Assembly (NCBI GenBank): GCA_033762625.1
Contig: JANRLI010000011.1
Coordinates: 1 to 64,000 of the forward strand
Reading direction: 5' to 3'
Length of the DNA stretch: 64,000 nucleotides
Source of the DNA: Alphaproteobacteria bacterium
Lineage (GTDB): Bacteria > Pseudomonadota > Alphaproteobacteria > UBA9219 > RGZA01
Below the pieces are notes generated by a model. It made no database searches and was not told where the DNA came from. It saw nothing but the letters and a program-made list of their open reading frames with translations. Made by a program: the position numbers and the translations under genes. This document shows, one piece after another, positions 1-64,000 of the stretch (positions are counted from its first letter, which is position 1; each line of letters begins with the position of its first letter).

Positions 1-2
1 TG

Positions 3-3000
3 CGTCATGAAGCATCGAGAATCGCAGTCGATGAATATTTAAGTTTGAGGTTGAAAGACCCCAAAAACAAAAATTTAATGCCAACTTTTTTCAAAGACCT
101 TTTACACAAGCTTCCTGCTGAAAAAGCATATAGAGCGCTGACACTTTTTTCATCTGTTGTGGACAATAAGATCAGACCAGTCGATGTGGCACACCCATCA
201 TCACCAGTCACTTTGGTTCAGCATGAAAACAAATTTGAACCAAAACAATTACAAATCCGTGAAGAATTGTTCAAGCCATACATATATGCAGGTTTAATAG
301 AACGAGAATTAGCATCAAATATGCGTGTTGCTCGTCGTATGGTTGAGGAATTGATTCCAGAAGTTTGGGATGTCTTAGAAGAAGTTGTTCGTGATAGACC
401 TGTATTGCTTAACCGTGCACCAACATTGCATCGTCTTGGTATTCAGGCGTTTGAGCCAATGTTAATTGAGGGTAAGGCAATTCAGTTGCACCCCTTGGTC
501 TGCGCTGCGTTCAATGCGGACTTTGACGGCGACCAAATGGCGGTTCACGTTCCGCTTTCTTTGGAAGCGCAGCTGGAAGCCCGCGTATTGATGATGTCCA
601 CCAATAACATCCTGTCACCTTCAAACGGTAAGCCGATTATCGTGCCATCCCAAGATATCGTCTTGGGCTTGTACTATATCACGCTGGAACGCGAAGGCAT
701 GGTGGGTGAAGGTTCCGTATTTGGTTCGATTGGCGAAATCGAAGCAGCGATGGATGCAAAATGCCTTCATATTCACGCGAAAATCAAGGCGCGTTACCAT
801 ACTGTTGACGAAACCGGCAAGCCAGTGACCATGACTGTGTCAACCACTCCGGGCCGTATGTTGTTCTCGGAAGTGTTCCCACGTCATAAGAACCTGCCAT
901 TCAGCATCATCAACCGCTTGCTGACCAAGAAGGACGTGTCGAACGTGATCGATAGCGTTTACCGTCACTGTGGTCAGAAAGAAACGGTTATCTTTGCTGA
1001 CCGCATGATGGCGCTGGGTTACAAATGGGCATGCCGTGCAGGTTTCTCCTTCGGTAAGGATGATTTGATTATTCCAGCAGCCAAGGAAACGCTCATCAAG
1101 AAGGCACAAGACCAAGTCAAGGAATTCGAACAGCAATACCAAGACGGTCTGATCACCCGCGGTGAAAAGTACAACAAGGTGGTGGATACCTGGTCATCCT
1201 GCACCGAACGTGTTGCGGATGAAATGATGAAAGCCATCTCAACGCCAAAACCCGGTCAACCGCATAACAGCGTTTACATGATGGCCCATTCGGGTGCGCG
1301 TGGTTCGGCAGCACAGATCAAACAGCTTGCCGGTATGCGCGGATTGATGGCCAAACCATCGGGCGAAATTATTGAAACGCCGATTATTTCGAACTTCAAG
1401 GAAGGTCTGACCGTTCTTGAATACTTTAACTCGACCCACGGTGCGCGTAAGGGTCTGGCCGACACTGCTTTGAAGACAGCGAACTCCGGTTATCTGACAC
1501 GCCGCCTTGTTGACGTTGCACAAGACGCCATCATCGTGGAAGAAGATTGCGGCACCAAGCGCGGTCTGACTGTGAAAGCAGTCATTGACGGCGGCGAAGT
1601 AGTTGCGCCTTTGGGTGAACGTATTCTGGGCCGCACTGCATTAGTTGATGTGAAGGACACTGTTGGCAACAAGACACTTGTTCCAGCAGGCGCCATCATC
1701 ACCGAACCCGATGTTGAAGCGATTGATAAAGCCGGTATTGATAGCGTTGCTATCCGTTCGGTCCTTACCTGCGAAAACAAGTCGGGCGCTGTATGCTGCA
1801 AATGCTATGGCCGCGACTTGGCACGTGGTACACCCGTGAACATCGGTGAAGCTGTGGGCGTTATTGCTGCGCAGTCCATCGGTGAACCAGGAACCCAGCT
1901 TACCATGCGTACCTTCCACATTGGTGGTGCGGCGCAAGGTGCTGCTGAGCAAAGCACGATTGATGCAAGCCTTGATGGTAAGCTCAAGATCAAGAACAAG
2001 GGCGTTGTGCAAAATTCCGAAGGCCAACCTGTGGTTATGGTTCGCAACATGGAAATCGCGATTGCCGATGAACAAGGCCGTGAACGCGCCCGCCACAAGG
2101 TGCCATATGGCGCCAAGTTGCTGGCGGATGACAACGCTTCGGTGAAGAAGGGTCAACGCATTGCGGAATGGGATCCCTATACCTTGCCGATTATCACTGA
2201 AAAGGAAGGTGTGGCGCATTATGCTGACCTTGTGGAAGGTGTGTCGGTACGTGAAGTGGTCGATGAAGCAACCGGTATTTCCAGCAAGAAGGTTATCGAC
2301 TGGCGTCAACAACCCAAGGGTAATGATCTTCGTCCGCGCATCGTATTGCACGATGCCAAGGGCAAGGTAATCACCTTATCCAACGGTATGGAAGCCCGTT
2401 ACTTCATGCCTGTGGATGCGATTTTGTCGATTGAAAACGGCACAGCAGTGAAAGCGGGCGACGTGCTTGCACGTATTCCACGTGAATCAACCAAGACCCG
2501 CGACATCACCGGCGGTTTGCCGCGTGTTGCTGAATTGTTTGAAGCACGTAAGCCAAAAGACTTTGCCGTTATCGCAGAAATTGATGGCCGCGTAGAATTC
2601 GGAAAAGATTACAAGACGAAGCGTCGTCTGGTTATCGTTCCGGAAGATGGCAGCGAGCAACCCCGCGAATACATGATTCCAAAGGGCAAGCATTTGTCCA
2701 TTCAGGAAGGCGACCGTGTTCAACGCGGCGACTTGCTGATTGACGGAAACCCAGTACCACACGACATTTTGAACATTATGGGTGTTGAAGCTTTGGCGGA
2801 ATACCTCATCAATGAAATTCAGGATGTGTACCGTCTGCAAGGCGTGAAGATCAACGACAAGCACATTGAAGTGATTGCGCGCCAGATGTTGCAGAAGATT
2901 GAAATCACCGATGCCGGTGATACAACCTTCCTCAACGGTGAACAGGTTGACCGCCTCGACTTCGAACACGAAAACGACAAGGTGGTTCTGGAAAATCTTC

Positions 3001-3311
3001 GCGTTGCCAAGGGCCGCCCTGTATTGCAGGGCATTACCAAGGCAAGCTTGCAGACACGCAGCTTTATTTCTGCTGCGTCGTTCCAGGAAACCACGCGCGT
3101 TCTTACCGAAGCCGCAGTATCGGGTCGCACCGATAAGCTGGAAGGGCTTAAGGAAAACGTCATCGTGGGCCGTTTGGTTCCAGCAGGTACCGGCGCCGTT
3201 GTTAATCGCCTGAAGGCGATTGCAGCCGGCCGTGACCGCGCCCGGGAAGTGGAAGCAGCAAACAAGTCAAACGCGGTTGCTGACGAAACCAAAGAAGCTG
3301 TGAACGGCTAA
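3..3311 (+). CDS. rpoC: DNA-directed RNA polymerase subunit beta' (5' end missing)
   Basis: This is the largest catalytic subunit of RNA polymerase. The frame is open to the window edge, so the 5' end is missing. The Mg-binding NADFDGD motif lies at nt 513-533, preceded by [13 protein letters not shown] and followed by alphaproteobacterial-type RpoC sequence to the normal C-terminus. The trigger-loop/bridge region ([34 protein letters not shown]) is intact. The first ~75 codons do not show the GKRVDYSGRSVI and GLPKKMALELF blocks expected before FKPF. The first ~480 nt are also AT-rich, with different codon use. Whether this 5' part belongs to the same gene is doubtful (see findings). From about nt 480 onward the identification is secure. 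Confidence 0.95.
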
Positions 3312-3392
3312 AAGCCTATTCTGCTGGACATCTGCTTGATGTTTTTTACCTGTCCTGCTTCGCAGGACATCGTAAAAACCTGCAAAGCAGGG

Positions 3393-3432
3393 CGGTGCTC
3401 ACGTACTTAAATGTACGCTGCGCTCCGGTTCT
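3393..3432. repeat. Dispersed palindromic repeat family 1, copy 1
   Basis: An imperfect inverted repeat with core CGGTGCTCACGTACTT, a short centre, then GTACGCTGCGCTCCGG. The same element recurs at 15494-15542, 51384-51430 and 59584-59632. This copy lies about 80 bp after the rpoC stop codon. It can fold into a hairpin but lacks a T-tract, so it is not a simple terminator. Confidence 0.85.
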
Positions 3433-3484
3433 AAAAATCATCGGCGCATCTGCCTCAGCAGAAAGACTTTTTCGAATGAATCCA

Positions 3485-3515
3485 AAAGGGTGGTAGCAGT
3501 ACCGCCCTTTTTTAT
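3485..3515 (+). terminator. Rho-independent terminator after rpoC
   Basis: Arms AGGGTGGTA and TACCGCCCT with a 4-nt loop are followed by a run of T. It lies 175 bp after rpoC, beyond the dispersed repeat, and closes the rpoC transcript before the asparaginase gene. Confidence 0.8.
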
Positions 3516-3574
3516 TGCCATGGTCGTTTTTGCAGGCGTAGTCTGAAAAATTCGTATCTATCCGGATTTAGACC

Positions 3575-4621
3575 ATGCCAAGTACTGCCAAACCATCGAT
3601 CGCCATCATTTTAACGGGCGGAACCATCGGTTCCATACTGACCGAAAATGCAACACGCGCTGATATGGCGGGCAACCAATTGCTGCAATCGCGCATGGAA
3701 AGCCTGACCAAGAACCGCATTTTCGATTTTCATTTTCACCAATTGCTTGCCAAAGATTCCGGTGACTTCGATATGCCGGATTGGCATGCGATAGCAAGTG
3801 AAGTGGATGCGCAGATTAAAAAAGGCTGTAGGCGGTTTTTAATCACTCATGGTACGGATACCTTGCCGTTTACCGCAACATTATTGCAGTTATTATTTGC
3901 CAAACGTGATGTGAGCATTGCGCTGGCGGCGGCGTTCTATCCGCTGGAAGATGCGCGAACCGATGCAACCGCGAATATTACTGCTGCCATGGCATTGCTC
4001 ACCCAGCCGGAGCCACGCAAAGGTGTGTTCATTCCATTTCGTGGAACAGGGCGTGATGTAACGCTGCACCATGCCACAAACGTGCAGCAAATGTCGGCCG
4101 ATGCAGGAAGTTTTCATTCATTTTATGACGCAGCTGTGGGTGTTTATAAAGAAGGCATAGGCATTGAATGGGCCGAAGATAGGCCAAAACAGATTGAAAC
4201 CGATTTTCAAGTTCCGGCGTGCGAAAGCATGGTGAGCGCAGCCAAGCGTGTATATTTCCTAGCTGCCTATCCGGGAATGAATCTTGCCCCGTATCATGCG
4301 TTGGCGGCAAAAGAAAATATTCTGCTGGTTATCCGCAATTATCATAGCGGTACGGCGAATGCCAGTGATGGTCATGGCGGCGTGGCAGAATTTATGAAAC
4401 GCTTTCCAGAATCCTTGGTGGTATTTGCGCCATTGCCGGCAGCGCTCGTCAAAAAACCATATGAATCGACATGGAATTTGATGCGCATGGGCGCTTATGT
4501 GTACCGCGATCTACCGCCACATAAACTCTATGTGTTGGGCGTGTTGGGATTGGCCAACGGATTACAGCCGCGCGAGGCGATTGCGCCAGCGCAACCATGG
4601 CTTATGAACGAAACTATCTAG
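3575..4621 (+). CDS. Asparaginase family protein
   Basis: A 348-residue protein of the type I/II L-asparaginase fold, expected to hydrolyse asparagine to aspartate and ammonia. The N-terminal ILTGGTIGS carries the first catalytic threonine. ITHGTDTL (about residues 90-97) carries the second Thr-Asp pair. No signal peptide is visible, which suggests a cytoplasmic enzyme. The sequence between and after the motifs is diverged, so the exact substrate (asparagine, glutamine or another amide) is uncertain. It is a single gene after the rpoC terminator. Its 3' end overlaps the convergent downstream gene by 8 nt. Confidence 0.85.
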   Translation: MPSTAKPSIAIILTGGTIGSILTENATRADMAGNQLLQSRMESLTKNRIFDFHFHQLLAKDSGDFDMPDWHAIASEVDAQIKKGCRRFLITHGTDTLPFTATLLQLLFAKRDVSIALAAAFYPLEDARTDATANITAAMALLTQPEPRKGVFIPFRGTGRDVTLHHATNVQQMSADAGSFHSFYDAAVGVYKEGIGIEWAEDRPKQIETDFQVPACESMVSAAKRVYFLAAYPGMNLAPYHALAAKENILLVIRNYHSGTANASDGHGGVAEFMKRFPESLVVFAPLPAALVKKPYESTWNLMRMGAYVYRDLPPHKLYVLGVLGLANGLQPREAIAPAQPWLMNETI

Positions 4622-5534
4622 GCTGGCCCGCCATTATCCGCGTTGGAACAACCGGTGGTTTTTTGGCATCGGCAGGTTTTCTGGCTGGCGCCGTTGCCGC
4701 GGGTTCGGGAGGAGTTTCAAGATTGGCGGTACGCAATTGCGGAAAATCTTTCTCGAACAAATCGGTTTTTTCGGTTACGCGGCGTTCGATTTCACGCAAG
4801 GTTTCAGACGGCAGTCTTGGCCTGCAATGCGTTTTGTCGCAGTTGAAAAAATATGATGGATTGCTCTGTGCAGCTTTTTCCATATTCGGGGAAATGAACG
4901 GATTAGCCGCTGAGGTTAAGTGCTGATCCAGCTCGGATCGGGGAAATCGTTGCGTCAGGCCTGCGAGAAGTGAATCCATGGTGATGTTGTTTTTTCCTGC
5001 TGCCGCTTCGCGCAGGTTGCGTGCGCCTGTTGGCCCAAGGAAATGCGCAACGTAATCCGTGCTATTGCTGGCGACAATCAGCGCTTGCACCTGCGCTGTC
5101 AGGATAGGGTTTTTAAACATGTTTTGGGAAAATGCGAGTGCGCCAGCTGTAAATTGCGCAGGGTTTTTTGCTTTTAGCGCCAATAATGCCCGTGCCTGGG
5201 TGACATGACCTTGCAAAGATGGGTTGAATTGCACCTGTAAATCGGCGGTTCTTAAAAACCCTTCCAGCATGGTTTCCGGTTTAAAATGGAACGCGCCAAA
5301 GGCGGTATGCCGCGTAAAATCACCCGTAGTGGTCCGCGATGCGGGATTGCCGAATGATTCAAGCATCGCCCATGCCATGACGGTTGAAAAATCCTTTCCG
5401 CCATGGGGCCGGGCGAACTCGGTCACCGAATGGATATGCGCAATCAGTTGCGGGTCGAACCGTGGATAGATTTTTCTGAACCGCGCAAGTTGCTGGTCAG
5501 GAGTTAATACTCGGGGTGCGCGTTCTTGGGTCAT
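4614..5534 (-). CDS. Lytic-transglycosylase-like protein, no signal peptide
   Basis: A 306-residue protein. Residues about 50-110 resemble the SLT/lysozyme-like fold: AMLES with Glu59 in the position of the catalytic acid, then TAFGAFHFKPETM (77-89) where SLT enzymes have the G-x-(M/F)-Q motif. The rest is helical and ends in a proline/alanine/lysine-rich tail. No N-terminal signal peptide or membrane segment is seen, which is unusual for a peptidoglycan-cleaving enzyme. The 3' end overlaps the asparaginase gene by 8 nt. Family assignment is by motif only. It adds to the high number of muralytic-looking genes in this window. Confidence 0.55.
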   Translation of the reverse strand: MTQERAPRVLTPDQQLARFRKIYPRFDPQLIAHIHSVTEFARPHGGKDFSTVMAWAMLESFGNPASRTTTGDFTRHTAFGAFHFKPETMLEGFLRTADLQVQFNPSLQGHVTQARALLALKAKNPAQFTAGALAFSQNMFKNPILTAQVQALIVASNSTDYVAHFLGPTGARNLREAAAGKNNITMDSLLAGLTQRFPRSELDQHLTSAANPFISPNMEKAAQSNPSYFFNCDKTHCRPRLPSETLREIERRVTEKTDLFEKDFPQLRTANLETPPEPAATAPARKPADAKKPPVVPTRIMAGQPR

Positions 5535-5541
5535 CTAAGTT

Positions 5542-5583
5542 AAGCCCTATAATCCTTAATCGAAAATATAAAGGATGGGGCTT
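5542..5583. terminator. Hairpin between rluD and the transglycosylase-like gene
   Basis: Arms AAGCCC/GGGCTT and ATCCTT/AAGGAT pair across an A-rich loop, with small bulges. It follows rluD on the minus strand and may end that transcript, but the T-tract is poor. It also lies in the 5' region of the next minus-strand gene. Confidence 0.35.
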
Positions 5584-5647
5584 TGCAAAAGACTAATACG
5601 GCCAAAGTTTTTAGATAACAAATTCCTACGAATGCTTAGGCTTTATT

Positions 5648-6820
5648 TCAAATTGCAGATACTTTTCCAAGCAATCCATGGAGTTGCTGCATATCCTTGG
5701 GCAGGGCTACTTCGAAGGTCATTTCTTCCCCCGTAATAGGATGAAGGAACGACAAGGCCTTGGCATGAAGCGCCTGACGCGGGAAGTCTGCCAGCAGGCT
5801 TAGTTTTTTCTCATCGCCCTTGTATAGTTTTTCCAGCGTGCTGAGTGCGCGTTGCTTGCTGCCTTTGGCATTGCCATACAGCGCATCGCCTACAATGCTG
5901 TTGCCGATATGCGCAAGATGCACGCGGATTTGGTGCGTGCGGCCTGTTTCAAGTTCGCACTGAATAAGTGCGGCAAACGGTGATTTGTTTTCTTTGCGCG
6001 CAGATTTATTTTTACGAACAACCGCGCCATATCCTGTTTCATCTGCGGGCGGTGCGTAGGTTTCCAAGACTTCAAAATGTGTGATGGCATGTTTGCCATG
6101 GCTAACGAGTGCCATTTTTTTACGGTTGGTGTCGCTGCGGCCAATATCGCCCGTAATCGTGCCGCGCTTGGTTGATGGCGCGCCCCATATAAATGCCTGA
6201 TACACACGACGTAATGTTTTAGCGCGACTGCTCTGGGCTTCGCCCTTGTATAAAAGGGCTTCGCCCAACCGCGACTGCGCTGCATCACCAAACTGTTCCG
6301 ATAAGCCTTGATGCGCTTTATCGTGTTTGGCGACGACCATTAATCCGCTGGTGTCTTTGTCCAAACGATGCACGATGCCCGGGCGTTTAACACCGCCAAT
6401 TCCGGACAGGCTTTTACCGCAATGGGCAAGAAGTGCATTCACCAAAGTTCCATCCAGATTGCCCGCCGCAGGATGCACAACCATGCCCGCGGGTTTGTTA
6501 ATCACCAACACATCCTTGTCTTCATAAACGATGTCGAGCTTGATTTTTTGCGCGCGCGGTTTGGCATCGACGGCTTCGGGGATCTCCAGCGCGATGGTTT
6601 CGGTGCCGCGCAATTTATGCGCAACATCGGTTACGGATTTGCCGTTAACGGTCAGTGCGCCTTCTTCAATCAGTTTTTGAATGCGCGCCCGCGAGACATC
6701 AGGCAGCAGGGCGCTTGTGACCTTATCAAGGCGGCCAGATTGGCCTTCCAGCGTAATCTCGTGCTTTTGGGTTTGTTTTTTGGCCGGTTTTTGTGTTTTT
6801 TGGGCTTTCATAGGGGGCAA
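5648..6820 (-). CDS. rluD: 23S rRNA pseudouridine synthase, RluD type
   Basis: A 390-residue RluA-family pseudouridine synthase. The N-terminus is a basic Lys/Gln tract (about 1-25), then an S4 RNA-binding domain (about 25-85). The catalytic domain holds GIVHRLDKDTSGLMVVAK with the catalytic Asp, and the family motif ETGRTHQIRVHL further on. It should isomerise uridines in 23S rRNA helix 69. It is longer than the usual ~325 residues because of lysine-rich insertions near residues 175-200 and 255-275. ATG at 6820 is used; an in-frame ATG at 6811 is possible. It is transcribed divergently from tRNA-Trp. Confidence 0.93.
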   Translation of the reverse strand: MPPMKAQKTQKPAKKQTQKHEITLEGQSGRLDKVTSALLPDVSRARIQKLIEEGALTVNGKSVTDVAHKLRGTETIALEIPEAVDAKPRAQKIKLDIVYEDKDVLVINKPAGMVVHPAAGNLDGTLVNALLAHCGKSLSGIGGVKRPGIVHRLDKDTSGLMVVAKHDKAHQGLSEQFGDAAQSRLGEALLYKGEAQSSRAKTLRRVYQAFIWGAPSTKRGTITGDIGRSDTNRKKMALVSHGKHAITHFEVLETYAPPADETGYGAVVRKNKSARKENKSPFAALIQCELETGRTHQIRVHLAHIGNSIVGDALYGNAKGSKQRALSTLEKLYKGDEKKLSLLADFPRQALHAKALSFLHPITGEEMTFEVALPKDMQQLHGLLGKVSAI

Positions 6821-6892
6821 TCTAACCTATTCATTTATAAAAGTCTTTTTTAGACTTTGCTTTCAGCCCCGGTTTCATCTATAAAATCATCC

Positions 6893-6930
6893 AACGGCTC
6901 GCCCACATTTATGTAGGCGGGCCGTTATTT
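6893..6930. other. Orphan GC-rich hairpin with T-rich flank
   Basis: Arms AACGGCTCGCC (6893-6903) and GGCGGGCCGTT (6916-6926), with ACAT/ATGT pairing in the loop, are followed by ATTTTA. It looks like a bidirectional terminator but lies between the divergent rluD and tRNA-Trp, where no known transcript ends. A second hairpin, AAAGTCT/AGACTTT, lies at 6840-6858. The pair may belong to a small RNA or to the rluD leader. Confidence 0.4.
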
Positions 6931-6955
6931 TAGGTCCGAGTAGCGGGCTTATTGG

Positions 6956-7031
6956 AGGAGTTTAGCTCAACTGGTAGAGCGTCGGTCTCCAAAACCGAAG
7001 GCTGTGGGTTCGAGCCCCCCAACTCCTGCCA
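6956..7031 (+). tRNA. trpT: tRNA-Trp (CCA anticodon)
   Basis: Acceptor arms AGGAGTT (6956-6962) and AACTCCT (7021-7027), a D-arm with AGCTCAACTGGTAGAGC, anticodon stem TCGGT/ACCGA around loop CTCCAAA (anticodon CCA), and a T-arm with GGTTCGAGCC. The 3' CCA is encoded (7029-7031). Its position just before secE-nusG is the usual bacterial arrangement. Confidence 0.97.
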
Positions 7032-7040
7032 CTTTTGTCG

Positions 7041-7100
7041 CTCAGTTGCCGCTGGGCTTCGTCTGCATAAGCAGACGGGACGGCGGTCGCCGTCCTTGAG
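7041..7100 (+). repeat. Dispersed repeat family 2, copy 1
   Basis: This shares about 80% of positions over 57 bp with the reverse complement of 11877-11933, and its 3' 44 bp match 59155-59198. It holds two hairpins, GTCTGC-ATAA-GCAGAC and GACGGC-GGTC-GCCGTC. The second is conserved by compensatory changes in the other copies. It lies between tRNA-Trp and secE. Confidence 0.75.
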
Positions 7101-7148
7101 TGAAGTTGTGGCGGTTGCCGTGAGTATGAGTTTTTTGAAAGAACGACG

Positions 7149-7343
7149 ATGATAAACAAGATTACAACCTTCTTTTCCGAAGTAAAAAAAGAAGCCAACA
7201 AAGTAACCTGGCCCACCCGCAAGGAAACCGTGATGACATCGGTGATGGTGGTGGTGTTGTCGGGCATAATGTCGATTTTCTTTCTGGTGGTGGATGGCGG
7301 GCTATCCTTCCTTTCACGCGCCCTTATTAACCTGAGATTCTAG
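7149..7343 (+). CDS. secE: Preprotein translocase subunit SecE
   Basis: A 64-residue single-membrane-segment subunit of the SecYEG translocon. The conserved amphipathic part FFSEVKKEANKVTWPTRKET is followed by one hydrophobic helix (about residues 28-50). This is the short alphaproteobacterial form without extra N-terminal membrane segments. It lies 21 bp before nusG and after tRNA-Trp, the standard order. Confidence 0.97.
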   Translation: MINKITTFFSEVKKEANKVTWPTRKETVMTSVMVVVLSGIMSIFFLVVDGGLSFLSRALINLRF

Positions 7344-7364
7344 AGATTTTACCGGAGCACGATC

Positions 7365-7967
7365 ATGGCTGAAACAAAAACCAAAAAACCCAAAGAAGCA
7401 AAAGCAGAAGCTGCGCCGCGCGCCCCCAGAGCAATAGCAACCCATCGCTGGTATGTGGTGCATGTGTATTCTGGTTTTGAAAAGAAGGTGGCCGCTGCTA
7501 TCCGTGAAAAGGCCGAAAGCTTAGGTTTAGCCGACATGTTTGCCGATATTCTGGTGCCCACCGAAGAAGTGGTTGAAGTGGCACGTGGCCGCAAGGTGAA
7601 TATGGAACGCAAATTCTTTCCCGGTTACGTATTGGTGAAGATGGCGCTGACCGACCAAAGCTGGCACTTGGTCAAGAATACGCCAAAGGTTACCGGTTTC
7701 CTTGGCGGCGGCGCAAAGCCCGTGCCGATGTCCGAAGCGGAAGCGATGCGTTTGATTTCCCAAATGCAGGAAGGCATCCAGCATCCCAAGAATTCCATCA
7801 CCTTCGAAGTGGGCGAACAGGTCCGTGTGGCGGATGGTCCGTTTGCTTCATTCAACGGTACAGTTGAAGAAGTGGATGATGAAAAAGCACGCCTTAAAGT
7901 TTCCGTGTCCATCTTTGGACGCGCAACGCCGGTGGATCTGGAATTCACCCAAGTTGAGAAGCTGTAG
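7365..7967 (+). CDS. nusG: Transcription termination/antitermination protein NusG
   Basis: A 200-residue NusG. An alanine/lysine-rich leader (about 1-22) precedes the NGN domain, beginning RWYVVHVYSGFEKKVA with FPGYVLVKM downstream. The C-terminal KOW domain is visible as VGEQVRVADGPFASFNGTVE. It binds RNA polymerase and Rho or NusE. It is preceded by a good ribosome binding site (GGAG) and is co-directional with secE. Its last 23 nt overlap the convergent gene 7945-8793. Confidence 0.97.
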   Translation: MAETKTKKPKEAKAEAAPRAPRAIATHRWYVVHVYSGFEKKVAAAIREKAESLGLADMFADILVPTEEVVEVARGRKVNMERKFFPGYVLVKMALTDQSWHLVKNTPKVTGFLGGGAKPVPMSEAEAMRLISQMQEGIQHPKNSITFEVGEQVRVADGPFASFNGTVEEVDDEKARLKVSVSIFGRATPVDLEFTQVEKL

Positions 7968-8793
7968 GTTTTTCTTTAATCCCCGCTCTGCGTTTTGCTT
8001 CCTTCACATTGGTGCGCTCCGGAAAGCCGAGAATCTTGGCTACGGGGCGAGAGCCATCGCTCATCGCCCAATTGCCAAGCGCATTAGTGTGCGGCGGATT
8101 GAATGATTGAATAGCATCCATACTGGAAAAATATAATCCCCGCTCGGCAACCACCAGCAGTTCTTTCAATGATTGCGCGGGTGGCACATAGGATGGGCGA
8201 TCACGTAAATCAGGAATATCTGTGACGGCGCACACGGCTGCCTGCACAAAATCTGCGTCATAGCCTTTGAGTTCATCCGGTACAGGCACATCGGGGTCCG
8301 TTGCAAGTTGGAAAATTTGCGAGAAAGCATAGATGGTGGGTTCTTCGGACGGATCGCTTTCTTCTGTGAACGGGACAGCATGAATAAAATTCACGGCGGA
8401 AGGTAGTTTTGGATTGAGCGGCGCCGCGTTCTGGATTTCGTTTATATCGCCAACCCTGTAAACGGGCATTTCTTCATTGCCCGATAATCCGCCATTTAAT
8501 GCAAACGCAATGCTGGCGGTGAGCGCATTGTTGAAATCATTCATCCAAGCGCGCATCAGGGGATTTTCGTTAAAGCCCTGTTCGGGTTGTGGATAGACAT
8601 GAGCGACTTCCACCGGTTTGGAAAACGGGCTGGACTGATAGCAGACGGTAATCACCGGCAGCGCATATTGCGTAACAAGCGTGACCGAATAACTGGAGGC
8701 CTGATCCCCTTTGGTGAGTTCGAATTTCACGCCATCAAGGTACAGGCCGGGTGCGTTTTCAGGCTCTGCGGATGGGGGGCGTTGGGTGGTCAT
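7945..8793 (-). CDS. Hypothetical protein (282 aa)
   Basis: I do not recognise this family. The product is 282 residues, soluble-looking and rather acidic, with a proline-rich start (PPSAEPENAPG), no signal peptide and no membrane segment. Aromatic and proline residues are spread evenly and no catalytic motif is evident. It overlaps the 3' end of nusG by 23 nt tail to tail and is followed on the same strand (upstream side) by the isochorismatase-like gene 71 bp away. It sits between nusG and rplK, which are normally adjacent, so it is part of an insertion into the ribosomal operon. Confidence 0.7.
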   Translation of the reverse strand: MTTQRPPSAEPENAPGLYLDGVKFELTKGDQASSYSVTLVTQYALPVITVCYQSSPFSKPVEVAHVYPQPEQGFNENPLMRAWMNDFNNALTASIAFALNGGLSGNEEMPVYRVGDINEIQNAAPLNPKLPSAVNFIHAVPFTEESDPSEEPTIYAFSQIFQLATDPDVPVPDELKGYDADFVQAAVCAVTDIPDLRDRPSYVPPAQSLKELLVVAERGLYFSSMDAIQSFNPPHTNALGNWAMSDGSRPVAKILGFPERTNVKEAKRRAGIKEKPTASQLG

Positions 8794-8864
8794 TGATAAG
8801 CAGGTTCCATAACGGTGTTAGCATTTCAGCTATAACCAAGAAACCTTTTGGAAGCAAAACAAAT

Positions 8865-9608
8865 TTAAGTTTCGTATTTATTGTCGGGCGCGATGGCGGG
8901 AATGATAACGGGCCTGCCAAGATTGGCGTTAATCTCTGCCAGAAGCGCTGGTGTTGTCACGGTGCGCACGCCCAATTTTTCCACGCGTGCTTGTGTGAGT
9001 GCTGCATCCGGCAGCGGGCGGAACTGGTTTTTGGATGAATGCGTATCCATCGATAAATCGGAAATCATCACGGTTTCAATGCCGTATGCGGTTCTTTCAA
9101 ACATCTCCCAGACTGATTGTTTTAAAGCGGTGCTGAGCGCGCATTCGGTTTTCTGGCAACCGCCGATATAGATATGCGTATAGCCTTCCTTTTCCAGCAT
9201 CTCCATAAAGGTTGGGTTGGAAAGCGCGGAGTTTTCGGATTTTGCGACAAACACATCACCGTCTTTTGGCTGCGCTTTATAAAAATCGAACAAGGTGTTG
9301 CCGGGTTTAACCAGCAGTTTACGGAATTCTTCAAGATTGTCGCTTATCTTAAAGCGGTCCTGAAAATTAAGCACCATCGCTGCCCAGCCGATTTTGACTT
9401 TGCCCCGAAGTAAGTCGGCAAGAGTGTTGCAGCCTTCAATCATGTTATCAACGGCTTCGGTTTCCGCTGGTGTTGGCACATACGCGCCTTGGCGTTGCAT
9501 CATCGCGGCTTCTTCGGCGCTGGGCGGCGCGCAATAAACGGCTTGAAGGTCAATAAACAGGATAAGCGGTTTATAGGGGCGCGTTTCAACCATGCGCCAT
9601 TTTAACAT
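8865..9608 (-). CDS. Isochorismatase-like cysteine hydrolase
   Basis: A 247-residue protein of the isochorismatase/nicotinamidase fold. The triad fits: Asp20 in LILFIDLQ, Lys123 in VAKSENSAL, and Cys156 in GGCQKTECALSTAL. Family members hydrolyse isochorismate, nicotinamide, N-carbamoyl compounds or similar; no substrate-specific motif is clear. It is slightly longer than the usual ~200 residues because of an extra segment between strand 1 and the lysine. There is no signal peptide. An alternative start is the ATG at 9593. It is a single gene, convergent with nothing, and divergent from the receiver-domain gene at 9728. Confidence 0.8.
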   Translation of the reverse strand: MLKWRMVETRPYKPLILFIDLQAVYCAPPSAEEAAMMQRQGAYVPTPAETEAVDNMIEGCNTLADLLRGKVKIGWAAMVLNFQDRFKISDNLEEFRKLLVKPGNTLFDFYKAQPKDGDVFVAKSENSALSNPTFMEMLEKEGYTHIYIGGCQKTECALSTALKQSVWEMFERTAYGIETVMISDLSMDTHSSKNQFRPLPDAALTQARVEKLGVRTVTTPALLAEINANLGRPVIIPAIAPDNKYET

Positions 9609-9727
9609 TTTGTAAGGCGCGTTTTATTATCAACAATGGTTAATTCGGATATTAATTCATGGGAAATCTGTAATTAGTTTCGGTTTGACCTGCTACCTTT
9701 CATGGGCATTTTTTAAAAGGATAACGC

Positions 9728-10264
9728 ATGTCGATTAAAATAACCGATGGTCTGACGCTTCCAGAAGTTCTGGACCCAAACACCGTCTATGTTGTCTATG
9801 TGGATGATGAAGTGCTTCTTGGAGAAAGCTATACCCGCTTGCTTCAGGTGAAGCTGAAAAGCGCAGGTATTGTCGATGAACTTGCCGCGCGCAAGATGAA
9901 TATCGAAGTAGTATCCTTTCATTATTCAGTTGATGCGTTGGAAATGTTGAAAGACAAAAACCTACACCGCGTGGTTATTTTAAGTGATAATAATATGCCG
10001 GAAATAAATGGCACGGAATTGATATCGCGTTTGCGTGAAGTGGATAGCGAAGTGCCTGTAGCTTTGCTATCAGCGTTGCCGCGTGATGCGGAGGCGCAGC
10101 TTCCAGACAATGTTAAATCGGCGCGTGTTTTTTCAAAACCCAATAGCGATGCAAGTGCCCTGAACCAATATCTTATTCCCAATATATTGGCGGCTGCTGA
10201 AAAACCCGCATTGCCTGCTGTACAACAGCAAGCTGGCGCTGCGTACGATTTGGCCCGGAAATAA
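9728..10264 (+). CDS. Single-domain response regulator receiver protein
   Basis: A 178-residue CheY-like receiver. YVVYVDDE holds the acidic pair (Asp26, Asp27). The phospho-acceptor is Asp87 in ILSDNNMPEINGTEL. Ser115 (ALLSA) stands for the conserved Thr/Ser, and Lys137 lies in VFSKP. No output domain follows; the last ~30 residues are an alanine/proline/glutamine-rich tail. It should take a phosphate from a histidine kinase encoded elsewhere. No kinase gene is adjacent. Start ATG is preceded by AAAAGGATAACGC. Confidence 0.9.
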   Translation: MSIKITDGLTLPEVLDPNTVYVVYVDDEVLLGESYTRLLQVKLKSAGIVDELAARKMNIEVVSFHYSVDALEMLKDKNLHRVVILSDNNMPEINGTELISRLREVDSEVPVALLSALPRDAEAQLPDNVKSARVFSKPNSDASALNQYLIPNILAAAEKPALPAVQQQAGAAYDLARK

Positions 10265-10291
10265 GTCAACCTCAATTTTAAAAATGCCGGG

Positions 10292-11437
10292 CTAGCTTTC
10301 CAGCTTGTCTGGAACGCATCGTGTGCGGTTGATCAGGCTGCGTATTACCAAACGATGAAAGATGCCTTTATGACCTTCGAGGCGTGGTTCAACCGGTGCA
10401 ATGGATGTTGCCAGTTTTGCATCGCCCAATTTTGGACCATGAACATTTAAATAGGCATACATGCGTTTCATGACGCGGTATTTGACCTGCGCGGGGGTTG
10501 CGATGCCTGTGCTGCTGTATATACCGGAATTGCCCGGGAAATAACGCACATCACGAGGAGATAATTCGCTAACCGGGCGTTCGCAATATTGCTGTTTCAA
10601 TACCACTCGGGCCATGCGCGGGTGATTATGTGCAAGATACAAAATCGCATGCTGTTCAATTTCAGGCAGTTCAATAAAATGCGGCTTGTCTTTAAAGTCT
10701 TTGAGTGACTTGTAGCTTGCTTCCATGAATGCAAAAGTTTGAATGGTGGGGTCGATAAATACCGCCCTGTTATCGCGTATCATTTGCAAAAGCTTGTTGG
10801 TCGCATAACGCAGCGGTCTGGTGCGTGTGCCATTTGCAGGCAAGGTGGCGATGGTAATTTTCTCTGCGAATAATTCCTGTAATTGCTTTGCGGTAATTAG
10901 CTTGCCGTTTATCTTTAATTGATAAAGCGCCGGTATCGCATCGGGGTTTTGTGCATAAGCCGCTTTCAAAGTCTCGAATAATTCGCCCGCGATATCGGTG
11001 AAATGGGTATCGTCAATCTGCGGCGATAATTGCAAGACACCGCGGTAACGTGAGCCAGCCTTATGAATATTTGCGCCCATATCGCTTTCAATGCCGGTTG
11101 AACCAATCGCGTAGCGCGGATTAAGATAATCAGGAACACTGTACCCTCTGGTTTGCGCGGTGCGTATCCACAGCGCGGTTGCAGTTGCAATATTGCGCGC
11201 GGTTGCAGTGCATGTTTCGGTTTGGCAGAATTTTGCATCAACGGTGACAAGCGGCGGGCCTGCAAAATAATTTACAGCTTGCGGGCCATAGAGACGGTCA
11301 ACAGCATAAAGCGCCGGAAGTATGGCGATGATCGGAAGCTTGTTGCGCCATAAAAAACCGGGAATATAAAATATGAACGGCAGCCTGCGGGTGCGGTAGC
11401 GTTTGGTCACAGGTTTTGGTGCTGTTGTGTCTGCCAT
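10292..11437 (-). CDS. Membrane-anchored lytic-transglycosylase-like protein
   Basis: A 381-residue product from ATG 11437; an upstream in-frame extension to 11620 is less likely because it runs through the divergent promoter region. A basic N-terminus (KRYRTRRL) is followed by one hydrophobic segment (about 34-50). The ectodomain contains GIESDMGA with Glu117 and, 15 residues later, GVLQLSP (133-139). This matches the ES...G(L/V)xQL pattern of SLT enzymes. Similarity elsewhere is weak, so the call is by motif only. If correct it would cleave peptidoglycan in the periplasm. It sits between the receiver gene and rplK. Confidence 0.5.
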   Translation of the reverse strand: MADTTAPKPVTKRYRTRRLPFIFYIPGFLWRNKLPIIAILPALYAVDRLYGPQAVNYFAGPPLVTVDAKFCQTETCTATARNIATATALWIRTAQTRGYSVPDYLNPRYAIGSTGIESDMGANIHKAGSRYRGVLQLSPQIDDTHFTDIAGELFETLKAAYAQNPDAIPALYQLKINGKLITAKQLQELFAEKITIATLPANGTRTRPLRYATNKLLQMIRDNRAVFIDPTIQTFAFMEASYKSLKDFKDKPHFIELPEIEQHAILYLAHNHPRMARVVLKQQYCERPVSELSPRDVRYFPGNSGIYSSTGIATPAQVKYRVMKRMYAYLNVHGPKLGDAKLATSIAPVEPRLEGHKGIFHRLVIRSLINRTRCVPDKLES

Positions 11438-11512
11438 GGCGTAAGTATATCGAATAAGCAGTGGTTTTAATACTTTCAACCCGTTAACATTGATGGTTAA
11501 ACCAATAAATGA

Positions 11513-11542
11513 TTGGACAGGGTGGAGGGTGCCCTTTATAAA
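11513..11542 (+). promoter_or_regulatory. Likely sigma-70 promoter of the rplKA operon
   Basis: TTGGAC (11513-11518) and TATAAA (11537-11542) are separated by 18 bp. They lie about 400 bp before rplK, at the start of a long leader with no credible ORF. Spacing and sequence fit a housekeeping promoter, but this is sequence reading only. Confidence 0.5.
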
Positions 11543-11696
11543 ACACCCAAGTTTCTGTGGGAGGTAAGTGCCAAATGAGTTCTTGAACTCGCCCGGCGCG
11601 CCGCACCACGGGAGACGCAACCTTATTTATAGGGCTGCGGTAAGTACTTTCGTTTTGAGAACAGATGTTGCCGTCACGAGCGGTTGCGTTTTTATA

Positions 11697-11740
11697 CGCC
11701 ATTCGCTCTGTTCCGCTGACGCGGAACAACCGCTTGGGCG
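11697..11740. repeat. Dispersed repeat family 3, copy 1
   Basis: It starts CGCCATTCGCTCTG and ends AACCGCTTGGGCG. The ends match 31823-31874, which starts with the same 14 bases and ends AACCGTTCGGGCG. The middle differs. An internal hairpin TTCCGC-TGAC-GCGGAA is present. Confidence 0.6.
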
Positions 11741-11876
11741 TAAATCAACGCAGAGCGAGTGAAAATGAATGGTAATTGTGTTTTCGGTTTCGAGAGTATC
11801 AAGGGCTTTGGAAGATTTTCTCCCATCGCATTCAAAATCAGTCCTGAATTCGCGTGATATTTTGCGCGTGTTTAAG

Positions 11877-11933
11877 GACGACGACCGTCGTCCCCTGAGC
11901 TTATGCGAAGGAAGCCGAGCGGCGTCTGAGCAA
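11877..11933 (-). repeat. Dispersed repeat family 2, copy 2 (inverted)
   Basis: The reverse complement aligns with 7041-7097 at about 80% identity. The terminal hairpin here is GACGAC-GGTC-GTCGTC, against GACGGC-GGTC-GCCGTC in copy 1, a paired change that keeps the stem. It ends about 16 bp before the rplK start. Confidence 0.7.
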
Positions 11934-11949
11934 TAAAAGGAGATGCCAC

Positions 11950-12381
11950 ATGGCAAAAGAAGTAATTGGTTTTATTAAATTGCAGGTGCCAGCAGGCGGC
12001 GCCAATCCATCACCCCCGATTGGTCCGGCTTTGGGTCAAAAGGGTTTGAACATCATGGAATTCTGCAAGCAGTTCAACGCAAAGACCCAGCAAATGGAAA
12101 AGGGTATTCCTGTTCCGGTTGTGATTACGGCGTTCTCTGATCGCAGCTTTACCTTCGTGACCAAGACCCCGCCAAACAGCTACTTCGTGATGAAGGCAGC
12201 AAAGATTGCCAAGGGTTCCAGCACGGTTGGTTTAAATACGGTTGGCAACATCACGATGGATCAGGTTCGCGAAATTGCGAAGACCAAGATGCCGGATTTG
12301 AACTGCCACACCATCGAAGCCGCTATGCAACAAGTTATTGGTACTGCACGCTCAATGGGCGTGACGGTTTCAGAAAAGTAG
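11950..12381 (+). CDS. rplK: 50S ribosomal protein L11
   Basis: A 143-residue L11 of normal length. The N-terminal domain has [21 protein letters not shown] and the C-terminal domain has the 23S rRNA (GTPase-associated centre) binding part with [21 protein letters not shown]. Start ATG follows AAAGGAGATGCCAC. It is co-transcribed with rplA (11 bp gap). Confidence 0.98.
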
Positions 12382-12392
12382 GAGATTGAACC

Positions 12393-13085
12393 ATGGGTAA
12401 GCGTTTCAAGAAAATCCAAGCTTCGGCTCCAAAGACTTCGGTAAAGTTGGACGAAGCAATCAAATTTGTAAAAGCCAATGCCAATGCGAAATTCGATGAA
12501 ACCATCGAAATTTCTATGAACCTTGGTGTTGATCCACGCCAGAACGACCAGAATGTTCGCGGCATGGTTCAATTGCCGCACGGCACCGGTAAGTCGGTTC
12601 GTGTAGCTGTGTTTGCCAAGGGCGAAAAAGCAGCAGCAGCAAAAGCAGCAGGCGCTGAATTTGTTGGCGCGGAAGATCTGGCTGAAAAAATCGAAGCCGG
12701 CGAAATGGGTTTCGACCGTGTGATTGCAGCGCCGGATACGATGGTTATCGTGGGTAAGCTGGGTAAGGTTTTGGGTCCGCGCGGTCTGATGCCAAACCCC
12801 AAGCTTGGCACCGTAACGCCAAACGTCGTGGAAGCGGTGAAAGCAGCCAAAGCGGGTGCGATTGAATTCCGCGTTGAAAAAGCGGGTATCGTACAAGCAG
12901 GCATTGGCAAGGCATCGTTCACCGAAGCCAAGCTTGCCGAAAACATCAAAACCTTTGTTGCAGCAGTGACCAAGGCAAAGCCGGCAGCAGCCAAGGGTAA
13001 CTACATTCAACGCATCGCCATTTCATCCACCATGGGTGCAGGCGTGAAGCTGGATGTGCCAAGCGTTATCGCTGAAAGTGCATAA
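12393..13085 (+). CDS. rplA: 50S ribosomal protein L1
   Basis: A 230-residue L1. The [21 protein letters not shown] block, the [15 protein letters not shown] loop and the C-terminal half of domain I are intact. It is the L1-stalk protein and, in many bacteria, the autogenous repressor of the rplKA mRNA. It is separated from rplJ by a terminator and two unrelated genes, unlike the usual rplKAJL order. Confidence 0.98.
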
Positions 13086-13138
13086 TAATCCCGACTACGG
13101 CATAAACCGTAGCGAGATTCTAAAAATTCAGGGGGAAC

Positions 13139-13163
13139 AGGGAAACTTGTTTCCCCTTTTTTA
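13139..13163 (+). terminator. Rho-independent terminator after rplA
   Basis: Stem GGGAAA-CTTG-TTTCCC, extended by flanking G/C pairs, is followed by TTTTTT. It lies about 55 bp after the rplA stop and just before the next start codon. Confidence 0.8.
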
Positions 13164-13171
13164 TAGGCCAA

Positions 13172-13609
13172 ATGACCACTAAGAATTTACATGGCTTTAT
13201 TGAAACCTATCATCGCAGCCTGATGGTGCGCGGTGATGCAAGCATGCCGCCTGCTTACCTGAAAGGGGTGCTAACGGGCATCTGGGATTTGGCCGAAGGC
13301 AAGGTGCAACATGCGCGGCGGAATTATTTCACGCTCGCTGCCATTGCATTCGCCGGTGATATGGCTTTGTTCGGCGGTTCATTGCATATGGCGCGCATGG
13401 CGCTGACCGCGGGTGAATTATCTGCATTGGCAATGCTGGGCACGAAGATTTATTGCACCCGCAGCCGCAGTGCCAAGCAATATCTTGATGAAGATTTGGG
13501 AATAACAAATCCCGATGCGCCCGAAGACAGCGTGATCTATGACCGCGCGACGCGCGATATTCAGCGCCGCCTTCCAAAGCGCACAGCGGTTAATGCGTTA
13601 TTCAGGTAA
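13172..13609 (+). CDS. Hypothetical protein (145 aa) inserted between rplA and rplJ
   Basis: I do not recognise this family. It has 145 residues. A hydrophobic stretch (about 51-70, FTLAAIAFAGDMALFGGSL) may be a membrane helix or a buried helix, and a second weaker one follows (about 73-90). The C-terminus is charged (RATRDIQRRLPKRTAV). It starts 9 bp after the rplA terminator with no strong ribosome binding site. It converges with the next gene, leaving 2 bp between stops. With that gene it splits the normally continuous rplA-rplJ pair. Confidence 0.6.
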   Translation: MTTKNLHGFIETYHRSLMVRGDASMPPAYLKGVLTGIWDLAEGKVQHARRNYFTLAAIAFAGDMALFGGSLHMARMALTAGELSALAMLGTKIYCTRSRSAKQYLDEDLGITNPDAPEDSVIYDRATRDIQRRLPKRTAVNALFR

Positions 13610-13611
13610 AT

Positions 13612-14529
13612 CTATTTAGGGCTAATTGCGTTCGCCAAGAAGCCGAGCAGTTTATGCTGCTTGGGATTATTGCGTTCTAAAAACATGACATCGGAGAATG
13701 AGCGGATGCACGACACAAATACGCTGGCGCCCATTTTTTCATCTGCTTCGAACGCCCGGACTTTTCCGATTGCAACCCGTGCAACCGAAATGCGGCGCGG
13801 CGGCGTTTCGTTGGTGCCAAGGGTGCCTGCTTGCGCTGCCTTCAAGCGTTCTTCCACTTCACTTTGCGTTAAGGCCAATTGATGACGTATATCGGTCAGT
13901 AATTCGCGCGCGACCTGGCGAAACAATTCGACATTGGCTTTTTTACCGGTTTTGGCCTGATATACGGTAAGATGCTGTTCGGCGTAGGCGCGAAGCAGGG
14001 GTGAAATCCACGCTTCATCGGGAAAGGCTTCTTCAAGTTTTTTAACGAGATTATCGATGGATTCTTTGGTAACCGGTACGCGGCCCTGAATGGCAAATGC
14101 GCGCAAATCAGCCGTGGACATACCGAGCTTTTGCGCCGCGTCCTGAATATTATCCTTGCCGCCAATCATATGCAGAACGGTATCTGCAAAGTTTTCCGGT
14201 AATACAAATTTTGTGGACGCGGCATCTTTGGCAAGCAGATTAAGCTGCGCGGTATAAAGTGATTGGCATTCTGCAAAGCGCCGTTTGGAAATTTTGCGCA
14301 AATTGGCTTGCCAGCCTGCGGCTTGAATTTCAGCTTTAGTAGTGTGTGGGCGATTGCCGAGCAGGAAGTTCAGCGTCATGCTCTGTGATTTTTGCGATTG
14401 GCCTGCGGATAGTTTTTGCGCGGCTGCACGAATGCCTACTGGGGTCTCCGTAATCTCGCCCTGCGCTTCAAGGATGTACAAAATAATATCCCTTAAGCTG
14501 CTGTCTTTGGTTGGAACTGCCCGTGCCAT
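13612..14529 (-). CDS. Hypothetical protein (305 aa) inserted between rplA and rplJ
   Basis: No family recognised. It is 305 residues, predominantly helical, with no signal peptide or membrane segment. The N-terminal 60 residues (SLRDIILYILEAQGEIT, TPVGIRAAAQKLS) look like a small helical or winged-helix region. Residues about 125-150 (DAAQKLGMSTADLRAFAIQGR) look like a helix-turn-helix. A DNA-binding role is therefore possible but unproven. It is encoded antisense to the ribosomal genes around it. Confidence 0.65.
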   Translation of the reverse strand: MARAVPTKDSSLRDIILYILEAQGEITETPVGIRAAAQKLSAGQSQKSQSMTLNFLLGNRPHTTKAEIQAAGWQANLRKISKRRFAECQSLYTAQLNLLAKDAASTKFVLPENFADTVLHMIGGKDNIQDAAQKLGMSTADLRAFAIQGRVPVTKESIDNLVKKLEEAFPDEAWISPLLRAYAEQHLTVYQAKTGKKANVELFRQVARELLTDIRHQLALTQSEVEERLKAAQAGTLGTNETPPRRISVARVAIGKVRAFEADEKMGASVFVSCIRSFSDVMFLERNNPKQHKLLGFLANAISPK

Positions 14530-14639
14530 GGTTTTGAAGCCTGTAAATCCTTTAAATATAAGGGTATTTTAGTCATGGAACGCGGCGGTTCAACGGCATT
14601 AATAATTTCACTCTGAAAACCTGAATTTCCTGGTTGTTT

Positions 14640-14930
14640 ATGCGCTTAAACCCCACTATAACCAGCGGCAACCGGGTAACCCCCGGCCATCAGTTTCCAA
14701 GACCGCAGGTGAGGGCCTCTTTAAAAAAGATGGGCCTCTTAATATCCCGCGCAGAAACGGAAGAATATAGGATTTTCAAAATATGCGCATGCCGCATATT
14801 TCGTGCCTCTTCCTTTTTCCCCGTCAAACGAAACAGATTTCATGAACGCATCAGCGACGCTTTGTCTCGTGGGTGTGCGCATGGAACATGGTTGGGTTTA
14901 GAAATGTTTTCTGAACCTGTTTTTTAATGG
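14640..14930 (+). promoter_or_regulatory. Probable ribosomal protein L10 leader of rplJ
   Basis: About 290 bp of gene-free sequence just before rplJ. It contains GC-rich segments with GACCGCAGGTGAGGGCCTC and a hairpin AATATGCG/CGCATATT (about 14780-14800). Position and size fit the L10(L12)4-binding autoregulatory leader, but the fold was not computed. Confidence 0.5.
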
Positions 14931-14941
14931 AAGGAGGCGTC

Positions 14942-15460
14942 ATGAATAAAAATCGTACGCTAAAAACCGAAACAGTCGAAAGCTTTCAAAAAGCTCTGGG
15001 CGGACAAGAATTTGCAGTAGTGGTTCAGGCTTCTGGCCTCACCGTTGCAGAAGTGTCCAAGCTGCGTGGTCAAATCCGCGCCGCAGGTGCTGGCTTCCGT
15101 GTGATTAAAAACACGCTGGCACGCATTGCTCTGAAGGGCACAACCTTTGAAGGCTTAACGCCACTGATGAAAGGCCCAACGGCGATTGCATATGCAAAAG
15201 ACCCGGTGGCCATTGCCAAGGTTCTGGTTGATTTTGCAAAAACCAATCAAAAACTGAAGCTCGTTGGTGCAAATCTCAATGGTCAGATGCTGGATGCGAA
15301 TGCGACCAAAACGCTCGCCACCCTGCCTTCGATCAACGAGCTGCGCGCGAAGATTGTTGGAATGCTCCAAACCCCTGCTACCCGTATGGCTGTATTGCTC
15401 AAAGCTCCCGCTGGTCAGATTGCCCGCGTGCTTTCCGCAAAAGCCAAAAAAGGAGAATAA
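14942..15460 (+). CDS. rplJ: 50S ribosomal protein L10
   Basis: A 172-residue L10, the stalk base that binds L7/L12 dimers. ATG 14942 is chosen over the in-frame ATG 14927 because AAGGAGG (14931-14937) lies at correct spacing before it. Family motifs VIKNTLARIAL and GPTAIAYAKDPVAIAK are present. It is followed by dispersed repeat family 1 and then rplL. Confidence 0.97.
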   Translation: MNKNRTLKTETVESFQKALGGQEFAVVVQASGLTVAEVSKLRGQIRAAGAGFRVIKNTLARIALKGTTFEGLTPLMKGPTAIAYAKDPVAIAKVLVDFAKTNQKLKLVGANLNGQMLDANATKTLATLPSINELRAKIVGMLQTPATRMAVLLKAPAGQIARVLSAKAKKGE

Positions 15461-15493
15461 ACCGTAATCCTTGGTCATCTGCTTGCTGTTTCT

Positions 15494-15542
15494 GCGCTTC
15501 CGGTGCTCACGTACTCAAACGTACGCTCCGCTCCGGTTCTCG
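15494..15542. repeat. Dispersed palindromic repeat family 1, copy 2
   Basis: GCGCTTCCGGTGCTCACGTA, a short centre, then GTACGCTCCGCTCCGG. It sits 33 bp after the rplJ stop codon, inside the rplJ-rplL transcript. It could set the rplJ/rplL mRNA ratio by forming a hairpin; this is inference. Confidence 0.85.
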
Positions 15543-15649
15543 AAACACCATCGCATCTGACGCAAGCCTTACAATTTATAAACCGACGGTAATCGGGATT
15601 TTCGGAACACAAGTGTTTTTTTGTTCTACTAACTAAATAGGAGTTACTT

Positions 15650-16030
15650 ATGTCAAAACTAGAAAAATTGGTTGATGAATTGTCAACCTTGACCGTTCTC
15701 GAAGCTGCTGAATTGTCAAAATTGCTTGAAGAAAAGTGGGGCGTTTCTGCTGCTGCTCCGGTTGCGGTTGCTGCTGCGGGCGGTGCGCCTGCTGCTGGCG
15801 GTCCTGCTGCTGAAGAACAGACCGAATTCACCCTCGTTCTGACCGATGGCGGCGCGAACAAGATCATCGTGATCAAGGAAGTTCGTGCAATCACCAACCT
15901 TGGCCTGAAAGAAGCCAAGGACCTTGTTGAAGGCGCACCAAAGACCGTTAAGGACGGCCTCTCCAAGGCAGATGCTGAGAAGTTCAAGAAGCAGATCGAA
16001 GCTGCTGGCGGTAAGGTTGAGCTTAAATAA
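15650..16030 (+). CDS. rplL: 50S ribosomal protein L7/L12
   Basis: A 126-residue L7/L12. The N-terminal dimerisation domain is followed by an Ala/Gly-rich hinge (about 36-58) and the factor-binding C-terminal domain with [20 protein letters not shown]. It has a good ribosome binding site (TAGGAGTTACTT). It is normally followed by rpoB, but here a terminator and a SulP gene follow. Confidence 0.98.
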
Positions 16031-16053
16031 TTACGTTGTAATTATTTGGCGAA

Positions 16054-16073
16054 ATCCCCGCGAAAGCGGGGAT
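16054..16073. other. GNRA-capped hairpin after rplL
   Basis: ATCCCCGC-GAAA-GCGGGGAT, a perfect 8-bp stem with a GAAA tetraloop 23 bp after the rplL stop. There is no T-tract. It may protect the 3' end or act together with the terminator downstream. Confidence 0.6.
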
Positions 16074-16092
16074 CCAATCCGCTAAAACTTAT

Positions 16093-16124
16093 AAAAGGGC
16101 GTTCTTTAAGAACGCCCTTTTTTG
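16093..16124 (+). terminator. Strong terminator of the rplJL transcript
   Basis: Near-perfect palindrome AAAAGGGCGTTCTT/AAGAACGCCCTTTT followed by further T residues. It shows that rpoB is not read through from rplL here. Confidence 0.9.
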
Positions 16125-16237
16125 TTTCACCCTACACATAAACTGAACCAGCATAACTTAAACAAGTTTATTTGTATGGGCGACGCGGTGAATTTTGCTT
16201 TTAGTGTGCATTTGTCCGGGTGCATAATTATCGGCGC

Positions 16238-17932
16238 ATGAAGCAAATGAGCCTTCGCCACTATCTTGAATTATTCCGCCCAAAACTGCTGACCGTTTTG
16301 CACGAAGGCTATGGGCTGGATCGGTTAATCAAAGATATTATTGCTGGCCTCACCGTTGCGGTGGTGGCGTTGCCGCTGGCGATGGGGATTGCGATTGCAT
16401 CGGGCGCAACGCCTGAACGCGGATTGTTCACCGCAATTATCGCCGGATTTATCATCTCCACATTGAGCGGAAGCCGTTACCAGATTGGCGGACCGACAGC
16501 GGCGTTTATTGTTGTTGTCTATCGCACGATTGAACATCACGGCTATGACGGGATGCTGCTGGCGACATTCCTTGCAGGAATTATGCTGCTGATAGTCGGG
16601 TTTTTAAGGCTGGGCAATTACATTAAATATATCCCGTATCCTGTCACGATTGGCTTTACCGCAGGCATTGGCATTACGATTATGGTGAGCCAATTATCGG
16701 ATTTATTTGGCCTTACGGTGGGTAAATTGCCCGGCGAGTTTGTTCCAAAATTATGGGCCATCATTCATGCGATGCCGACGGCAAAGCTTAGCACAATAAT
16801 GTTATCGCTGGGATGCTTGATTGCGTTGTTGATCATGCAGAAATACCGACCGCAATGGCCGCGTATGTTAATTGTGGTGGTTGCTGCCGCGTTTGCTGTT
16901 TCGTTCTTGTCGCTGGATGTGACGACGATTGGTTCGAAATTCGGTGCTATTTCCAGCGCATTGCCCATGCCGCAATGGCCGGTTTTTTCATTGGAAAAAT
17001 TACGCGCAGTGTTGCCGGATGCGGCAACCATCGCACTGCTTGCCGGAATTGAATCCTTGTTATCTGCTGTTGTGGCAGATGGTATGACGGGTCGCCGTCA
17101 TCGCTCCAACGCCGAATTGGTCGCGCAGGGTGTTGCCAATATTGTATCGCCGTTATTTGGCGGGCTGCCAGCCACCGGCGCGATTGCCCGCACGGCAACC
17201 AATATCCGCGCCGGGTCAACAGGCCCGGTATCCGGCATGTTGCATGCGGTGTTCTTATTGGTATTTATGCTGGTGGCTGCCCCGTTGGCGGCTTATGTGC
17301 CATTGGCGGTTTTGGCGGTCATTCTGGCGATTGTTGCATGGAATATGAGCGAGGTGCATGTGGTCGGCGAATTTATCAGCCATGCCACATGGGGGGATCG
17401 CACTGTGCTGCTGCTTACCATGACGCTGACTGTGCTTTATGACCTGACGCTCGGTATTGAAGTGGGCGTGGTGCTGGCTGCGTTTAAGTTCATGCATAAT
17501 ATGGCTGATGTAGTGGAAGTTGAAACCAATGTGAAGTTGGTAGAGGTGGAGCGCCCGGATGTGGTACGCGCGCCGCGCCCATACTTCGATATTCCAAATC
17601 TGGACCAGAGCATTGTGATTTACCGCATTCACGGGCCGTTCTTTTTTGGCGCGGCATCGGAACTCACTGCAACCATGGGCCGCGAAAGCAAACCGCCGCG
17701 GTTGCTGGTTCTGGATTTTGCCGATGTGCCATTGCTGGATTCCACAGGCGCCTCTGCATTAAAAGGCGTGATTGGCGGCGCCAAGCGCAAGGGGACAAAA
17801 GTTGTGATTACCCATGCATCGACGCGTATTTTACGCAGCCTTATCCGGTATGGTGTAAAACGGCCCGAGTTACAATTTTACACCGCGCCCAGTATCGAGC
17901 GTGCGATTGAACTGCACCGCGACGCGGCATAA
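16238..17932 (+). CDS. SulP family anion transporter with STAS domain
   Basis: About 564 residues from ATG 16238; GTG 16220 and ATG 16247 are alternatives. The membrane domain has the usual SulP pattern of 12-14 hydrophobic segments, beginning DIIAGLTVAVVALPLAMGIAIA, with the family motif GGPTAAFIVVV. The cytosolic STAS domain (about 440-555) contains VLDFADVPLLDSTGASAL with the Ser characteristic of anti-sigma-antagonist-like domains. Substrates in the family include sulfate, bicarbonate and dicarboxylates; the substrate here cannot be told. Beta-carbonic-anhydrase-like genes exist in the window but are far away. It ends 2 bp before the convergent regulator gene. Confidence 0.93.
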   Translation: MKQMSLRHYLELFRPKLLTVLHEGYGLDRLIKDIIAGLTVAVVALPLAMGIAIASGATPERGLFTAIIAGFIISTLSGSRYQIGGPTAAFIVVVYRTIEHHGYDGMLLATFLAGIMLLIVGFLRLGNYIKYIPYPVTIGFTAGIGITIMVSQLSDLFGLTVGKLPGEFVPKLWAIIHAMPTAKLSTIMLSLGCLIALLIMQKYRPQWPRMLIVVVAAAFAVSFLSLDVTTIGSKFGAISSALPMPQWPVFSLEKLRAVLPDAATIALLAGIESLLSAVVADGMTGRRHRSNAELVAQGVANIVSPLFGGLPATGAIARTATNIRAGSTGPVSGMLHAVFLLVFMLVAAPLAAYVPLAVLAVILAIVAWNMSEVHVVGEFISHATWGDRTVLLLTMTLTVLYDLTLGIEVGVVLAAFKFMHNMADVVEVETNVKLVEVERPDVVRAPRPYFDIPNLDQSIVIYRIHGPFFFGAASELTATMGRESKPPRLLVLDFADVPLLDSTGASALKGVIGGAKRKGTKVVITHASTRILRSLIRYGVKRPELQFYTAPSIERAIELHRDAA

Positions 17933-17934
17933 CG

Positions 17935-18624
17935 CTAATCCGGCAGATAGGGCAGACCTTCCAGTTTGGCAATCGCCACTTTCTTTTTATCAAGGGGCTT
18001 GCCGTGCAAGTAATTGAATTCAAACTGGTTACGAAAGGTCTGCGCAATCAGCGGATTTTGTACCAATAGGACACGCAATGGCGGGCCCCAATTGATGATC
18101 GCAAAGCGATCGCCATAGACAAAATACGGCGCTTGCTGGAACAGATAGGATGGCACAGCGCGGTAGGTGGAAGGCCCGATGATGACCAGGTTATTACCTT
18201 CTGCAATCAGCAAACGGTTGGTGATGCCAAGTTTGCGTTGCTGAATAAGGGCGGCGGTCAGTTCTTTTTTATATTTCTTGAGCCAGACTTTTTCATCAAC
18301 GCCGCTGATTAAAACCTCGCCGCCCGTGCGGCCAAGTGTGGCAATAATATCTTCCCATAATTCGAAGATTGCGCCATCACCTTCGATATTTCTGAAATTG
18401 AATTTCTCGCGCCGCAAGCGCACGCCGGGTTCGGGCGTGAATTCAATACCTGCGCGTTCAAGTGCGCCGCATACTGCTTCAAAGACTTTGCCGCCCATTT
18501 TGCCCGTGCCCTGTTCAAGGTTGGATACGGCGGCCAGTGACACGGATGCGCGCTCCGCCAATTCGCGCTGGGTATAGGCCAAAAGGCTGCGGGCGGCTTT
18601 GAGTTGTTCAATAGTGATCATCAT
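17935..18624 (-). CDS. XRE-family regulator, module A
   Basis: A 229-residue protein. Residues 1-70 form an XRE-type helix-turn-helix (QLKAARSLLAYTQRELAERA, then VSLAAVSNLEQG). The C-terminal ~150 residues form an uncharacterised sensor-like domain, with ISGVDEKVWLKKYKKEL and YFVYGDRFAIINWGPPLRVL. Regulator B (18955-19641) is a full-length paralogue. It is divergent from small gene 18743-18958. An upstream 15-bp palindrome (18644-18658) is a likely operator. Start may be either of two adjacent Met codons (18624 or 18621). Confidence 0.88.
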   Translation of the reverse strand: MMITIEQLKAARSLLAYTQRELAERASVSLAAVSNLEQGTGKMGGKVFEAVCGALERAGIEFTPEPGVRLRREKFNFRNIEGDGAIFELWEDIIATLGRTGGEVLISGVDEKVWLKKYKKELTAALIQQRKLGITNRLLIAEGNNLVIIGPSTYRAVPSYLFQQAPYFVYGDRFAIINWGPPLRVLLVQNPLIAQTFRNQFEFNYLHGKPLDKKKVAIAKLEGLPYLPD

Positions 18625-18643
18625 TAAAATATACCGGTAAATC

Positions 18644-18658
18644 TAATGATTTTCATTA
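18644..18658. promoter_or_regulatory. Perfect palindrome, probable operator of module A
   Basis: TAATGATTTTCATTA, 7-bp arms around one base, 20 bp before the regulator A start in the divergent intergenic region. Size and place fit an autoregulatory XRE operator. Confidence 0.55.
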
Positions 18659-18742
18659 AATATTTGCCGTTCTCCACTCAGGAAAGTAAAGCCCGCCCCG
18701 CATAATAAAAACATCGAAAACATCGATTTAACGGGGTTTATT

Positions 18743-18958
18743 ATGCAAAACACATCAAAAATCACCAAATTATTATGTGGTCAGGCCGATGAAAGCGAAT
18801 ATAGCCAAGGCCTTCGTGAACTGATTATTACGTTGAATGCGGGTTGCGCATTAATCTTTAAAGCAACCGGAAGCGCATTAAAAGCAACCGGCGTTTTCCT
18901 ATGTGGTGAACCAGACCAAAACAGATATGGCCGTGATGGCAGCCGTTATGGTTCTTAA
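18743..18958 (+). CDS. Small protein of module A (71 aa)
   Basis: A 71-residue protein of unknown function. The middle is hydrophobic (LIITLNAGCALIFKATGSAL, about 28-47) and is followed by GEPDQN and a Gly/Arg/Tyr-rich tail. Small protein B (19733-20050) shares the pattern C-A-x-IF-x-A-x-G-x-AL-x-AT-x2-F-x2-GEPDQN. It is preceded by AACGGGGTTT and divergent from regulator A. Its stop overlaps the end of regulator B by 4 nt. Conservation of the tail in two copies argues that it is translated. Confidence 0.75.
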   Translation: MQNTSKITKLLCGQADESEYSQGLRELIITLNAGCALIFKATGSALKATGVFLCGEPDQNRYGRDGSRYGS

Positions 18959-19641
18959 ATTGGTTTGTTCGGCAAGCCTTCCAGCTTGGCGATGACGACA
19001 TCGCTTTTCTTGAGAATCCTGCTGTGCTGGAAATTAAACTCGAACTGGCTTCGGAAGCTCTCGGCGACCAGTGCATTATGCACCAGTAGAATGCGCAAGG
19101 GTGGCCCCCAATTAATCATCGCAAAGCGGTCGGCATACACATAATAGGGAACCTGCTGCAATAAATGCGGCGGCGCTACGCGGTAGGTTTCTGTGTCGGA
19201 CAAGATCAAGGTGTCGCCTTGCGGGATGATGTGACGATTGCGAATGCCAAGTTTGCGTCGTTCAATCAGCGCTGCGGTCACTTCCTCCTTATACCGTGCG
19301 AGCCATAATTTGCTGCTAACGCCGCTAATCAGCACTTCGCCGCCGGTTTTGCCCAAGGCAAGAATGATGTCATCCCATAATTCGATAACGGCGTGTTCGC
19401 CTTCCAGAACGCGAAACTGGTATTTCTCGCGCCGTAAGCGCACGCCGGGTTCGGGCGTGAATTCAATGCCCGCTTGCTGCAATACCTTGCAAACGGCATC
19501 AAACACTTTGCCGCCAATCTTGCCCACGCCTTGTTCAAGATTGGCGACCGAGGCTAGGGATACCCCTGCCTGCTTGGCGAGGTCGCGCTGGGTCCATTCC
19601 AGCAGGGTACGGGCGGCTTTAATCTGGCTGATAGTAATCAT
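18955..19641 (-). CDS. XRE-family regulator, module B
   Basis: A 228-residue paralogue of regulator A. It has the same XRE domain (QIKAARTLLEWTQRDLAKQA, SLASVANLEQG), the same linker (GIEFTPEPGVRLRREKYQF) and the same C-terminal domain (VYADRFAMINWGPPLRILL). The two copies are similar along their whole length, so they arose by duplication. It is divergent from small gene 19733. A partial inverted repeat CTAAT/ATTAG (19644-19666) lies next to its start. Confidence 0.88.
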   Translation of the reverse strand: MITISQIKAARTLLEWTQRDLAKQAGVSLASVANLEQGVGKIGGKVFDAVCKVLQQAGIEFTPEPGVRLRREKYQFRVLEGEHAVIELWDDIILALGKTGGEVLISGVSSKLWLARYKEEVTAALIERRKLGIRNRHIIPQGDTLILSDTETYRVAPPHLLQQVPYYVYADRFAMINWGPPLRILLVHNALVAESFRSQFEFNFQHSRILKKSDVVIAKLEGLPNKPI

Positions 19642-19732
19642 AGCTAATACTAAGCATCATAATTAGTAAAAAGCACTAAAAAAATCTCACTTCGCAGATG
19701 CGAAAGGAGCTGAAATTGGCTAAATTATAAGC

Positions 19733-20050
19733 ATGAACAAGCACGAATATGAGCGAATTTCGAAACCACAAACGAAGCTAGCGCGACGCAAAATGAACGA
19801 TAACAAGAAACCAGACCACCTCAAGTCGATGGAAGATGAAGTGAACGAGTTCCTTCAGGTTCTAGCAGGCTACCCTGTTGATTCACATAAGTTAACGCCG
19901 CTGCAAAAGCAGGTGGTGAAGTTGAATAACATCTGCGCAAATATCTTTCGGGCGGGTGGCACGGCGCTCAGCGCAACGAATAGTTTTATCTTCGGCGAGC
20001 CCGATCAGAACCAAGTAAGTCGCGGCGAAGCCAATCATTACGAGCCGTAA
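19733..20050 (+). CDS. Small protein of module B (105 aa)
   Basis: A 105-residue product, or 85 residues if ATG 19793 is used. The N-terminal part is charged. The C-terminal ~40 residues match small protein A: CANIFRAGGTALSAT, then FIFGEPDQN. The function is unknown. It is divergent from regulator B, as small protein A is from regulator A. The ribosome binding site is weak for either start, so the N-terminus is uncertain. Confidence 0.7.
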   Translation: MNKHEYERISKPQTKLARRKMNDNKKPDHLKSMEDEVNEFLQVLAGYPVDSHKLTPLQKQVVKLNNICANIFRAGGTALSATNSFIFGEPDQNQVSRGEANHYEP

Positions 20051-20090
20051 TCGATTTTTGTTCTAATTACTAAATTTTGGTTACTTTGTG

Positions 20091-20156
20091 GCAACCCCCG
20101 TTAACTTTTGCCTTCAGGACTTTGTTAGCGGGGATTTCCCTATTCCTGTGGGTTGC
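20091..20156 (+). promoter_or_regulatory. Possible alternative-pairing hairpins before mutS
   Basis: The segment GCAACCCCCGTTAAC (20091-20105) can pair with GTTAGCGGGG (20124-20133) or, through GCAACCC, with GGGTTGC (20150-20156). The two folds exclude each other. No ORF is present. It lies 73 bp before the chosen mutS start and could be a leader switch or the 3' end of the small-protein B transcript. Confidence 0.35.
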
Positions 20157-20228
20157 TTGTGTATAACCCTGACATAGGCCCTCACATAATGAATGACATT
20201 CGCGCAAACGCACTTCTATAGTTTGCGC

Positions 20229-22928
20229 ATGACAGCCAATCTCCAACCCTCATTTTTTGCTGAACCTGGCGATGCGCCAGCACTTACCCCCCAATTAACT
20301 CCCATGATGCAGCAATACTGGGATTTGAAAAACGCGCATCCGGAATGCTTGCTGTTTTTTCGCATGGGCGATTTTTATGAGTTGTTCCATGATGACGCAG
20401 TAAAAGCTGCCCCTGTTCTGGATATCGCATTGACCAAGCGTGGTAAGGATCAAGGAGACGATATTGCGATGTGCGGCGTGCCCGTGCATTCCTATGAAGC
20501 ATACCTTCCAAAATTAATCCGTGCTGGCTTTCGTGTAGCGATTGCCGAGCAAATGGAAAACCCGCAGGAAGCCAAAGCGCGTGCCAAAACGCAAAAGGGC
20601 GGTAAAACACTCGTCACGCGGCAAATCATCCGCATCATTACGCCCGGCACGCTGACTGAAGACAGTTTTCTGGACAGTGCGCGGGCGAATTATTTGGCGG
20701 TGTTATCGGAAAGCATGGGCGAATTTAGTGTTGCGTGGTGCGATTTGGTGCAAGGCGTTCCGTATGTGCAAAGCATGCCATGGAATGATGTGCCGACACT
20801 CCTTTCCCGTTTGAACCCTGCCGAGTTGGTGGTGTCACAAAAGATGATGTCGGCAGAGGATAAGCGTGAATTTCTCGATGCGCAAAAGGATATCATCACC
20901 TATGTCGCGCCGGTGCGCTATGACAGCGAAAGCGCGAAACGCGCCGCACTGCGTCAATACAGTGTCACCAGTTTGGACAGTTTTGGCGCATTTTCTAAAA
21001 ATGAAACTACCGCGCTGGGCGTGCTGCTGGATTACATTGCATTGACGCAAAAGCAGCAGGTGAGTTTGTTATTGCCGCCGCGCATGGCGACGGTTGCAGG
21101 CGTGGTTGCCATTGATGCGGCGACACGCCGTAATCTGGAATTGATGCAAAGTCTAGACGGCGGGCGCAAGGGAAGTTTGCTGGCAACCATTGACCGCACA
21201 CAAACCCATGCAGGTGCACGGTTATTAGCAGAACAGCTTTCTGCGCCGCTGACCGAACTTGCTGCGATTAATGAGCGCCTTTCGCGAATTGAATGTTTTG
21301 TGCAGCATGATGATTGGCGTGATGCGCTGCGGACCATGCTGAAGGCCTGCCCCGATTTGCCGCGTGCATTAACGCGTTTGTCACTGCAACGTGGAAGTCC
21401 ACGTGATTTGGCTATTGTGCGTGTAGCACTGGAAAGCGCGACCAAGCTGCGGTTCTTCCTGAACCAGCATGCGCATGAATTGAATGCTGATTTAAAAAAA
21501 CTGGGCATGCAGCTGGGCGAGCACTCCAGTTTGATTGATGTGCTGAGCCGCGCGCTGAAATCCGAATTGCCATTCCTTGCCCGTGATGGCGGGTTTATCG
21601 CGCCAAATTACAATGCACAGCTAGATGAATTGGTAAGCTTGCGCGATGACAGCAAGAAGCTGATTGCAGGGTTGCAGAATAAATATGTGCAACAAACCAA
21701 AATCACCACGCTGAAAATCCGCCATAACAACGTCATTGGCTACCATGTGGAAATAACGCCAGCGCAAGCGGATAAACTGCTGCAACCACCGTTTAATCAG
21801 GATTTTATTCACCGCCAAACATTGTCGAGCGCGGTGCGTTTTACCACCAATGAACTAGCGGAGCTGGAGCGCAAAACCAGTGAAGCAGGCGATAAGGCAT
21901 TGCAGATTGAACTGCAATTATTTGATGAGTTGGTGCAAAAGGTGCTCGCGAATTTTGATGACCTGCGCGTTGTAGCAGGCGCCATGGCGCAATTGGATGT
22001 TGCAACGGCATTGGCAGAAATTTCGGTTGAACAAAATTGGTGCAAGCCGGTCATTGATGATAGCGATGCATTTGATATTAAAGGTGGGCGCCATCCCGTT
22101 GTGGAAGCCAGCTTAAAAGTGTTGAACAAAAACTTCATCGCCAATGATTGCGATTTAAGCGCGGCGAGCCGGTTGTGGCTGGTGACGGGCCCCAATATGG
22201 CCGGTAAATCCACGTTTTTGCGGCAAAACGCGCTTCTAGTGGTGCTTGCGCAAATGGGCTCATACGTTCCGGCTGCTTCGGCGCATATCGGTATCGTTGA
22301 TAAACTATTCAGCCGTGTTGGCGCCGCCGATGATTTGGCCAGAGGACGTTCAACCTTTATGGTGGAAATGATTGAAACCGCCGCCATCCTTCATCAGGCA
22401 ACGGCAAAGTCGCTGGTGATACTCGATGAAATTGGCCGTGGCACAGCAACCTTTGACGGGCTTTCGATTGCGTGGGGTAGCCTTGAATATCTTTACTACC
22501 AGAATAAATGCCGCGGATTATTCGCAACGCATTACCATGAATTGACGGTACTGAAAGACCAGTTGCCGAATTTACGCTGCGCGACCGCCAAGGTGAAGGA
22601 ATGGGAAAACGAGATTATCTTCCTGCATGAAGTGGGTGAAGGTATTGCCGAATGTTCTTATGGACTGCACGTTGCGCAATTGGCGGGATTGCCCGCGGCA
22701 GTGATTGCACGTGCTGGCGCAATTTTGCAGCAATTGGAAAGCGGTAAATCCGTGGGCCAGAATAAAAATACCGTGATTGCATCTGCAAAACCGCAGGATT
22801 TTACGAGTAGGGCATTGCGCGATAAATCGGCGGTGGATAAAGCGATTGATGCATTAAACCCGGATGATTATTCACCCAAGGAAGCGCTGGAAAAGTTGTA
22901 TGCTTTGAAAAGTTTGGCAAAGCAATAA
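20229..22928 (+). CDS. mutS: DNA mismatch repair protein MutS
   Basis: About 899 residues from ATG 20229; the frame is open 12 codons further up. The mismatch-binding domain shows the FFRMGDFYELF motif with the Phe-x-Glu wedge. The connector, lever and clamp domains follow. The ATPase domain has Walker A TGPNMAGKSTF, the signature GRSTFMVEM and Walker B LVILDEIGRGT, then the ABC switch FATHYHEL. It recognises mismatches as a dimer and recruits MutL, which is not in this window. A MITE-like palindrome follows immediately after the stop. Confidence 0.97.
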   Translation: MTANLQPSFFAEPGDAPALTPQLTPMMQQYWDLKNAHPECLLFFRMGDFYELFHDDAVKAAPVLDIALTKRGKDQGDDIAMCGVPVHSYEAYLPKLIRAGFRVAIAEQMENPQEAKARAKTQKGGKTLVTRQIIRIITPGTLTEDSFLDSARANYLAVLSESMGEFSVAWCDLVQGVPYVQSMPWNDVPTLLSRLNPAELVVSQKMMSAEDKREFLDAQKDIITYVAPVRYDSESAKRAALRQYSVTSLDSFGAFSKNETTALGVLLDYIALTQKQQVSLLLPPRMATVAGVVAIDAATRRNLELMQSLDGGRKGSLLATIDRTQTHAGARLLAEQLSAPLTELAAINERLSRIECFVQHDDWRDALRTMLKACPDLPRALTRLSLQRGSPRDLAIVRVALESATKLRFFLNQHAHELNADLKKLGMQLGEHSSLIDVLSRALKSELPFLARDGGFIAPNYNAQLDELVSLRDDSKKLIAGLQNKYVQQTKITTLKIRHNNVIGYHVEITPAQADKLLQPPFNQDFIHRQTLSSAVRFTTNELAELERKTSEAGDKALQIELQLFDELVQKVLANFDDLRVVAGAMAQLDVATALAEISVEQNWCKPVIDDSDAFDIKGGRHPVVEASLKVLNKNFIANDCDLSAASRLWLVTGPNMAGKSTFLRQNALLVVLAQMGSYVPAASAHIGIVDKLFSRVGAADDLARGRSTFMVEMIETAAILHQATAKSLVILDEIGRGTATFDGLSIAWGSLEYLYYQNKCRGLFATHYHELTVLKDQLPNLRCATAKVKEWENEIIFLHEVGEGIAECSYGLHVAQLAGLPAAVIARAGAILQQLESGKSVGQNKNTVIASAKPQDFTSRALRDKSAVDKAIDALNPDDYSPKEALEKLYALKSLAKQ

Positions 22929-22934
22929 AAGCGA

Positions 22935-23026
22935 TGTCATTGCGAAGTGGCGTTAGCCACTGAAGCAATCCAGTTTGAGACAGTTCTGGATTGCCGCGTC
23001 GGGCTGAAGCTCTCCTCGCAATGACA
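22935..23026. repeat. MITE-like intergenic palindrome
   Basis: Ends TGTCATTGCGA and TCGCAATGACA are inverted, with an inner inverted pair GCAATCCAG/CTGGATTGC. The whole 92 bp can fold on itself. It has no coding capacity. It lies 6 bp after the mutS stop and may stabilise its 3' end. It is a type of non-autonomous palindromic element known from several alphaproteobacteria. Confidence 0.8.
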
Positions 23027-23046
23027 GGGGGTTGCTTGGGATGCCG

Positions 23047-23517
23047 TTACTTAGGATGCTTGGCAAGCCAGTCGTTCATGAACTTAATCTCGGCGCTTTG
23101 GGCCTTGATGATGTCTTCGGCAAACTTTTTAATTTCCGGATCTTTGCCGTATTTCAACACAATCTTTGCCATGTCCACCGCGCCTTGGTGGTGGGGTATC
23201 ATGCCTTTTACAAAATCCACATCGGCGTTATCGGAAAAATCAATCATCATGCCGCTATGCATTTTGGAATTGGTTTCGATGAATTCTTTGGTGGCTGGTG
23301 TTGCGCCTGGTGGTGCGGTCATCGCCATGGCATGCGCAGCATGCGCTGCGGCAGGAGCCGCTGCAGGCGGCGCGCCGGTGGGCACGGCAGGCTCTTTCAC
23401 AATCGCGCTGCCGATGGCGTGTTCTTCAACATGTGCTTTGGCCGTGGTTTCTGCATGCGCAACACTGACCATGGTTAGGCATGCAATCGCGGCAATGATA
23501 AAAGAGGCGTATTTCAT
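23047..23517 (-). CDS. Exported DUF305-domain protein
   Basis: 156 residues from ATG 23517, which has AAGGAG at good spacing; an upstream extension to 23553 is unlikely. A clear signal peptide (MKYASFIIAAIACLTMVSVAHA) is followed by an Ala/Pro/His-rich linker. The DUF305 domain then follows, with FVKGMIPHHQGAVDMAKIVL and MNDWL. Histidine and methionine pairs (MIPHHQ, MHSGMM, HAMAM) suggest copper or other metal binding, as proposed for some DUF305 proteins. It is a single gene. Confidence 0.9.
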   Translation of the reverse strand: MKYASFIIAAIACLTMVSVAHAETTAKAHVEEHAIGSAIVKEPAVPTGAPPAAAPAAAHAAHAMAMTAPPGATPATKEFIETNSKMHSGMMIDFSDNADVDFVKGMIPHHQGAVDMAKIVLKYGKDPEIKKFAEDIIKAQSAEIKFMNDWLAKHPK

Positions 23518-23739
23518 AAAAACTCCTTGGAAAGGGATGGGGGTAGCACACACATGAAGCCGTTAAAATAAGGCGTTTTAAAGGTGATTCAAACAATCAA
23601 GACATTCTTAACCCAAACAAGGCAAAAATGCGGGTTGTAATGCTGGCTGCAGCTGAATTGGCTTGACCAAATCGGCAGGCTGTTTACAAGATTAGTACCG
23701 ATTTAAAAAACGCGTTGAAAATAACATTGTGATTGTCTC

Positions 23740-24372
23740 ATGAATCTAAATTGGCGAGTTTTGCCACGCGCAGATGCAATGCGCATCATCGCAGCTGTTA
23801 ATCCCCATCTTGGCGAGTATGCGTTGCCGCCGGGTACCAGCCCTGTGCGCCAAGCCAAATTATCGTTTTATGAAAATTACCAATTCTTTGAACTGACCGA
23901 TATACGCGAAGCGCAACCTAAAAGCATGTTTGCGCTGCATAATCCCAATGGCGGCGAAGATGCGACTTTTGTGATGGATTGGACCAACCGCCCGATCTAT
24001 ACCGTGAATGAACATGACCCCATCAGTCTTCGTACCGACAACATGGCCGATTATCTTGGTTTCTTCTTTGCGTGCGTGCAGGGGCCTTATGGTCCGATGA
24101 CCGTGGTTGAAAATCTTGACCCGCCAGCGGATGCAGATGAAGAAGTTAAGAAGCGCGTGAAGGAAGTTTTGCGCATGACCCCGCCCAAAGTCGTGAATTA
24201 TGACCGCGCCAGCGGTACGTTTACGGTTTACGCCGGTATGCTATTCAAAGACTGCATCTTTAAAACCAAAATGGAAGTGGGCAGCAACGGCCTGATCCAG
24301 ATTGTTGATCATGAATTGGCTATTGGTGCCCTAAATGATCAAGCACAAGCACCAGAAGCAGCATCACGCTAG
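23740..24372 (+). CDS. Hypothetical protein (210 aa)
   Basis: No family recognised by motif. It has 210 residues with no signal peptide and no membrane segment. It looks like a compact alpha/beta protein, with many aromatic residues in the N-terminal half (FYENYQFFELT, YLGFFFACVQGPYGPM) and a DPPADADEEVKKRVKEVL helix. The C-terminal tail is alanine/glutamine-rich. The start ATG lacks a strong ribosome binding site. It precedes the giant coiled-coil gene by 300 bp. Confidence 0.7.
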   Translation: MNLNWRVLPRADAMRIIAAVNPHLGEYALPPGTSPVRQAKLSFYENYQFFELTDIREAQPKSMFALHNPNGGEDATFVMDWTNRPIYTVNEHDPISLRTDNMADYLGFFFACVQGPYGPMTVVENLDPPADADEEVKKRVKEVLRMTPPKVVNYDRASGTFTVYAGMLFKDCIFKTKMEVGSNGLIQIVDHELAIGALNDQAQAPEAASR

Positions 24373-24676
24373 TCAAAAATTCAGTCTGAAATGCGAGCAA
24401 AAAAATGAGCGTGTTTTGTTCTTGTGGCGCGGTTGCATCATAGCTGCAACGACTGTGCTTTTCAGCTGTTGCAATTACGCCTGTTGAACAAAAAAGTTAT
24501 CCACAGGCTAAATTCATCTTCGTGCAATAATTGTGTTCAAATTTCCCCCCTGATGTTGCTACAGTGCCCCCTCAAGAATCAAAATAGTCCGTTTTTAGTT
24601 TTTTATTAAGAACTCATAAACGTGCGTTTTTATGCTTTGAAATTATATATTTGCGCACACTCATCTCGAGGAAACT
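24373..24676. other. Gene-free region with one consensus DnaA box
   Basis: 304 bp without a supported ORF. It holds one perfect DnaA-box consensus TTATCCACA (24497-24505), an inverted repeat GTTGCA/TGCAAC (24431-24449), and AT-rich sequence leading to the start of the 2118-residue gene. A single box is not enough to call an origin. It may regulate the downstream gene. Confidence 0.4.
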
Positions 24677-27600
24677 ATGGCGAAAAAACCGCAAGCTCCA
24701 GCTTCTGCCAGTTTGAATCAAGGGGCCCAAAATCAAGCCAAACCGCAATCGCAGCAAGGAGCGCCCCAAAATTACGCGCAGCAGCATCTTGCGCCGCCCG
24801 TTCCGCCGCAAGCTTTTCCGCAGTTACGCAGCGGCGTGACCAATAAACAAAACGAAAGCAATCGCCGCGCAATGGGCGGTGCGATCATCGATCCACCAAA
24901 GCCACGCGAACAATTTGCATCATGGCCATTCTGGACGGGTATGGGATTGACCATCATCTGGTTTGTTGCCGTGTTCCTTGCAACCATGAGCGTGAATTCA
25001 TCGGGCAGCATTGCGGGCTTGCCTGTTACCACCATCGCGCTTGGTATCTCCGGCGTGATTGCGCCTGTTGCATTCCTTTGGATGATTATCGCTTACCTGC
25101 AACGCGCATCGGATGTGAAGGCCATCACCGAACCGCTTCGTCGCCAATTGCAGATGGTGTTGGGTACAGGCGCAAATGCTGAATCCCGCGTGCGCCGTTT
25201 TAACGAAGCGCTGGAACGCCAATTGGAATTGCTGCGTCAAGCGGGCGATGGTTCGTATGATGTATTGCAAAATGCGGTTCAGGTTTTGCAGGAAGAAGAA
25301 CGCGCGATCAACAATCTGGCTGAACGCAGCGGAAAAGAAATCCAGCGCGTGGCTGGCATTGTGCGTGATAACAGCGAAGTTCTGGAAGATTTGCTGCATG
25401 ATAACCGCGAACGCTTCAACGATTTGTCCGGAAAAATTGCGGGCCACATCGCAACGCTGGATGACCGCGCTGACCAAGCAGCAAGCCGACTTGGTGACAT
25501 GGTTGACCGCCTGCATTTGATGATTGACCAATTCAAAGCTGCGGCAGACCAGAAGCTTGCCGATGTTGCGAATGTTTCCGAGCAGATTGGCCGTCAGGAA
25601 AAAGATACCGAAGCATCCGCACAGCGTATGAGCGAAACCTTGCAAGCTGCCCGCCAGTCGGCGCAGGAACTTGGCAATATGCTGTCAAAGAACCAGGATA
25701 TTCTGGATGCTGCAGGTCAGCGGTTGATGGCGCGCATGCAGGAAATCGGCACGCAGATTGAACATTTTGCGTCGATTAGTGACAGCAAGGAAGCCAAGCT
25801 TGCACAAAGCGGCAAGCAATTGTCGGAAACCATGACGCATGAAATCGCGGCATTGGAAGCATTGACCAGCCGTTTGGAAGCGCAGATTTTTGCAGCGAAC
25901 CAAGGTATTGGTTCACGCACCGATGAATTGGAAAGCCGTCAGATTCGTTTGGCAGAACAAGCCGGCAATCTGATGCAGAATTTGCAGAATACGGTTGTCT
26001 TGCTGGATACCACGGCATCGGAAGCATTCCAGAAATATTCCAGCGTGCGTGATGATGTTGCCAACCAGAGCGAACGTATTGCCCGTCAGTTCCGTGAATC
26101 CAGCAGCCATTACGATAGCATGGCGCAGCGCCTTGACGACGTATCCAAGAATGTTGTGGAACGCGTTGCGGTAATCGGCAGCAGTCTTTCAAGCCAGGTA
26201 GAAAGCATTTCATCAGGCAGCGAACGTGCCTCCAGCGCAAGCCAGCAGGCCAGCGCCGCGGTCAGCTATTCCTTGCAGCAACTGGAAGTGATGATTGAAC
26301 GCATTTATGAAGCTGAAAAGCAGGCCAAGGAAAGCAGCAGCGGCTTGATTGGCAGCATTGAAGAAAAATTCAATTCATTGGTAAGCATGAGCGACCAGCA
26401 TGTGGCGCGTTTGAATTCAACCCATGATGAATTGGAAGATGTCGGCCAGAAACTGTCTGAACGCGCCCGTGAAGCGGAAGGCACATGGCAGTCGCTTGTT
26501 CAATCTGCGAATAACCAGCAGGAAGCACTGCAACAGCAATTGCGGGCCAAGGTGGATGACGCCGTTGCATTGCTGAATGAAAATGCACAAGCGATTGAAG
26601 CCGCCCGTGATAGCATGTACCAGCATGTGGAAGCTGGTCTTGCCCGCAGCGGCGAGATGGTGGACATGCTCGCCAAGCTTGGCACGGTAACCGATGCGCC
26701 ATTTAATGATGCAGTGGCGCGCGTGAGAACCTGTGTTGAACAGGGCGAAGACCAGCTCAACCGCTTTACGGCGGCCTTGCAAAAGAATGCAGCCGATATC
26801 GCCGAGCTCAACACCCGACTTGCAACCTATGGCGATAATGCTGGACATAAGGCTGCTGAAACACTTGCAGGTCTTGATGCCGTTGCAGCGCGTATGGAAG
26901 CCATTCAACATGGGAATATGCAGGCAACCCAGGATGTGTTGTTGCGCTTGAACCACGTTGCACAACAAGTGCAAAACCGTATGGGCGATATCAGCACCAC
27001 TGCGGAAGAAGAACAAAAGCGCCTTGGCGAAACCGTCCGTCAGCTCAGCTTTGACATTAATGGTCTCATCCATGACAGCCAGACAGCTGACCAACGCATT
27101 CGCATTGCGGCTAGCCTTCTTTCCGAGCAGGCATCGGATGTGCGCAGCAAGCTGGAATCCCAAGCGATGGGCATTGAAAGCGCGCTCGGCAATTTGAATG
27201 AGCAATTCAGTGCGATGTCGCAGCAGATGCGCGGCGCAACCGAAATTGCCCAAGCGCATATCGAAGAAATCAGCAAGCGCTATGGGGAGATTACCCATAT
27301 GAGCGGTGCTGGCCTTGAAGATAAAATCCGCGGCCTTGATTTTGTGGTCAGCGGCGCTGCGGAACGCCTTTCCAGCCTTGGCGAAACCATTGATGGTCGC
27401 ACGCAGCAATTAACGAGCGTGCACAACCAAATTCATGACAGCACGCAGATTTTGGACAGCGCAACCCAGCAGGCGCTTGACCGCTTGTCGGTATTTACCC
27501 ATGCGGTGGTTGCAGCCAAGACCACATCAGGCGATACCGCACAGGAAGTATATGCGCGGTTGAGCGATGTGCATGAACAATTCAACCGCCAGATTAGCGC

Positions 27601-30600
27601 GGTAAGTGAAGGTAGCCAGACCATTGCGCACACCATGCGCGATGCTGTGGCCAACCTTGTTGAACAGTCCGTGGGCCTTGCCGCTGCAAGCCAGCAGGCC
27701 GAACAGCGCATTGAAAATCTCGCAGCGACCACAGCTGCTCTGCAAGCAGAGGCGCAAAATGTGCGTATTTCGATTGAAGGCGAAGCCAAAGCAATGCAAG
27801 CGCGCCTTTCCGAAATCCTGTCGCAAATCGAAAGCGCCAGCGTGGGTATGGAACGCAATGCAGTCATCGCATTCGACCGCACCGAAGGCATGGCCAAGCG
27901 CTTTGATGGCATCAGCCAATCCGCATTCGCACGTTTGAATGAAGCCGCAACGCAAATTGAACATGTTGCCGATGGTTCAATCGCCAAGGTTGAAGCCGTG
28001 AACAAGTCATTGATGGATCAGATGGCAAGCCTGACCTTTGCGGGCGAACATCTGGCTGAGGTGGATAGCGAAATCCGCCGCTCCGCACAGGAAAGCACCG
28101 CATATCTCAACCGTCTTTCCAGCGAAGCAGGGGCAACAGCATCCTTTGCCGCTGAACAATTACGCCAGCAAATTACCGGCCTTAAGACCGAGGCTGAAGG
28201 CCTTCTTATGCGCTTTGATGCGCTGGGCAATGGCTTTGCCAACCAGTCGCTGGGTGTGTTTGATATTGCCGATAATCTGGAGCAAAAGATTACGCGCCTT
28301 CGCGATACCACGATTGCAGCTTATGAAGATGCAACCAATGCAGGTCAGCGTATTTTAAGCTCAACGCTTGAATTCAAGAACGAAGTTGCCGAAGCTGTTT
28401 CGACCATGTCGGCGACGGGTGAAGGCTTGCAACAGCGCGGCGAGATGGCCATTACCATGGTTCACCAAATGGCCGGACGTTTTGCCGAAGCAACGCAAAA
28501 TCTGCGTGAACAATTCGAAGCACAGGCAAGCCGTTTGGAAGATGTGGCCGGCAAGGCGCAAGCGCAGTTGCAAAGCTTTACTTCCGAAATCAAAGGCGGC
28601 GCCGACCAGTTGGATGGTTTAACTTCCAAACTTGCGGCATCCGGTGTTGATGTGAACGAAACATTGGAAAAGACCAACTTCCTTGTACGCAATGTGAGCG
28701 GCCAGATTGACCGCATGAAGACCAGTGCGCAGGAAGTTTCCGGCGGCTTGTTGCAAAGCATGGCGGATATGATTTCAACCTTTGAAAGCGAACTCAAAGG
28801 CATGACCGATAATGCCGGCAACACCATTGAAACGCTGAACCAGAAAGCCCGCGGCATCAGCGAGGCAATGAAGGATGAAGCGCAAAACGCAGCCGACTCT
28901 ATTTTACAAACGCTGAGCGATATGCGTTCCAATGTGGAAGGCAGCCTTGATCTGGTGGTCAGCAAGACCGGCGAAGTCATGGCAACGGTTAAGGATGAAA
29001 GCAGCAAGCTTTCGGCCACAGTGGAAGGCAATCTTGATCTGGTGGTCAGCAAGACCGGCGAGGTCATGGCAACCGTGAAGGATGAAAGCAGCAAGCTCTC
29101 AACCGCCATGACACAAGAAGTTGAAAAAGCATTTGCCAGCGCGAACCAGAACATCTCCGCGATGCAGCTGGATTTCCGTTCCACCATTGTGGGTATGGTT
29201 GAAGTGTTGGTGACGCATCTGCGCCAAATTCAGGAAAATGGTTCGGGCGTGATGGAAAGCATCCGCTCCGGTGCTGCGATTGGCACTGAACAGGCGATGC
29301 AAATGCTGGCCGATTTGCGTGCCAAGACCGAAGAACAGGTATTGGGTATGGCCAGTTATGTTGAACTGGCATTGCAGGGTATGCGCCAGTCATCACTTGC
29401 CATGGCAGCCGAATTGAAGGGCGATAGCACGCAAACGCAGCGTGATGCCGTTGCGGCCTTTGCACAGATGCGCGAGCAAGTCGAAGGCGAATTCAAGAAT
29501 ATCATCGCCCGCGCGCAAGAATCCGCAGCGCAGTTGCAAGCCAATTGCGATTTGCTGACCAAAGATATGCGCAAGGCGGTTATTGATGCCGAACGCAATG
29601 CCGAACGTATTTCCGAAGAAATGCGCAAGGTTGTTGAAGAAACACAGTCCGGCTCATCGTTGATGGTGCAGGATATTGTGGCCGCTGCAACCCAAGCACA
29701 GGAAGTTGGTGCAAGCTTCAACACCGTTGCCAATTCGATGCGTTCAGATAGTGCCAAGATTTCAGCCGGTGTTTCGGAAGTGGCGCAAAGCCTTTCCACC
29801 ACCAACACATTGCTGCAACGCAGCCAAAGCGCGTTGTATGATGTAGCGCAGAAATCCAGCGATGCATTAAATGTGTTCAATGACAGCATTATGCATCAGT
29901 CACGCAACCTTGCCAGCCTGCAACAAAGCTTTGTGCAGACGGCTGATCATATGTCAGCGGCCGATGAACGCATGACCGTTTTGAAGCATGGCTTCCAGAA
30001 CGTGCTTGCTGAAATCATGGAGCGTCTCAATGGCGGCCTTGTGAATTTGGGTCAGCAAATTGTCAATGTGAAACAGGAAGCAGAAAGTGCTGCGCACATT
30101 GTGACCACGAGCGGGCAGGAAGTTGCAAACCAGAACATCAACATGACCCAAACAGCAGAAGCGCTGGCAACCGCGCTTTCACAGCTTGAAGCGGTCAACC
30201 GCACGTTGTCGGCCAATATGCGTGACAGCGCCATTGAAACCGAACAGCAGGCCCGCCAAATCTCGGCGCTCAGCCAGCAAGTGCAACAGCAGGTTTCGAC
30301 GTTGGAAAATGCTGCGCAAGCAGCAGCGCATCAAAGCGTTGCGGTAAGCCAGGCGCTTGATACACCACTTAGCCGTTTTGACACGCTGAACGAACGTATG
30401 GATAAGACATTAAATCTGACTGTGATGGTGGGTGATAAAATCACCGGCCAGCTTGGCAGCATTACCCGTGAAATGGAACGTGCATTGCATGATTTAGCTG
30501 AAGGCACACAAAAGGCCGGCAGCATCATTCAAACCACCACGCAAACCTTCAAGCAGGCACGTGATGAAGCAGCGGAAGAAATGTTGCAGCGTTTGCGGGA

Positions 30601-31033
30601 TATTACCCGTAAGAATGAAGCTGCTGCCCAAGCCAGCTATCAGCCGCAGCCTGTGCCGCAGGTATTCCAGCAATACCAGCAGCCGGTACAACAGCCTGCG
30701 CCACAACCGCAGCAGCAATATGTGCCGCAGCCCATTCAGCAGCCTGCCACAAGCTATGTGCCAAACAGCTTTGGCGCACCGCAGGGTCAGCCGCATGTAC
30801 CGCCCCCGGCACAGCCAGCAGTGCAACAAGTTGTGCAACCTGTCCAGCAATCCTATTCATCACAACACCCGATGCAGTCCTTCGTTCAACCGCAAGCGGT
30901 TAAACCAGCACCGGTAGTGAAGAAGCAGGATAGTGATCTGATCAACTCCCTCACGCAGATCATCCAGCAGCTTGAAGAAACAGCTGGCGCTCCTGCGGGC
31001 GGTGTTGATGTCAAACAGAAGAAAAGCTTCTAG
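24677..31033 (+). CDS. Giant membrane-anchored coiled-coil protein (2118 aa)
   Basis: A 2118-residue protein. The N-terminal ~80 residues are disordered and Gln/Pro/Ala-rich. Two membrane segments (about 88-106 and 117-141) flank a short loop, so the long C-terminal part should face the cytoplasm. Residues about 145-1960 are almost continuous helix and coiled coil, rich in Ala/Gln/Glu/Ser, resembling chemoreceptor-like or apolipoprotein-like repeats. Residues about 1970-2080 are Pro/Gln-rich. A conserved-looking terminal helix (SDLINSLTQIIQQLEE) ends the protein. A 29-residue exact-phase repeat occurs near residue 1420. It may be a polar or envelope scaffold, by analogy to large alphaproteobacterial coiled-coil proteins; no function is shown. 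Its stop overlaps the cysQ start by 1 nt. Confidence 0.9.
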   Translation: MAKKPQAPASASLNQGAQNQAKPQSQQGAPQNYAQQHLAPPVPPQAFPQLRSGVTNKQNESNRRAMGGAIIDPPKPREQFASWPFWTGMGLTIIWFVAVFLATMSVNSSGSIAGLPVTTIALGISGVIAPVAFLWMIIAYLQRASDVKAITEPLRRQLQMVLGTGANAESRVRRFNEALERQLELLRQAGDGSYDVLQNAVQVLQEEERAINNLAERSGKEIQRVAGIVRDNSEVLEDLLHDNRERFNDLSGKIAGHIATLDDRADQAASRLGDMVDRLHLMIDQFKAAADQKLADVANVSEQIGRQEKDTEASAQRMSETLQAARQSAQELGNMLSKNQDILDAAGQRLMARMQEIGTQIEHFASISDSKEAKLAQSGKQLSETMTHEIAALEALTSRLEAQIFAANQGIGSRTDELESRQIRLAEQAGNLMQNLQNTVVLLDTTASEAFQKYSSVRDDVANQSERIARQFRESSSHYDSMAQRLDDVSKNVVERVAVIGSSLSSQVESISSGSERASSASQQASAAVSYSLQQLEVMIERIYEAEKQAKESSSGLIGSIEEKFNSLVSMSDQHVARLNSTHDELEDVGQKLSERAREAEGTWQSLVQSANNQQEALQQQLRAKVDDAVALLNENAQAIEAARDSMYQHVEAGLARSGEMVDMLAKLGTVTDAPFNDAVARVRTCVEQGEDQLNRFTAALQKNAADIAELNTRLATYGDNAGHKAAETLAGLDAVAARMEAIQHGNMQATQDVLLRLNHVAQQVQNRMGDISTTAEEEQKRLGETVRQLSFDINGLIHDSQTADQRIRIAASLLSEQASDVRSKLESQAMGIESALGNLNEQFSAMSQQMRGATEIAQAHIEEISKRYGEITHMSGAGLEDKIRGLDFVVSGAAERLSSLGETIDGRTQQLTSVHNQIHDSTQILDSATQQALDRLSVFTHAVVAAKTTSGDTAQEVYARLSDVHEQFNRQISAVSEGSQTIAHTMRDAVANLVEQSVGLAAASQQAEQRIENLAATTAALQAEAQNVRISIEGEAKAMQARLSEILSQIESASVGMERNAVIAFDRTEGMAKRFDGISQSAFARLNEAATQIEHVADGSIAKVEAVNKSLMDQMASLTFAGEHLAEVDSEIRRSAQESTAYLNRLSSEAGATASFAAEQLRQQITGLKTEAEGLLMRFDALGNGFANQSLGVFDIADNLEQKITRLRDTTIAAYEDATNAGQRILSSTLEFKNEVAEAVSTMSATGEGLQQRGEMAITMVHQMAGRFAEATQNLREQFEAQASRLEDVAGKAQAQLQSFTSEIKGGADQLDGLTSKLAASGVDVNETLEKTNFLVRNVSGQIDRMKTSAQEVSGGLLQSMADMISTFESELKGMTDNAGNTIETLNQKARGISEAMKDEAQNAADSILQTLSDMRSNVEGSLDLVVSKTGEVMATVKDESSKLSATVEGNLDLVVSKTGEVMATVKDESSKLSTAMTQEVEKAFASANQNISAMQLDFRSTIVGMVEVLVTHLRQIQENGSGVMESIRSGAAIGTEQAMQMLADLRAKTEEQVLGMASYVELALQGMRQSSLAMAAELKGDSTQTQRDAVAAFAQMREQVEGEFKNIIARAQESAAQLQANCDLLTKDMRKAVIDAERNAERISEEMRKVVEETQSGSSLMVQDIVAAATQAQEVGASFNTVANSMRSDSAKISAGVSEVAQSLSTTNTLLQRSQSALYDVAQKSSDALNVFNDSIMHQSRNLASLQQSFVQTADHMSAADERMTVLKHGFQNVLAEIMERLNGGLVNLGQQIVNVKQEAESAAHIVTTSGQEVANQNINMTQTAEALATALSQLEAVNRTLSANMRDSAIETEQQARQISALSQQVQQQVSTLENAAQAAAHQSVAVSQALDTPLSRFDTLNERMDKTLNLTVMVGDKITGQLGSITREMERALHDLAEGTQKAGSIIQTTTQTFKQARDEAAEEMLQRLRDITRKNEAAAQASYQPQPVPQVFQQYQQPVQQPAPQPQQQYVPQPIQQPATSYVPNSFGAPQGQPHVPPPAQPAVQQVVQPVQQSYSSQHPMQSFVQPQAVKPAPVVKKQDSDLINSLTQIIQQLEETAGAPAGGVDVKQKKSF
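28934..29107 (+). repeat. Internal tandem duplication, 2 x 87 bp
   Basis: Two adjacent 87-bp units (28934-29020, 29021-29107) encode nearly identical 29-residue segments with LDLVVSKTGEVMATVKDESS. The unit is in frame and matches the heptad-like helix. It is a recent duplication inside the coiled-coil gene. Confidence 0.9.
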
Positions 31034-31815
31034 TGGTTTTTGATTTGACCGATGTCCGCGCGCTTGTGCAACTGGCGCGTGAGGCAGGCCAAGTCATCCT
31101 GAACGTGCGCAATCAACATCAATCCGGAAAAGATGTGTTGGGATTAACGGCCAAGAATGATGGCTCGCCCGTGACACTTGCCGATATGGCATCGCAAGAA
31201 CATATTCTGGAAGGGCTGGAAAATCTGGGATTGCAACAGCCCGTGGTTGCCGAAGAAACTGCCTCATTATCGCCTGATGTTACCAAGCTGGGGCGCTATT
31301 ACCTGATTGATCCTTTGGACGGCACCAAAGCGTTTGTCGAGGGCGGAGATGAATTCACCGTTAATATTGGCTTCATTCAAAATGGTGTGCCGGTGATGGG
31401 CGTGTTGCATAGCCCCGTTTCCAATGAAACCTATTATACAGATGGCAAACAGGCATATTTTTTAAGTGCGGGCGAACAGGAAAGCGTGATTGAAGCGCGC
31501 ATGCCCAGCACGCAAGGGTTTGATGTCATCGTCAATCGCACCGAAGACTGGTCGGGGCGTTTGAAAAACTATTTGCAGGACTTCAAGGTACGTTCAACCA
31601 AGCAGCAATCCAGCGCGCGCAAATTAGGCCTTATTGCGCATGGGCAATATGATATGTATCCGCGCTTTGGCCCAACCTATGAATGGGATATTGGTGCGGG
31701 CCATGCGATTTTACGCGCAGCAGGAGGTAGCGTTAAAACCATGGATGGAAATGAGCTGACCTACGGGAAGGATAAGTTCCTCAATCCGTTCTTTGTTGCC
31801 AGAGGCAAAGTATAA
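31033..31815 (+). CDS. cysQ: 3'(2'),5'-bisphosphate nucleotidase (CysQ-like)
   Basis: A 260-residue inositol-monophosphatase-fold enzyme. The Li-sensitive Mg-binding motifs are present: EET, IDPLDGTKAF (DPxDGT) and, near the C-terminus, WDIGAGHAIL (WDxAAxxxL-type). CysQ removes the 3' phosphate from PAP, a by-product of sulfate assimilation. The GTG start overlaps the last base of the upstream stop, so translation is probably coupled to the giant coiled-coil gene, an unexpected partner. An inositol-phosphatase specificity cannot be excluded. Confidence 0.88.
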   Translation: MVFDLTDVRALVQLAREAGQVILNVRNQHQSGKDVLGLTAKNDGSPVTLADMASQEHILEGLENLGLQQPVVAEETASLSPDVTKLGRYYLIDPLDGTKAFVEGGDEFTVNIGFIQNGVPVMGVLHSPVSNETYYTDGKQAYFLSAGEQESVIEARMPSTQGFDVIVNRTEDWSGRLKNYLQDFKVRSTKQQSSARKLGLIAHGQYDMYPRFGPTYEWDIGAGHAILRAAGGSVKTMDGNELTYGKDKFLNPFFVARGKV

Positions 31816-31822
31816 TTGTTTG

Positions 31823-31874
31823 CGCCATTCGCTCTGCGTCTGCCGCTTGTGCGGGTGACGCAACCGTTCGGGCG
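31823..31874. repeat. Dispersed repeat family 3, copy 2
   Basis: It begins CGCCATTCGCTCTG and ends CAACCGTTCGGGCG, as in the copy at 11697-11740, with a different centre. It lies between the convergent cysQ and mutM genes and could act as their shared 3' hairpin. Confidence 0.6.
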
Positions 31875-31879
31875 AAGTG

Positions 31880-32710
31880 CTATTTCTGCTTTACGGGGCA
31901 AAAGAATGTTGAACGTCCGCCCTGCGTGATGCGTTGAATGGTTTTGGATTTATGGGTGCAATCCTTGCACGCCTCACCTTCGCGGCCATAAACCATGAAT
32001 TCATGCTGGAAGTATCCCAATTCGCCATCCGCCTGAACATAGTCACGAAGCGTTGAACCGCCTTTGGCGATGGCGCGTTTTAAAACAGCCTTTATGGCGG
32101 CAACCAACGCTGTGCATTCGCTTAAGGTAACTTTATTGGCTGGACGCGCGGGGTGGATGCCTGCCGCATAGAGCGCTTCGCAGGCATAGATATTGCCAAC
32201 GCCGACGACAACGCGTTGATCCATAATTGCCAGCTTTACCGCGACCTTTTTGGGTTTGAGTTTGGCGAACAGGGCTTCGCCCGTAAATGCTGCATCCAAA
32301 GGTTCAGGACCCAGATGTTTGAGTAATTTATGGGTATTGGTTTTGGATGTTGCGACGATATCCATCATGCCAAAGCGCCGCGGGTCATTGAACCGAATAC
32401 TGTGGTTTTTATTGGTTCGGAAAATCACATGGTCGTGTTTTTGTACATTTGATTTGCCATCATCAATCACCATGCGCCCTGACATGCCAAGATGCACAAT
32501 CAGCGATTGCTCATTGGCAAAGTTGATGAGGATGTATTTGGCGCGGCGTGCGAGCGATGTGATTGGTTGCCCACGCAGCACGCGTTCCATATTTTTTGGT
32601 AATGGAAAACGCAAATCCTTGCGGCGTAGTTCAATCGATGTAAAGGAACGGCCAATCAGTACGGCAGAAAGGCCGCGCATCACGGTTTCAACTTCGGGGA
32701 GTTCAGGCAT
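31880..32710 (-). CDS. mutM: Formamidopyrimidine-DNA glycosylase
   Basis: A 276-residue Fpg/MutM that removes 8-oxoguanine and nicks the abasic site. It starts MPELPEVETVMRGL, giving the catalytic Pro2 and Glu3. HLGMSGR and NIYACEALYAAGIHP are typical of the family. The C-terminal zinc-finger region has CKDC and then GGRSTFFCPVKQK. The fourth zinc Cys, normally in CPxCQ, is Lys274 here. The rest of the finger, including the DNA-contacting Arg, is kept. It may bind zinc poorly or use another ligand. Confidence 0.95.
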   Translation of the reverse strand: MPELPEVETVMRGLSAVLIGRSFTSIELRRKDLRFPLPKNMERVLRGQPITSLARRAKYILINFANEQSLIVHLGMSGRMVIDDGKSNVQKHDHVIFRTNKNHSIRFNDPRRFGMMDIVATSKTNTHKLLKHLGPEPLDAAFTGEALFAKLKPKKVAVKLAIMDQRVVVGVGNIYACEALYAAGIHPARPANKVTLSECTALVAAIKAVLKRAIAKGGSTLRDYVQADGELGYFQHEFMVYGREGEACKDCTHKSKTIQRITQGGRSTFFCPVKQK

Positions 32711-32747
32711 AAGACGATTTTAGCCGCAGACGCCGCTTAATTACAAA

Positions 32748-33179
32748 TCATACTTCTGGGCGCGCGCCATGGGTGAATGGACGGGCGTGAATGGATTCTG
32801 TAGATGGGCGCTTCGGGAAAAAACGCGGTAAATTGTGATAGCTGAAGGCAGCCCCTGCCTTGCGCATGATTTCATTGATGCGAACAGCCCAACTTTGCTG
32901 TTTGTTTTTATTGGCAAGCCAATCAAGCCATCCACCAAAGCTTTGATGGGCTTTTTCATCATGATGTGCAGCGCTGTGCAATTCAGGGGCATGTGCCGGA
33001 TGAGGTGTCATCAGACGTGCGTGCTCACTTCCGCCTCTTGCGCCGCATTCATCGGCGGCATGGCTAAACCAGTTTCGCAAGGTCCCGGCTGTGTCATGAA
33101 CCCAGTCAATTCCGCCACGCATAGCAGACATAAATCTGCTTTCAATTTCGTGACCAGTTAAGACCATAATATCGCTCAT
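32748..33179 (-). CDS. Hypothetical protein (143 aa), His-rich
   Basis: No family recognised. It has 143 residues, no signal peptide and a histidine-rich middle (HPAHAPELHSAAHHDEKAH). The C-terminal tail FTHGARPEV is basic and disordered-looking. It lies on the minus strand between mutM and ubiE, 38 bp upstream of mutM, and could be the first gene of a two-gene unit with mutM. Coding status rests on length and an ATG near the divergent ubiE promoter region. Confidence 0.5.
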   Translation of the reverse strand: MSDIMVLTGHEIESRFMSAMRGGIDWVHDTAGTLRNWFSHAADECGARGGSEHARLMTPHPAHAPELHSAAHHDEKAHQSFGGWLDWLANKNKQQSWAVRINEIMRKAGAAFSYHNLPRFFPKRPSTESIHARPFTHGARPEV

Positions 33180-33238
33180 TAGCCGCTTTTCCCTCTATCC
33201 TGAAAGTATCTTATCAGCTAAGAATACTTTCACCTAAT

Positions 33239-34063
33239 ATGAGAGTGTTAATGGTTAATCGCGCCAAAAAAGCAAAGATAAACAAGGTGTCAAACGACGG
33301 GCAAACTGAAACCACCCAAAGCGGTTTTGGCTACCGGAAAACCGCGCCGGAAACGCGCACAAAACTGGTGCGCGAAGTGTTCGAAAGTGTCGCTCCCAAA
33401 TATGATATCATGAATGATGTGATGTCGCTCGGCATTCACCGTTTGTGGAAGCGCGACTTTGTAAATGACGTCCAGCCAAAGGCCCATGAAGCGATTATGG
33501 ATTTGGCGGGTGGCACGGGCGATATCGCGTTCCTGATGCAGCGCGCGCGCAGCCGTCATTCACAGCCCACCAGTAAAATTACGATTTGCGATATCAACCC
33601 CGCGATGCTGAATGTTGGCAAGCAACGCGCGATGGATAGGGGGTTGCATGGCACGTTTAACTGGGTGGAAGGCAATGCCGAAGCATTGCCATTTGATGAC
33701 AATTCATTTGATGTTGTGACGATTGCATTTGGATTGCGGAATGTGACGCGGCTTTCCAAAGCGCTTGCCGATATTTTGCGGGTATTGAAACCGGGCGGTC
33801 GTTTTTATTGTCTGGAATTCAGCCATATTCCCGTACCGTTATTGCAAAAGGCATATGACCGTTATTCATTTGGTTTTTTGCCGTGGGCCGGTGAAAAAAT
33901 TGCAGGTGACCGCGCAGCGTATCAATACCTTGCCGAAAGTATTCGTGCCTTCCCCGACCAGCAGGCGCTGGTTAAGTTGATGCAGAACGCAGGCTTTAGC
34001 GCTGCTACATACCGCAATTTAAGCTTGGGAATCGCTGCCATCCATAGTGGTTTCAAGCGTTAA
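33239..34063 (+). CDS. ubiE: Ubiquinone/menaquinone C-methyltransferase
   Basis: A 274-residue UbiE/COQ5 SAM-dependent methyltransferase of quinone biosynthesis. The signature blocks are clear: VFESVAPKYDIMNDVMSLGIHRLWKR, shown here only in part as YDIMNDVMSLG; the SAM-binding DLAGGTGDIA; FGLRNVT; and LKPGGRFYCLEFS. A basic extension of about 30 residues precedes the usual start. In alphaproteobacteria ubiE usually lies beside mutM, and here too the two genes are close and divergent, separated by one unknown gene. Confidence 0.95.
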   Translation: MRVLMVNRAKKAKINKVSNDGQTETTQSGFGYRKTAPETRTKLVREVFESVAPKYDIMNDVMSLGIHRLWKRDFVNDVQPKAHEAIMDLAGGTGDIAFLMQRARSRHSQPTSKITICDINPAMLNVGKQRAMDRGLHGTFNWVEGNAEALPFDDNSFDVVTIAFGLRNVTRLSKALADILRVLKPGGRFYCLEFSHIPVPLLQKAYDRYSFGFLPWAGEKIAGDRAAYQYLAESIRAFPDQQALVKLMQNAGFSAATYRNLSLGIAAIHSGFKR

Positions 34064-34157
34064 CCCGAATATTCAAATTTTTGTTTTTCTTTTTCGGCTT
34101 TCTTCGTATAGCTTGCGCACGGAATTTTTTAGTTCGTTTTAAAAGTTCGAGTGTTTA

Positions 34158-35066
34158 ATGATAAATTATGCTGCTGGCGCATCGTTTTGTGCCTATCCCC
34201 GCGCCGAAGATATTGAAGTACGTATGATCCCGCCGGCCTTGTTCAGTTTCCGTGGCGCAAAACAAGCGCTGCGTAGAAGCATAAATATAGCTGCGCGTGC
34301 TACATCGATTGCAGGATTTGTCCTCTTTGCGGGTTTGATTGCGTATAATTACGCATCTTCACATCTAAGTACGCGTACTGCGCAGAAATTTGCCGCTGAC
34401 ATTGATATGTCGATTGAGGTTGAAAAAGCGGGTATAGAACAGGCGCATGCTTTACGCTCTGCGCGCTATGAAAGCTATGTACGCCAACATATTGACCCCG
34501 CATTTGATTTGGCCAAATGGCAGGCAACACTAAAGCAGCCAAAGCCGGATCATATAGCCGTGACATTTGAGCCTTTTGAAGCGACTGCCGCAGTGAGCGC
34601 CGCGGCTTTCGACGGTTCGGTTATGTCTGTGCATTATGCGGTGCCATCCCGGATGCTTGTGCAGGCACCCCTTATCAACGCGTCGTATGTAGCGCATACA
34701 CTTGGTGCAAAACATCCATTGGTTGCACGATTTAAAGATGCCGAACGAATATGTCCTCCTGTTCCAAGCACGGTGCAGCTGGATGAGCGGTGCGGTAAAC
34801 GCATGGCGCCGCTCTATCAGCAATTTGGTGATGCGGTTGTTGCACAAACCAGGGTGGAGGCTTTGCAACTTGCTTCGGTTGCTGCGCGCAAACATGTCAG
34901 CGCACCAGCGACCAAATTGCTAAAAATCCAGCAACCAAGGCAGGATGCAAAAGTTAACCGCCCTGTAAAGGTGGCGGATGCCAAGCCACATAAGAAAAAG
35001 GCGGTGCGTCCCGTGGTTGAACGCTTTGATGCAGCTACATTTTTTAGCCAAATGAACCATAGCTAA
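34158..35066 (+). CDS. Hypothetical single-pass membrane protein (302 aa)
   Basis: No family recognised. It has 302 residues, with one membrane segment at about residues 51-69 (IAGFVLFAGLIAYNYAS) after a basic region (RGAKQALRRSINIAAR), suggesting an N-in, C-out orientation. The outer part has a Cys pair (ICPPV and ERCGKR) that could form a disulfide. The C-terminal ~60 residues are Lys/Pro/Ala-rich. An in-frame ATG at 34224 would give 280 residues. It lies between ubiE and ffh. Confidence 0.7.
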   Translation: MINYAAGASFCAYPRAEDIEVRMIPPALFSFRGAKQALRRSINIAARATSIAGFVLFAGLIAYNYASSHLSTRTAQKFAADIDMSIEVEKAGIEQAHALRSARYESYVRQHIDPAFDLAKWQATLKQPKPDHIAVTFEPFEATAAVSAAAFDGSVMSVHYAVPSRMLVQAPLINASYVAHTLGAKHPLVARFKDAERICPPVPSTVQLDERCGKRMAPLYQQFGDAVVAQTRVEALQLASVAARKHVSAPATKLLKIQQPRQDAKVNRPVKVADAKPHKKKAVRPVVERFDAATFFSQMNHS

Positions 35067-35226
35067 GCGTTAAACCTTTGATGACGGGGTTTAGCTTGAC
35101 TCCATGCTACTAAAACCCCTATTTTCCTGACATCTCCGAAGTATAGAGATAAACGACACTAAGGTGTTCAGCTTGTCCGCGAGTTTCGCGCACAGGCTAT
35201 GTTTTGTTGTATGCGTATAGGTTTAA

Positions 35227-36591
35227 ATGTTTGAAAACTTAACTGGCAAACTAACCGGAATTTTCGACCGCTTGCGCGGGCGCGGTGCTTTGACCGAAAG
35301 CGATGTGGATGCCGCTTGTAGAGAGATACGCATTGCGCTGCTTGAGGCCGATGTTGCGCTGACGGTTGCCAAGGATTTTATTGCGCGTGTGCGTGAACGC
35401 GCAGTAGGTCAGGAAGTCATTGCTTCGGTTACGCCAGGCCAGCAGGTTGTAAAAATCGTCCATGATGTTTTGGTTGAAACATTGGGCGCAACCGCCACGC
35501 CGCTGAATTTGGCGCATAACCCACCTGTGCCTGTTTTGATGGTAGGCTTGCAAGGTTCGGGTAAGACCACATCATCTGGTAAACTGGCCAAGCGGTTGAA
35601 GGAAGTGGAACGTAAAAAAGTGATGCTGGCATCACTGGATACACGCCGCCCCGCCGCGCAGGAACAGCTGGCAATATTGGCTAAAATGGCTGATGTGGGA
35701 AGCCTTCCGATTATTGCAGGCGAAGCGCCAACCGCGATTACCAAGCGCGCGATTGAAGTTGCGGCACGTGAAGGTTATGACGTTGTCATTCTGGATACCG
35801 CAGGCCGCACCGCGATTGATGAAGAATTAATGGATGAGGTGAAAGCGGTACGCGAAATCGCCAAGCCAGCCGAAATATTGCTGGTGGTTGATGCGATGAC
35901 AGGCCAAGACGCGCTAAATGTCGCGGAAAAATTCCATGCAGCCGTGAATATCACCGGCATCATCATGACGCGCCTTGATGGGGATGCACGCGGCGGCGCG
36001 GCATTATCGATGCGCGCTGTTACGGGCCAGCCAATCAAATTTTTTGGTTCGGGCGAAAAGCTGGATGCATTTGAAGTCTATCACCCCGACCGTATCGCGG
36101 GCCGTATTCTGGATATGGGCGATGTGGTCAGCCTGGTTGAAAAAGCGGCCGCGGAAATCGATATGGCAAGCGCTGAAAAAATGGCTGCCAAAATGCAGAA
36201 AGGGCAGTTCGATTTTGACGATTTGGCGGATCAATTACGCCAAATTCGCAAAATGGGCGGTTTTTCAGGCATTATGGGCATGATGCCGGGCGTTGGTAAA
36301 ATCAAGCAAGCGATGAGCGAAGCCAAGATTGATGAGCGCGTAATCAAACGGCAGGAAGCCATCATCAGTTCCATGACCAGAGAGGAACGGCAAAATCCGG
36401 ATTTGCTGAACGCGTCGCGCAAGCGCCGTATTGCCAAAGGTAGCGGCACGGATGTGGCGATGATCAATCAGCTGGTTAAACAATATTTGCAAATGCGCGA
36501 CATGATGAAACAGATGAAAAAGATGGGTAATAAAAATTTCATGCGCCAGATGAATGCGGGGGGATTGGAACATTTGCTCGGGAAGCGATAA
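35227..36591 (+). CDS. ffh: Signal recognition particle protein Ffh
   Basis: A 454-residue SRP54 GTPase. The N domain (about 1-90) is followed by the G domain with P-loop GLQGSGKTTSSGKLA, DTAGRTAIDEELM and TRLDGDARGGAALS. The methionine-rich M domain (about 300-454) binds signal peptides and 4.5S RNA. It targets membrane proteins co-translationally with FtsY. It is the first gene of the conserved ffh-rpsP-rimM-trmD-rplS block. Confidence 0.98.
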   Translation: MFENLTGKLTGIFDRLRGRGALTESDVDAACREIRIALLEADVALTVAKDFIARVRERAVGQEVIASVTPGQQVVKIVHDVLVETLGATATPLNLAHNPPVPVLMVGLQGSGKTTSSGKLAKRLKEVERKKVMLASLDTRRPAAQEQLAILAKMADVGSLPIIAGEAPTAITKRAIEVAAREGYDVVILDTAGRTAIDEELMDEVKAVREIAKPAEILLVVDAMTGQDALNVAEKFHAAVNITGIIMTRLDGDARGGAALSMRAVTGQPIKFFGSGEKLDAFEVYHPDRIAGRILDMGDVVSLVEKAAAEIDMASAEKMAAKMQKGQFDFDDLADQLRQIRKMGGFSGIMGMMPGVGKIKQAMSEAKIDERVIKRQEAIISSMTREERQNPDLLNASRKRRIAKGSGTDVAMINQLVKQYLQMRDMMKQMKKMGNKNFMRQMNAGGLEHLLGKR

Positions 36592-36690
36592 GTAGCGTTC
36601 AGTTCTCTGGGCCCTTTTTATTCGAAGGGGGAGAATTGAAATCTGTATATTAAAACCAAGCGTACAACCAAGAGAGAGAAGGAAAAAACT

Positions 36691-37068
36691 ATGTCAGTTA
36701 AAATCAGAATGTCACGTGGCGGCGCAAAGAAGCGTCCGTTCTATTCCATCGTTGTCGTAGATGGCCGCAAGGCACGCGATGCGCGTTACATCGAAAAGGT
36801 CGGCAGCTATAACCCGATGCTGGCGCAAGATAACCCGCAGCGTGTTCAACTGAATGCTGAACGCATTAAATACTGGGTTTCAAAGGGCGCGCAACCATCG
36901 GAACGCGTGGCTATTTTCATGCACAAAGCCGGTATCGGCCCCAAGGTTGAATACCGTCATGCGCCTATTAAGTCTGCGCCAAAGGCAAAGGCACAAGAAC
37001 GCGCCAAGGCTGCTGCTGAAGCAAAGGCAAAAGCTGAAGAAAAACCAGCTGAAGAAAACGCAGCGTAA
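36691..37068 (+). CDS. rpsP: 30S ribosomal protein S16
   Basis: 125 residues: a normal S16 core (KIRMSRGGAKKRPFYSIVV, then ERIKYWVSKGAQPS) plus an Ala/Lys/Glu-rich tail of about 40 residues, common in alphaproteobacteria. It has a ribosome binding site GAGAAGG. It is 16 bp upstream of rimM. Confidence 0.97.
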   Translation: MSVKIRMSRGGAKKRPFYSIVVVDGRKARDARYIEKVGSYNPMLAQDNPQRVQLNAERIKYWVSKGAQPSERVAIFMHKAGIGPKVEYRHAPIKSAPKAKAQERAKAAAEAKAKAEEKPAEENAA

Positions 37069-37084
37069 TAGCGCATAACGCAAA

Positions 37085-37666
37085 ATGAAACTCATCTTGG
37101 TTGGGCAATTCATTGCCGCACATGGCATCAAGGGGGAGGTAAAGGTCAAAAGCTTTACCGAAGATCCCTTGGGCTTGTGCGATTATAAAGTTGTTCAGGA
37201 TGAGAGCGGTTCGAATAAATATCATTTAAAAATTATTGGCGAACATCAAGGCGCCCATAAAAATACATTGATTGCCAAGGTGAAGGGCATTGCAGACCGC
37301 AATGCTGCAGAGGCGTTGGTTCGCACCAAACCAAAATTATATGTGACGCGTGACCAGTTGCCGGAATTGAAAGATGGCCGTTATTATGTAGAAGATCTGA
37401 AAGGGTTTTCGGCGGTATCGGATAAAGGCAAGGTGATTGCAACGCTGACCGATATTCATAATTTTGGTGCGGGTGATATTCTGGTGTTGCAACCGCTGGA
37501 AGGTAAGGAATTTATGCTGCCGTTCAAGGAACCCTACGCGGGAGATTTGAACATCAAGAAACGCAGCATACGCATCATGATACCGCATGGCTGGCTTGCA
37601 GATGAAAAGCCACCAAAATCTGAAAAAGAAGCGGTAGAGAAGCCAACCAAGAAAAAAGCAAAATGA
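37085..37666 (+). CDS. rimM: Ribosome maturation factor RimM
   Basis: A 193-residue RimM that helps assemble the 30S head with S19. The N-terminal barrel begins VGQFIAAHGIKGEVKVKSFT. The C-terminal PRC-barrel includes GRYYVEDLKGFS and GAGDILVLQP. A lysine-rich tail ends the protein. Its stop overlaps the trmD start in an ATGA arrangement, so translation is coupled. Confidence 0.96.
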   Translation: MKLILVGQFIAAHGIKGEVKVKSFTEDPLGLCDYKVVQDESGSNKYHLKIIGEHQGAHKNTLIAKVKGIADRNAAEALVRTKPKLYVTRDQLPELKDGRYYVEDLKGFSAVSDKGKVIATLTDIHNFGAGDILVLQPLEGKEFMLPFKEPYAGDLNIKKRSIRIMIPHGWLADEKPPKSEKEAVEKPTKKKAK

Positions 37667-38406
37667 AACCCGCCATGAAATCCGCCATGAAAACATTGTG
37701 GAATGTTCATATTCTCACGTTGTTTCCGGAAATGTTTCCCGGGCTTTTGGGATACTCTTTGCCGGGTAAGGCGCTGGAAAACGGCATCTGGAATTTGCAA
37801 GCCATTCAGATCCGCGACTTTGCTACCGATAAGCATAAGACGGTGGATGATACACCCTATGGTGGCGGCGCGGGCATGGTGATGAAGCCTGATGTGCTCG
37901 ATGCTGCGCTAAGCAGTTTGCCAGAGGGTACCCGTAAAATTTACTTGAGCCCGCGCGGTAAAAAATTGGATCAGGCACTGTTGCATGAGCTTTCGAATGA
38001 AATGAATGTCGGCTTGTTATGCGGCAGGTATGAAGGGATTGATCAGCGTGTGATCGATGCGCAGGGATTGGAAGAAGTAAGCCTTGGTGATTTTGTGTTG
38101 GCAGGCGGCGAAGTTGCCGCGATGGCGTTAATTGAAGGCGTGGTGCGTTTATTGCCCGGCGTGTTGGGAAATGCGGAAACGGTCGATGAAGAAAGCTTTG
38201 CCGCAGGATTGCTGGAATATCCGCATTACACCAAACCCGCGAGCTGGAAGGGTATGGATGTGCCGGATGTACTGCTTTCGGGGGACCATGGAAAAGTTAA
38301 GGAATGGCGCTTAAACCAAGCCAAGGACCTCACCAAGGCGCGCCGCGCCGACCTTTGGCAGCGCTATGAGGCCTTAAATACCGGTAATATTAGGCAAAAA
38401 AAATAG
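37663..38406 (+). CDS. trmD: tRNA (guanine-37-N1)-methyltransferase TrmD
   Basis: A 247-residue SPOUT methyltransferase that makes m1G37. Family motifs: HILTLFPEMFPG, TPYGGGAGMVMKP, LLCGRYEGIDQRV and the trefoil-knot region EEVSLGDFVLAGGE. The ATG at 37663 overlaps rimM; the Met codon at 37690 would match the usual family N-terminus more closely. It is followed by rplS. Confidence 0.97.
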   Translation: MKPAMKSAMKTLWNVHILTLFPEMFPGLLGYSLPGKALENGIWNLQAIQIRDFATDKHKTVDDTPYGGGAGMVMKPDVLDAALSSLPEGTRKIYLSPRGKKLDQALLHELSNEMNVGLLCGRYEGIDQRVIDAQGLEEVSLGDFVLAGGEVAAMALIEGVVRLLPGVLGNAETVDEESFAAGLLEYPHYTKPASWKGMDVPDVLLSGDHGKVKEWRLNQAKDLTKARRADLWQRYEALNTGNIRQKK

Positions 38407-38536
38407 TAATTTAGGCCCAGTATTTCTATTGCACAGATGCCTGTTTTTGTGGTTATTAGGCCACTTATTAAGTCGCATATTGCTATCCGAAAACCAGAAA
38501 CCACTTTTCGGGAATATGCTATATTAGGAGTTACCA

Positions 38537-38935
38537 ATGAACTTGTTACAAAAAGTTGAAGCCGCACAGATCAAGAAGCTGACCGGCGCAAACGCAAATG
38601 CCATTCCCGATTTCGCGCCGGGCGATACCGTGCGCGTGAATGTGCGCGTTATTGAAGGAACCCGCGAACGTATTCAGGCGTATGAAGGTTTGGTTGTGGC
38701 ACGCAAAAATGCTGGCCTCAATTCATCATTCACTGTGCGCAAGATCAGCCTTGGTGAAGGCGTTGAACGTGTATTCCCGCTTTACAGCCCACGTCTTGAA
38801 TCCATCAAGTTGGTGCGCCGTGGTGAAGTTCGCCGCGCCAAGCTATATTACCTGCGTGATCGTCGCGGTAAATCCGCACGTATTGCTGAACGTACCACCG
38901 GCTTTGGTATGGACAGCCAAGAAGGTCAGGAATAA
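38537..38935 (+). CDS. rplS: 50S ribosomal protein L19
   Basis: A 132-residue L19 at the 30S-50S interface, with [34 protein letters not shown] and [15 protein letters not shown]. Start ATG follows TAGGAGTTACCA. It is the last gene of the block and is followed by a terminator. Confidence 0.98.
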
Positions 38936-38964
38936 TTTCCAAACTTTCTAAAACAACATATTTC

Positions 38965-38996
38965 AAAAAGGCCGCTGATTTTAGCGGCCTTTTTTA
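38965..38996 (+). terminator. Terminator of the rpsP-rimM-trmD-rplS operon
   Basis: AAAAAGGCCGCT-GATTTT-AGCGGCCTTTTTT: a GC-rich stem with flanking A and T tracts, 30 bp after rplS. Confidence 0.92.
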
Positions 38997-39019
38997 TTGG
39001 TGCCCTTTTTGGAATAAGT

Positions 39020-39868
39020 GTGATGATCGGTTTATTTGATACAGGCCATGGCGGGCTTACCATCTATCAGGCGCTGGCCAAGGAATTGCCGCAGCGCAAT
39101 TTTGTCTATTTTGGAGATCATGCCAACGCGCCATATGGCATGAAGCCAGCACAGGAAATTCTTGAACTCACAAAGGCCGCGATTGAAATGTTGTTTGGCA
39201 TTAACGAGAACGGGGGCTGCCGATTGGTTGTTTTGGCATGCAATACGGCAACTGCGGTTGCGTTGCGCACATTACAGCAGCAATGGTTACCGCATAGCAT
39301 TCACAGCGATAAGCGCGTGCTTGGCATTATTGTGCCAACAGTGGAAGTTGCCACAGCAACGCATGAGGATGCGAGCGAGACGTTAGCGGTATTTGGCACG
39401 CAGCGCACAATCGAATCCGGCGTTTATGAAATTGAGATTCACAAGCGTAATCCCAAGGCCAAGGTGATTGCGCAAACCTGCCGGCAATTGGCAGGCGCGA
39501 TTGAAAACAGCGCAAGCGAAAACGAATTGGAACAATTAGTGAGTGAAGCGGTGCGCGAATGTTTGCAAAAAACGAATGGTGCTGCCCCGCAGCGCGCATT
39601 ATTAGGCTGCACCCATTTCCCGATTGTGGAGCATTTGTTTAGAAAACATTTGCCGCAGTCCACGCAGATTTTATCACAAGGCGCGGCAGTCGCAGACCGG
39701 TTAATTGATTATTTGCAGCGGCACCCGGAATTTGCACAGCATGAAAAGAAGCGCCAAGATCTGTTCCTTACCAGCGGTGATGCGCAGCGCGTTTCGCGCG
39801 ATGCCGCGCGCTTTCTGGGGGTTTCCCTCCCCTTTGAAACTGCCTTAAAAAACACAATCCTCAATTAA
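39020..39868 (+). CDS. murI: Glutamate racemase
   Basis: A 282-residue MurI that makes D-glutamate for peptidoglycan. The motifs are FDTGHGGLTIYQAL (normally FDSGVGG), YFGDHANAPYG, Cys74 in VVLACNTATAVAL and Cys197 in LLGCTHFP. These cysteines are the two catalytic bases. It is a single gene after the rplS terminator, preceded by a weak ribosome binding site (GGAATAAG). Confidence 0.95.
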   Translation: MMIGLFDTGHGGLTIYQALAKELPQRNFVYFGDHANAPYGMKPAQEILELTKAAIEMLFGINENGGCRLVVLACNTATAVALRTLQQQWLPHSIHSDKRVLGIIVPTVEVATATHEDASETLAVFGTQRTIESGVYEIEIHKRNPKAKVIAQTCRQLAGAIENSASENELEQLVSEAVRECLQKTNGAAPQRALLGCTHFPIVEHLFRKHLPQSTQILSQGAAVADRLIDYLQRHPEFAQHEKKRQDLFLTSGDAQRVSRDAARFLGVSLPFETALKNTILN

Positions 39869-39955
39869 TCCAAGTAGCATAAGCACTTTATGCAAGGCGT
39901 TTGCATTGAAGATGCGTTTATGGGAAAAAATCGCTCCGTTACTATGTGGAATAAA

Positions 39956-41368
39956 ATGACCAAAGCTAAAACCTTATACGATAAAATCTGGGAACATCAC
40001 GTTGTGAAAACCTTGCCCGATGGCACGGCGATTTTGTATATCGACCGTCATTTGGTGCATGAAGTAACCAGCCCGCAGGCATTTGAAGGCTTGCGTATGA
40101 GCGGACGCAAAGTGCGCCAGCCTGCGGCAACCCTTGCCGTTGCCGACCACAACGTGCCAACATCTGCTGACCGCTTGAAAGGGATTAAAGAGGAAGAATC
40201 GCGCATTCAGGTTGCGGCGCTCGCCGAGAACACCAAGGAATTCGGCATTCAATATTTCGATATGGCCGATAAGCGCCAAGGCATCGTGCACATTATTGGA
40301 CCCGAACAGGGATTGACGCAGCCCGGCATGACCATTGTATGCGGCGATAGCCATACATCAACCCACGGCGCATTTGGCGCATTGGCGTTCGGTATTGGGA
40401 CTTCGGAAGTGGAGCATGTGCTTGCAACCCAGACGTTGCTCGCGAAGCCTTCCAAAAATATGAAAATTGAAGTGACGGGTAAAATCGGTTTCGGCGTAAC
40501 GCCCAAAGATATTATCCTGGCAATTATTGGTGTGACGGGAACGGCCGGCGGCACAGGCTATGTAATCGAATATGTGGGCGATGTGTTCAAGGAAATGAGC
40601 ATGGAAGGCCGCATGACTGTATGCAACATGAGCATCGAAGCGGGCGCGCGTGCCGGGTTAGTTGCGCCCGATGAAACGACCTTTGCGTATTTGAAAGGTC
40701 GCCCAATGGCTCCGCAAGGAAAAGCATGGGATGATGCAGTTGCGTATTGGCGCACATTACCCAGTGATGCGGGCGCACAATATGACAAGGTGTTCACGTT
40801 GGATGGCTCGAAGATCGCTCCGCAAGTCACATGGGGAACCAGCCCGCAAGATGTTTTACCGATTACCGGCACTGTACCGAACCCAGCTGATATCGCTGAT
40901 GAAAATCATCGTGGTTCCGTTGAACGCGCACTCAATTATATGGGTTTAACGCCGGGAACGAAATTGACCGATGTGGCAATCGATAAAGTGTTTATCGGTT
41001 CATGCACCAATGGACGCATCGAGGATATTCGTGCAGCAAGCCAAGTTATTCGCGGACGTAAAGTTGCAAAGCATGTGTACGCAATGGTGGTTCCAGGTTC
41101 GGGCTTGGTGAAAGAACAAGCCGAAGCAGAAGGGTTGGATAAATTATTTAAGGATGCCGGATTTGACTGGCGTGAGCCCGGTTGTTCCATGTGTTTGGCG
41201 ATGAATGAAGACAAGTTGCAACCAGGCGAACGCTGCGCATCCACATCCAATCGCAATTTCGAAGGTCGCCAAGGCCGCGGCGGCCGCACGCATTTGCTTA
41301 GCCCCGAAATGGCTGCTGCGGCTGCGATTACCGGTAAGTTGGCAGATGTACGCGAATTGGTGAAATAA
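39956..41368 (+). CDS. leuC: 3-isopropylmalate dehydratase large subunit
   Basis: About 470 residues from ATG 39956, which matches the usual start [17 protein letters not shown]; the frame is open 22 codons further up. It is an aconitase-family enzyme. The [4Fe-4S] ligands lie in [15 protein letters not shown] and GCSMCLAMN, and [20 protein letters not shown] is intact. With LeuD it isomerises 2- to 3-isopropylmalate in leucine synthesis. It is separated from leuD by three small unrelated genes on the same strand. Confidence 0.97.
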
Positions 41369-41388
41369 CGCTTTTGAATGGGTTGACG

Positions 41389-42048
41389 ATGTTACAACGA
41401 ACAGCACCTTTGCGCCGCCCTGATAATTATGCGGAATTAAACGTGCCGCCCCCCGTGAAAGGGTTGGTTGTATATGTGGAGGATATGGGCGGCTACGACA
41501 AGGTTGTATTTACAACCGATGCACAGCCCAAGACGCATTTTGTGGTTTATGCACCGCATTTGAATGAGCGCCATAAATCGAATATCCACAAAGGCAACGG
41601 ATTAATCTTGCGGCGCGCATCAAGTCATCACGCGTTTGGCGTTGCGTCGATCCGCGCGTTTTTGGAAACGGGCGTGAATAAAAATCTGCCGCGTTCGAAA
41701 TGGCAAACCGTGCGTTTGGGTATGACACCCTTTTATCTAAGTCCCAAAGATATCGGCACACAGGTGATTGCAGGCAAAGTGGATGAAATGGTGCAGTGGG
41801 AAAAAGGCTGGCACAACATGGTGGTCGAAAATGGCAGGGGGCTTAGCCATTTAGCTGTGCCCGAAGGAGATCTGGTACGTGATGCGTGGCATGCGCAGGA
41901 GTTTCGTGATGCGCCAACCTTGCGGGTTAAAAACCGCGACCGCATCGTGGCGTTTCCGGAAATGGATGTTGCATTTTTCTATGAAAGAAACGGTGGATTC
42001 AGAGGGGCTTCCCCTGTAAAACCAAGCAGGTTTCCCGCACCATTTTAG
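41389..42048 (+). CDS. Hypothetical protein (219 aa) between leuC and leuD
   Basis: No family recognised. It has 219 residues from ATG 41389 (a TTG at 41374 is the alternative). It looks soluble and mixed alpha/beta, with a Pro-rich start, VYVEDMGGYDKVVF, a basic middle (ERHKSNIHKGNGLILRRASSH cut here to its key part, KSNIHKGNGLILRR) and an Arg/Pro-rich end. No catalytic signature is evident. It is transcribed with the leucine genes. Confidence 0.7.
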   Translation: MLQRTAPLRRPDNYAELNVPPPVKGLVVYVEDMGGYDKVVFTTDAQPKTHFVVYAPHLNERHKSNIHKGNGLILRRASSHHAFGVASIRAFLETGVNKNLPRSKWQTVRLGMTPFYLSPKDIGTQVIAGKVDEMVQWEKGWHNMVVENGRGLSHLAVPEGDLVRDAWHAQEFRDAPTLRVKNRDRIVAFPEMDVAFFYERNGGFRGASPVKPSRFPAPF

Positions 42049-42079
42049 CAAGGACATAATTTTAGCAAGGACATGGGCT

Positions 42080-42295
42080 ATGCGTGAATATAAAGTCGTA
42101 GTATATCGCGAACCGTTATTAGGCTCGTTGCTGCTGGGGGAATCCAAGGTTAACCCTGTGAAGTTCAGCGAATTTTTGAACAGTAATGCGAAAGAAGGCT
42201 GGCGCGTTATCACCATGGAACGTGAAAAGCGCCGCGAGTTATTATTGTTCTCCCGTGAAGCATTTCTGGTTGTTTTGGAAAGGGAAATCGCATGA
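42080..42295 (+). CDS. DUF4177-type small protein
   Basis: A 71-residue protein. EYKVVVY at the start, LNSNAKEGWRVITM in the middle and FLVVLERE at the end match the DUF4177 pattern (EYKV...LN..G.EGWE.V......ILER). The function is unknown. Its stop overlaps the next start (ATGA), so the two are translationally coupled. Confidence 0.8.
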   Translation: MREYKVVVYREPLLGSLLLGESKVNPVKFSEFLNSNAKEGWRVITMEREKRRELLLFSREAFLVVLEREIA

Positions 42296-42549
42296 TTGAA
42301 GACCGCGCTAATCAAATCAGTGAAGCAAACCGTACACGCCGTTTACTGTTGAATATCCTGTTCATCATCATTGCAACTGCAGGCGGCATTTTTGTTCTGG
42401 ATTTGTGGTTTGATATTTTATCTTGGGCAGTGATGGGCAAGGTTTTGCTCACGCTCATTATCACGGCGGGAATACTGGGGATATGGATGGTTATTAAAGC
42501 CTATATCCGCGAAGAAGAGTCGATGACCAAAGACAAGTTTTTGAATTAG
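42292..42549 (+). CDS. Small two-pass membrane protein (85 aa)
   Basis: An 85-residue protein. Two hydrophobic helices (about 18-36 and 48-68) are separated by a short Asp/Trp-containing loop and flanked by charged ends. It is coupled to the DUF4177 gene upstream and 7 bp before leuD. The function is unknown; it may form a small membrane complex with the DUF4177 product. Confidence 0.7.
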
Positions 42550-42556
42550 GAGCGCC

Positions 42557-43153
42557 ATGCAGGCCTTTACAAAACTCACCGGAATTGCAGCGCCGTTGCC
42601 GATTATCAATATCGACACGGATATGATTATTCCAAAGCAATTTTTAAAGACCATCAAGCGGTCGGGGCTTGGAAAAAACCTGTTCGATGAAATGCGTTTC
42701 GCGGCAGATGGCAAGGAAATTCCTGATTTCGTTTTAAACCGCGAGCCCTACCGCAAGGCGAGTATTCTGGTGACGGGCGAAAACTTCGGTTGCGGGTCAA
42801 GCCGCGAACATGCGCCTTGGGCGCTTTTAGATTTTGGCATTCGCTGTGTAATTGCGCCAAGCTTTGCCGATATTTTCCATAATAACTGTTTTCAAAACGG
42901 TATTTTGCCAGTGCAATTACCGCAAGACCAGGTTGACCAGTTGATGGAAGATGCAAAGCAGGGACGCGAAATCACTGTGGATTTAGAGGCGCAGACGGTC
43001 AAGGCAGGTAATAAGCAATTCAGCTTCACTATCGATGCGCTGCGTAAGGATCGCATGCTTAAAGGCCTTGATGCTGTTGGTATTACTTTGCAACATCAAG
43101 ATGACATTGCTGCGTTTGAAGAAAAGCGTAAAGCAAACCAAAGCTGGACTTAA
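42557..43153 (+). CDS. leuD: 3-isopropylmalate dehydratase small subunit
   Basis: A 198-residue LeuD. The swivelling-domain motifs [14 protein letters not shown] and [19 protein letters not shown] are intact. It forms the dehydratase with LeuC. It has an AGGAG ribosome binding site and lies 12 bp before leuB. Confidence 0.97.
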
Positions 43154-43165
43154 ACAGGAAATATT

Positions 43166-44269
43166 ATGTCAAAGACCTACAACATTCTCGTGCTTCCCGG
43201 CGATAATATCGGCCATGAAGTGATGGAACCTGTTAAAAAACTTATCACCTATTTCAAAAACAAGGGCGCACGGTTTGAGGTAAGCGAAGATGTGGTTGGC
43301 GGTACCGCTTATGACAAATATGGAACGTCATTGCATGATACGACACTGGCAGCAGCCAAGGCCGCAGATGTGGTCATGTTGGGCGCGGTGGGCGGACCAA
43401 AATGGGACAAGGTGGATTATGCCCAGCGCCCCGAAGCGGCATTATTAAAGCTCCGCAAGGAGCTGGATTTATTTGCCAATCTTCGCCCAGCGATAGTGTT
43501 TGATGCGCTGTTGGATGCCAGCACGCTAAAGCCGGAAGTTGTGAAGGGCCTTGATATCATGATTGTCCGTGAATTGACTGGCGGCGTTTATTTTGGCGAG
43601 CCGCGCGGCATTTTCGATATGGGTAATGGCGTGCGTAAAGGTGTGAACACGCAGGTTTATACAACGCCCGAAATTCAGCGTGTGGCGCGTGTGGCGTTTG
43701 AATTGGCGCGTAAACGCGGCAACAAAGTATGCTCATCGGAAAAAGCCAATGTGATGGAAAGCGGCCGTTTATGGCGCGAAGAAGTCACCAAGCTGCATGA
43801 AACGGAATTTAAGGATGTGGAATTAACGCATATGTATGCCGATGCGGTAGCAATGGTGTTGCTGCGTAACCCGAAAAGCTTTGATGTAATTGTGACAGAT
43901 AATTTGTTTGGTGATATTCTATCTGATGAAGCATCGATGCTGACAGGTTCACTTGGCATGTTGCCATCGGCAAGTCTTGGCGCGCCTGATAAGCATGGCA
44001 AACAGAACTCGCTATATGAACCCATTCATGGCAGCGCGCCGGATATTGCAGGACAAGATAAGGCGAACCCGCTTGCAACTATTCTCAGTTTTGCCATGGC
44101 GCTTAAATATTCACTTGGCATGCCTGATGAATGCGCTGCGCTGGAACGCGCAGTTGCCAAGGTGCTGGAGCAGAATATTCGCACGGTTGATATTGCGGCC
44201 GTCGGTGTAAAACCGGTTGGCACACAGGCCATGGGTGATGCGGTGCTTAAGGCGCTGGAAAACGCATAA
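43166..44269 (+). CDS. leuB: 3-isopropylmalate dehydrogenase
   Basis: A 367-residue NAD-dependent decarboxylating dehydrogenase. Motifs: [13 protein letters not shown] (usually GDGIG), [28 protein letters not shown] (usually DKANV), and [14 protein letters not shown] with the metal-binding Asp residues, then GSAPDIAG. It is the third enzyme of leucine synthesis. It ends the leucine block. Confidence 0.97.
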
Positions 44270-44290
44270 GCTATAATTTAGGCAGAAAAA

Positions 44291-44348
44291 TTAACCATAC
44301 TGCTTCAAGAAACGCAGGAAACCTGCGACGAGAATGAAGCGTAGTTAA
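44291..44348 (+). promoter_or_regulatory. Nested hairpin between leuB and the muralytic cluster
   Basis: Three nested pairings: TTAAC/GTTAA (44291-44295, 44344-44348), GCTTC/GAAGC (44302-44306, 44336-44340) and CGCAGG-AAA-CCTGCG (44313-44327). There is no T-tract, so it is not a plain terminator. It lies about 75 bp before the first small ORF of the cluster. Confidence 0.45.
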
Positions 44349-44422
44349 TCTCTCCTTCACCACATTTTAAGCTGAAAAACCTATAATAAGCCCAGTAAAA
44401 AGTACTTTTTAAAGGGATAGGG

Positions 44423-44518
44423 ATGCCTGCGCAGGTCAACAACCTTGCCGCACACGCGATCCCTGCAATGCCACACGGTATTGCAGAGCATGGCGCGCGT
44501 CCCTACGTGGTGATGTAA
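44423..44518 (+). CDS. 31-residue leader-type ORF
   Basis: An ATG with AAAGGGATAGGG just upstream opens a 31-codon frame ending GARPYVVM. Its TAA stop (44516-44518) overlaps the ATG of the SleB-like gene (TAATG), so ribosomes could restart directly. The hydrolase has no independent ribosome binding site of note. The peptide itself is not recognised. Confidence 0.55.
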   Translation: MPAQVNNLAAHAIPAMPHGIAEHGARPYVVM

Positions 44519-45321
44519 TGGCACGTCATCCTGCTAATCGAGATCCACGATCTAATCCACATGCAATTATTGATCGCAGACAGTTCGAGCGTGAATTGTT
44601 TGATGCGCATGGAAGGCCAACCCCTGTCATGTTTGCGTTTGCAGGACGCATGCAGAAAGAAGTGGGCGCTCAAGGCACCGACGCACAAATGGCGTGGGCT
44701 GAAACTGTTTTTAATCGTAGCGCCGCGCGCAACCATACACTGAATTATGAATTACGTAATCATGGCAATTACAACTATTGGCCGCGGCACCAGCCTGATC
44801 CTGGTTATTCAAATAATCCTGCTTTCATCGAGATGATTACCAAGGTTATGAGAAACGGAACTAATTTAAGCTTGGGCGCAACCGGTAATGCGTCTGAAAA
44901 TGTCGGCGTGGGTAGGGAAACCTTCCGTTCACGCGGAGAACGCTTCGGCGTTGAAACTCCAGATTCCGGTTGGTGGAATAACCGTTTTGCTAGTCTTATT
45001 CGCGGGGTTGGACGTTTTATCGGCGATGTGGCGAGCGTGATTGGCAACACGATTGCAACTGTTGCAACGGGTGTTGTGAATGCGGGACGCTGGGTCATGA
45101 ATAGGATTTCGGATATGTTTTCGCCGCCGCCCCCCGCCGTGCATCCACACGCACCAGCGCCGCCGCATCATCCGAGTTATGTGCCACAGCAACCACCAGA
45201 ACGCAGGATAATGACACCGCAAAGCGTCACGCACACCGCATGGGTGATGCACCGTCATACGACAACCACTTTGCCTGAACCTCGCCCTGAACCACACCGC
45301 CCGACACGGCCGACCGTATAA
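44518..45321 (+). CDS. SleB-like cell-wall hydrolase with MHRH tail motif
   Basis: A 267-residue protein. Residues about 40-145 resemble the SleB/Hydrolase_2 cell-wall hydrolase domain: EVGAQGTDAQMAWAETVFNR, then YELRNHGNYNYWP. A helical region (about 160-200, FIGDVASVIGNTIATVATG) may be membrane-active. A Pro/His-rich tail (205-267) contains AWVMHRHTTTT (motif at 45238-45258). There is no N-terminal signal peptide. It is the first of three consecutive muralytic genes. The [WF]xM[HQ]RH motif recurs in the next two and at 55186-56247. Confidence 0.7.
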   Translation: MARHPANRDPRSNPHAIIDRRQFERELFDAHGRPTPVMFAFAGRMQKEVGAQGTDAQMAWAETVFNRSAARNHTLNYELRNHGNYNYWPRHQPDPGYSNNPAFIEMITKVMRNGTNLSLGATGNASENVGVGRETFRSRGERFGVETPDSGWWNNRFASLIRGVGRFIGDVASVIGNTIATVATGVVNAGRWVMNRISDMFSPPPPAVHPHAPAPPHHPSYVPQQPPERRIMTPQSVTHTAWVMHRHTTTTLPEPRPEPHRPTRPTV

Positions 45322-45499
45322 AACGCGCTCATTAACCATATAAAGAAATAACTCAATTTGGCGCGTGTGAATAATGCGTTGTAATTCCTTATCAAGATTG
45401 CAGCAAACACCGCGTGCGTTAACGCTTATTTCACCAAGTTTTAATGATAAGAAATTAAAGTAAGTATAAATAGATAAGCTTTTATTTAAAGGGCGAATA

Positions 45500-46396
45500 A
45501 TGGTCGCTGCCAGACATCATAGTGATCAACGAAACGACCCCGCTGCAAATCGCCGGCGTGTGCTGGAACACCTTACGACGGCTTATAATTTTCAGCAGCA
45601 TCAGATCCAAGCGGTCATGGCCGCCATTCAGCATGAATCCACATTCCGATTGGGCGTTGTTGGCGATAGAAATTTGGGCAGAGGCCGTGAAGCCTATGGC
45701 TTGTTCCAGTGGCGTGAGGAACGCAAGCACGGGCTTGATCGTTTTGTTGCCGCGCGCCCGCATCAAGATGAGGTCACCGCGCATGTCGATTATGCCATGC
45801 ATGAAATGGGCATCGCGCGGCGTGATAATTCCAACGTGCCCGGGCCAAGATGGAATATTGAAGTCGTTCCCGGAAATATGCTGCGGCGTGCAACAAATCT
45901 GGCGCAGGCCGTAGAAGCGATGCATCGCTTCGAGCGTTATGATAACCGTTTTGGGGAAACGAATAAAAGACACCGCACCGCCATGGGTTTTTTCCGCGAG
46001 GTGGGCGATGCCATCCAGCGTGCATTTACTGTGGTGCGTGATGCGGCAGTTGGTGCATTCAACTATGTATTTGGTGGAAGACAGCCAGACCCGCCGCATC
46101 CGGATGCGCATCACCCTGACGCGCGCCGTCCTGAAGCGCCTCCTCACGTGACCACTACAACCAGCGTGTGGCGCATGCAGCGCCATACCAGCGCTGATAT
46201 GGGAACCCAAGAACACCGTGAGCAAGTTTCCTATACCCAATACGGTGTGCCGATACGTTCCCCCGAACAACGTCCGTTGGGACAGGTTGTGCCGATGAAA
46301 CGGCCTATAACAGCTGGCCCACATCTGCATCCCGCGCCTGCATTTGTAATGCACAGGCATAGACAGCCGGATGAACCGCATCCACCGCGCGCATAA
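45500..46396 (+). CDS. Phage-tail-lysozyme-like protein with two MHRH motifs
   Basis: A 298-residue protein. Residues about 15-155 match the phage tail lysozyme (Phage_lysozyme2) pattern: ILEHLTTAYNF-like start (here VLEHLTTAYNFQQHQIQAVM), IQHESTFRLG with a likely catalytic Glu, and AYGLFQWREERK. A short helix and a Pro/His-rich tail follow. The tail holds VWRMQRH (46166-46186) and, near the end, FVMHRH (46343-46360). There is no signal peptide. The ribosome binding site is AAAGGGCG. It is 9 bp before the next gene, so the two are probably co-transcribed. Confidence 0.75.
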   Translation: MVAARHHSDQRNDPAANRRRVLEHLTTAYNFQQHQIQAVMAAIQHESTFRLGVVGDRNLGRGREAYGLFQWREERKHGLDRFVAARPHQDEVTAHVDYAMHEMGIARRDNSNVPGPRWNIEVVPGNMLRRATNLAQAVEAMHRFERYDNRFGETNKRHRTAMGFFREVGDAIQRAFTVVRDAAVGAFNYVFGGRQPDPPHPDAHHPDARRPEAPPHVTTTTSVWRMQRHTSADMGTQEHREQVSYTQYGVPIRSPEQRPLGQVVPMKRPITAGPHLHPAPAFVMHRHRQPDEPHPPRA

Positions 46397-46405
46397 GTTA
46401 CGGGC

Positions 46406-47818
46406 ATGGGAATGACAAACTATCCACGTTCACCACGGTACTCGGAATACGAAGCCGCATTGCAACATCCCAATGTGCGCGCGTTTCTTGATGCAATTGC
46501 CAAAGCCGAAGGAACCTATCGGCGCGGTGACGACGGATATAATATTGTTGTGGGGCACAGCCAGTTCAATAACGGCTATGCCGAACATCCGCGCAGAATG
46601 GTGCAGTTGAATCCGCGGCTGCGTTCAAACGCAGCGGGCCGTTATCAGTTTATCAGCACGACATGGGACCGTATTGCGCGTACCTATGGGTATAATGATT
46701 TCAAACCCCACACGCAAGATATTGCAGCGGTATCGCTGATTGCAGAACGCGGTGCATTGCAGGCTGTTATGCGCGGCGATATTCAACGTGCTGCGCATTT
46801 ATGCCGTCAGGAATGGGCATCACTGCCGGGTTCGGAACACGGGCAGCGCACGGTATCTGTAAATAGTTTTCTGAAAGGATTTCGTGATGCGCTTGCAGAA
46901 ATCGGGCGCGGCATTAACAATGTGTTCACATCAATCGGCAGTGCAATCGGCAATGCATTTCGCCCGCCAGCACCGCAGCAACACCCATTGCCACAAGTCC
47001 AGCAACACACGCAGCCACAAGGCTGGGTTATGCATCGCCATAACGGAGACCAGCAGCCAACACCCAGTGCAATACCGCTTCCAACACCAAGCGCGATACC
47101 AAGCGCAACACCTTCTTATTCGCCGCAGATGACGGCGCCGCTTAGTGACATGAGGCCAGAGCTAAGACATGCACCCAGCACAACGCCGATGGTGCCATGG
47201 GTGAATAACCGCGCGCCGGTTATTCCCAACCAGCAAACCAATGTGATTATGGGCGACAGTATTGGTGTGGGAGTGGGCCCGCAATATCCAGGCGTTAGAA
47301 ATGTTGCAGAGGGCGGGAGGAGTATTGGTGTGGCCGCCAATCAGTTTGCTAGAGTGCCGCGTGGCAGCGTGGCCGATGTGTATTTAGGTACGAATAATGC
47401 ACCTTATACGGCCGAACAAAACAGACAGCAAGTTCTTAAATTCTTAGCAGCAGCTGATAGGCAAGGTGTGCGCATCAATAACTGGATATTACCGGCTCAT
47501 CATGAACGGTCCCGAGCAACCGATGCAGGACTTCAGCGCGTGGGTGATATTATTACCCAAACCATTCGTGAATATAATGCCGCGCATCCGGATCGTCCAC
47601 CTATCCAAACCGTTGCAACGCGTGATCGGGGCGTTGTTCAATCGGCTGATGGCTATCATTTTACAGATAGAGGTAATCAGCAATTGAGAACCCTTGTCGC
47701 GCAGCAGGTACAAACATTGATTGCCAATACGGCGCGCCCGCCAGCCGTAGTGACGACAACCACCACCACAACGGCATGGGCCATGCAGCGGCATACGCCG
47801 CCGCACACCTCGGCGTAA
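46406..47818 (+). CDS. Lambda-R-like GH104 endolysin fused to an SGNH hydrolase, with MHRH motifs
   Basis: A 470-residue fusion. Residues about 20-165 resemble lambda endolysin R (GH104 transglycosylase): catalytic Glu35 in IAKAEGT, HPRRMVQLNPRLRSNAAGRY, and WASLPG. A Pro-rich linker contains GWVMHRH (47021-47041). Residues about 275-440 form an SGNH/GDSL hydrolase: Ser285 in IMGDSIGVG, and Asp415/His418 in DGYHFTDRG. This could deacetylate or de-esterify glycan. The Thr-rich C-terminus carries AWAMQRH (47774-47794). There is no signal peptide. Confidence 0.82.
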   Translation: MGMTNYPRSPRYSEYEAALQHPNVRAFLDAIAKAEGTYRRGDDGYNIVVGHSQFNNGYAEHPRRMVQLNPRLRSNAAGRYQFISTTWDRIARTYGYNDFKPHTQDIAAVSLIAERGALQAVMRGDIQRAAHLCRQEWASLPGSEHGQRTVSVNSFLKGFRDALAEIGRGINNVFTSIGSAIGNAFRPPAPQQHPLPQVQQHTQPQGWVMHRHNGDQQPTPSAIPLPTPSAIPSATPSYSPQMTAPLSDMRPELRHAPSTTPMVPWVNNRAPVIPNQQTNVIMGDSIGVGVGPQYPGVRNVAEGGRSIGVAANQFARVPRGSVADVYLGTNNAPYTAEQNRQQVLKFLAAADRQGVRINNWILPAHHERSRATDAGLQRVGDIITQTIREYNAAHPDRPPIQTVATRDRGVVQSADGYHFTDRGNQQLRTLVAQQVQTLIANTARPPAVVTTTTTTTAWAMQRHTPPHTSA

Positions 47819-47861
47819 TATATTTCTTGCGAAGCTGTGCGAGTAGATTAAGCTAATCGCA

Positions 47862-49463
47862 ATGCTTATTTATCAAATCTATCCCCGTTCGTTTAAAGAC
47901 AGCAACGCCGATGGTGTTGGCGATTTGCGCGGTATTCTGGAAAAACTTTCCTATATTGTGCGCTTGGGCGTAGATGCGATTTGGATTTCGCCATTTGTCA
48001 AATCGCCGCAAAAAGATTTCGGATATGATGTCAGCGATTACTGCGATGTGGATCCGCGCTTTGGCACACTGAATGATTTTAAAAAGCTGTTGGCCGAAGC
48101 ACATAAGAACAAGCTGAAGGTGCTGATGGATCAGGTATGGTGCCATTGCAGCGATGCACACCCATGGTTTGTGGAGAGCTGCAGCAGTCTAAAAAACCCC
48201 AAAGCTGATTGGTTTATCTGGGCCGATGCAAAACCGGATGGCACACCGCCCAATAACTGGCTTTCCTATTTTGGTGGTGGTGCATGGGCGTGGGATACAA
48301 CGCGCCAGCAATATTATTTTCACCAGTTTCTTGAAAGCCAGCCGACGTTCAATTTGCGCAATCCTGCTTTGCGTAAAATGATTATGAGTATCGGGAAGTT
48401 CTGGCTGGAAATGGGCGTGGATGGCTTCCGGCTTGATGCTATTCATACCGGTTTTGCCGATCCGAAGTTGCGCAATAATCCTGCGCGGCCCAAAAACATG
48501 CCGGTTGCGCCGGATGTTCCAAAAGACATTCCGCAGGCGCGGCAAATTCGCCTGCACAGCGAAGGGCATGCTGAAACGCTACCGTTTCTTGAAGAGCTTC
48601 GTAAGCTTGCCAACCGATACGGGGCAGTATTGCTAGGCGAAGTGGGCGGCGAGAACCCGCTTGCGCGCGCCGCGCTTTATACGCAGCGTCATCGCTTGCA
48701 TATGAGTTACACCTTTGGTCTGCTCAAGAACGTGCCCGATGCCACATCATTTGCAAAAACTGTCGCGCTGGCTGAAGAAACCAAACCATCCGATACGGAG
48801 TTTTGTTATGCATTATCAAACCATGATGTGATGCGGGTTGCATCACGGTGGGGCAGTGGTCATGCATCGCGCGTTGCAGTGATGTTTGGTCTTTCGCTGC
48901 CGGGTTCCTATTGCATGTATCAGGGCGAAGAATTGGGCCTGCCGGAAGCCGATGTACCGTATGAAAAAATGGTTGATCCGTTTGGGCTCGCGTTTTATCC
49001 GAAATTCAAAGGACGCGATGGATGTAGAACGCCCATGCCATGGAACGGGTATGCGTCTGGTGCAGGATTCAGCACATCGCGCAGCACGTGGTTGCCAATC
49101 AGTGAAACGCACAAAATGCTGGCGGTGGATATTCAGGAGCGCAGCAAAGAAAGTCATTTGCATTTTACACGCCGTGCTATTGCGTGGCGCAAGACACAAC
49201 CCGCGTTACAAGGGCATGGCTTTAAGCCCATCAAAACGAAGGGTAGCATGATTGCTTTCGAACGGTTCGATAAGAAACAGCGCCTGCATTTTGTATTTAA
49301 CCTTGGGTCTTCATCGGCGAACTATAAAGTTCCCCCGCATGCGGAGATGGTTTATGAAGCCAGTATTGGCGCGTTGCATCAGAAAAACAGCCTTGTGTTA
49401 AAGCCCATGAGCTGCGCTGTGTTAGCGATAAAACCATCCAAAAAAGCCCAAAAAAGCAGATAA
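47862..49463 (+). CDS. GH13 alpha-glucosidase family protein
   Basis: A 533-residue enzyme of the alpha-amylase superfamily, oligo-1,6-glucosidase/alpha-glucosidase type. It begins IYQIYPRSFKDSNADGVGDL. The catalytic nucleophile Asp lies in DGFRLDAI, the acid/base Glu in LLGEVGG and the third Asp in LSNHDVMR. It has no signal peptide, so intracellular use of malto- or isomalto-oligosaccharides is likely. It lies 43 bp after the GH104-SGNH gene and before lepA. A trehalose-related activity is an alternative. Confidence 0.92.
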   Translation: MLIYQIYPRSFKDSNADGVGDLRGILEKLSYIVRLGVDAIWISPFVKSPQKDFGYDVSDYCDVDPRFGTLNDFKKLLAEAHKNKLKVLMDQVWCHCSDAHPWFVESCSSLKNPKADWFIWADAKPDGTPPNNWLSYFGGGAWAWDTTRQQYYFHQFLESQPTFNLRNPALRKMIMSIGKFWLEMGVDGFRLDAIHTGFADPKLRNNPARPKNMPVAPDVPKDIPQARQIRLHSEGHAETLPFLEELRKLANRYGAVLLGEVGGENPLARAALYTQRHRLHMSYTFGLLKNVPDATSFAKTVALAEETKPSDTEFCYALSNHDVMRVASRWGSGHASRVAVMFGLSLPGSYCMYQGEELGLPEADVPYEKMVDPFGLAFYPKFKGRDGCRTPMPWNGYASGAGFSTSRSTWLPISETHKMLAVDIQERSKESHLHFTRRAIAWRKTQPALQGHGFKPIKTKGSMIAFERFDKKQRLHFVFNLGSSSANYKVPPHAEMVYEASIGALHQKNSLVLKPMSCAVLAIKPSKKAQKSR

Positions 49464-49538
49464 TAATTCGGTTTTGTTTAAAGCCTTTATGCGCTATCAA
49501 TAGCGCCACCTAAAACGCTGCCACGAGCTTATACATCA

Positions 49539-51347
49539 ATGTCCGTTCCATTATCCCATATTCGAAATTTTGCAATCATCGCGCATATTGACCACGGTAA
49601 ATCGACGCTTGCTGACCGGCTGATTGAATTTTGCGGCGGTATTGAAAAGCGCGATATGAAAGAACAGATGCTGGATAGCATGGATATCGAGCGTGAACGC
49701 GGTATTACGATTAAAGCGCAAACCGTTCGATTGAATTATAAAGCATTGAATGGCGAGATGTATCAGTTGAATCTGATGGATACACCAGGCCATGTGGATT
49801 TTGCCTATGAAGTTAGCCGCAGTCTGGCGGCATGCGAGGGCAGTATTCTGGTGGTTGATGCAAGTCAGGGCGTTGAAGCGCAAACGCTGGCCAATGTGTA
49901 TCAGGCGATTAACAATAATCACGAAATTATTCCTGTGTTGAACAAGGTGGATTTGCCCGCCGCCGATATCGACCGCGTAAAGACACAGATTGAAGATGTG
50001 ATCGGGCTGGATGCCAGTGATGCCGTGTGCGTTTCGGCAAAAACAGGGCTGAATATTCAGGATGTATTAGAAGCGGTAGTGCACCGCTTGCCTCCGCCCA
50101 AAGGCGATAAAGATGCGCCATTAAAGGCATTACTGGTGGATAGCTGGTATGACGCATATCTTGGCGTGGTTATTCTGGTGCGCATTTTTGAAGGCGAGCT
50201 GAAGGAAGATATGAAGGTGCGCTTCATGGCCGCTGGTGCAACACATCAAGTAGAACGTGTTGGTTATTTCACACCAAAAAAAATCCCAGTTCCATCGTTG
50301 TTGCCGGGTGAAATGGGTTACATCACGGCAGGTATTAAAACCATTACCGATACCAAGGTTGGCGATACGATTACCGAAGAGCGACGTCAAGCAACAGAAG
50401 CGTTGCCAGGGTTCAAACCATCGGTTCCAGTGGTGTTCTGCGGATTATTTCCGTCCGATGCAGCGGAGTTCGAAACGCTGCGCGATTCACTGGGGAAGTT
50501 GGTGCTCAATGATTCTAGTTTCCACTTTGAAGGCGAAACATCCGCTGCACTTGGCTTGGGTTTCCGCTGTGGTTTCCTTGGCTTGTTGCATCTGGAAATC
50601 ATTCAAGAGCGTTTGGAGCGGGAGTTTAATCTTGATTTAATCACGACTGCGCCGTCGGTGGTTTATAAGCTGCACATGACCGATGGCAGTTTAATGGAAA
50701 TTCACAATCCGGTTGATATGCCGGATGTGATGCGCATTGACCACATTGAAGAACCATGGATTAAGGCGACGATTTTAGTGCCGGATGAATATCTGGGTTC
50801 CATTTTAAAATTATGCGAAGACCGCCGCGGCGTGCAGGTGGATTTAACCTATGCCGGAACGCGCGCGATGCTGGTTTACCGGTTGCCGCTTAATGAAGTG
50901 GTGTTCGATTTTTATGACCGTTTGAAATCGGTAAGCCGTGGGTATGCCAGTTTTGACTATGCTATGGATGGCTATGAAACCGGTGATCTGGTGAAGATGA
51001 GCATTCTGGTGAACCAGGAACCCGTTGATGCGCTGGCTATGATTGTTCATAAAACCGCGGCAGAAAAACGCGGGCGTTCATTGTGCGAGCGATTAAAAGA
51101 TTTAATTCCAAAGCAGATGTTCAAGATCGCGGTGCAGGCAGCGATTGGCGGCAAGATTATTGCACGTGAAGATATTTCAGCCATGCGCAAAGACGTAACC
51201 GCGAAATGCTATGGCGGCGATATTACGCGTAAGAAAAAACTGCTCGAAAAGCAGAAAGAAGGCAAAAAGCGCATGCGCCAATTCGGGCAGGTTGAAATCC
51301 CCCAAAGCGCATTTATTGCCGCCCTTAAATACGAAGATAATAAGTAA
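49539..51347 (+). CDS. lepA: Elongation factor 4 (LepA)
   Basis: A 602-residue translational GTPase that back-translocates or aids ribosome assembly. G1 is [14 protein letters not shown], the switch has [11 protein letters not shown]3 is DTPGHVDF and G4 is NKVD. The LepA-specific C-terminal domain ends with [19 protein letters not shown]. It is a single gene, followed 37 bp later by dispersed repeat family 1. Confidence 0.98.
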
Positions 51348-51383
51348 GTTGCGTGATAATGGGCTGCAAATGACAGCGTTGTT

Positions 51384-51430
51384 GCGCTTCCGGTGCTCAC
51401 GTACTTAACGTGCGCTGCGCTCCGGTTCTC
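51384..51430. repeat. Dispersed palindromic repeat family 1, copy 3
   Basis: GCGCTTCCGGTGCTCACGTA, a short centre, then GTGCGCTGCGCTCCGG. It lies 37 bp after the lepA stop, the same placement as after rplJ. Confidence 0.85.
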
Positions 51431-51592
51431 ACAACACAGCATTTTCGCCGCATTCTGACGCAACTTAGGCCTGTTTATCCCAAAATTGTTGGTATTTCTG
51501 GTTAAAACTTGTGCTTAACGCGCTTGTTGGGGCCAATTACTTTCGCGTTTTTACAGTAGAATTGGAGGAGAGCATTTTTAAGGGATTTATAC

Positions 51593-51808
51593 ATGCACGC
51601 ACCACAACGACCATTTGGAAAGGCGCCCGGGCGTAGCGCTTCGGACCGCGAGCGTGTGACAGGGTTTGCCGGATCAGATTCGCCCGGTCAAGAAATCGTC
51701 AGACAATTTGCTCGCGGCGAAATTTCTACTACTGCCGTGCCGGCTACGCCTATTTCGGTTGCCGTGCATCGATTGGGTCAATGGATAAAACGAGGACTGC
51801 ATTTATGA
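51593..51808 (+). CDS. Small basic protein (71 aa), first of a coupled pair
   Basis: A 71-residue product not recognised by family. The N-terminal half is polar and disordered. The last ~18 residues (ISVAVHRLGQWIKRGLHL) could form a cationic amphipathic helix. It is preceded by TTAAGGGATTTAT, a usable ribosome binding site. Its TGA stop overlaps the ATG of the 18-residue ORF. The shared amphipathic, Arg/Trp-containing ends of both products suggest that they act together at membranes; this is inference. Confidence 0.55.
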   Translation: MHAPQRPFGKAPGRSASDRERVTGFAGSDSPGQEIVRQFARGEISTTAVPATPISVAVHRLGQWIKRGLHL

Positions 51809-51861
51809 GCAATATCATTCAATTCATTCGTTATTTATTGCGCTGGCGCCGTAGCTACTAA
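51805..51861 (+). CDS. 18-residue cationic amphipathic peptide
   Basis: An ATGA overlap with the preceding gene opens an 18-codon frame encoding MSNIIQFIRYLLRWRRSY. Hydrophobic and aromatic residues (I, F, L, W, Y) alternate with four arginines, as in membrane-binding helices. It is too short to identify by homology. Coupling to the upstream ORF is the main evidence that it is translated. Confidence 0.45.
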   Translation: MSNIIQFIRYLLRWRRSY

Positions 51862-51937
51862 GTGATTCTACGCGCAGCTTTAAAAAAACGCCAAGTGCAG
51901 TTAAACTTGGGAAAAATAAATTTGCTTTTGAGGATGT

Positions 51938-52729
51938 ATGACGGTTAACCCATTGGCCGCCCAAAAAAACAGTAAGCCTGCCGCAGTTTGTATTTGTATC
52001 CATTGCATGGACCGCCGCATTAACTCCAACGCAACCCACGGTGTTGAAGTATTTAAAATGTCAACCGCTGGCGCATCGTTTCCAGCGCCATCTGCCCAGC
52101 AATGCACCCAGGAAGATAGCCTGCATATTATTTTAGAGCGTGCAAAAGAAAGCGGCCAGACCGTTATCTCGGCATTTTCCGGCCATGAGGATTGCGTAGC
52201 TGTACAGAGCATCTGGAATGCTGCGCACAAGCCTGCAACCGAACGCAGCGAACGTGATGCGGCACGCCTTGCACCCTATGCGGCACTTGTCGAGCAGGTG
52301 CGCAGCCACACGATTGAGGAAACCGAACGCCTTCGTTTATTGACACAAGCCAAGACCTTGCAGGATATCAATCACGCATTTGCGTATGATGATATTCAAG
52401 CGGTGGTGAATGAGAATGAGTTGAGCATCGTTGCCTATTTTGAAGATGTGGTGACCGAACCGCACCGTTTGTATATTTTTGATGTGAAGCAAAATGTGTT
52501 TGTTTCAACCACAACGCGCTTGAAAGAGTTGTTAGAACAGCCTGAATTGCTTGAACAGTATGCGTTAAAAGCACCTGTAAATGTTGCTGCATTTGTTGAA
52601 GACAAGGCTGCGATTTACAAACAACGCCGATACGAAAAAGCCATTAAGTCGATGGTTGTTGACCGTGATGAACAAGATGCACAGGAAATCAGACCAGCGT
52701 TGCAAATTGCCCGGGTTGCGCGCAGTTAA
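51938..52729 (+). CDS. Diverged beta-carbonic-anhydrase-like protein, paralogue 1
   Basis: A 263-residue protein. CICIHCMDRRI holds Cys23 and Asp25, and SGHEDC holds His83 and Cys86, the C-x-D...H-x2-C zinc pattern of beta-carbonic anhydrases. STAGAS stands where the family has RNAG. The C-terminal half (about 130-263) is extra and includes DVVTEPHRLYIFD. Whether it hydrates CO2 is unclear; the surrounding sequence is far from the standard enzyme. A ribosome binding site GAGGATGT precedes the start. A paralogue follows at 52858. Confidence 0.65.
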   Translation: MTVNPLAAQKNSKPAAVCICIHCMDRRINSNATHGVEVFKMSTAGASFPAPSAQQCTQEDSLHIILERAKESGQTVISAFSGHEDCVAVQSIWNAAHKPATERSERDAARLAPYAALVEQVRSHTIEETERLRLLTQAKTLQDINHAFAYDDIQAVVNENELSIVAYFEDVVTEPHRLYIFDVKQNVFVSTTTRLKELLEQPELLEQYALKAPVNVAAFVEDKAAIYKQRRYEKAIKSMVVDRDEQDAQEIRPALQIARVARS

Positions 52730-52857
52730 TCGGCATATCTCCCTTTCAAATCCTTAACTTCAGGCTATTTCCGTTGACGGCTTCGTGTTGCTCTGGCACA
52801 ACCATGCGGTGCCGGATGCACTGTATTTTTAATTTTATTTAGAACTTATTTTTAAGC

Positions 52858-53730
52858 ATGACTAATGTACAAACCATTACCTGCATGTGTTTCCGTTGTA
52901 TGGATAAGCGCCTTGATACGCGCAAAACGCATGGCGGCGTTCAGTTTCTTGCGACCAATGCCGGAGCATCTATTCCGGTTTCCCCGCCACCTGAAAGCGA
53001 TAAGCTTAGTGTTATTTTGGCATCGTTTTTCCTGCTTTATAGACATACCAAAGAAGATGACGGGTTATTAATCACCGCGCAATCGGGCCATTATGATTGT
53101 CTGGACGTAAAGAAAATCTGGGATGCAGCGACGAGTGGTGTGCCGATCACCCAGCGCTATGAGCGGACATTATATGAACCATATCTTGATCTGGCGCGGG
53201 ATGTGCAGCGTATGGGATTGGATACCACCAATAGCTTGCGCTTATTGTCTGCTGCAAAAACACTTGCCGATATGAATAACTTTTTGACATATCCGGAAGT
53301 AGAAAAAGGCGTTCATTCCAATCATTTGAAGTTTGTTGTCTATTATGAAGACCCGACCACCACGCCGTATCGTCTGATGATTTATGATTTTGCCGCAAAC
53401 CAGTATGTGGAACCAAAGCCAGCCACGTTCAGTTTCCTGAAGATGCGCTATACCAAAGCGGGTCCGAATTTGCTGGATGTGCAAGACAACATGCAATTGC
53501 TGTATCATTATGAAGTGCCGCGCCGGATTAATGTTACTCAATTTGTAGAACAGGAAGCGGCGCGTTTACGCGAAGGCACATCGATTTTATTGCCGCAGAA
53601 TGGCAAGCGCCCGTTATCCAGCAAAGTTGTATCGGCGCTTACGCGTGAAAATGCCCGCTATGCGGTTAACTATGCGCGGAGTGCAGGCCTGCGCATAGCT
53701 CGGAATACCCCGCTTCGTCACTTTTTATAA
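52858..53730 (+). CDS. Diverged beta-carbonic-anhydrase-like protein, paralogue 2
   Basis: A 290-residue paralogue of 51938-52729. CMCFRCMDKRLDTRKTHGG gives Cys14 and Asp16, QSGHYDC gives His78 and Cys81, and ATNAGASIP matches the RNAG region. It shares the same C-terminal extension (YEDPTTTPYRLMIYD against FEDVVTEPHRLYIFD). All putative zinc ligands are kept in both copies. The ribosome binding site is weak. The last 65 nt overlap the convergent Nudix gene. Confidence 0.65.
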   Translation: MTNVQTITCMCFRCMDKRLDTRKTHGGVQFLATNAGASIPVSPPPESDKLSVILASFFLLYRHTKEDDGLLITAQSGHYDCLDVKKIWDAATSGVPITQRYERTLYEPYLDLARDVQRMGLDTTNSLRLLSAAKTLADMNNFLTYPEVEKGVHSNHLKFVVYYEDPTTTPYRLMIYDFAANQYVEPKPATFSFLKMRYTKAGPNLLDVQDNMQLLYHYEVPRRINVTQFVEQEAARLREGTSILLPQNGKRPLSSKVVSALTRENARYAVNYARSAGLRIARNTPLRHFL

Positions 53731-54520
53731 TTCCGTGACGGATAAAAAAATCAATCAGCACCAAATTGACATTGAACTTAAATGCATCTGTCGTGGTAAT
53801 CAGATGCAGGACTTCGCTGGCCGGCATCAGGCGGAAATTTTCCACTTCGCCATCTTGATTATGCGGTGTGAAATCATTCGGGCATTTCAAATCAAACAGA
53901 AATAACGCATCCCGGCGAATGCTGTTTGGCAGTGCGCGCGTATAGGTGATGCACCCAACGGGTTTGGCAAGCGCGGCCAGCTTGGCTGGAACGCCGGCTT
54001 CTTCATGGGCTTCTTTGGCAAGATTTTCTTGCACGCTAAGGCCATGGGGCTGGCCGCCTGCGATCATGTGGTCGAACTTGCCGGGGTCGGTGCCGCGATC
54101 GGATGAGCGTTTGCCAACCCATAATGATATCGTGCCATCTTTTTTGACATAGCCATTGCAATGCACGCCGTAGGCGACAAAGCCAAGGAATGGGATAAGC
54201 GCGCGGTCAGCAAGGGCAACCGGTTCATCCTTGAACGATGATGCAACGCTGTAAAGCTCGAAGCGTTCCTTTGGAATAAATTTCTTTTCAATCAAATGAT
54301 GCAAGATAGTGCGAAGTTGCTGCGTGCGACCATCTTGGTCGGCTTTTTCATCGGCGATAAAAAGCGTATGGTCTTTCTGTTCGAGCAATTTTGCATGGAG
54401 CAATTCGGTGGCGATATTTCTGTGCACGCGCCCCAAATCTTTGCCTGAAATGCTTAGCGGGGTGTAATTATCCCAGTTCACAGTATTGTTATGAATGATG
54501 TGGCGGTAGAGCGGGTGCAT
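53666..54520 (-). CDS. Nudix hydrolase with DUF4743-like N-terminus
   Basis: A 284-residue protein. The N-terminal ~110 residues resemble the DUF4743 region found before Nudix domains in the yeast Tnr3/plant Nudix 20/24 group. The Nudix box lies in GGQPHGLSVQENLAKEAHEE with AGV following; the usual Arg of REUxEE is Lys here. It is likely a hydrolase of damaged thiamine diphosphate or a related nucleotide derivative. It overlaps the carbonic-anhydrase-like gene by 65 nt tail to tail. Confidence 0.85.
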   Translation of the reverse strand: MHPLYRHIIHNNTVNWDNYTPLSISGKDLGRVHRNIATELLHAKLLEQKDHTLFIADEKADQDGRTQQLRTILHHLIEKKFIPKERFELYSVASSFKDEPVALADRALIPFLGFVAYGVHCNGYVKKDGTISLWVGKRSSDRGTDPGKFDHMIAGGQPHGLSVQENLAKEAHEEAGVPAKLAALAKPVGCITYTRALPNSIRRDALFLFDLKCPNDFTPHNQDGEVENFRLMPASEVLHLITTTDAFKFNVNLVLIDFFIRHGIIKSDEAGYSELCAGLHSAHS

Positions 54521-54643
54521 GGAAATGGAAGCAAAAATGGGTTATAGAAAAGCTAGGTTTATCATAGGTTTGGAAAAATTTAATCCTTTTTTATCGAGCT
54601 TTGGCTTAACCTTGCCGCTCGGCCCCGAAATCCCGATAAAGCC

Positions 54644-55108
54644 ATGTTTGATTCCATTAAAGAAAATCTGCGCAAAGTGAATGAAGAACGTGCCAAAGCG
54701 CGTGAAGAGCAGGAACGTAAGGACCGCGCCAAGCAACAGCAGGAGAGCATCAATGCGCGGCTGAAGGAAGAGCGCGAACGCAAGATCGCCACTATCCGTG
54801 TCATTACGGGCGATGTAAAATACCGTTATGCAATTCTTGATACGTTGCGCGTCTTTTCGCATTACACGGCCGAGCCCGGTCAGCCGTATGACCCAACAGC
54901 ATCATCCCAGCAAGCCACACGCATGATGCAGGAATTAGCATTTTCAACTGGCGCGGATGCTGTTATTCACGCGCAATACCAGATTGTGCGTTATACAACC
55001 AACCGCCGCAATTATGCCGATGTGCCGGTTTACGAAACCCATCTGTTTGGCACAGCCATTAAGGTTATGGGCCCGCCAACCGATTGGGAAGACCCCAAGC
55101 AAGGCTAA
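54644..55108 (+). CDS. YbjQ-like protein with charged N-terminal helix
   Basis: A 154-residue protein. The first ~48 residues are a highly charged helix (Lys/Glu/Arg/Gln). The rest (KIATIRVITGDVKYRYAILD, GADAVIHAQYQIVRYT, ETHLFGTAIKV) resembles the YbjQ/DUF74 fold, in which GADAV and GTAV are typical. YbjQ family members are of uncertain function. It has no signal peptide and is a single gene. Confidence 0.6.
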   Translation: MFDSIKENLRKVNEERAKAREEQERKDRAKQQQESINARLKEERERKIATIRVITGDVKYRYAILDTLRVFSHYTAEPGQPYDPTASSQQATRMMQELAFSTGADAVIHAQYQIVRYTTNRRNYADVPVYETHLFGTAIKVMGPPTDWEDPKQG

Positions 55109-55185
55109 AAAGCCTGTATTTCCGCGCTTTTAATAGGCTTCTTCATACCTTGCTAACCTAAATTAGATAAAATGCCAGATATTTT

Positions 55186-56247
55186 ATGAATTTTGGATAC
55201 GGCATGGTTTATCCGCCAACACCAACCGCATTGCCCGCTGCTTCGCTATTGCCGCCGTTGCGGCCAGCGCCGCGTTTTTTCGAATTTGCTTCGCCATCCG
55301 AGAAGGTTGAAGCACACCGCAACGGAATAAGCGCCGCGCGCATCCGTGAATTGGTGCGGCTGCATGGTAATAACATTGTCATCGGGTTTGATATGGGAAA
55401 AACCAAATTCGATTCACGCTTGCGCGGCGTTTATACGCATGAGCAGGCTTTGGCACAGACCGAACTCGCAAGAAATAGCGCCATGCTCGAAGCCTATAAC
55501 GAAGCAAGGCGGCTGGGGGTTCGGTTGCATGCGTATCTGGGCGGGCCAGGCGGGCCAACCGGAGGCAGGATCACCGATGGGGAAATGGAGCATATGCGCA
55601 CATCCGCCGGTCTGGTAGGCATTGATACCAGCAGAAGTAACTGGATGAATGAATGGAATGATTGGGGTTGGAAAAAAGCAGCCCAAGAACAGCTTAAGGT
55701 TATTAAGCAATTAGGGTTCGAATCCTACGAACTGGATAATCTGGAACGCGATGCCCGTATCAGAGCGCCACGTGATGCCGATACTGCGATGAAAACCAGC
55801 GGATTAATTGATCTTTACCGTGAAACAGCAAAGTGGGATGGATCCTTGCGCTTGATGATGAAGAATCTGGAAGTCGAGAATCTGCAAGGTGTTGAGCAAG
55901 CGATGAACAGCGGATTGTTGAACCGCCGCAACTTTGCAGATTTCCATATCTCAGAAGAAAACAATCGGAGCCGCTGGCCTGCTATTGAACGTGCCTCTGC
56001 CCGGATTGGCATACAGCTAGCGCGTTCGCATGATACATACAACTATGCCACAACCCAGGCATATTCTCCGAGCCTGGAAGCGGATATGTTGCGTTTCAGT
56101 AATCTGCAAACAAATATTGCCATGCAGCAGCATCAAGAAGGATGGCGCATTAATGCGCAGGCAACCCCGCGTCCTGTCCATCAGCGCAGTGACCAAACAC
56201 CAACTTCTACCCCCGCGCCATTCGTGATGCACCGCCATACGACATAA
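55186..56247 (+). CDS. TIM-barrel glycosidase-like protein ending in MHRH motif
   Basis: A 353-residue protein. The Pro/Ala-rich N-terminus is not a clear signal peptide. Residues about 50-290 look like a glycosidase-type TIM barrel: NIVIGFDMGK, LGVRLHAYLGGPGG, and QLGFESYELDNLERD, the last resembling the acidic strand ends of GH114/TM1410 proteins. The C-terminal tail is Thr/Pro-rich and finishes APFVMHRHTT (56221-56238), the motif shared with the three genes at 44518-47818. The catalytic function is unproven. Confidence 0.6.
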   Translation: MNFGYGMVYPPTPTALPAASLLPPLRPAPRFFEFASPSEKVEAHRNGISAARIRELVRLHGNNIVIGFDMGKTKFDSRLRGVYTHEQALAQTELARNSAMLEAYNEARRLGVRLHAYLGGPGGPTGGRITDGEMEHMRTSAGLVGIDTSRSNWMNEWNDWGWKKAAQEQLKVIKQLGFESYELDNLERDARIRAPRDADTAMKTSGLIDLYRETAKWDGSLRLMMKNLEVENLQGVEQAMNSGLLNRRNFADFHISEENNRSRWPAIERASARIGIQLARSHDTYNYATTQAYSPSLEADMLRFSNLQTNIAMQQHQEGWRINAQATPRPVHQRSDQTPTSTPAPFVMHRHTT

Positions 56248-56538
56248 CGTATGCGTTTAAAAAATTATCTATTGGTGTGCTGGAATGAATAGTCAAATCC
56301 CCAATAAAATCCTCATTTTTTAACCACGTATCATTTTTGCACTTTGTGATACATGCAAATAACTCAATAGAATCAATAACAAACAGCAAAAAAATATTTT
56401 CACCAGTTATTAACCATGTTCATTAACCTGCTAACCACCGATACAAAATGAACTTTTGCCCATTAAATATATTTTAAGGGCTTGCGCTGATAATCACGTT
56501 ACACACAAGGAATTTTAGGCAATTACGTAGGAACACTA
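56248..56538. other. AT-rich gene-free region before the PG-binding trio
   Basis: 291 bp without a supported ORF. It is markedly AT-rich, with several direct TTAACC/ATTAACC words (about 56330-56435). It presumably holds the promoter of the 56539-58255 unit; no convincing -35/-10 pair stands out. Confidence 0.5.
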
Positions 56539-57153
56539 ATGCGTCGTCGTAGATATCCAAATCATAGTGGCCCTCGCGCTGGCCGTACGCCGCGTGGCAG
56601 ACCGTTTAGCCCAGAGGCACAAGCCGAACAAAATGCGATGAACGAGGTCATGAAAAAGTTATATGGCCCGAATGCCCGCCAGTTGAATCCGGATGGCATT
56701 GTTGGCCCCGCAACGAGAGGCGTTCAAGAGCTGATTGATAAGTCATTCCCGCCAGATCCCGCTAATCCAGGTGAAACCCGTTTGCAGCGCATGCAGCGCC
56801 TTAGCCAGTTTCTGGATACGCCTCAAGGCCAACAATTCATGGAACAGGCCAGAGCTAGCGGTGCAATGAACGATCTTAGCACCGGTGTCAACGCGCTGCC
56901 CGATACACCAAATGGCTTTATTCCCGGCACAGGGGTAGCGCCAGCGCCAACTGCCGCACCAACTGCCGCGCCAACCGCTGCACCGACAGCTGCGCCAACT
57001 GCTGCACCATCTGAAGCGCCAACCGCTGCGCCAACGGTAAGCCCACATCCGGCTGCGGTTGGATATACGGGTGAAGTTGGCACTACCGAATTACCTGTGA
57101 CACCAACACGCGCAAGTAATTTGATAACAGGACCAGTACCACCATCAAGCTAG
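56539..57153 (+). CDS. Peptidoglycan-binding-like protein with APTA repeats
   Basis: A 204-residue protein. A basic N-terminus (MRRRRYP) is followed by a PG_binding_1-like region (about 30-60): LYGPNARQLNPDGIVGPATR, where DGIVGPATR is the family hallmark. Residues about 134-170 are a run of APTA repeats encoded by 12-bp units. The C-terminal tail is GEVGTTELPVTP...ITGPVPPSS, shared with the next gene. There is no signal peptide. It is the first gene of a tandem trio. Confidence 0.6.
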   Translation: MRRRRYPNHSGPRAGRTPRGRPFSPEAQAEQNAMNEVMKKLYGPNARQLNPDGIVGPATRGVQELIDKSFPPDPANPGETRLQRMQRLSQFLDTPQGQQFMEQARASGAMNDLSTGVNALPDTPNGFIPGTGVAPAPTAAPTAAPTAAPTAAPTAAPSEAPTAAPTVSPHPAAVGYTGEVGTTELPVTPTRASNLITGPVPPSS

Positions 57154-57189
57154 AGCATTCATCAGGTTGGAACATTAAGGAGAGAGACC

Positions 57190-57528
57190 ATGGCCGTTAA
57201 AGTATCACCCGAATCCATCGAAGCCGCGAAAGCGATGCAGCGCATACTTAAAACGTATGCAGGTTATACAGGCGAAATCGATGGCAACTTCGGCGCATTG
57301 TCGAGAGCAGCCATGGCACGATTTATGACAGCCCATAATGGCCATATGCCCATGATGCCTCATGTCCCTACGGCAACCGCAACGCCATCAGCAACGGTAT
57401 CAGCAGCACCCAATAACATAGTAAGGCCAATTCTTTCTGGAGAGGTGGGCACCACCGAGCTTCCAGCAAGCAGCCAACCAAAGGTAGTAGACAATAGAAT
57501 TGTCGGGCCGGTGCCACCATCAGCATAG
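57190..57528 (+). CDS. Peptidoglycan-binding-like protein (112 aa)
   Basis: A 112-residue protein. Residues about 8-50 match a PG_binding_1 domain: AAKAMQRILKTYAGYTGEID then GNFGALSRAAMARFM. After a Pro/Thr/Ala linker comes the tail SGEVGTTELPASS...IVGPVPPSA, nearly the same as in the previous gene. There is no signal peptide. The ribosome binding site AAGGAGAGAG is strong. Confidence 0.7.
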   Translation: MAVKVSPESIEAAKAMQRILKTYAGYTGEIDGNFGALSRAAMARFMTAHNGHMPMMPHVPTATATPSATVSAAPNNIVRPILSGEVGTTELPASSQPKVVDNRIVGPVPPSA

Positions 57529-57580
57529 AAATTGAAATGAAGTAAGCAACGTCATCACAACAACAAGAGGAGAGTATAGT

Positions 57581-58255
57581 ATGCCATTTACAATTAAATT
57601 AGAATCAGCACCAGGTGAAGATCCAGCACGCGTAGAAGAACGCAAGGCAGCTCAAACAGCTTGGGGACAACGTCTTCAAACTGCATTTGGTATCCCCGAT
57701 GCCCGCCTAGAAAATGGCGGTTTATTGCTTGGTAACCGTGGCCGTGTCACGCTGACCACCGGACCAACTCCGGGAACAGGCCCTTTTGGTAAGCCAATTC
57801 CGGGCATAACCACGGACGTTCAGGCGTTAAACAATATCAATACTACGAATAATACCAATCGCTCTCCTTTCCCGAATAGCACTTCGGTTATGCAAGTTGG
57901 CGTAACCCAGCCAGATGGTAGCATTTTGTTGGCGCGTAGAGGCGTAACTCCTGGCACCCCCCCGGGCTTGACCGATGAGGCATCTACTCAATATTTTAAA
58001 GGGAAACTTGTGAATAACACCTATGTTCCAGACGGTCCTGCATTGACTGGCTCACAAGTACCAACTGGAACTGCGCTTGCTTCACTGAATCAAGTGTTTA
58101 ATACAGTGCATGATGCTGCAGCGCCTGCAAATTCATTGATACCTGGCCTTACCCAGCGCACCAATGATGGTAAGATTATTGTGGCAGATGCGAGTGCAAC
58201 GACCGGTACGCCAAGCGCAGCGGCACGCCGTCCAGCTGGCCCAACGGTAGTTTAA
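57581..58255 (+). CDS. Hypothetical protein (224 aa), third of the trio
   Basis: A 224-residue protein of unknown family, low in charge and rich in Thr, Pro, Gly and Asn. The first ~45 residues (VEERKAAQTAWGQRLQTAFG) are helical and may be a diverged binding domain. The rest looks extended, with PTPGTGPFGKPIPG and NINTTNNTNRS. It lacks the GEVGTTELP tail and ends PAGPTVV. It has the strong ribosome binding site AGAGGAGAG and a terminator just after. It is probably co-transcribed with the two genes before it. Confidence 0.6.
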   Translation: MPFTIKLESAPGEDPARVEERKAAQTAWGQRLQTAFGIPDARLENGGLLLGNRGRVTLTTGPTPGTGPFGKPIPGITTDVQALNNINTTNNTNRSPFPNSTSVMQVGVTQPDGSILLARRGVTPGTPPGLTDEASTQYFKGKLVNNTYVPDGPALTGSQVPTGTALASLNQVFNTVHDAAAPANSLIPGLTQRTNDGKIIVADASATTGTPSAAARRPAGPTVV

Positions 58256-58279
58256 TTACTGGTTGAGCTATAAAAAATT

Positions 58280-58311
58280 AATCCCCGTCAGGAAACTGAC
58301 GGGGATTTTTT
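58280..58311 (+). terminator. Terminator of the PG-binding trio
   Basis: Perfect 12-bp stem AATCCCCGTCAG/CTGACGGGGATT with a GAAA loop and a T-tract, 25 bp after the last gene. The A-tract on the other side makes it usable by the convergent DsbA-like gene too. Confidence 0.93.
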
Positions 58312-58341
58312 ATGTGTGTTTTTTATTATGCGCGGTGAAGA

Positions 58342-59055
58342 TTACTTCACATATTTGGCAATCGCCTTGTCGAAATCTTCGAAGGTGCCGATGCCGCTGA
58401 TGGTTTCCGCGCCGTAGTTAATCACAAAGCTTGGCGTGGCATTAATCTTGAACTGGTTTTCAGCCTGCATGCGGCGTTTGACCAAAGCATCTTGCAGGTT
58501 TTTATCAGCTAGACATTTGGTAATGCGTTCCCCTGGCAGGCCCGCCAGTTTGGCATATTGGGTAAGGGTTGCTTCGGGGTCTGCCGCACTATTCCAAGCG
58601 TCCTGATTTTCAAACAGGGTTTTCACGAACGGGAAATAACGGTCTTCCGGCATGCATTGCGAAAGCTGCGCGGCTTTCAATGCCATGGCATTCAGTGGGA
58701 AGTCACGGTAGATAAGCTTGACCTTGCCGGTGGAGATATATTTTTTGACCACTTCCGGCAAAATATCCTTATGGAAATGTGCGCAATGCGAGCAGTTGAG
58801 CGATGCGTATTCGATAATGGTCACGGGTGCTGACGCATTCCCCATAACGTGTTCGGTTAAAATGTCACCGGTTTTAACGACGTGATCGGTGGTTTCTTTT
58901 TTTGCCACATCCTGCTTCATGGTTTCAATTTCAGGAGTTTTTGCTGCGGCTTTTTCTGATGCTTTTGCAGCCTCCTCAGCAAAGGCAGGCGATAAAGCGA
59001 GGATGGAAAGCACGAAGATAGAAAGGGGCAGAAGGGCAAAGAAGCGATGGCGCAT
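58342..59055 (-). CDS. DsbA-family periplasmic thiol oxidoreductase
   Basis: A 237-residue protein. A signal peptide (about 1-26, ALLPLSIFVLSILALSPAFA) is followed by an Ala/Lys/Glu linker. The thioredoxin fold has the active site Cys88-Ser-His-Cys91 in EYASLNCSHCAHFH, and the cis-Pro loop lies in ATPSFVINYG. It is the Com1/DsbA-like type common in alphaproteobacteria. Position next to DUF721 and mutY is the usual alphaproteobacterial order. Confidence 0.93.
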   Translation of the reverse strand: MRHRFFALLPLSIFVLSILALSPAFAEEAAKASEKAAAKTPEIETMKQDVAKKETTDHVVKTGDILTEHVMGNASAPVTIIEYASLNCSHCAHFHKDILPEVVKKYISTGKVKLIYRDFPLNAMALKAAQLSQCMPEDRYFPFVKTLFENQDAWNSAADPEATLTQYAKLAGLPGERITKCLADKNLQDALVKRRMQAENQFKINATPSFVINYGAETISGIGTFEDFDKAIAKYVK

Positions 59056-59154
59056 TTCATATCCTTTTAGGTGGAGAAATATGGAATTATATAATCGTAA
59101 TACTGTGGCAAGAGCAAGGCACGTATTACTTAGACGCCGCTCATATTATTCATA

Positions 59155-59198
59155 GGGCTTCGTTCACATAAGCTCACGGAATGGCGGTCGCCATTCTT
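59155..59198 (+). repeat. Dispersed repeat family 2, copy 3
   Basis: GGGCTTCGTTCACATAAGCT and the terminal hairpin AATGGC-GGTC-GCCATT. The loop GGTC is identical to the other copies, while the stem has changed on both sides. It lies between the DsbA-like gene and DUF721. Confidence 0.7.
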
Positions 59199-59220
59199 AA
59201 AAAAAGCCCATTTTGCCCGG

Positions 59221-59541
59221 CTACACCTTATGTTCAAAGATAATTTTGGTGATGAAATTATACCCCACCAGCTGATTGATACGCTCCAGCATTACGCCGT
59301 GCATCATTTGAAATTGCGGGGCCAGCGCGCCCGGAATACGTACGAATAATTTTGCAGTTTCTGTTCCTTCACTGCCTGCGGCATTCGGCATTAGTGTGAC
59401 GCCAACCGGGCAGGCATGTTCCGCCATATCATCACCGACAATGCTTTTCCAATGTTCCATCAACAAGCGCAGCACACGCCATTCAGGGCCAAGGACTTTG
59501 CCCGCCAGATTATTCAGCAGCTGTTGGATATGTTTTGCCAT
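59221..59541 (-). CDS. DUF721 (DciA-like) protein
   Basis: A 106-residue DUF721 protein. LNNLAGKVLGPEWRVLRLLM, HWKSIVGDDMAEHACPVG and LFVRIPGALAPQFQ fit the family, in which DciA loads the replicative helicase. Alphaproteobacterial members are normally ~150-170 residues and lie between mutY and a DsbA gene, as here. This one is short at the C-terminus. It is divergent from mutY with a repeat between. Confidence 0.85.
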   Translation of the reverse strand: MAKHIQQLLNNLAGKVLGPEWRVLRLLMEHWKSIVGDDMAEHACPVGVTLMPNAAGSEGTETAKLFVRIPGALAPQFQMMHGVMLERINQLVGYNFITKIIFEHKV

Positions 59542-59583
59542 CAGAAAATCTCTAACTGTGGCGTTGGCTTTTTGCCGCTTTCT

Positions 59584-59632
59584 ACGCTTCCGGTGCTCAT
59601 GTACTTAAATGTACACTCCGCTCCGGTTCTCG
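59584..59632. repeat. Dispersed palindromic repeat family 1, copy 4
   Basis: ACGCTTCCGGTGCTCATGTA, a short centre, then GTACACTCCGCTCCGG. It is between the divergent DUF721 and mutY genes, unlike the other copies, which follow stop codons. Confidence 0.85.
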
Positions 59633-59698
59633 AAAACAACAAAAATCCTTAGCCACAGCGAGATTTTGCATAAATTCTAATCCAGATATACTTAAACA

Positions 59699-60793
59699 AT
59701 GATTCGTAGAACAGGTCTTAAGCCGCCATCGCCCACTGCGCTGCTGCGCTGGTATGATGCACATGCCCGCGATATGCCGTGGAGGGTAAAGGGCGGAAAG
59801 CGCCCAAACCCTTACCATGAATTATTATCGGAATTCATGTTACAGCAAACGCAGGTCGCAACGGTTATTCCGTATTTCCACGCCTTCACCAAACGCTGGC
59901 CGACGCTGATGGCATTAGCTGACGCTTCATTGGAGGATGTGCGTCACGCATGGTCTGGACTTGGCTATTACCGCCGCGCCAAATTCCTGCACGAATGCGC
60001 AAAGGCGGTGGTGGCGCGTCATGCGGGAAAAATCCCACAGGATGAAGAAATCTTGCGTACGCTGCCCGGGATTGGCCCATATACTGCCGCCGCGATTGCC
60101 GCGATTGCGTTTGATAAAAAAGCGGTAGTGATGGATGGCAATGTGGAGCGTGTGATGGCACGGGTATTTGCGGTGGAAGAAAAATTGCCAGCCGCAAAAA
60201 AGAAATTGCATGCATTGGCAACGCAATGTTTGCCCGAAACGCGTTTTGGCGATTATGCGCAGGCCGTGATGGAGCTGGGTGCGATGATTTGCACACCAAA
60301 AAATCCGCACTGCATGAAATGTCCGTGGAAGAAAAATTGTGCGGCGTTTGCAAAAAACATGGCGCAACACTATCCGCGCAAAGCGGCCAAACAAAAGACA
60401 CCGCAGAAATATGCAACCGCCTTTATTGCGGTCAATAAAAAGGGCGAGGTATTGCTGCGCAAGCGCGATGAAACAGGGATGCTGGGTGGGTTATGGGAAT
60501 TTCCTTCAACGCCATGGGATGCAACCAAACCCAGCGCGGCGGCATTAAAGCGCCATGCGCCCGTAAAGGTGCGCTGGCAAATAGGCAAAAAAGCCGTATC
60601 GCATGTGTTTTCACATTTTAAACTGGAAACAGCGTTGCGAATAGGCCATAGCGCTGCCGCATTTTCTGCGGATAATATAAATAGTGGCGAATATCGCTGG
60701 ATGAAATGGAAGGATTTGTCCACACTTGCATTACCGACATTGACCCTTCGAATTGCAGATGCTGCGAAAGAATATCTAGAAGCGAAAACCTGA
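59699..60793 (+). CDS. mutY: A/G-specific adenine glycosylase MutY
   Basis: A 364-residue MutY that removes A opposite 8-oxoG, the partner of MutM (31880-32710). It shows MLQQTQVATV, the helix-hairpin-helix LPGIGPYTAAAIAAIAF, the catalytic Asp in VVMDGNVERV and the [4Fe-4S] ligands C-x6-C-x2-C-x5-C in ICTPKNPHCMKCPWKKNC. The C-terminal Nudix-like domain that reads 8-oxoG follows. The stop overlaps the next ATG by one base. Confidence 0.97.
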   Translation: MIRRTGLKPPSPTALLRWYDAHARDMPWRVKGGKRPNPYHELLSEFMLQQTQVATVIPYFHAFTKRWPTLMALADASLEDVRHAWSGLGYYRRAKFLHECAKAVVARHAGKIPQDEEILRTLPGIGPYTAAAIAAIAFDKKAVVMDGNVERVMARVFAVEEKLPAAKKKLHALATQCLPETRFGDYAQAVMELGAMICTPKNPHCMKCPWKKNCAAFAKNMAQHYPRKAAKQKTPQKYATAFIAVNKKGEVLLRKRDETGMLGGLWEFPSTPWDATKPSAAALKRHAPVKVRWQIGKKAVSHVFSHFKLETALRIGHSAAAFSADNINSGEYRWMKWKDLSTLALPTLTLRIADAAKEYLEAKT

Positions 60794-61539
60794 TGAAAAA
60801 AATGCTGAACATCATCGCGTTTTTTCTAATGCTGGCCCTGCCGGTTGCTGCGTTTGCCAATCCGCCCGTGCGCAGCTACCTTGATTTGAATTATGTAAAT
60901 GTGCTGCATGCGATGATCAGGATCGGCAAGTTCAAACCCGATAATACGGATTTTCTCGATGCGTACAGCATGGTTGCGCATTGTGATGTGGTGAAGGGCA
61001 GTTTTAACGATGAATTCCGCTGGAACCAGGCGCGTGAAGCGATGAAGAAATGGCTCGCGCCACGCTCGGGCAAATTCCCCACCCGTCTTGGCGTGCGCAG
61101 CAAAATCATGTTCTCGCGCTATGATAGTGATTCAAAATATTATCTGTTCTCCGAGCAAACGCCGATGCAGAAGGTGAATACCTTTCTGACCGATGCGCGC
61201 CCGCATGAGGAAGTATGCACCAAGCCCAATAATATCCTGCTGCCATCGCGCTTTCAGGTGATTACCAACAACCCTGTGACCTTGCCCGGCCTGCGTTTAA
61301 GCGAAGAACAGGCCAAGGATTTGCGCCAGAAGTTCGAACAGGCAGGGAATGTGAACCGTCTGGCCTATGTGCGGTTTAACATTGATATTACTGATGCCGA
61401 GTATATTGGCCCATCTGTCTTTTCAACCCAGCAAGGCGCCAATGACCGGCTGTGGAAAGTTAAAGCAACCATGCATTCCATCGAGTTCTTCTCGGACCCC
61501 CAGTACCGCAACCGCTTTTTCTACTTCGTGCCGTTCTAG
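60793..61539 (+). CDS. Secreted hypothetical protein (248 aa)
   Basis: ATG 60793 overlaps the mutY stop and starts a clear signal peptide (MKKMLNIIAFFLMLALPVAA, cleavage near AFA-N). The mature part is ~225 residues, with YLDLNYVNVLHAM near the start and aromatic-rich strands at the end (RNRFFYFVPF). It may belong to a domain-of-unknown-function family such as DUF4852, but I am not certain. It is translationally coupled to mutY, though no shared role is evident. Confidence 0.75.
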   Translation: MKKMLNIIAFFLMLALPVAAFANPPVRSYLDLNYVNVLHAMIRIGKFKPDNTDFLDAYSMVAHCDVVKGSFNDEFRWNQAREAMKKWLAPRSGKFPTRLGVRSKIMFSRYDSDSKYYLFSEQTPMQKVNTFLTDARPHEEVCTKPNNILLPSRFQVITNNPVTLPGLRLSEEQAKDLRQKFEQAGNVNRLAYVRFNIDITDAEYIGPSVFSTQQGANDRLWKVKATMHSIEFFSDPQYRNRFFYFVPF

Positions 61540-61572
61540 TTAGGTCAGTTTACCCACAGGCGCTGGATTGGC

Positions 61573-61587
61573 GTGTGCACTGCACAC
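61573..61587. promoter_or_regulatory. Perfect 15-bp palindrome upstream of phaZ
   Basis: GTGTGCACTGCACAC, 7-bp arms around one base, 176 bp before the phaZ start. Its core TGC-N3-GCA resembles the TGC-rich sites bound by PhaR repressors of PHA metabolism in alphaproteobacteria. The match is short and the link is inference. Confidence 0.4.
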
Positions 61588-61762
61588 AAGAAGCATAGAC
61601 ACCTCGCCGAATCGACAGATACGCTTACTAACTGTTTTTTTTGGTCAGTTTGGGCGGCAAAATTTGTCAAATCATTTTCCAATCAGTCATCGGCCAATAA
61701 ATACCAAAACGCGCGTTCGGCCTTATTTTTTCACATCTGTATGTTGTAAGGATTTTGAATAG

Positions 61763-63271
61763 ATGTTTTTAATCCCCCATCCGTCGCTGATTGACTACGC
61801 CAAAACCATTCTTCCAGAAAACAGTGATCCGGTTATCAGGGCTAAAGATTTCGTTCCGATTATCGAGCATATCCGTCACACTGCAGCGCCGTTGGTTCAC
61901 GCAAGCTCCGGCTTTATGCGTCAATCGACCGAGTTCTGGCGCGAGATGCTTGCCAAAATGGGCGTAAAAAACTTGTTCACGATGGCGCTAAGCGAAATAT
62001 GCGCTTCCGCTGCCGTTGCCGAACTGATGAGCGACCCGCGTATTGATAAGCCCGATTGGGAATTAAATAATGTTACAATTAAGGATGTTCCGGTTCGCGT
62101 TGAAGAACGCGATGTGATGTCCGATGAATTTTCCCATAATGGGTATGATTACAATGCCTTTATGGGTATGAAACATTTTGTCGCCTTTAACAAGGAAACC
62201 GGTGAACAAATCAAAACCGAAGGTGACCCGGTGATGCTGATTGCGCCCAATTCCGGTCATCCGCCTGAATACATCGATAAGACCGTTCAAGGTTATATGG
62301 AGCAAGGCAGGGATGTATATGTGGTCTATTGCCGTGATGCCATGGATATTCCGTTAACCGCAGGACGTTTTGGATTGAACGAATACATTTCCGGCCTTGC
62401 GCGCTTTACCAATTTCTTCCGCGATGTGGGTGTGCATGTTATTCCGATTTGCCAGCCGGGTCCGCCATTGATGGCGGCATTGGCATTGATGGGCGAGCTT
62501 GTTGAAAAGGGGCATAATCATATTTCCTTGCCGCGCACGATTGTTTCCAAAGCAAACCCGTATGACACGGATGTAAACCAGCAGCTTCCAAATAAATTTG
62601 CGCGCAGTAAACCATTATCTTGGTTTAAAAAGTTCACGCAAGCCGAAGTACCGCTGGGCTATGGCTATAAGGGAGCTGGTCGCAAGATATATTATGGCGC
62701 ATGGCAGATTGCATCCTTCATGATGGGTAAGCCCGATAGCCATTGGCGTACGCTAGGCGATTATAACAAGGCAGTAGCAGACGGGCATCATTCGGCCGAA
62801 CATAAAATCGGTAATTTTTATGGCAAGCGTTTCCTTGTTCCATCAAGCCTGACATGGGAATTTTATATCGAGACGGTCAAGGAGTGGTTTATTGATAATA
62901 GTCTTGCCAAAGGCACATTCCGCTTCACCGGAGAAATCTGCGGTCACGAATTTAAAGACCATGTAGTGGATCTTTCCAAGGTTAAAGGCCGCGATATGGG
63001 CGCATTGTTTATTGAAGGCGAGAAAGACGATATCACCGGTGTTGGCCAGGTAACCGCAATGTCGCGGTTGCTGACGGGTGTTCAAAAGCAATATTATATT
63101 TTAGTGAAAGGCGCTGGCCATACCGGCGTTTTTCGCGGGGATAATTTCGTCAATCATGTGTGCAAGCCAGTGGTTGAATTCATGCGCGCGTTTGACCGGA
63201 TGCCAACTGCGCCAGAACCCAAACTGCGTTCCGTGCCATTGCCTCAATACGCTATTGGCAAGGCTGCTTAA
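61763..63271 (+). CDS. phaZ: Intracellular polyhydroxyalkanoate depolymerase
   Basis: A 502-residue alpha/beta-hydrolase resembling intracellular PHB depolymerases. The block DVYVVYCRDAMDIPLTAGRF is followed by Cys230 in VIPICQPGPPL, the nucleophile elbow position typical of this family. GEKDDITGVGQ carries the probable catalytic Asp and KGAGHTGVFRG the His. There is no signal peptide. It should mobilise stored polyester granules; no phaC or phasin gene is in this window. A palindrome lies upstream (61573-61587). Confidence 0.88.
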   Translation: MFLIPHPSLIDYAKTILPENSDPVIRAKDFVPIIEHIRHTAAPLVHASSGFMRQSTEFWREMLAKMGVKNLFTMALSEICASAAVAELMSDPRIDKPDWELNNVTIKDVPVRVEERDVMSDEFSHNGYDYNAFMGMKHFVAFNKETGEQIKTEGDPVMLIAPNSGHPPEYIDKTVQGYMEQGRDVYVVYCRDAMDIPLTAGRFGLNEYISGLARFTNFFRDVGVHVIPICQPGPPLMAALALMGELVEKGHNHISLPRTIVSKANPYDTDVNQQLPNKFARSKPLSWFKKFTQAEVPLGYGYKGAGRKIYYGAWQIASFMMGKPDSHWRTLGDYNKAVADGHHSAEHKIGNFYGKRFLVPSSLTWEFYIETVKEWFIDNSLAKGTFRFTGEICGHEFKDHVVDLSKVKGRDMGALFIEGEKDDITGVGQVTAMSRLLTGVQKQYYILVKGAGHTGVFRGDNFVNHVCKPVVEFMRAFDRMPTAPEPKLRSVPLPQYAIGKAA

Positions 63272-63283
63272 TGTATCATGCGA

Positions 63284-64000
63284 TTAATTAACCGTTCCGC
63301 CATTTTCGGCGCGGATTTGCTGACGCAGAATATCAATCGGCTGCAATAATCCTTTTTTCGGTTCAAAATGCCAGAACGCCCAGCCATTGCAGGCAGGTGC
63401 GCCTTGCACTTCCGCGCCGACCTTGTGAATGGAACCGCTGATGTGTCCCAGCGGCGATGGTGCGATGATGCTGGCATCCGCCTTGACCTTTGCTGAAAAC
63501 CGCTTGCGATGATCGAACAAGGCTTGGCCGGGACGAATGAGACCGCGTTCAAGGAGGGTACCAAATGGAATGCGTACCTCTTCGCGCTTAGATGTGATTT
63601 TCAAAACGTCTTCATCACTGATGGCCTGCACATTCGCGATGCGTTTTTTGGCGGCGGCGATATAGGTAATATCCTGCTCGCAGCCGATGAAATGACGGCC
63701 GAACTGTTTGGCCACAGCGCCGGTTGTGCCGGTGCCAAAGAAAGGGTCAAGCACGACATCACCGGGCCGCGTTGATGCCATCATGACGCGGGTTAATAAT
63801 GCTTCGGGCTTTTGCGTGGGGTGGGTTTTATCGCCCGCATCGTCTTTCAAGCGTTCATTGCCCGAGCAAATGGGGATGAACCAGTCGCTGCGCATTTGCA
63901 AATCATCATTAAACGCTTTCATCGCTTCGTAATTGAAGGTGGGGCGACCCTTTGCATCCTTGGCGCACCAGATTAAAGTTTCATGCGCATTGGTAAACCG
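63284..64000 (-). CDS. ccrM: Cell-cycle DNA methyltransferase CcrM (5' end beyond window)
   Basis: The C-terminal 239 codons of a beta-class adenine-N6 methyltransferase; the frame is open to the window end. [11 protein letters not shown] and [20 protein letters not shown] (the SAM-binding FxGxG region) are present. The C-terminal part, [19 protein letters not shown] and [13 protein letters not shown], is the CcrM-specific extension needed for GANTC recognition. CcrM methylates GANTC and is tied to the alphaproteobacterial cell cycle. The catalytic DPPY motif is expected outside the window. Confidence 0.95.

Follow-up and report, generated by a model that had tools for sequence, protein, structure and literature searches.

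Two adjacent units of regulator and small protein genes

In the window (the whole 64,000-nucleotide stretch of DNA analysed here), two units of the same layout lie side by side, each made of an XRE regulator gene on the minus strand and a divergent small gene on the plus strand (Table 1). An earlier sequence-only reading had proposed these four open reading frames, and we found all four, together with the GEPDQN tail that it had described on both of the small proteins. The 3' end of the small protein 1 gene shares 4 bp with that of regulator 2. As had been claimed, the two regulators align over their full length (227 residues, 65% identity, gap-free, E=5e-117). The similarity of the small proteins was also borne out, except that the alignment covers 61 residues and not the ∼40 that had been suggested (39% identity, E=5e-15).

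Table 1. Positions of the genes and candidate operators of the two units in the window
Feature	Position	Strand	Description
Regulator 1	17935..18624	-	XRE (Cro/cI-type) HTH (HTH_3 above Pfam cut-off) and predicted PLD-like/TrmB-type C-terminal domain; 229 aa
Candidate operator, unit 1 (TCTAATGATTTTCATTAAA)	18642..18660		39 bp upstream of regulator 1 ATG; from window scan
Small protein 1	18743..18958	+	71 aa, GEPDQN tail
Regulator 2	18955..19641	-	XRE HTH and predicted PLD-like C-terminal domain; 228 aa
Candidate operator, unit 2 (ATTAGTAAAAAGCACTAAA)	19662..19680		39 bp upstream of regulator 2 ATG; kept in G002
Small protein 2	19793..20050	+	85 aa, GEPDQN tail; start by indel pattern versus G002

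We compared the genome of the window (G000) with two other genomes of the same genus, G001 and G002. G002 has one orthologous unit, likewise flanked by a SulP transporter gene and mutS, with a regulator 91% and a small protein 88% identical to those of the window. In G001, mutS directly follows SulP after a gap of ∼100 bp and the unit is absent. The site is therefore known in an empty state (G001), with one unit (G002) and with two units (G000), so that the regulator and the small gene are present or absent together there. Between G000 and G002, the regulator has a dN/dS of 0.046 and the small gene one of 0.08; purifying selection thus acts on both, and both are real coding genes. The same comparison revised the second small gene, whose existence was correctly recognized but whose proposed start at 19733 (105 aa) is less likely than 19793 (85 aa): single-base indels relative to G002 occur 5' of 19793 and none occur 3' of it inside the gene, and hence 19793 is most likely the start.

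On the regulator tree, the unit 1 regulator is sister to the G000–G002 pair of unit 2 regulators (SH-aLRT 95), and dS between the two window regulators is 1.48, near saturation. The duplication of the unit is therefore not recent.

The regulator family and its divergent partners

Searches with regulator 2, a query that includes the HTH, gave matches at E≤1e-5 in 33 of 33 genomes of the window's order (its own genome included), with up to 30 matches per genome; elsewhere in the class, 5 of 63 genomes had such a match. For the wider surveys we used a profile of the C-terminal region alone, which detected the family in 23 of 385 genomes across the class and in 5 of 399 across the phylum. The family is a lineage-centred expansion that is rare elsewhere.

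We fetched 60 stretches carrying 93 family members, 92 of which were long enough for the tree, and surveyed their neighbours. Divergent partners among the 92 include SBP_bac_3 solute-binding proteins (14 members), Vut_1 transporters (3) and, in one case each, a carbamoyltransferase, an SDR, a Band_7 protein, an M15 peptidase and an aminotransferase. A small protein of ∼60 aa, or a longer variant, that is unrelated to the GEPDQN proteins stands opposite 17 members; another 12 are the second regulators of the cassettes that contain these ∼60-aa proteins, and 43 have another or no clear partner. A GEPDQN partner is found for 3 of the 92. The expectation that a GEPDQN gene is always divergent from this regulator C-terminal domain thus failed. 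The GEPDQN-paired regulators form one clade, and their nearest relatives, L041–L043, which are the closest regulators outside the genus (56–62% identical), are opposite other genes. A third family member in the genome of the window, L003, has no divergent small gene at all: its next upstream gene is co-directional and 269 bp away, and an aminotransferase-like gene begins 14 bp downstream. Such homologues contradict an obligate pair of regulator and small protein, and the neighbour survey ruled it out.

Partner type, assigned by hand from the neighbour surveys, changed 17 times on the regulator tree compared to 44.8 times after shuffling, and none of the 200 shuffles gave so low a value. This clustering indicates that the pairing is inherited along clades and occasionally swapped. 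SBP_bac_3 and Vut_1 proteins are typical targets of local transport regulators. We take Vut_1 to be a family that includes the queuosine-precursor transporters (YhhQ family). Family regulators divergent from Vut_1/YhhQ-type transporters lie at L039:4173-5237, L049:5878-7379 and L045:1171-2673, and this arrangement suggests a protein regulator of queuosine-precursor uptake.

Within the taxonomic order of the window, we also observed a recurrent cassette at ten loci (L069, L070, L072, L075, L079, L083, L086, L092, L096 and L099), in which an enzyme gene adjoins a family regulator that is divergent from genes for a ∼60-aa protein, a ∼75–120-aa protein and a second XRE regulator. The 22 cassette enzyme genes that were scanned included LPG_synthase_C-like (8), Methyltransf_33 (3) and cyclodipeptide-synthase-like (2) genes, and the cassette has the appearance of a conserved unit with a small-molecule or signalling function. 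Arrays of family regulators, some apparently operonic, occur at L068:41-7088 (about ten) and L097:2045-13622 (five).

Domains and predicted fold of the regulators

Membership of the XRE class is supported by HTH_3, which scored above the Pfam gathering threshold in both window regulators and was matched at E≤0.1 by 34 of 35 family members. The C-terminal domain had been called unfamiliar, and it is: its ∼160 residues gave no convincing match in Pfam, NCBIfam or PHROGs, and none to solved structures by sequence.

AlphaFold models of the regulators were built from a shallow alignment of five sequences (the window proteins and related loci). The best, that of regulator 2, had a mean pLDDT of 79 and a pTM of 0.60, while the other four had pLDDT values of 51–60; the fold of regulator 1 is taken from the regulator 2 model. 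In this moderate-confidence model the HTH is followed by an alternating beta-alpha domain, for which the top PDB fold matches were TrmBL2 (E=1.4e-6), the PLD-family nuclease NUC, NucT and the TrmB sugar-binding domain (E=3.5e-4), all within E ∼1e-6 to 1e-3 and with query-normalised TM-scores of ∼0.4. These fold matches are not accompanied by a sequence match: at the level of sequence, the family could not be linked to TrmB or PLD proteins, and one member matches PLDc_2 at E=0.047. The window proteins lack the HKD motif (HxKxxxxD), which occurs in 1 of the 92 members, L043, where its position is not tied to a catalytic site. The winged HTH of PF01978 (TrmB family) was not matched, and XRE-type HTH models alone match the window proteins. 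From the model, we predict that the C-terminal domain is a degenerate, catalytically dead PLD-like domain that would bind an effector, and the window regulators look like XRE repressors joined to a TrmB-type effector domain.

A candidate operator upstream of the regulator genes

The regulator start is preceded, at exactly 39 bp, by a palindrome of the form TTTAGTG-N5-CACTAAA, with some variation, in both window units, in the G002 unit, and in L042 and L043, that is, in 5 of the 6 closest members, and the last two of these have different divergent genes. The sixth, L041, has a similar sequence at about the same place. Upstream palindromes with a score of ≥12 were seen three times, all in this six-member clade, compared to 0.06 expected in shuffled upstream regions. 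A general palindrome search of all 92 upstream regions, on the other hand, gave little above the shuffles, and we therefore restrict the operator claim to the six-member clade, in which the likeness could partly come from shared ancestry. The unit 2 site has 2 mismatches to the clade palindrome in the window scan; the motif becomes loose when 3 are allowed, with 6 sites in the window versus 2.3 expected. Similar sites away from the regulator promoters were seen at 15619-15637 (TTTTGTTCTACTAACTAAA) and at 20056-20074 (TTTTGTTCTAATTACTAAA), the latter just past small gene 2. Its position at −39 makes the palindrome a suitable candidate for autoregulation, and the divergent promoter would be within reach.

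The GEPDQN proteins

Small-protein searches found five GEPDQN-type proteins, all in the genus of the window: two in the window, one at the same site in G002, and a further copy in each of G001 and G002, beside cytochrome bc1 genes. The contig of this second G002 copy carries no family regulator. The contig of the G001 copy has 256 bp of sequence ahead of the small gene, too little to prove that a regulator is absent there. Queried with the cytochrome c1 protein of G002, the assembly of the window (rated 100% complete) gave no match in a search without a positive control; a gap or a loss could account for this.

Conserved across the copies are N, C, F, G and L residues in a long helix and the GE-x-[DN]-QN tail. 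A low-confidence structure model has two helices and a floppy or disordered GEPDQN tail, and the small proteins have no Pfam match and no recognised HTH. The hydrophobic segment that had been noted is present in a weak form: the Kyte–Doolittle maximum over 19 residues is 1.42 in unit 1 and 0.81 in unit 2, below the usual ∼1.6, and neither protein is predicted to have a clear membrane helix. The ∼60-aa small proteins opposite other family members showed no homology to those with the GEPDQN tail (hhalign probability 0.4%), and GEPDQN-like candidates from the wider order (E 0.02–0.5) were unconvincing in the five inspected. The probable role of the GEPDQN protein is that of an effector or accessory factor, small, soluble and helical, rather than a membrane toxin.

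A probable local repressor and its target gene

The sequence-only reading held that the regulator and the small protein function together, as in a toxin–antitoxin, phage-defence or signalling pair. The repeated layout and the gain or loss of the unit as a block support such a connection at this site, but not a general obligate pair. The family is found opposite different genes at different sites, and a duplicated local regulator with its target is therefore most likely, rather than a toxin–antitoxin or defence pair. We consider it reasonably probable that each unit is an autoregulated, local one-component repressor with a divergent target gene. In this reading, the XRE repressor, probably a dimer, would bind the TTTAGTG-N5-CACTAAA-like palindrome in the intergenic region, 39 bp before its own start, and would repress both itself and the divergent small gene. 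The predicted dead PLD-like fold at its C-terminus may bind a small effector, as archaeal TrmB does, and the effector would release the regulator and lift the repression.

A closer partnership, a two-part switch in which the small protein would bind the regulator as its co-effector, appears unlikely. The regulator and the small gene have been kept together in both units, both are missing from the G001 site, and the tail is conserved across the copies. However, regulators of the same clade are paired with other neighbours, and the tail is also kept in the G002 copy that has no family regulator nearby.

We regard a toxin–antitoxin pair, with the XRE protein as antitoxin and repressor and the GEPDQN protein as toxin, as improbable. 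The small gene does adjoin an XRE gene, the pair was gained or lost jointly at one site, and the regulator HTH resembles, below the cut-off, those of HipB/Y4mF-type antitoxins. The genes, however, are divergent rather than co-transcribed, a GEPDQN partner is missing from the regulators that come nearest outside the genus, and the G002 small-gene paralogue has no family regulator on its contig. The small proteins matched no toxin family and are weakly hydrophobic, and no antitoxin match went beyond the generic XRE domain. Moreover, fourteen XRE/DUF397 pairs of Streptomyces that had been proposed as toxin–antitoxin systems did not act as such (PMC10364602). The phage-defence proposal also found no support: no defence-specific domain was detected, and the PADLOC matches cover the HTH of the regulators alone and none of the small proteins. 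A mobile-element or prophage remnant or cargo, with a repressor opposite a cro-like small gene, is very improbable despite the presence/absence polymorphism at the SulP–mutS junction, since no viral-contig relative of the small protein or regulator 1 was found, the PHROG matches are confined to the generic HTH, the small proteins have no recognised HTH, and no integrase or terminal repeat was noted at this junction.

Beyond the local repressor and target that we favour, we put forward, tentatively and with some doubt, that the family is a new class of one-component sensors, each with an XRE domain and a dead PLD-like domain. With ∼30 copies per genome in one alphaproteobacterial order, it might constitute a modular toolkit that swaps partners (transport proteins, small orphan proteins and amino-acid-type enzymes), the GEPDQN protein being a genus-specific effector.

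Comparison with known regulators and significance

The palindromes that TrmB binds in archaea lie at transporter promoters, and members of its family are reported or proposed to regulate themselves (PMC4158304). TrmB and TrmBL proteins would resemble the window regulators in having an effector domain of matching predicted fold after the DNA-binding domain; palindromic operators (candidates here), local control of transport genes and autoregulation (which we infer here) are further likenesses (PMC4158304). They differ in that the former are archaeal and have a winged HTH, whereas the latter are alphaproteobacterial with an XRE/Cro HTH and share no detectable sequence similarity with them. A radiation of XRE paralogues is described in Caulobacter and its phage phiCbK (PMC10688885). 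The likeness lies in paralogue expansion in an alphaproteobacterial lineage, and that radiation includes a phage, whereas a viral-contig search found no phage members of the present family. In Streptomyces, many XRE regulators stand beside a small, functionally uncharacterised DUF397 protein, and these pairs were formerly proposed as toxin–antitoxin systems (PMC10364602). The DUF397 gene is downstream of the XRE gene, while the GEPDQN gene is divergent, restricted to one genus and without a Pfam match.

A small gene beside an XRE gene is thus not always a sign of a toxin–antitoxin system. The neighbouring genes offer clues to the ligands; for members opposite SBP_bac_3 proteins, amino-acid-like solutes are suggested. 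Should the predicted C-terminal fold prove correct, it would mean that XRE repressors gained an effector domain of the TrmB type and multiplied strongly within a single bacterial order.

Follow-up and report, generated by a model that had tools for sequence, protein, structure and literature searches.

Three putative peptidoglycan-degrading enzymes encoded in tandem, here called E1, E2 and E3, may be part of a larger group of at least eight proteins, encoded at scattered sites, that share a putative C-terminal docking motif with the core [WF]-x-M-x-R, a reading to which we assign a probability of roughly 45%. The genes lie in the window, by which we mean the whole 64,000-nucleotide stretch of contig JANRLI010000011.1 that was analysed. 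An initial annotation of this locus had missed both the shared tag and the five further proteins that carry it. A more far-reaching version, in which [WF]xMxR acts as a new sorting tag at the C-terminus and routes signal-less muralytic and other envelope-active enzymes into an undescribed delivery machine in an uncultured alphaproteobacterial genus, appears doubtful to us.

The tandem enzyme genes and their surroundings

Reading of the open frames in the window gave three intact ORFs in a row on the plus strand, with intergenic gaps of 178 bp (E1 to E2) and 9 bp (E2 to E3). The first start codon of E1 is at 44518, and position 44423, noted earlier for this region, falls inside the E1 open frame. 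The domains of the three products are as follows.

44518..45321, + strand: E1, 267 aa; SleB-like helical domain (about 20-115, from a model), amphipathic helix (about 151-200), Pro-rich tagged tail
45500..46396, + strand: E2, 298 aa; Phage_lysozyme2 domain (17-163, Pfam), amphipathic helix (about 159-181), tail with two tags
46406..47818, + strand: E3, 470 aa; GH104 lambda-R-like lysozyme (25-163, from 1am7 and PHROG), amphipathic helix (about 155-174)
within 46406..47818, + strand: remainder of E3; tagged linker, SGNH-like domain (about 283-420, from sequence blocks and a model), C-terminal tag

All three genes recur in the same order, at 60-85% identity, in a sister species (G002; MAG JAKFVN, D3_Bin_25), whose contigs break within E3, and this conservation argues that they are not chance open frames. 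The enzymatic assignments differ in strength. E2 matched the Pfam family Phage_lysozyme2 (PF18013) with E=2.2e-14 and 54.2 bits against a gathering score of 28.2, which places it in this family, and it had no match in viral contigs; an antisense ORF across it (45485-46381, - strand) is a by-product of base composition, the Pfam match being in the sense frame. Similarly, the N-terminal part of E3 matched lambda lysozyme (1am7, E=2.5e-32) and a PHROG endolysin (3.9e-39), and its Glu35 aligned with the catalytic Glu19 of lambda lysozyme, as expected of a GH104 enzyme.

The C-terminal part of E3 had no family or profile match in Pfam. The blocks typical of SGNH hydrolases (GDS, G, GxN and DxxH) are present and invariant between the two species, and nearly all structural matches of its low-confidence single-sequence model were SGNH/GDSL hydrolases, a sialate O-acetylesterase and PatB among them. 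With the same low-confidence model, Foldseek gave a top probability of 0.99 at E=7e-3 and VIA gave Z values up to 7.8, so that no match reached E 0.001 or Z 8; the C-terminal part is thus putatively SGNH-like. No phage record covered 80% of E3, and the SGNH fusion was not seen among these records. E1 matched no family in Pfam, NCBIfam or PHROG. In comparisons of its shallow, low-confidence model with known structures, SleB (4fet) alone reached Z>=2, at 6.7 across 77 residues and with an rmsd of 2.6, and Foldseek gave this pair E=8.7, so that a SleB-like fold is plausible but tentative. When 84,980 species were scanned for E1 with two exact peptide patterns, only the sister MAG JAKFVN matched.

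On the 5' side, the trio is preceded by trmD, rplS, a murI-like gene, leuC, leuD and leuB (named by sequence recognition), and on the 3' side it is followed by an amylase gene (Pfam) and then lepA (sequence recognition), leuB and the amylase gene being the direct neighbours. The same neighbour order, on the leuB side as well as on the amylase/lepA side, is repeated in the sister species. Reading of the neighbourhood in the window revealed no phage genes around the trio and no holin beside the endolysin-type genes. A plain prophage was rejected on this context, given the housekeeping neighbours in two species, and the locus is not a plain prophage lysis cassette.

The initial annotation had described this locus as three muralytic enzymes of different type in a row, the last fused to an SGNH hydrolase and the whole distinct from a prophage lysis cassette. 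The tandem arrangement, its conserved order in a related genome and its non-prophage setting, between leuCDB and amylase plus lepA in both species, were all borne out. As for the enzyme types, those of E2 and of the N-terminal part of E3 reached significance, E2 by the profile search that had been suggested, whereas E1 and the C-terminal part of E3 had no profile match and owe their SleB and SGNH assignments to low-confidence structure models, joined in E3 by the blocks invariant in two species. The suggestion that the enzymes together cut several wall bonds and remove ester groups fits the domains found, though for the fold of E1 and for SGNH activity the basis is these weak models. Attack on a prey or host wall, which the initial annotation also suggested, may be their use.

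The C-terminal tag and the proteins that carry it

Reading of the Pro/Thr-rich tails of E1, E2 and E3 revealed a common motif, [WF]xM[HQYR]R(H), which we found named in no paper. Its copies in the window are listed below together with a further tagged protein.

45241..45258, + strand: tag WVMHRH in E1, 20 residues from the C-terminus
46169..46186, + strand: tag WRMQRH in the E2 tail
46343..46360, + strand: tag FVMHRH close to the E2 C-terminus
47024..47041, + strand: tag WVMHRH in the E3 linker between GH104 and SGNH
47777..47794, + strand: tag WAMQRH at the E3 C-terminus
55186..56247, + strand: TIM-barrel-like protein, 353 aa, possible glycoside hydrolase (assigned by eye; no family match)
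56221..56238, + strand: tag FVMHRH in the TIM-barrel-like protein, 2 residues from the C-terminus

In context, the copies read TAWVMHRHT in E1, SVWRMQRHT and PAFVMHRH in E2, and QGWVMHRHN and TAWAMQRHT in E3, while the TIM-barrel-like protein ends in PFVMHRHTT. Whole-genome pattern searches, followed by reading of the hits, found the tag on five more proteins, mostly unrelated and encoded at other genomic sites, and hence on eight in all, a survey of patterns and stretches in which variants such as FxM[QYR]R may be missed. Besides the TIM-barrel-like protein, these are an M23 peptidase on contig C11 at about 104.2 kb (PF01551, 75.3 bits against a gathering score of 28.7); an adjoining M15-like peptidase, tagged at both ends, with invariant SxHxxGxAxD and HxH zinc motifs and profile matches at E=0.02-0.07 only; a YkuD-like protein on contig C20, which had no profile match and in which HNTWGCIAG resembles the active-site region by eye; and an alpha/beta-hydrolase-like protein on contig C23, of which no copy was seen in the sister species. 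The M15, YkuD and alpha/beta-hydrolase assignments come from residue motifs, while GH104, Phage_lysozyme2 and M23 reached significance; against solved structures, the TIM-like and YkuD-like proteins gave chance-level matches only. Overall, the tagged proteins are predicted to be mostly peptidoglycan-active.

In all eight proteins a tag lies 2-21 residues from the C-terminus, and some of them have additional copies in a linker or at the N-terminal end. The core [WF]xMxR occurs 12 times in the 2,565 aa of the tagged proteins versus 0.33 times in shuffles of each protein (maximum 4 in 20,000 rounds). Among 142 other ORFs (44,372 aa) there were 8 matches, none of them, by their listed positions, within 21 residues of the C-terminus. 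At the DNA level, a pattern for WxM[HQ]RH matched 5 times in this genome and not at all in the reversed control; it matched 21 times in 95 other genomes, where no evident tag on a comparable protein was found. Between this genome and the sister species, the tag has been conserved and the sequence around it has not: across all ten copies with alignable orthologues, W/F, M and R were identical at 30 of 30 positions versus 56% identity in the flanks (Fisher p=1.4e-7), a comparison within a single species pair, the only two species that carry the set. Position 2 and position 4 were each kept in 7/10 copies and position 6 in 3/10. A metal-binding role of MHRH was considered and rejected, as positions 4 and 6 vary.

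The tagged proteins have further traits in common. No Sec or Tat signal peptide was evident in any of the eight, judged by hydropathy, and their open frames leave no space for a longer N-terminus. Most are lysine-poor and arginine-rich, with R/(R+K) of 0.73-0.93 versus a median of 0.50 in sampled ORFs, and the Pro/Thr-rich tag tails are predicted to be disordered. E1, E2 and E3 each carry a strong Arg-rich amphipathic helix directly behind the catalytic domain (moment 0.69-0.73, with 0.73 in E2), and a weaker one is present in the M15-like peptidase. TTAACC, a CtrA-like half-site, lies upstream of 4/6 tested tagged genes versus 9/90 others (p=0.003), in a small, post hoc test made after the motif had been seen. 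Searches of a 98%-complete congener (G001) and of further genomes of the order did not find E3, the TIM-barrel-like protein or the M15-like peptidase, E3 drawing only plain GH104-type or lysozyme matches; that the three are jointly missing, though chromosomally separate, hints that they work as one set. Next to the tagged genes, no immunity gene was seen.

Delivery, release and other readings

How might such a tag work? W, M and R at positions i, i+2 and i+4 would lie on one face of an extended strand, whose docking by that face would produce the observed alternation of kept and variable positions, and we infer that the tag could dock in this form into one receptor, which would either export the enzymes or load them onto a carrier. 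Once outside the cytoplasm, the enzymes might jointly cut several wall bonds, their target being most likely the wall of another bacterium, and the Arg-rich amphipathic helix of E1-E3 may help to cross or disturb a membrane. If delivered together, the enzymes would cut peptidoglycan at its glycan strands, peptide bridges and ester groups, which would be relevant to bacterial predation or competition and as a source of lysins.

Among the known machines, VirB4 (PF03135) and the T6SS sheath protein VipB (PF05943) were both absent from this genome and four relatives, with positive controls, which makes a VirB/D4 T4SS or a T6SS, the best-known machines for contact-dependent killing, unlikely as the machine. 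That eight mostly unrelated enzymes carry a conserved tag of six residues, in a genome with no T4SS or T6SS match, offers a handle for finding the partner.

Several known systems resemble parts of this arrangement. Signal-less peptidoglycan amidases and glycosidases are delivered as antibacterial effectors by the T6SS of Gram-negatives; the enzymes studied here are likewise signal-less and muralytic in a Gram-negative, but the VipB sheath was not found. Encapsulin and microcompartment cargo peptides are short C-terminal motifs that follow a flexible linker on unrelated enzymes, an arrangement matched here with a different motif. In logic, the nearest analogue is the set of Xanthomonadales T4SS effectors (X-Tfe), which have a C-terminal XVIPCD domain and cognate immunity genes and are exported by a VirB/D4 T4SS (PMC6759196). 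As in the tagged set, varied envelope-attacking enzymes (lysozyme-like hydrolases, peptidases and lipases) share one C-terminal recognition element there (PMC6759196), and XVIPCD exemplifies how shared C-terminal elements have served earlier as markers of secretion cargo. However, XVIPCD is a whole domain whereas the present tag has about six residues, and with no immunity gene seen and VirB4 not found, membership among the X-Tfe fails on the T4SS.

The same contig also carries genes of phage type.

about 79.6-96.4 kb of the contig (L046:16659-18998 and L127:904-14400): gene transfer agent (GTA)-type cluster

This cluster, about 32-50 kb downstream of the trio, encodes a terminase, portal, capsid, baseplate hub, NlpC/P60 protein and Rcc01698-like tail protein, together with lysis genes of its own (Phage_lysozyme and GTA_holin_3TM). 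In the sister species a comparable cluster adjoins kdsB and pheA at the corresponding place, and the cluster is of the vertically kept gene transfer agent type. The initial annotation had treated flanking phage genes in a longer contig as evidence against its reading; the phage-type genes 32-50 kb downstream count as such only formally, since they are those of the GTA. A GTA particle as the carrier of the tagged enzymes was rejected, as the GTA proteins lack the C-terminal tag, and survives only as part of the rival explanation that follows.

The GTA holin provides the strongest rival explanation, in which the enzymes build up in the cytoplasm of a subpopulation and leave it through GTA or phage-like lysis; the docking partner would then be another tagged enzyme, a particle or debris and not an exporter. 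A complete-looking cluster with holin and lysozyme on the same contig, kept in the sister species, speaks for this explanation, lambda-R-like and tail lysozymes are phage-type enzymes, and some GTA tail proteins are lysine-poor too. Phage endolysins may also bear amphipathic or cationic termini, and the lambda-R-like enzyme here has an Arg-rich amphipathic helix beside its catalytic domain, yet it is chromosomal among housekeeping genes, fused to an SGNH-like domain and marked with a common tag. As the tagged genes lie outside the separate GTA cluster, whose lysis and other proteins do not carry the tag at their C-termini, we consider such release unlikely.

A second rival turns the enzymes on the producer's own wall, with the tag targeting them, after an export step, to an envelope site used in division, attachment or a developmental event. 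Housekeeping wall enzymes occur in the M23, SleB-like and YkuD-like families, and the TTAACC enrichment would fit cell-cycle control, although that promoter test is post hoc and small. The missing signal peptides speak against own-wall remodelling, and the absence of E3, the TIM-barrel-like protein and the M15-like peptidase from a 98%-complete congener would be odd if they were essential, which leaves it improbable.

A prophage origin, in which the lysins of a former lysis or tail region were retained and rearranged, is very improbable. Homologues of GH104 and Phage_lysozyme2 do occur in phages, but the trio has housekeeping neighbours in two species and five more tagged proteins are encoded elsewhere in the genome; E1 and the M15-like peptidase were unmatched in the phage collection, the YkuD-like and TIM-barrel-like proteins were unmatched in the plasmid collection, and neither 80% coverage of E3 nor its SGNH fusion was seen among phage records. 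Finally, most tails are low-complexity and P/T/H/R-rich, so that the motif could be their functionless by-product, but its excess over shuffled sequences (12 versus 0.33) and its three invariant core positions between variable flanks make this barely credible. Docking of a dispersed enzyme set through a shared tag is the reading that we prefer.

Other proteins of the region

A gene for an S8-type autotransporter-like protein with a signal peptide (L158:8764-11610) is convergent with the tagged YkuD-like gene, the 3' ends facing each other, in both species. Within the window, the protein encoded at 4617-5534 (- strand) is signal-less and untagged; it matched no family but contains a lysozyme-like stretch, AMLESFGNP. 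The product of 24677-31030 (2118 aa) is a coiled-coil protein that by eye has two membrane helices at its N-terminal end, and its only match was apolipoprotein-like. Two tandem genes, 51938-52729 and 52858-53730, encode proteins with similar starts (CICIHCMDRR and CMCFRCMDKR), the former with a weak carbonic-anhydrase-like match. Two signal-less proteins, encoded at 56539-57153 and 57190-57528, share a different C-terminal block, GEVGTTELP ... NxIxGPVPPS, which is kept in the sister species and is possibly a second tag family. The latter protein has a weak PG_binding_1 match and the former is similar to it by eye, with three TTAACC sites upstream of its gene; downstream of the pair, 57581-58255 encodes a 224-aa protein without a family match that is likewise kept in the sister species.
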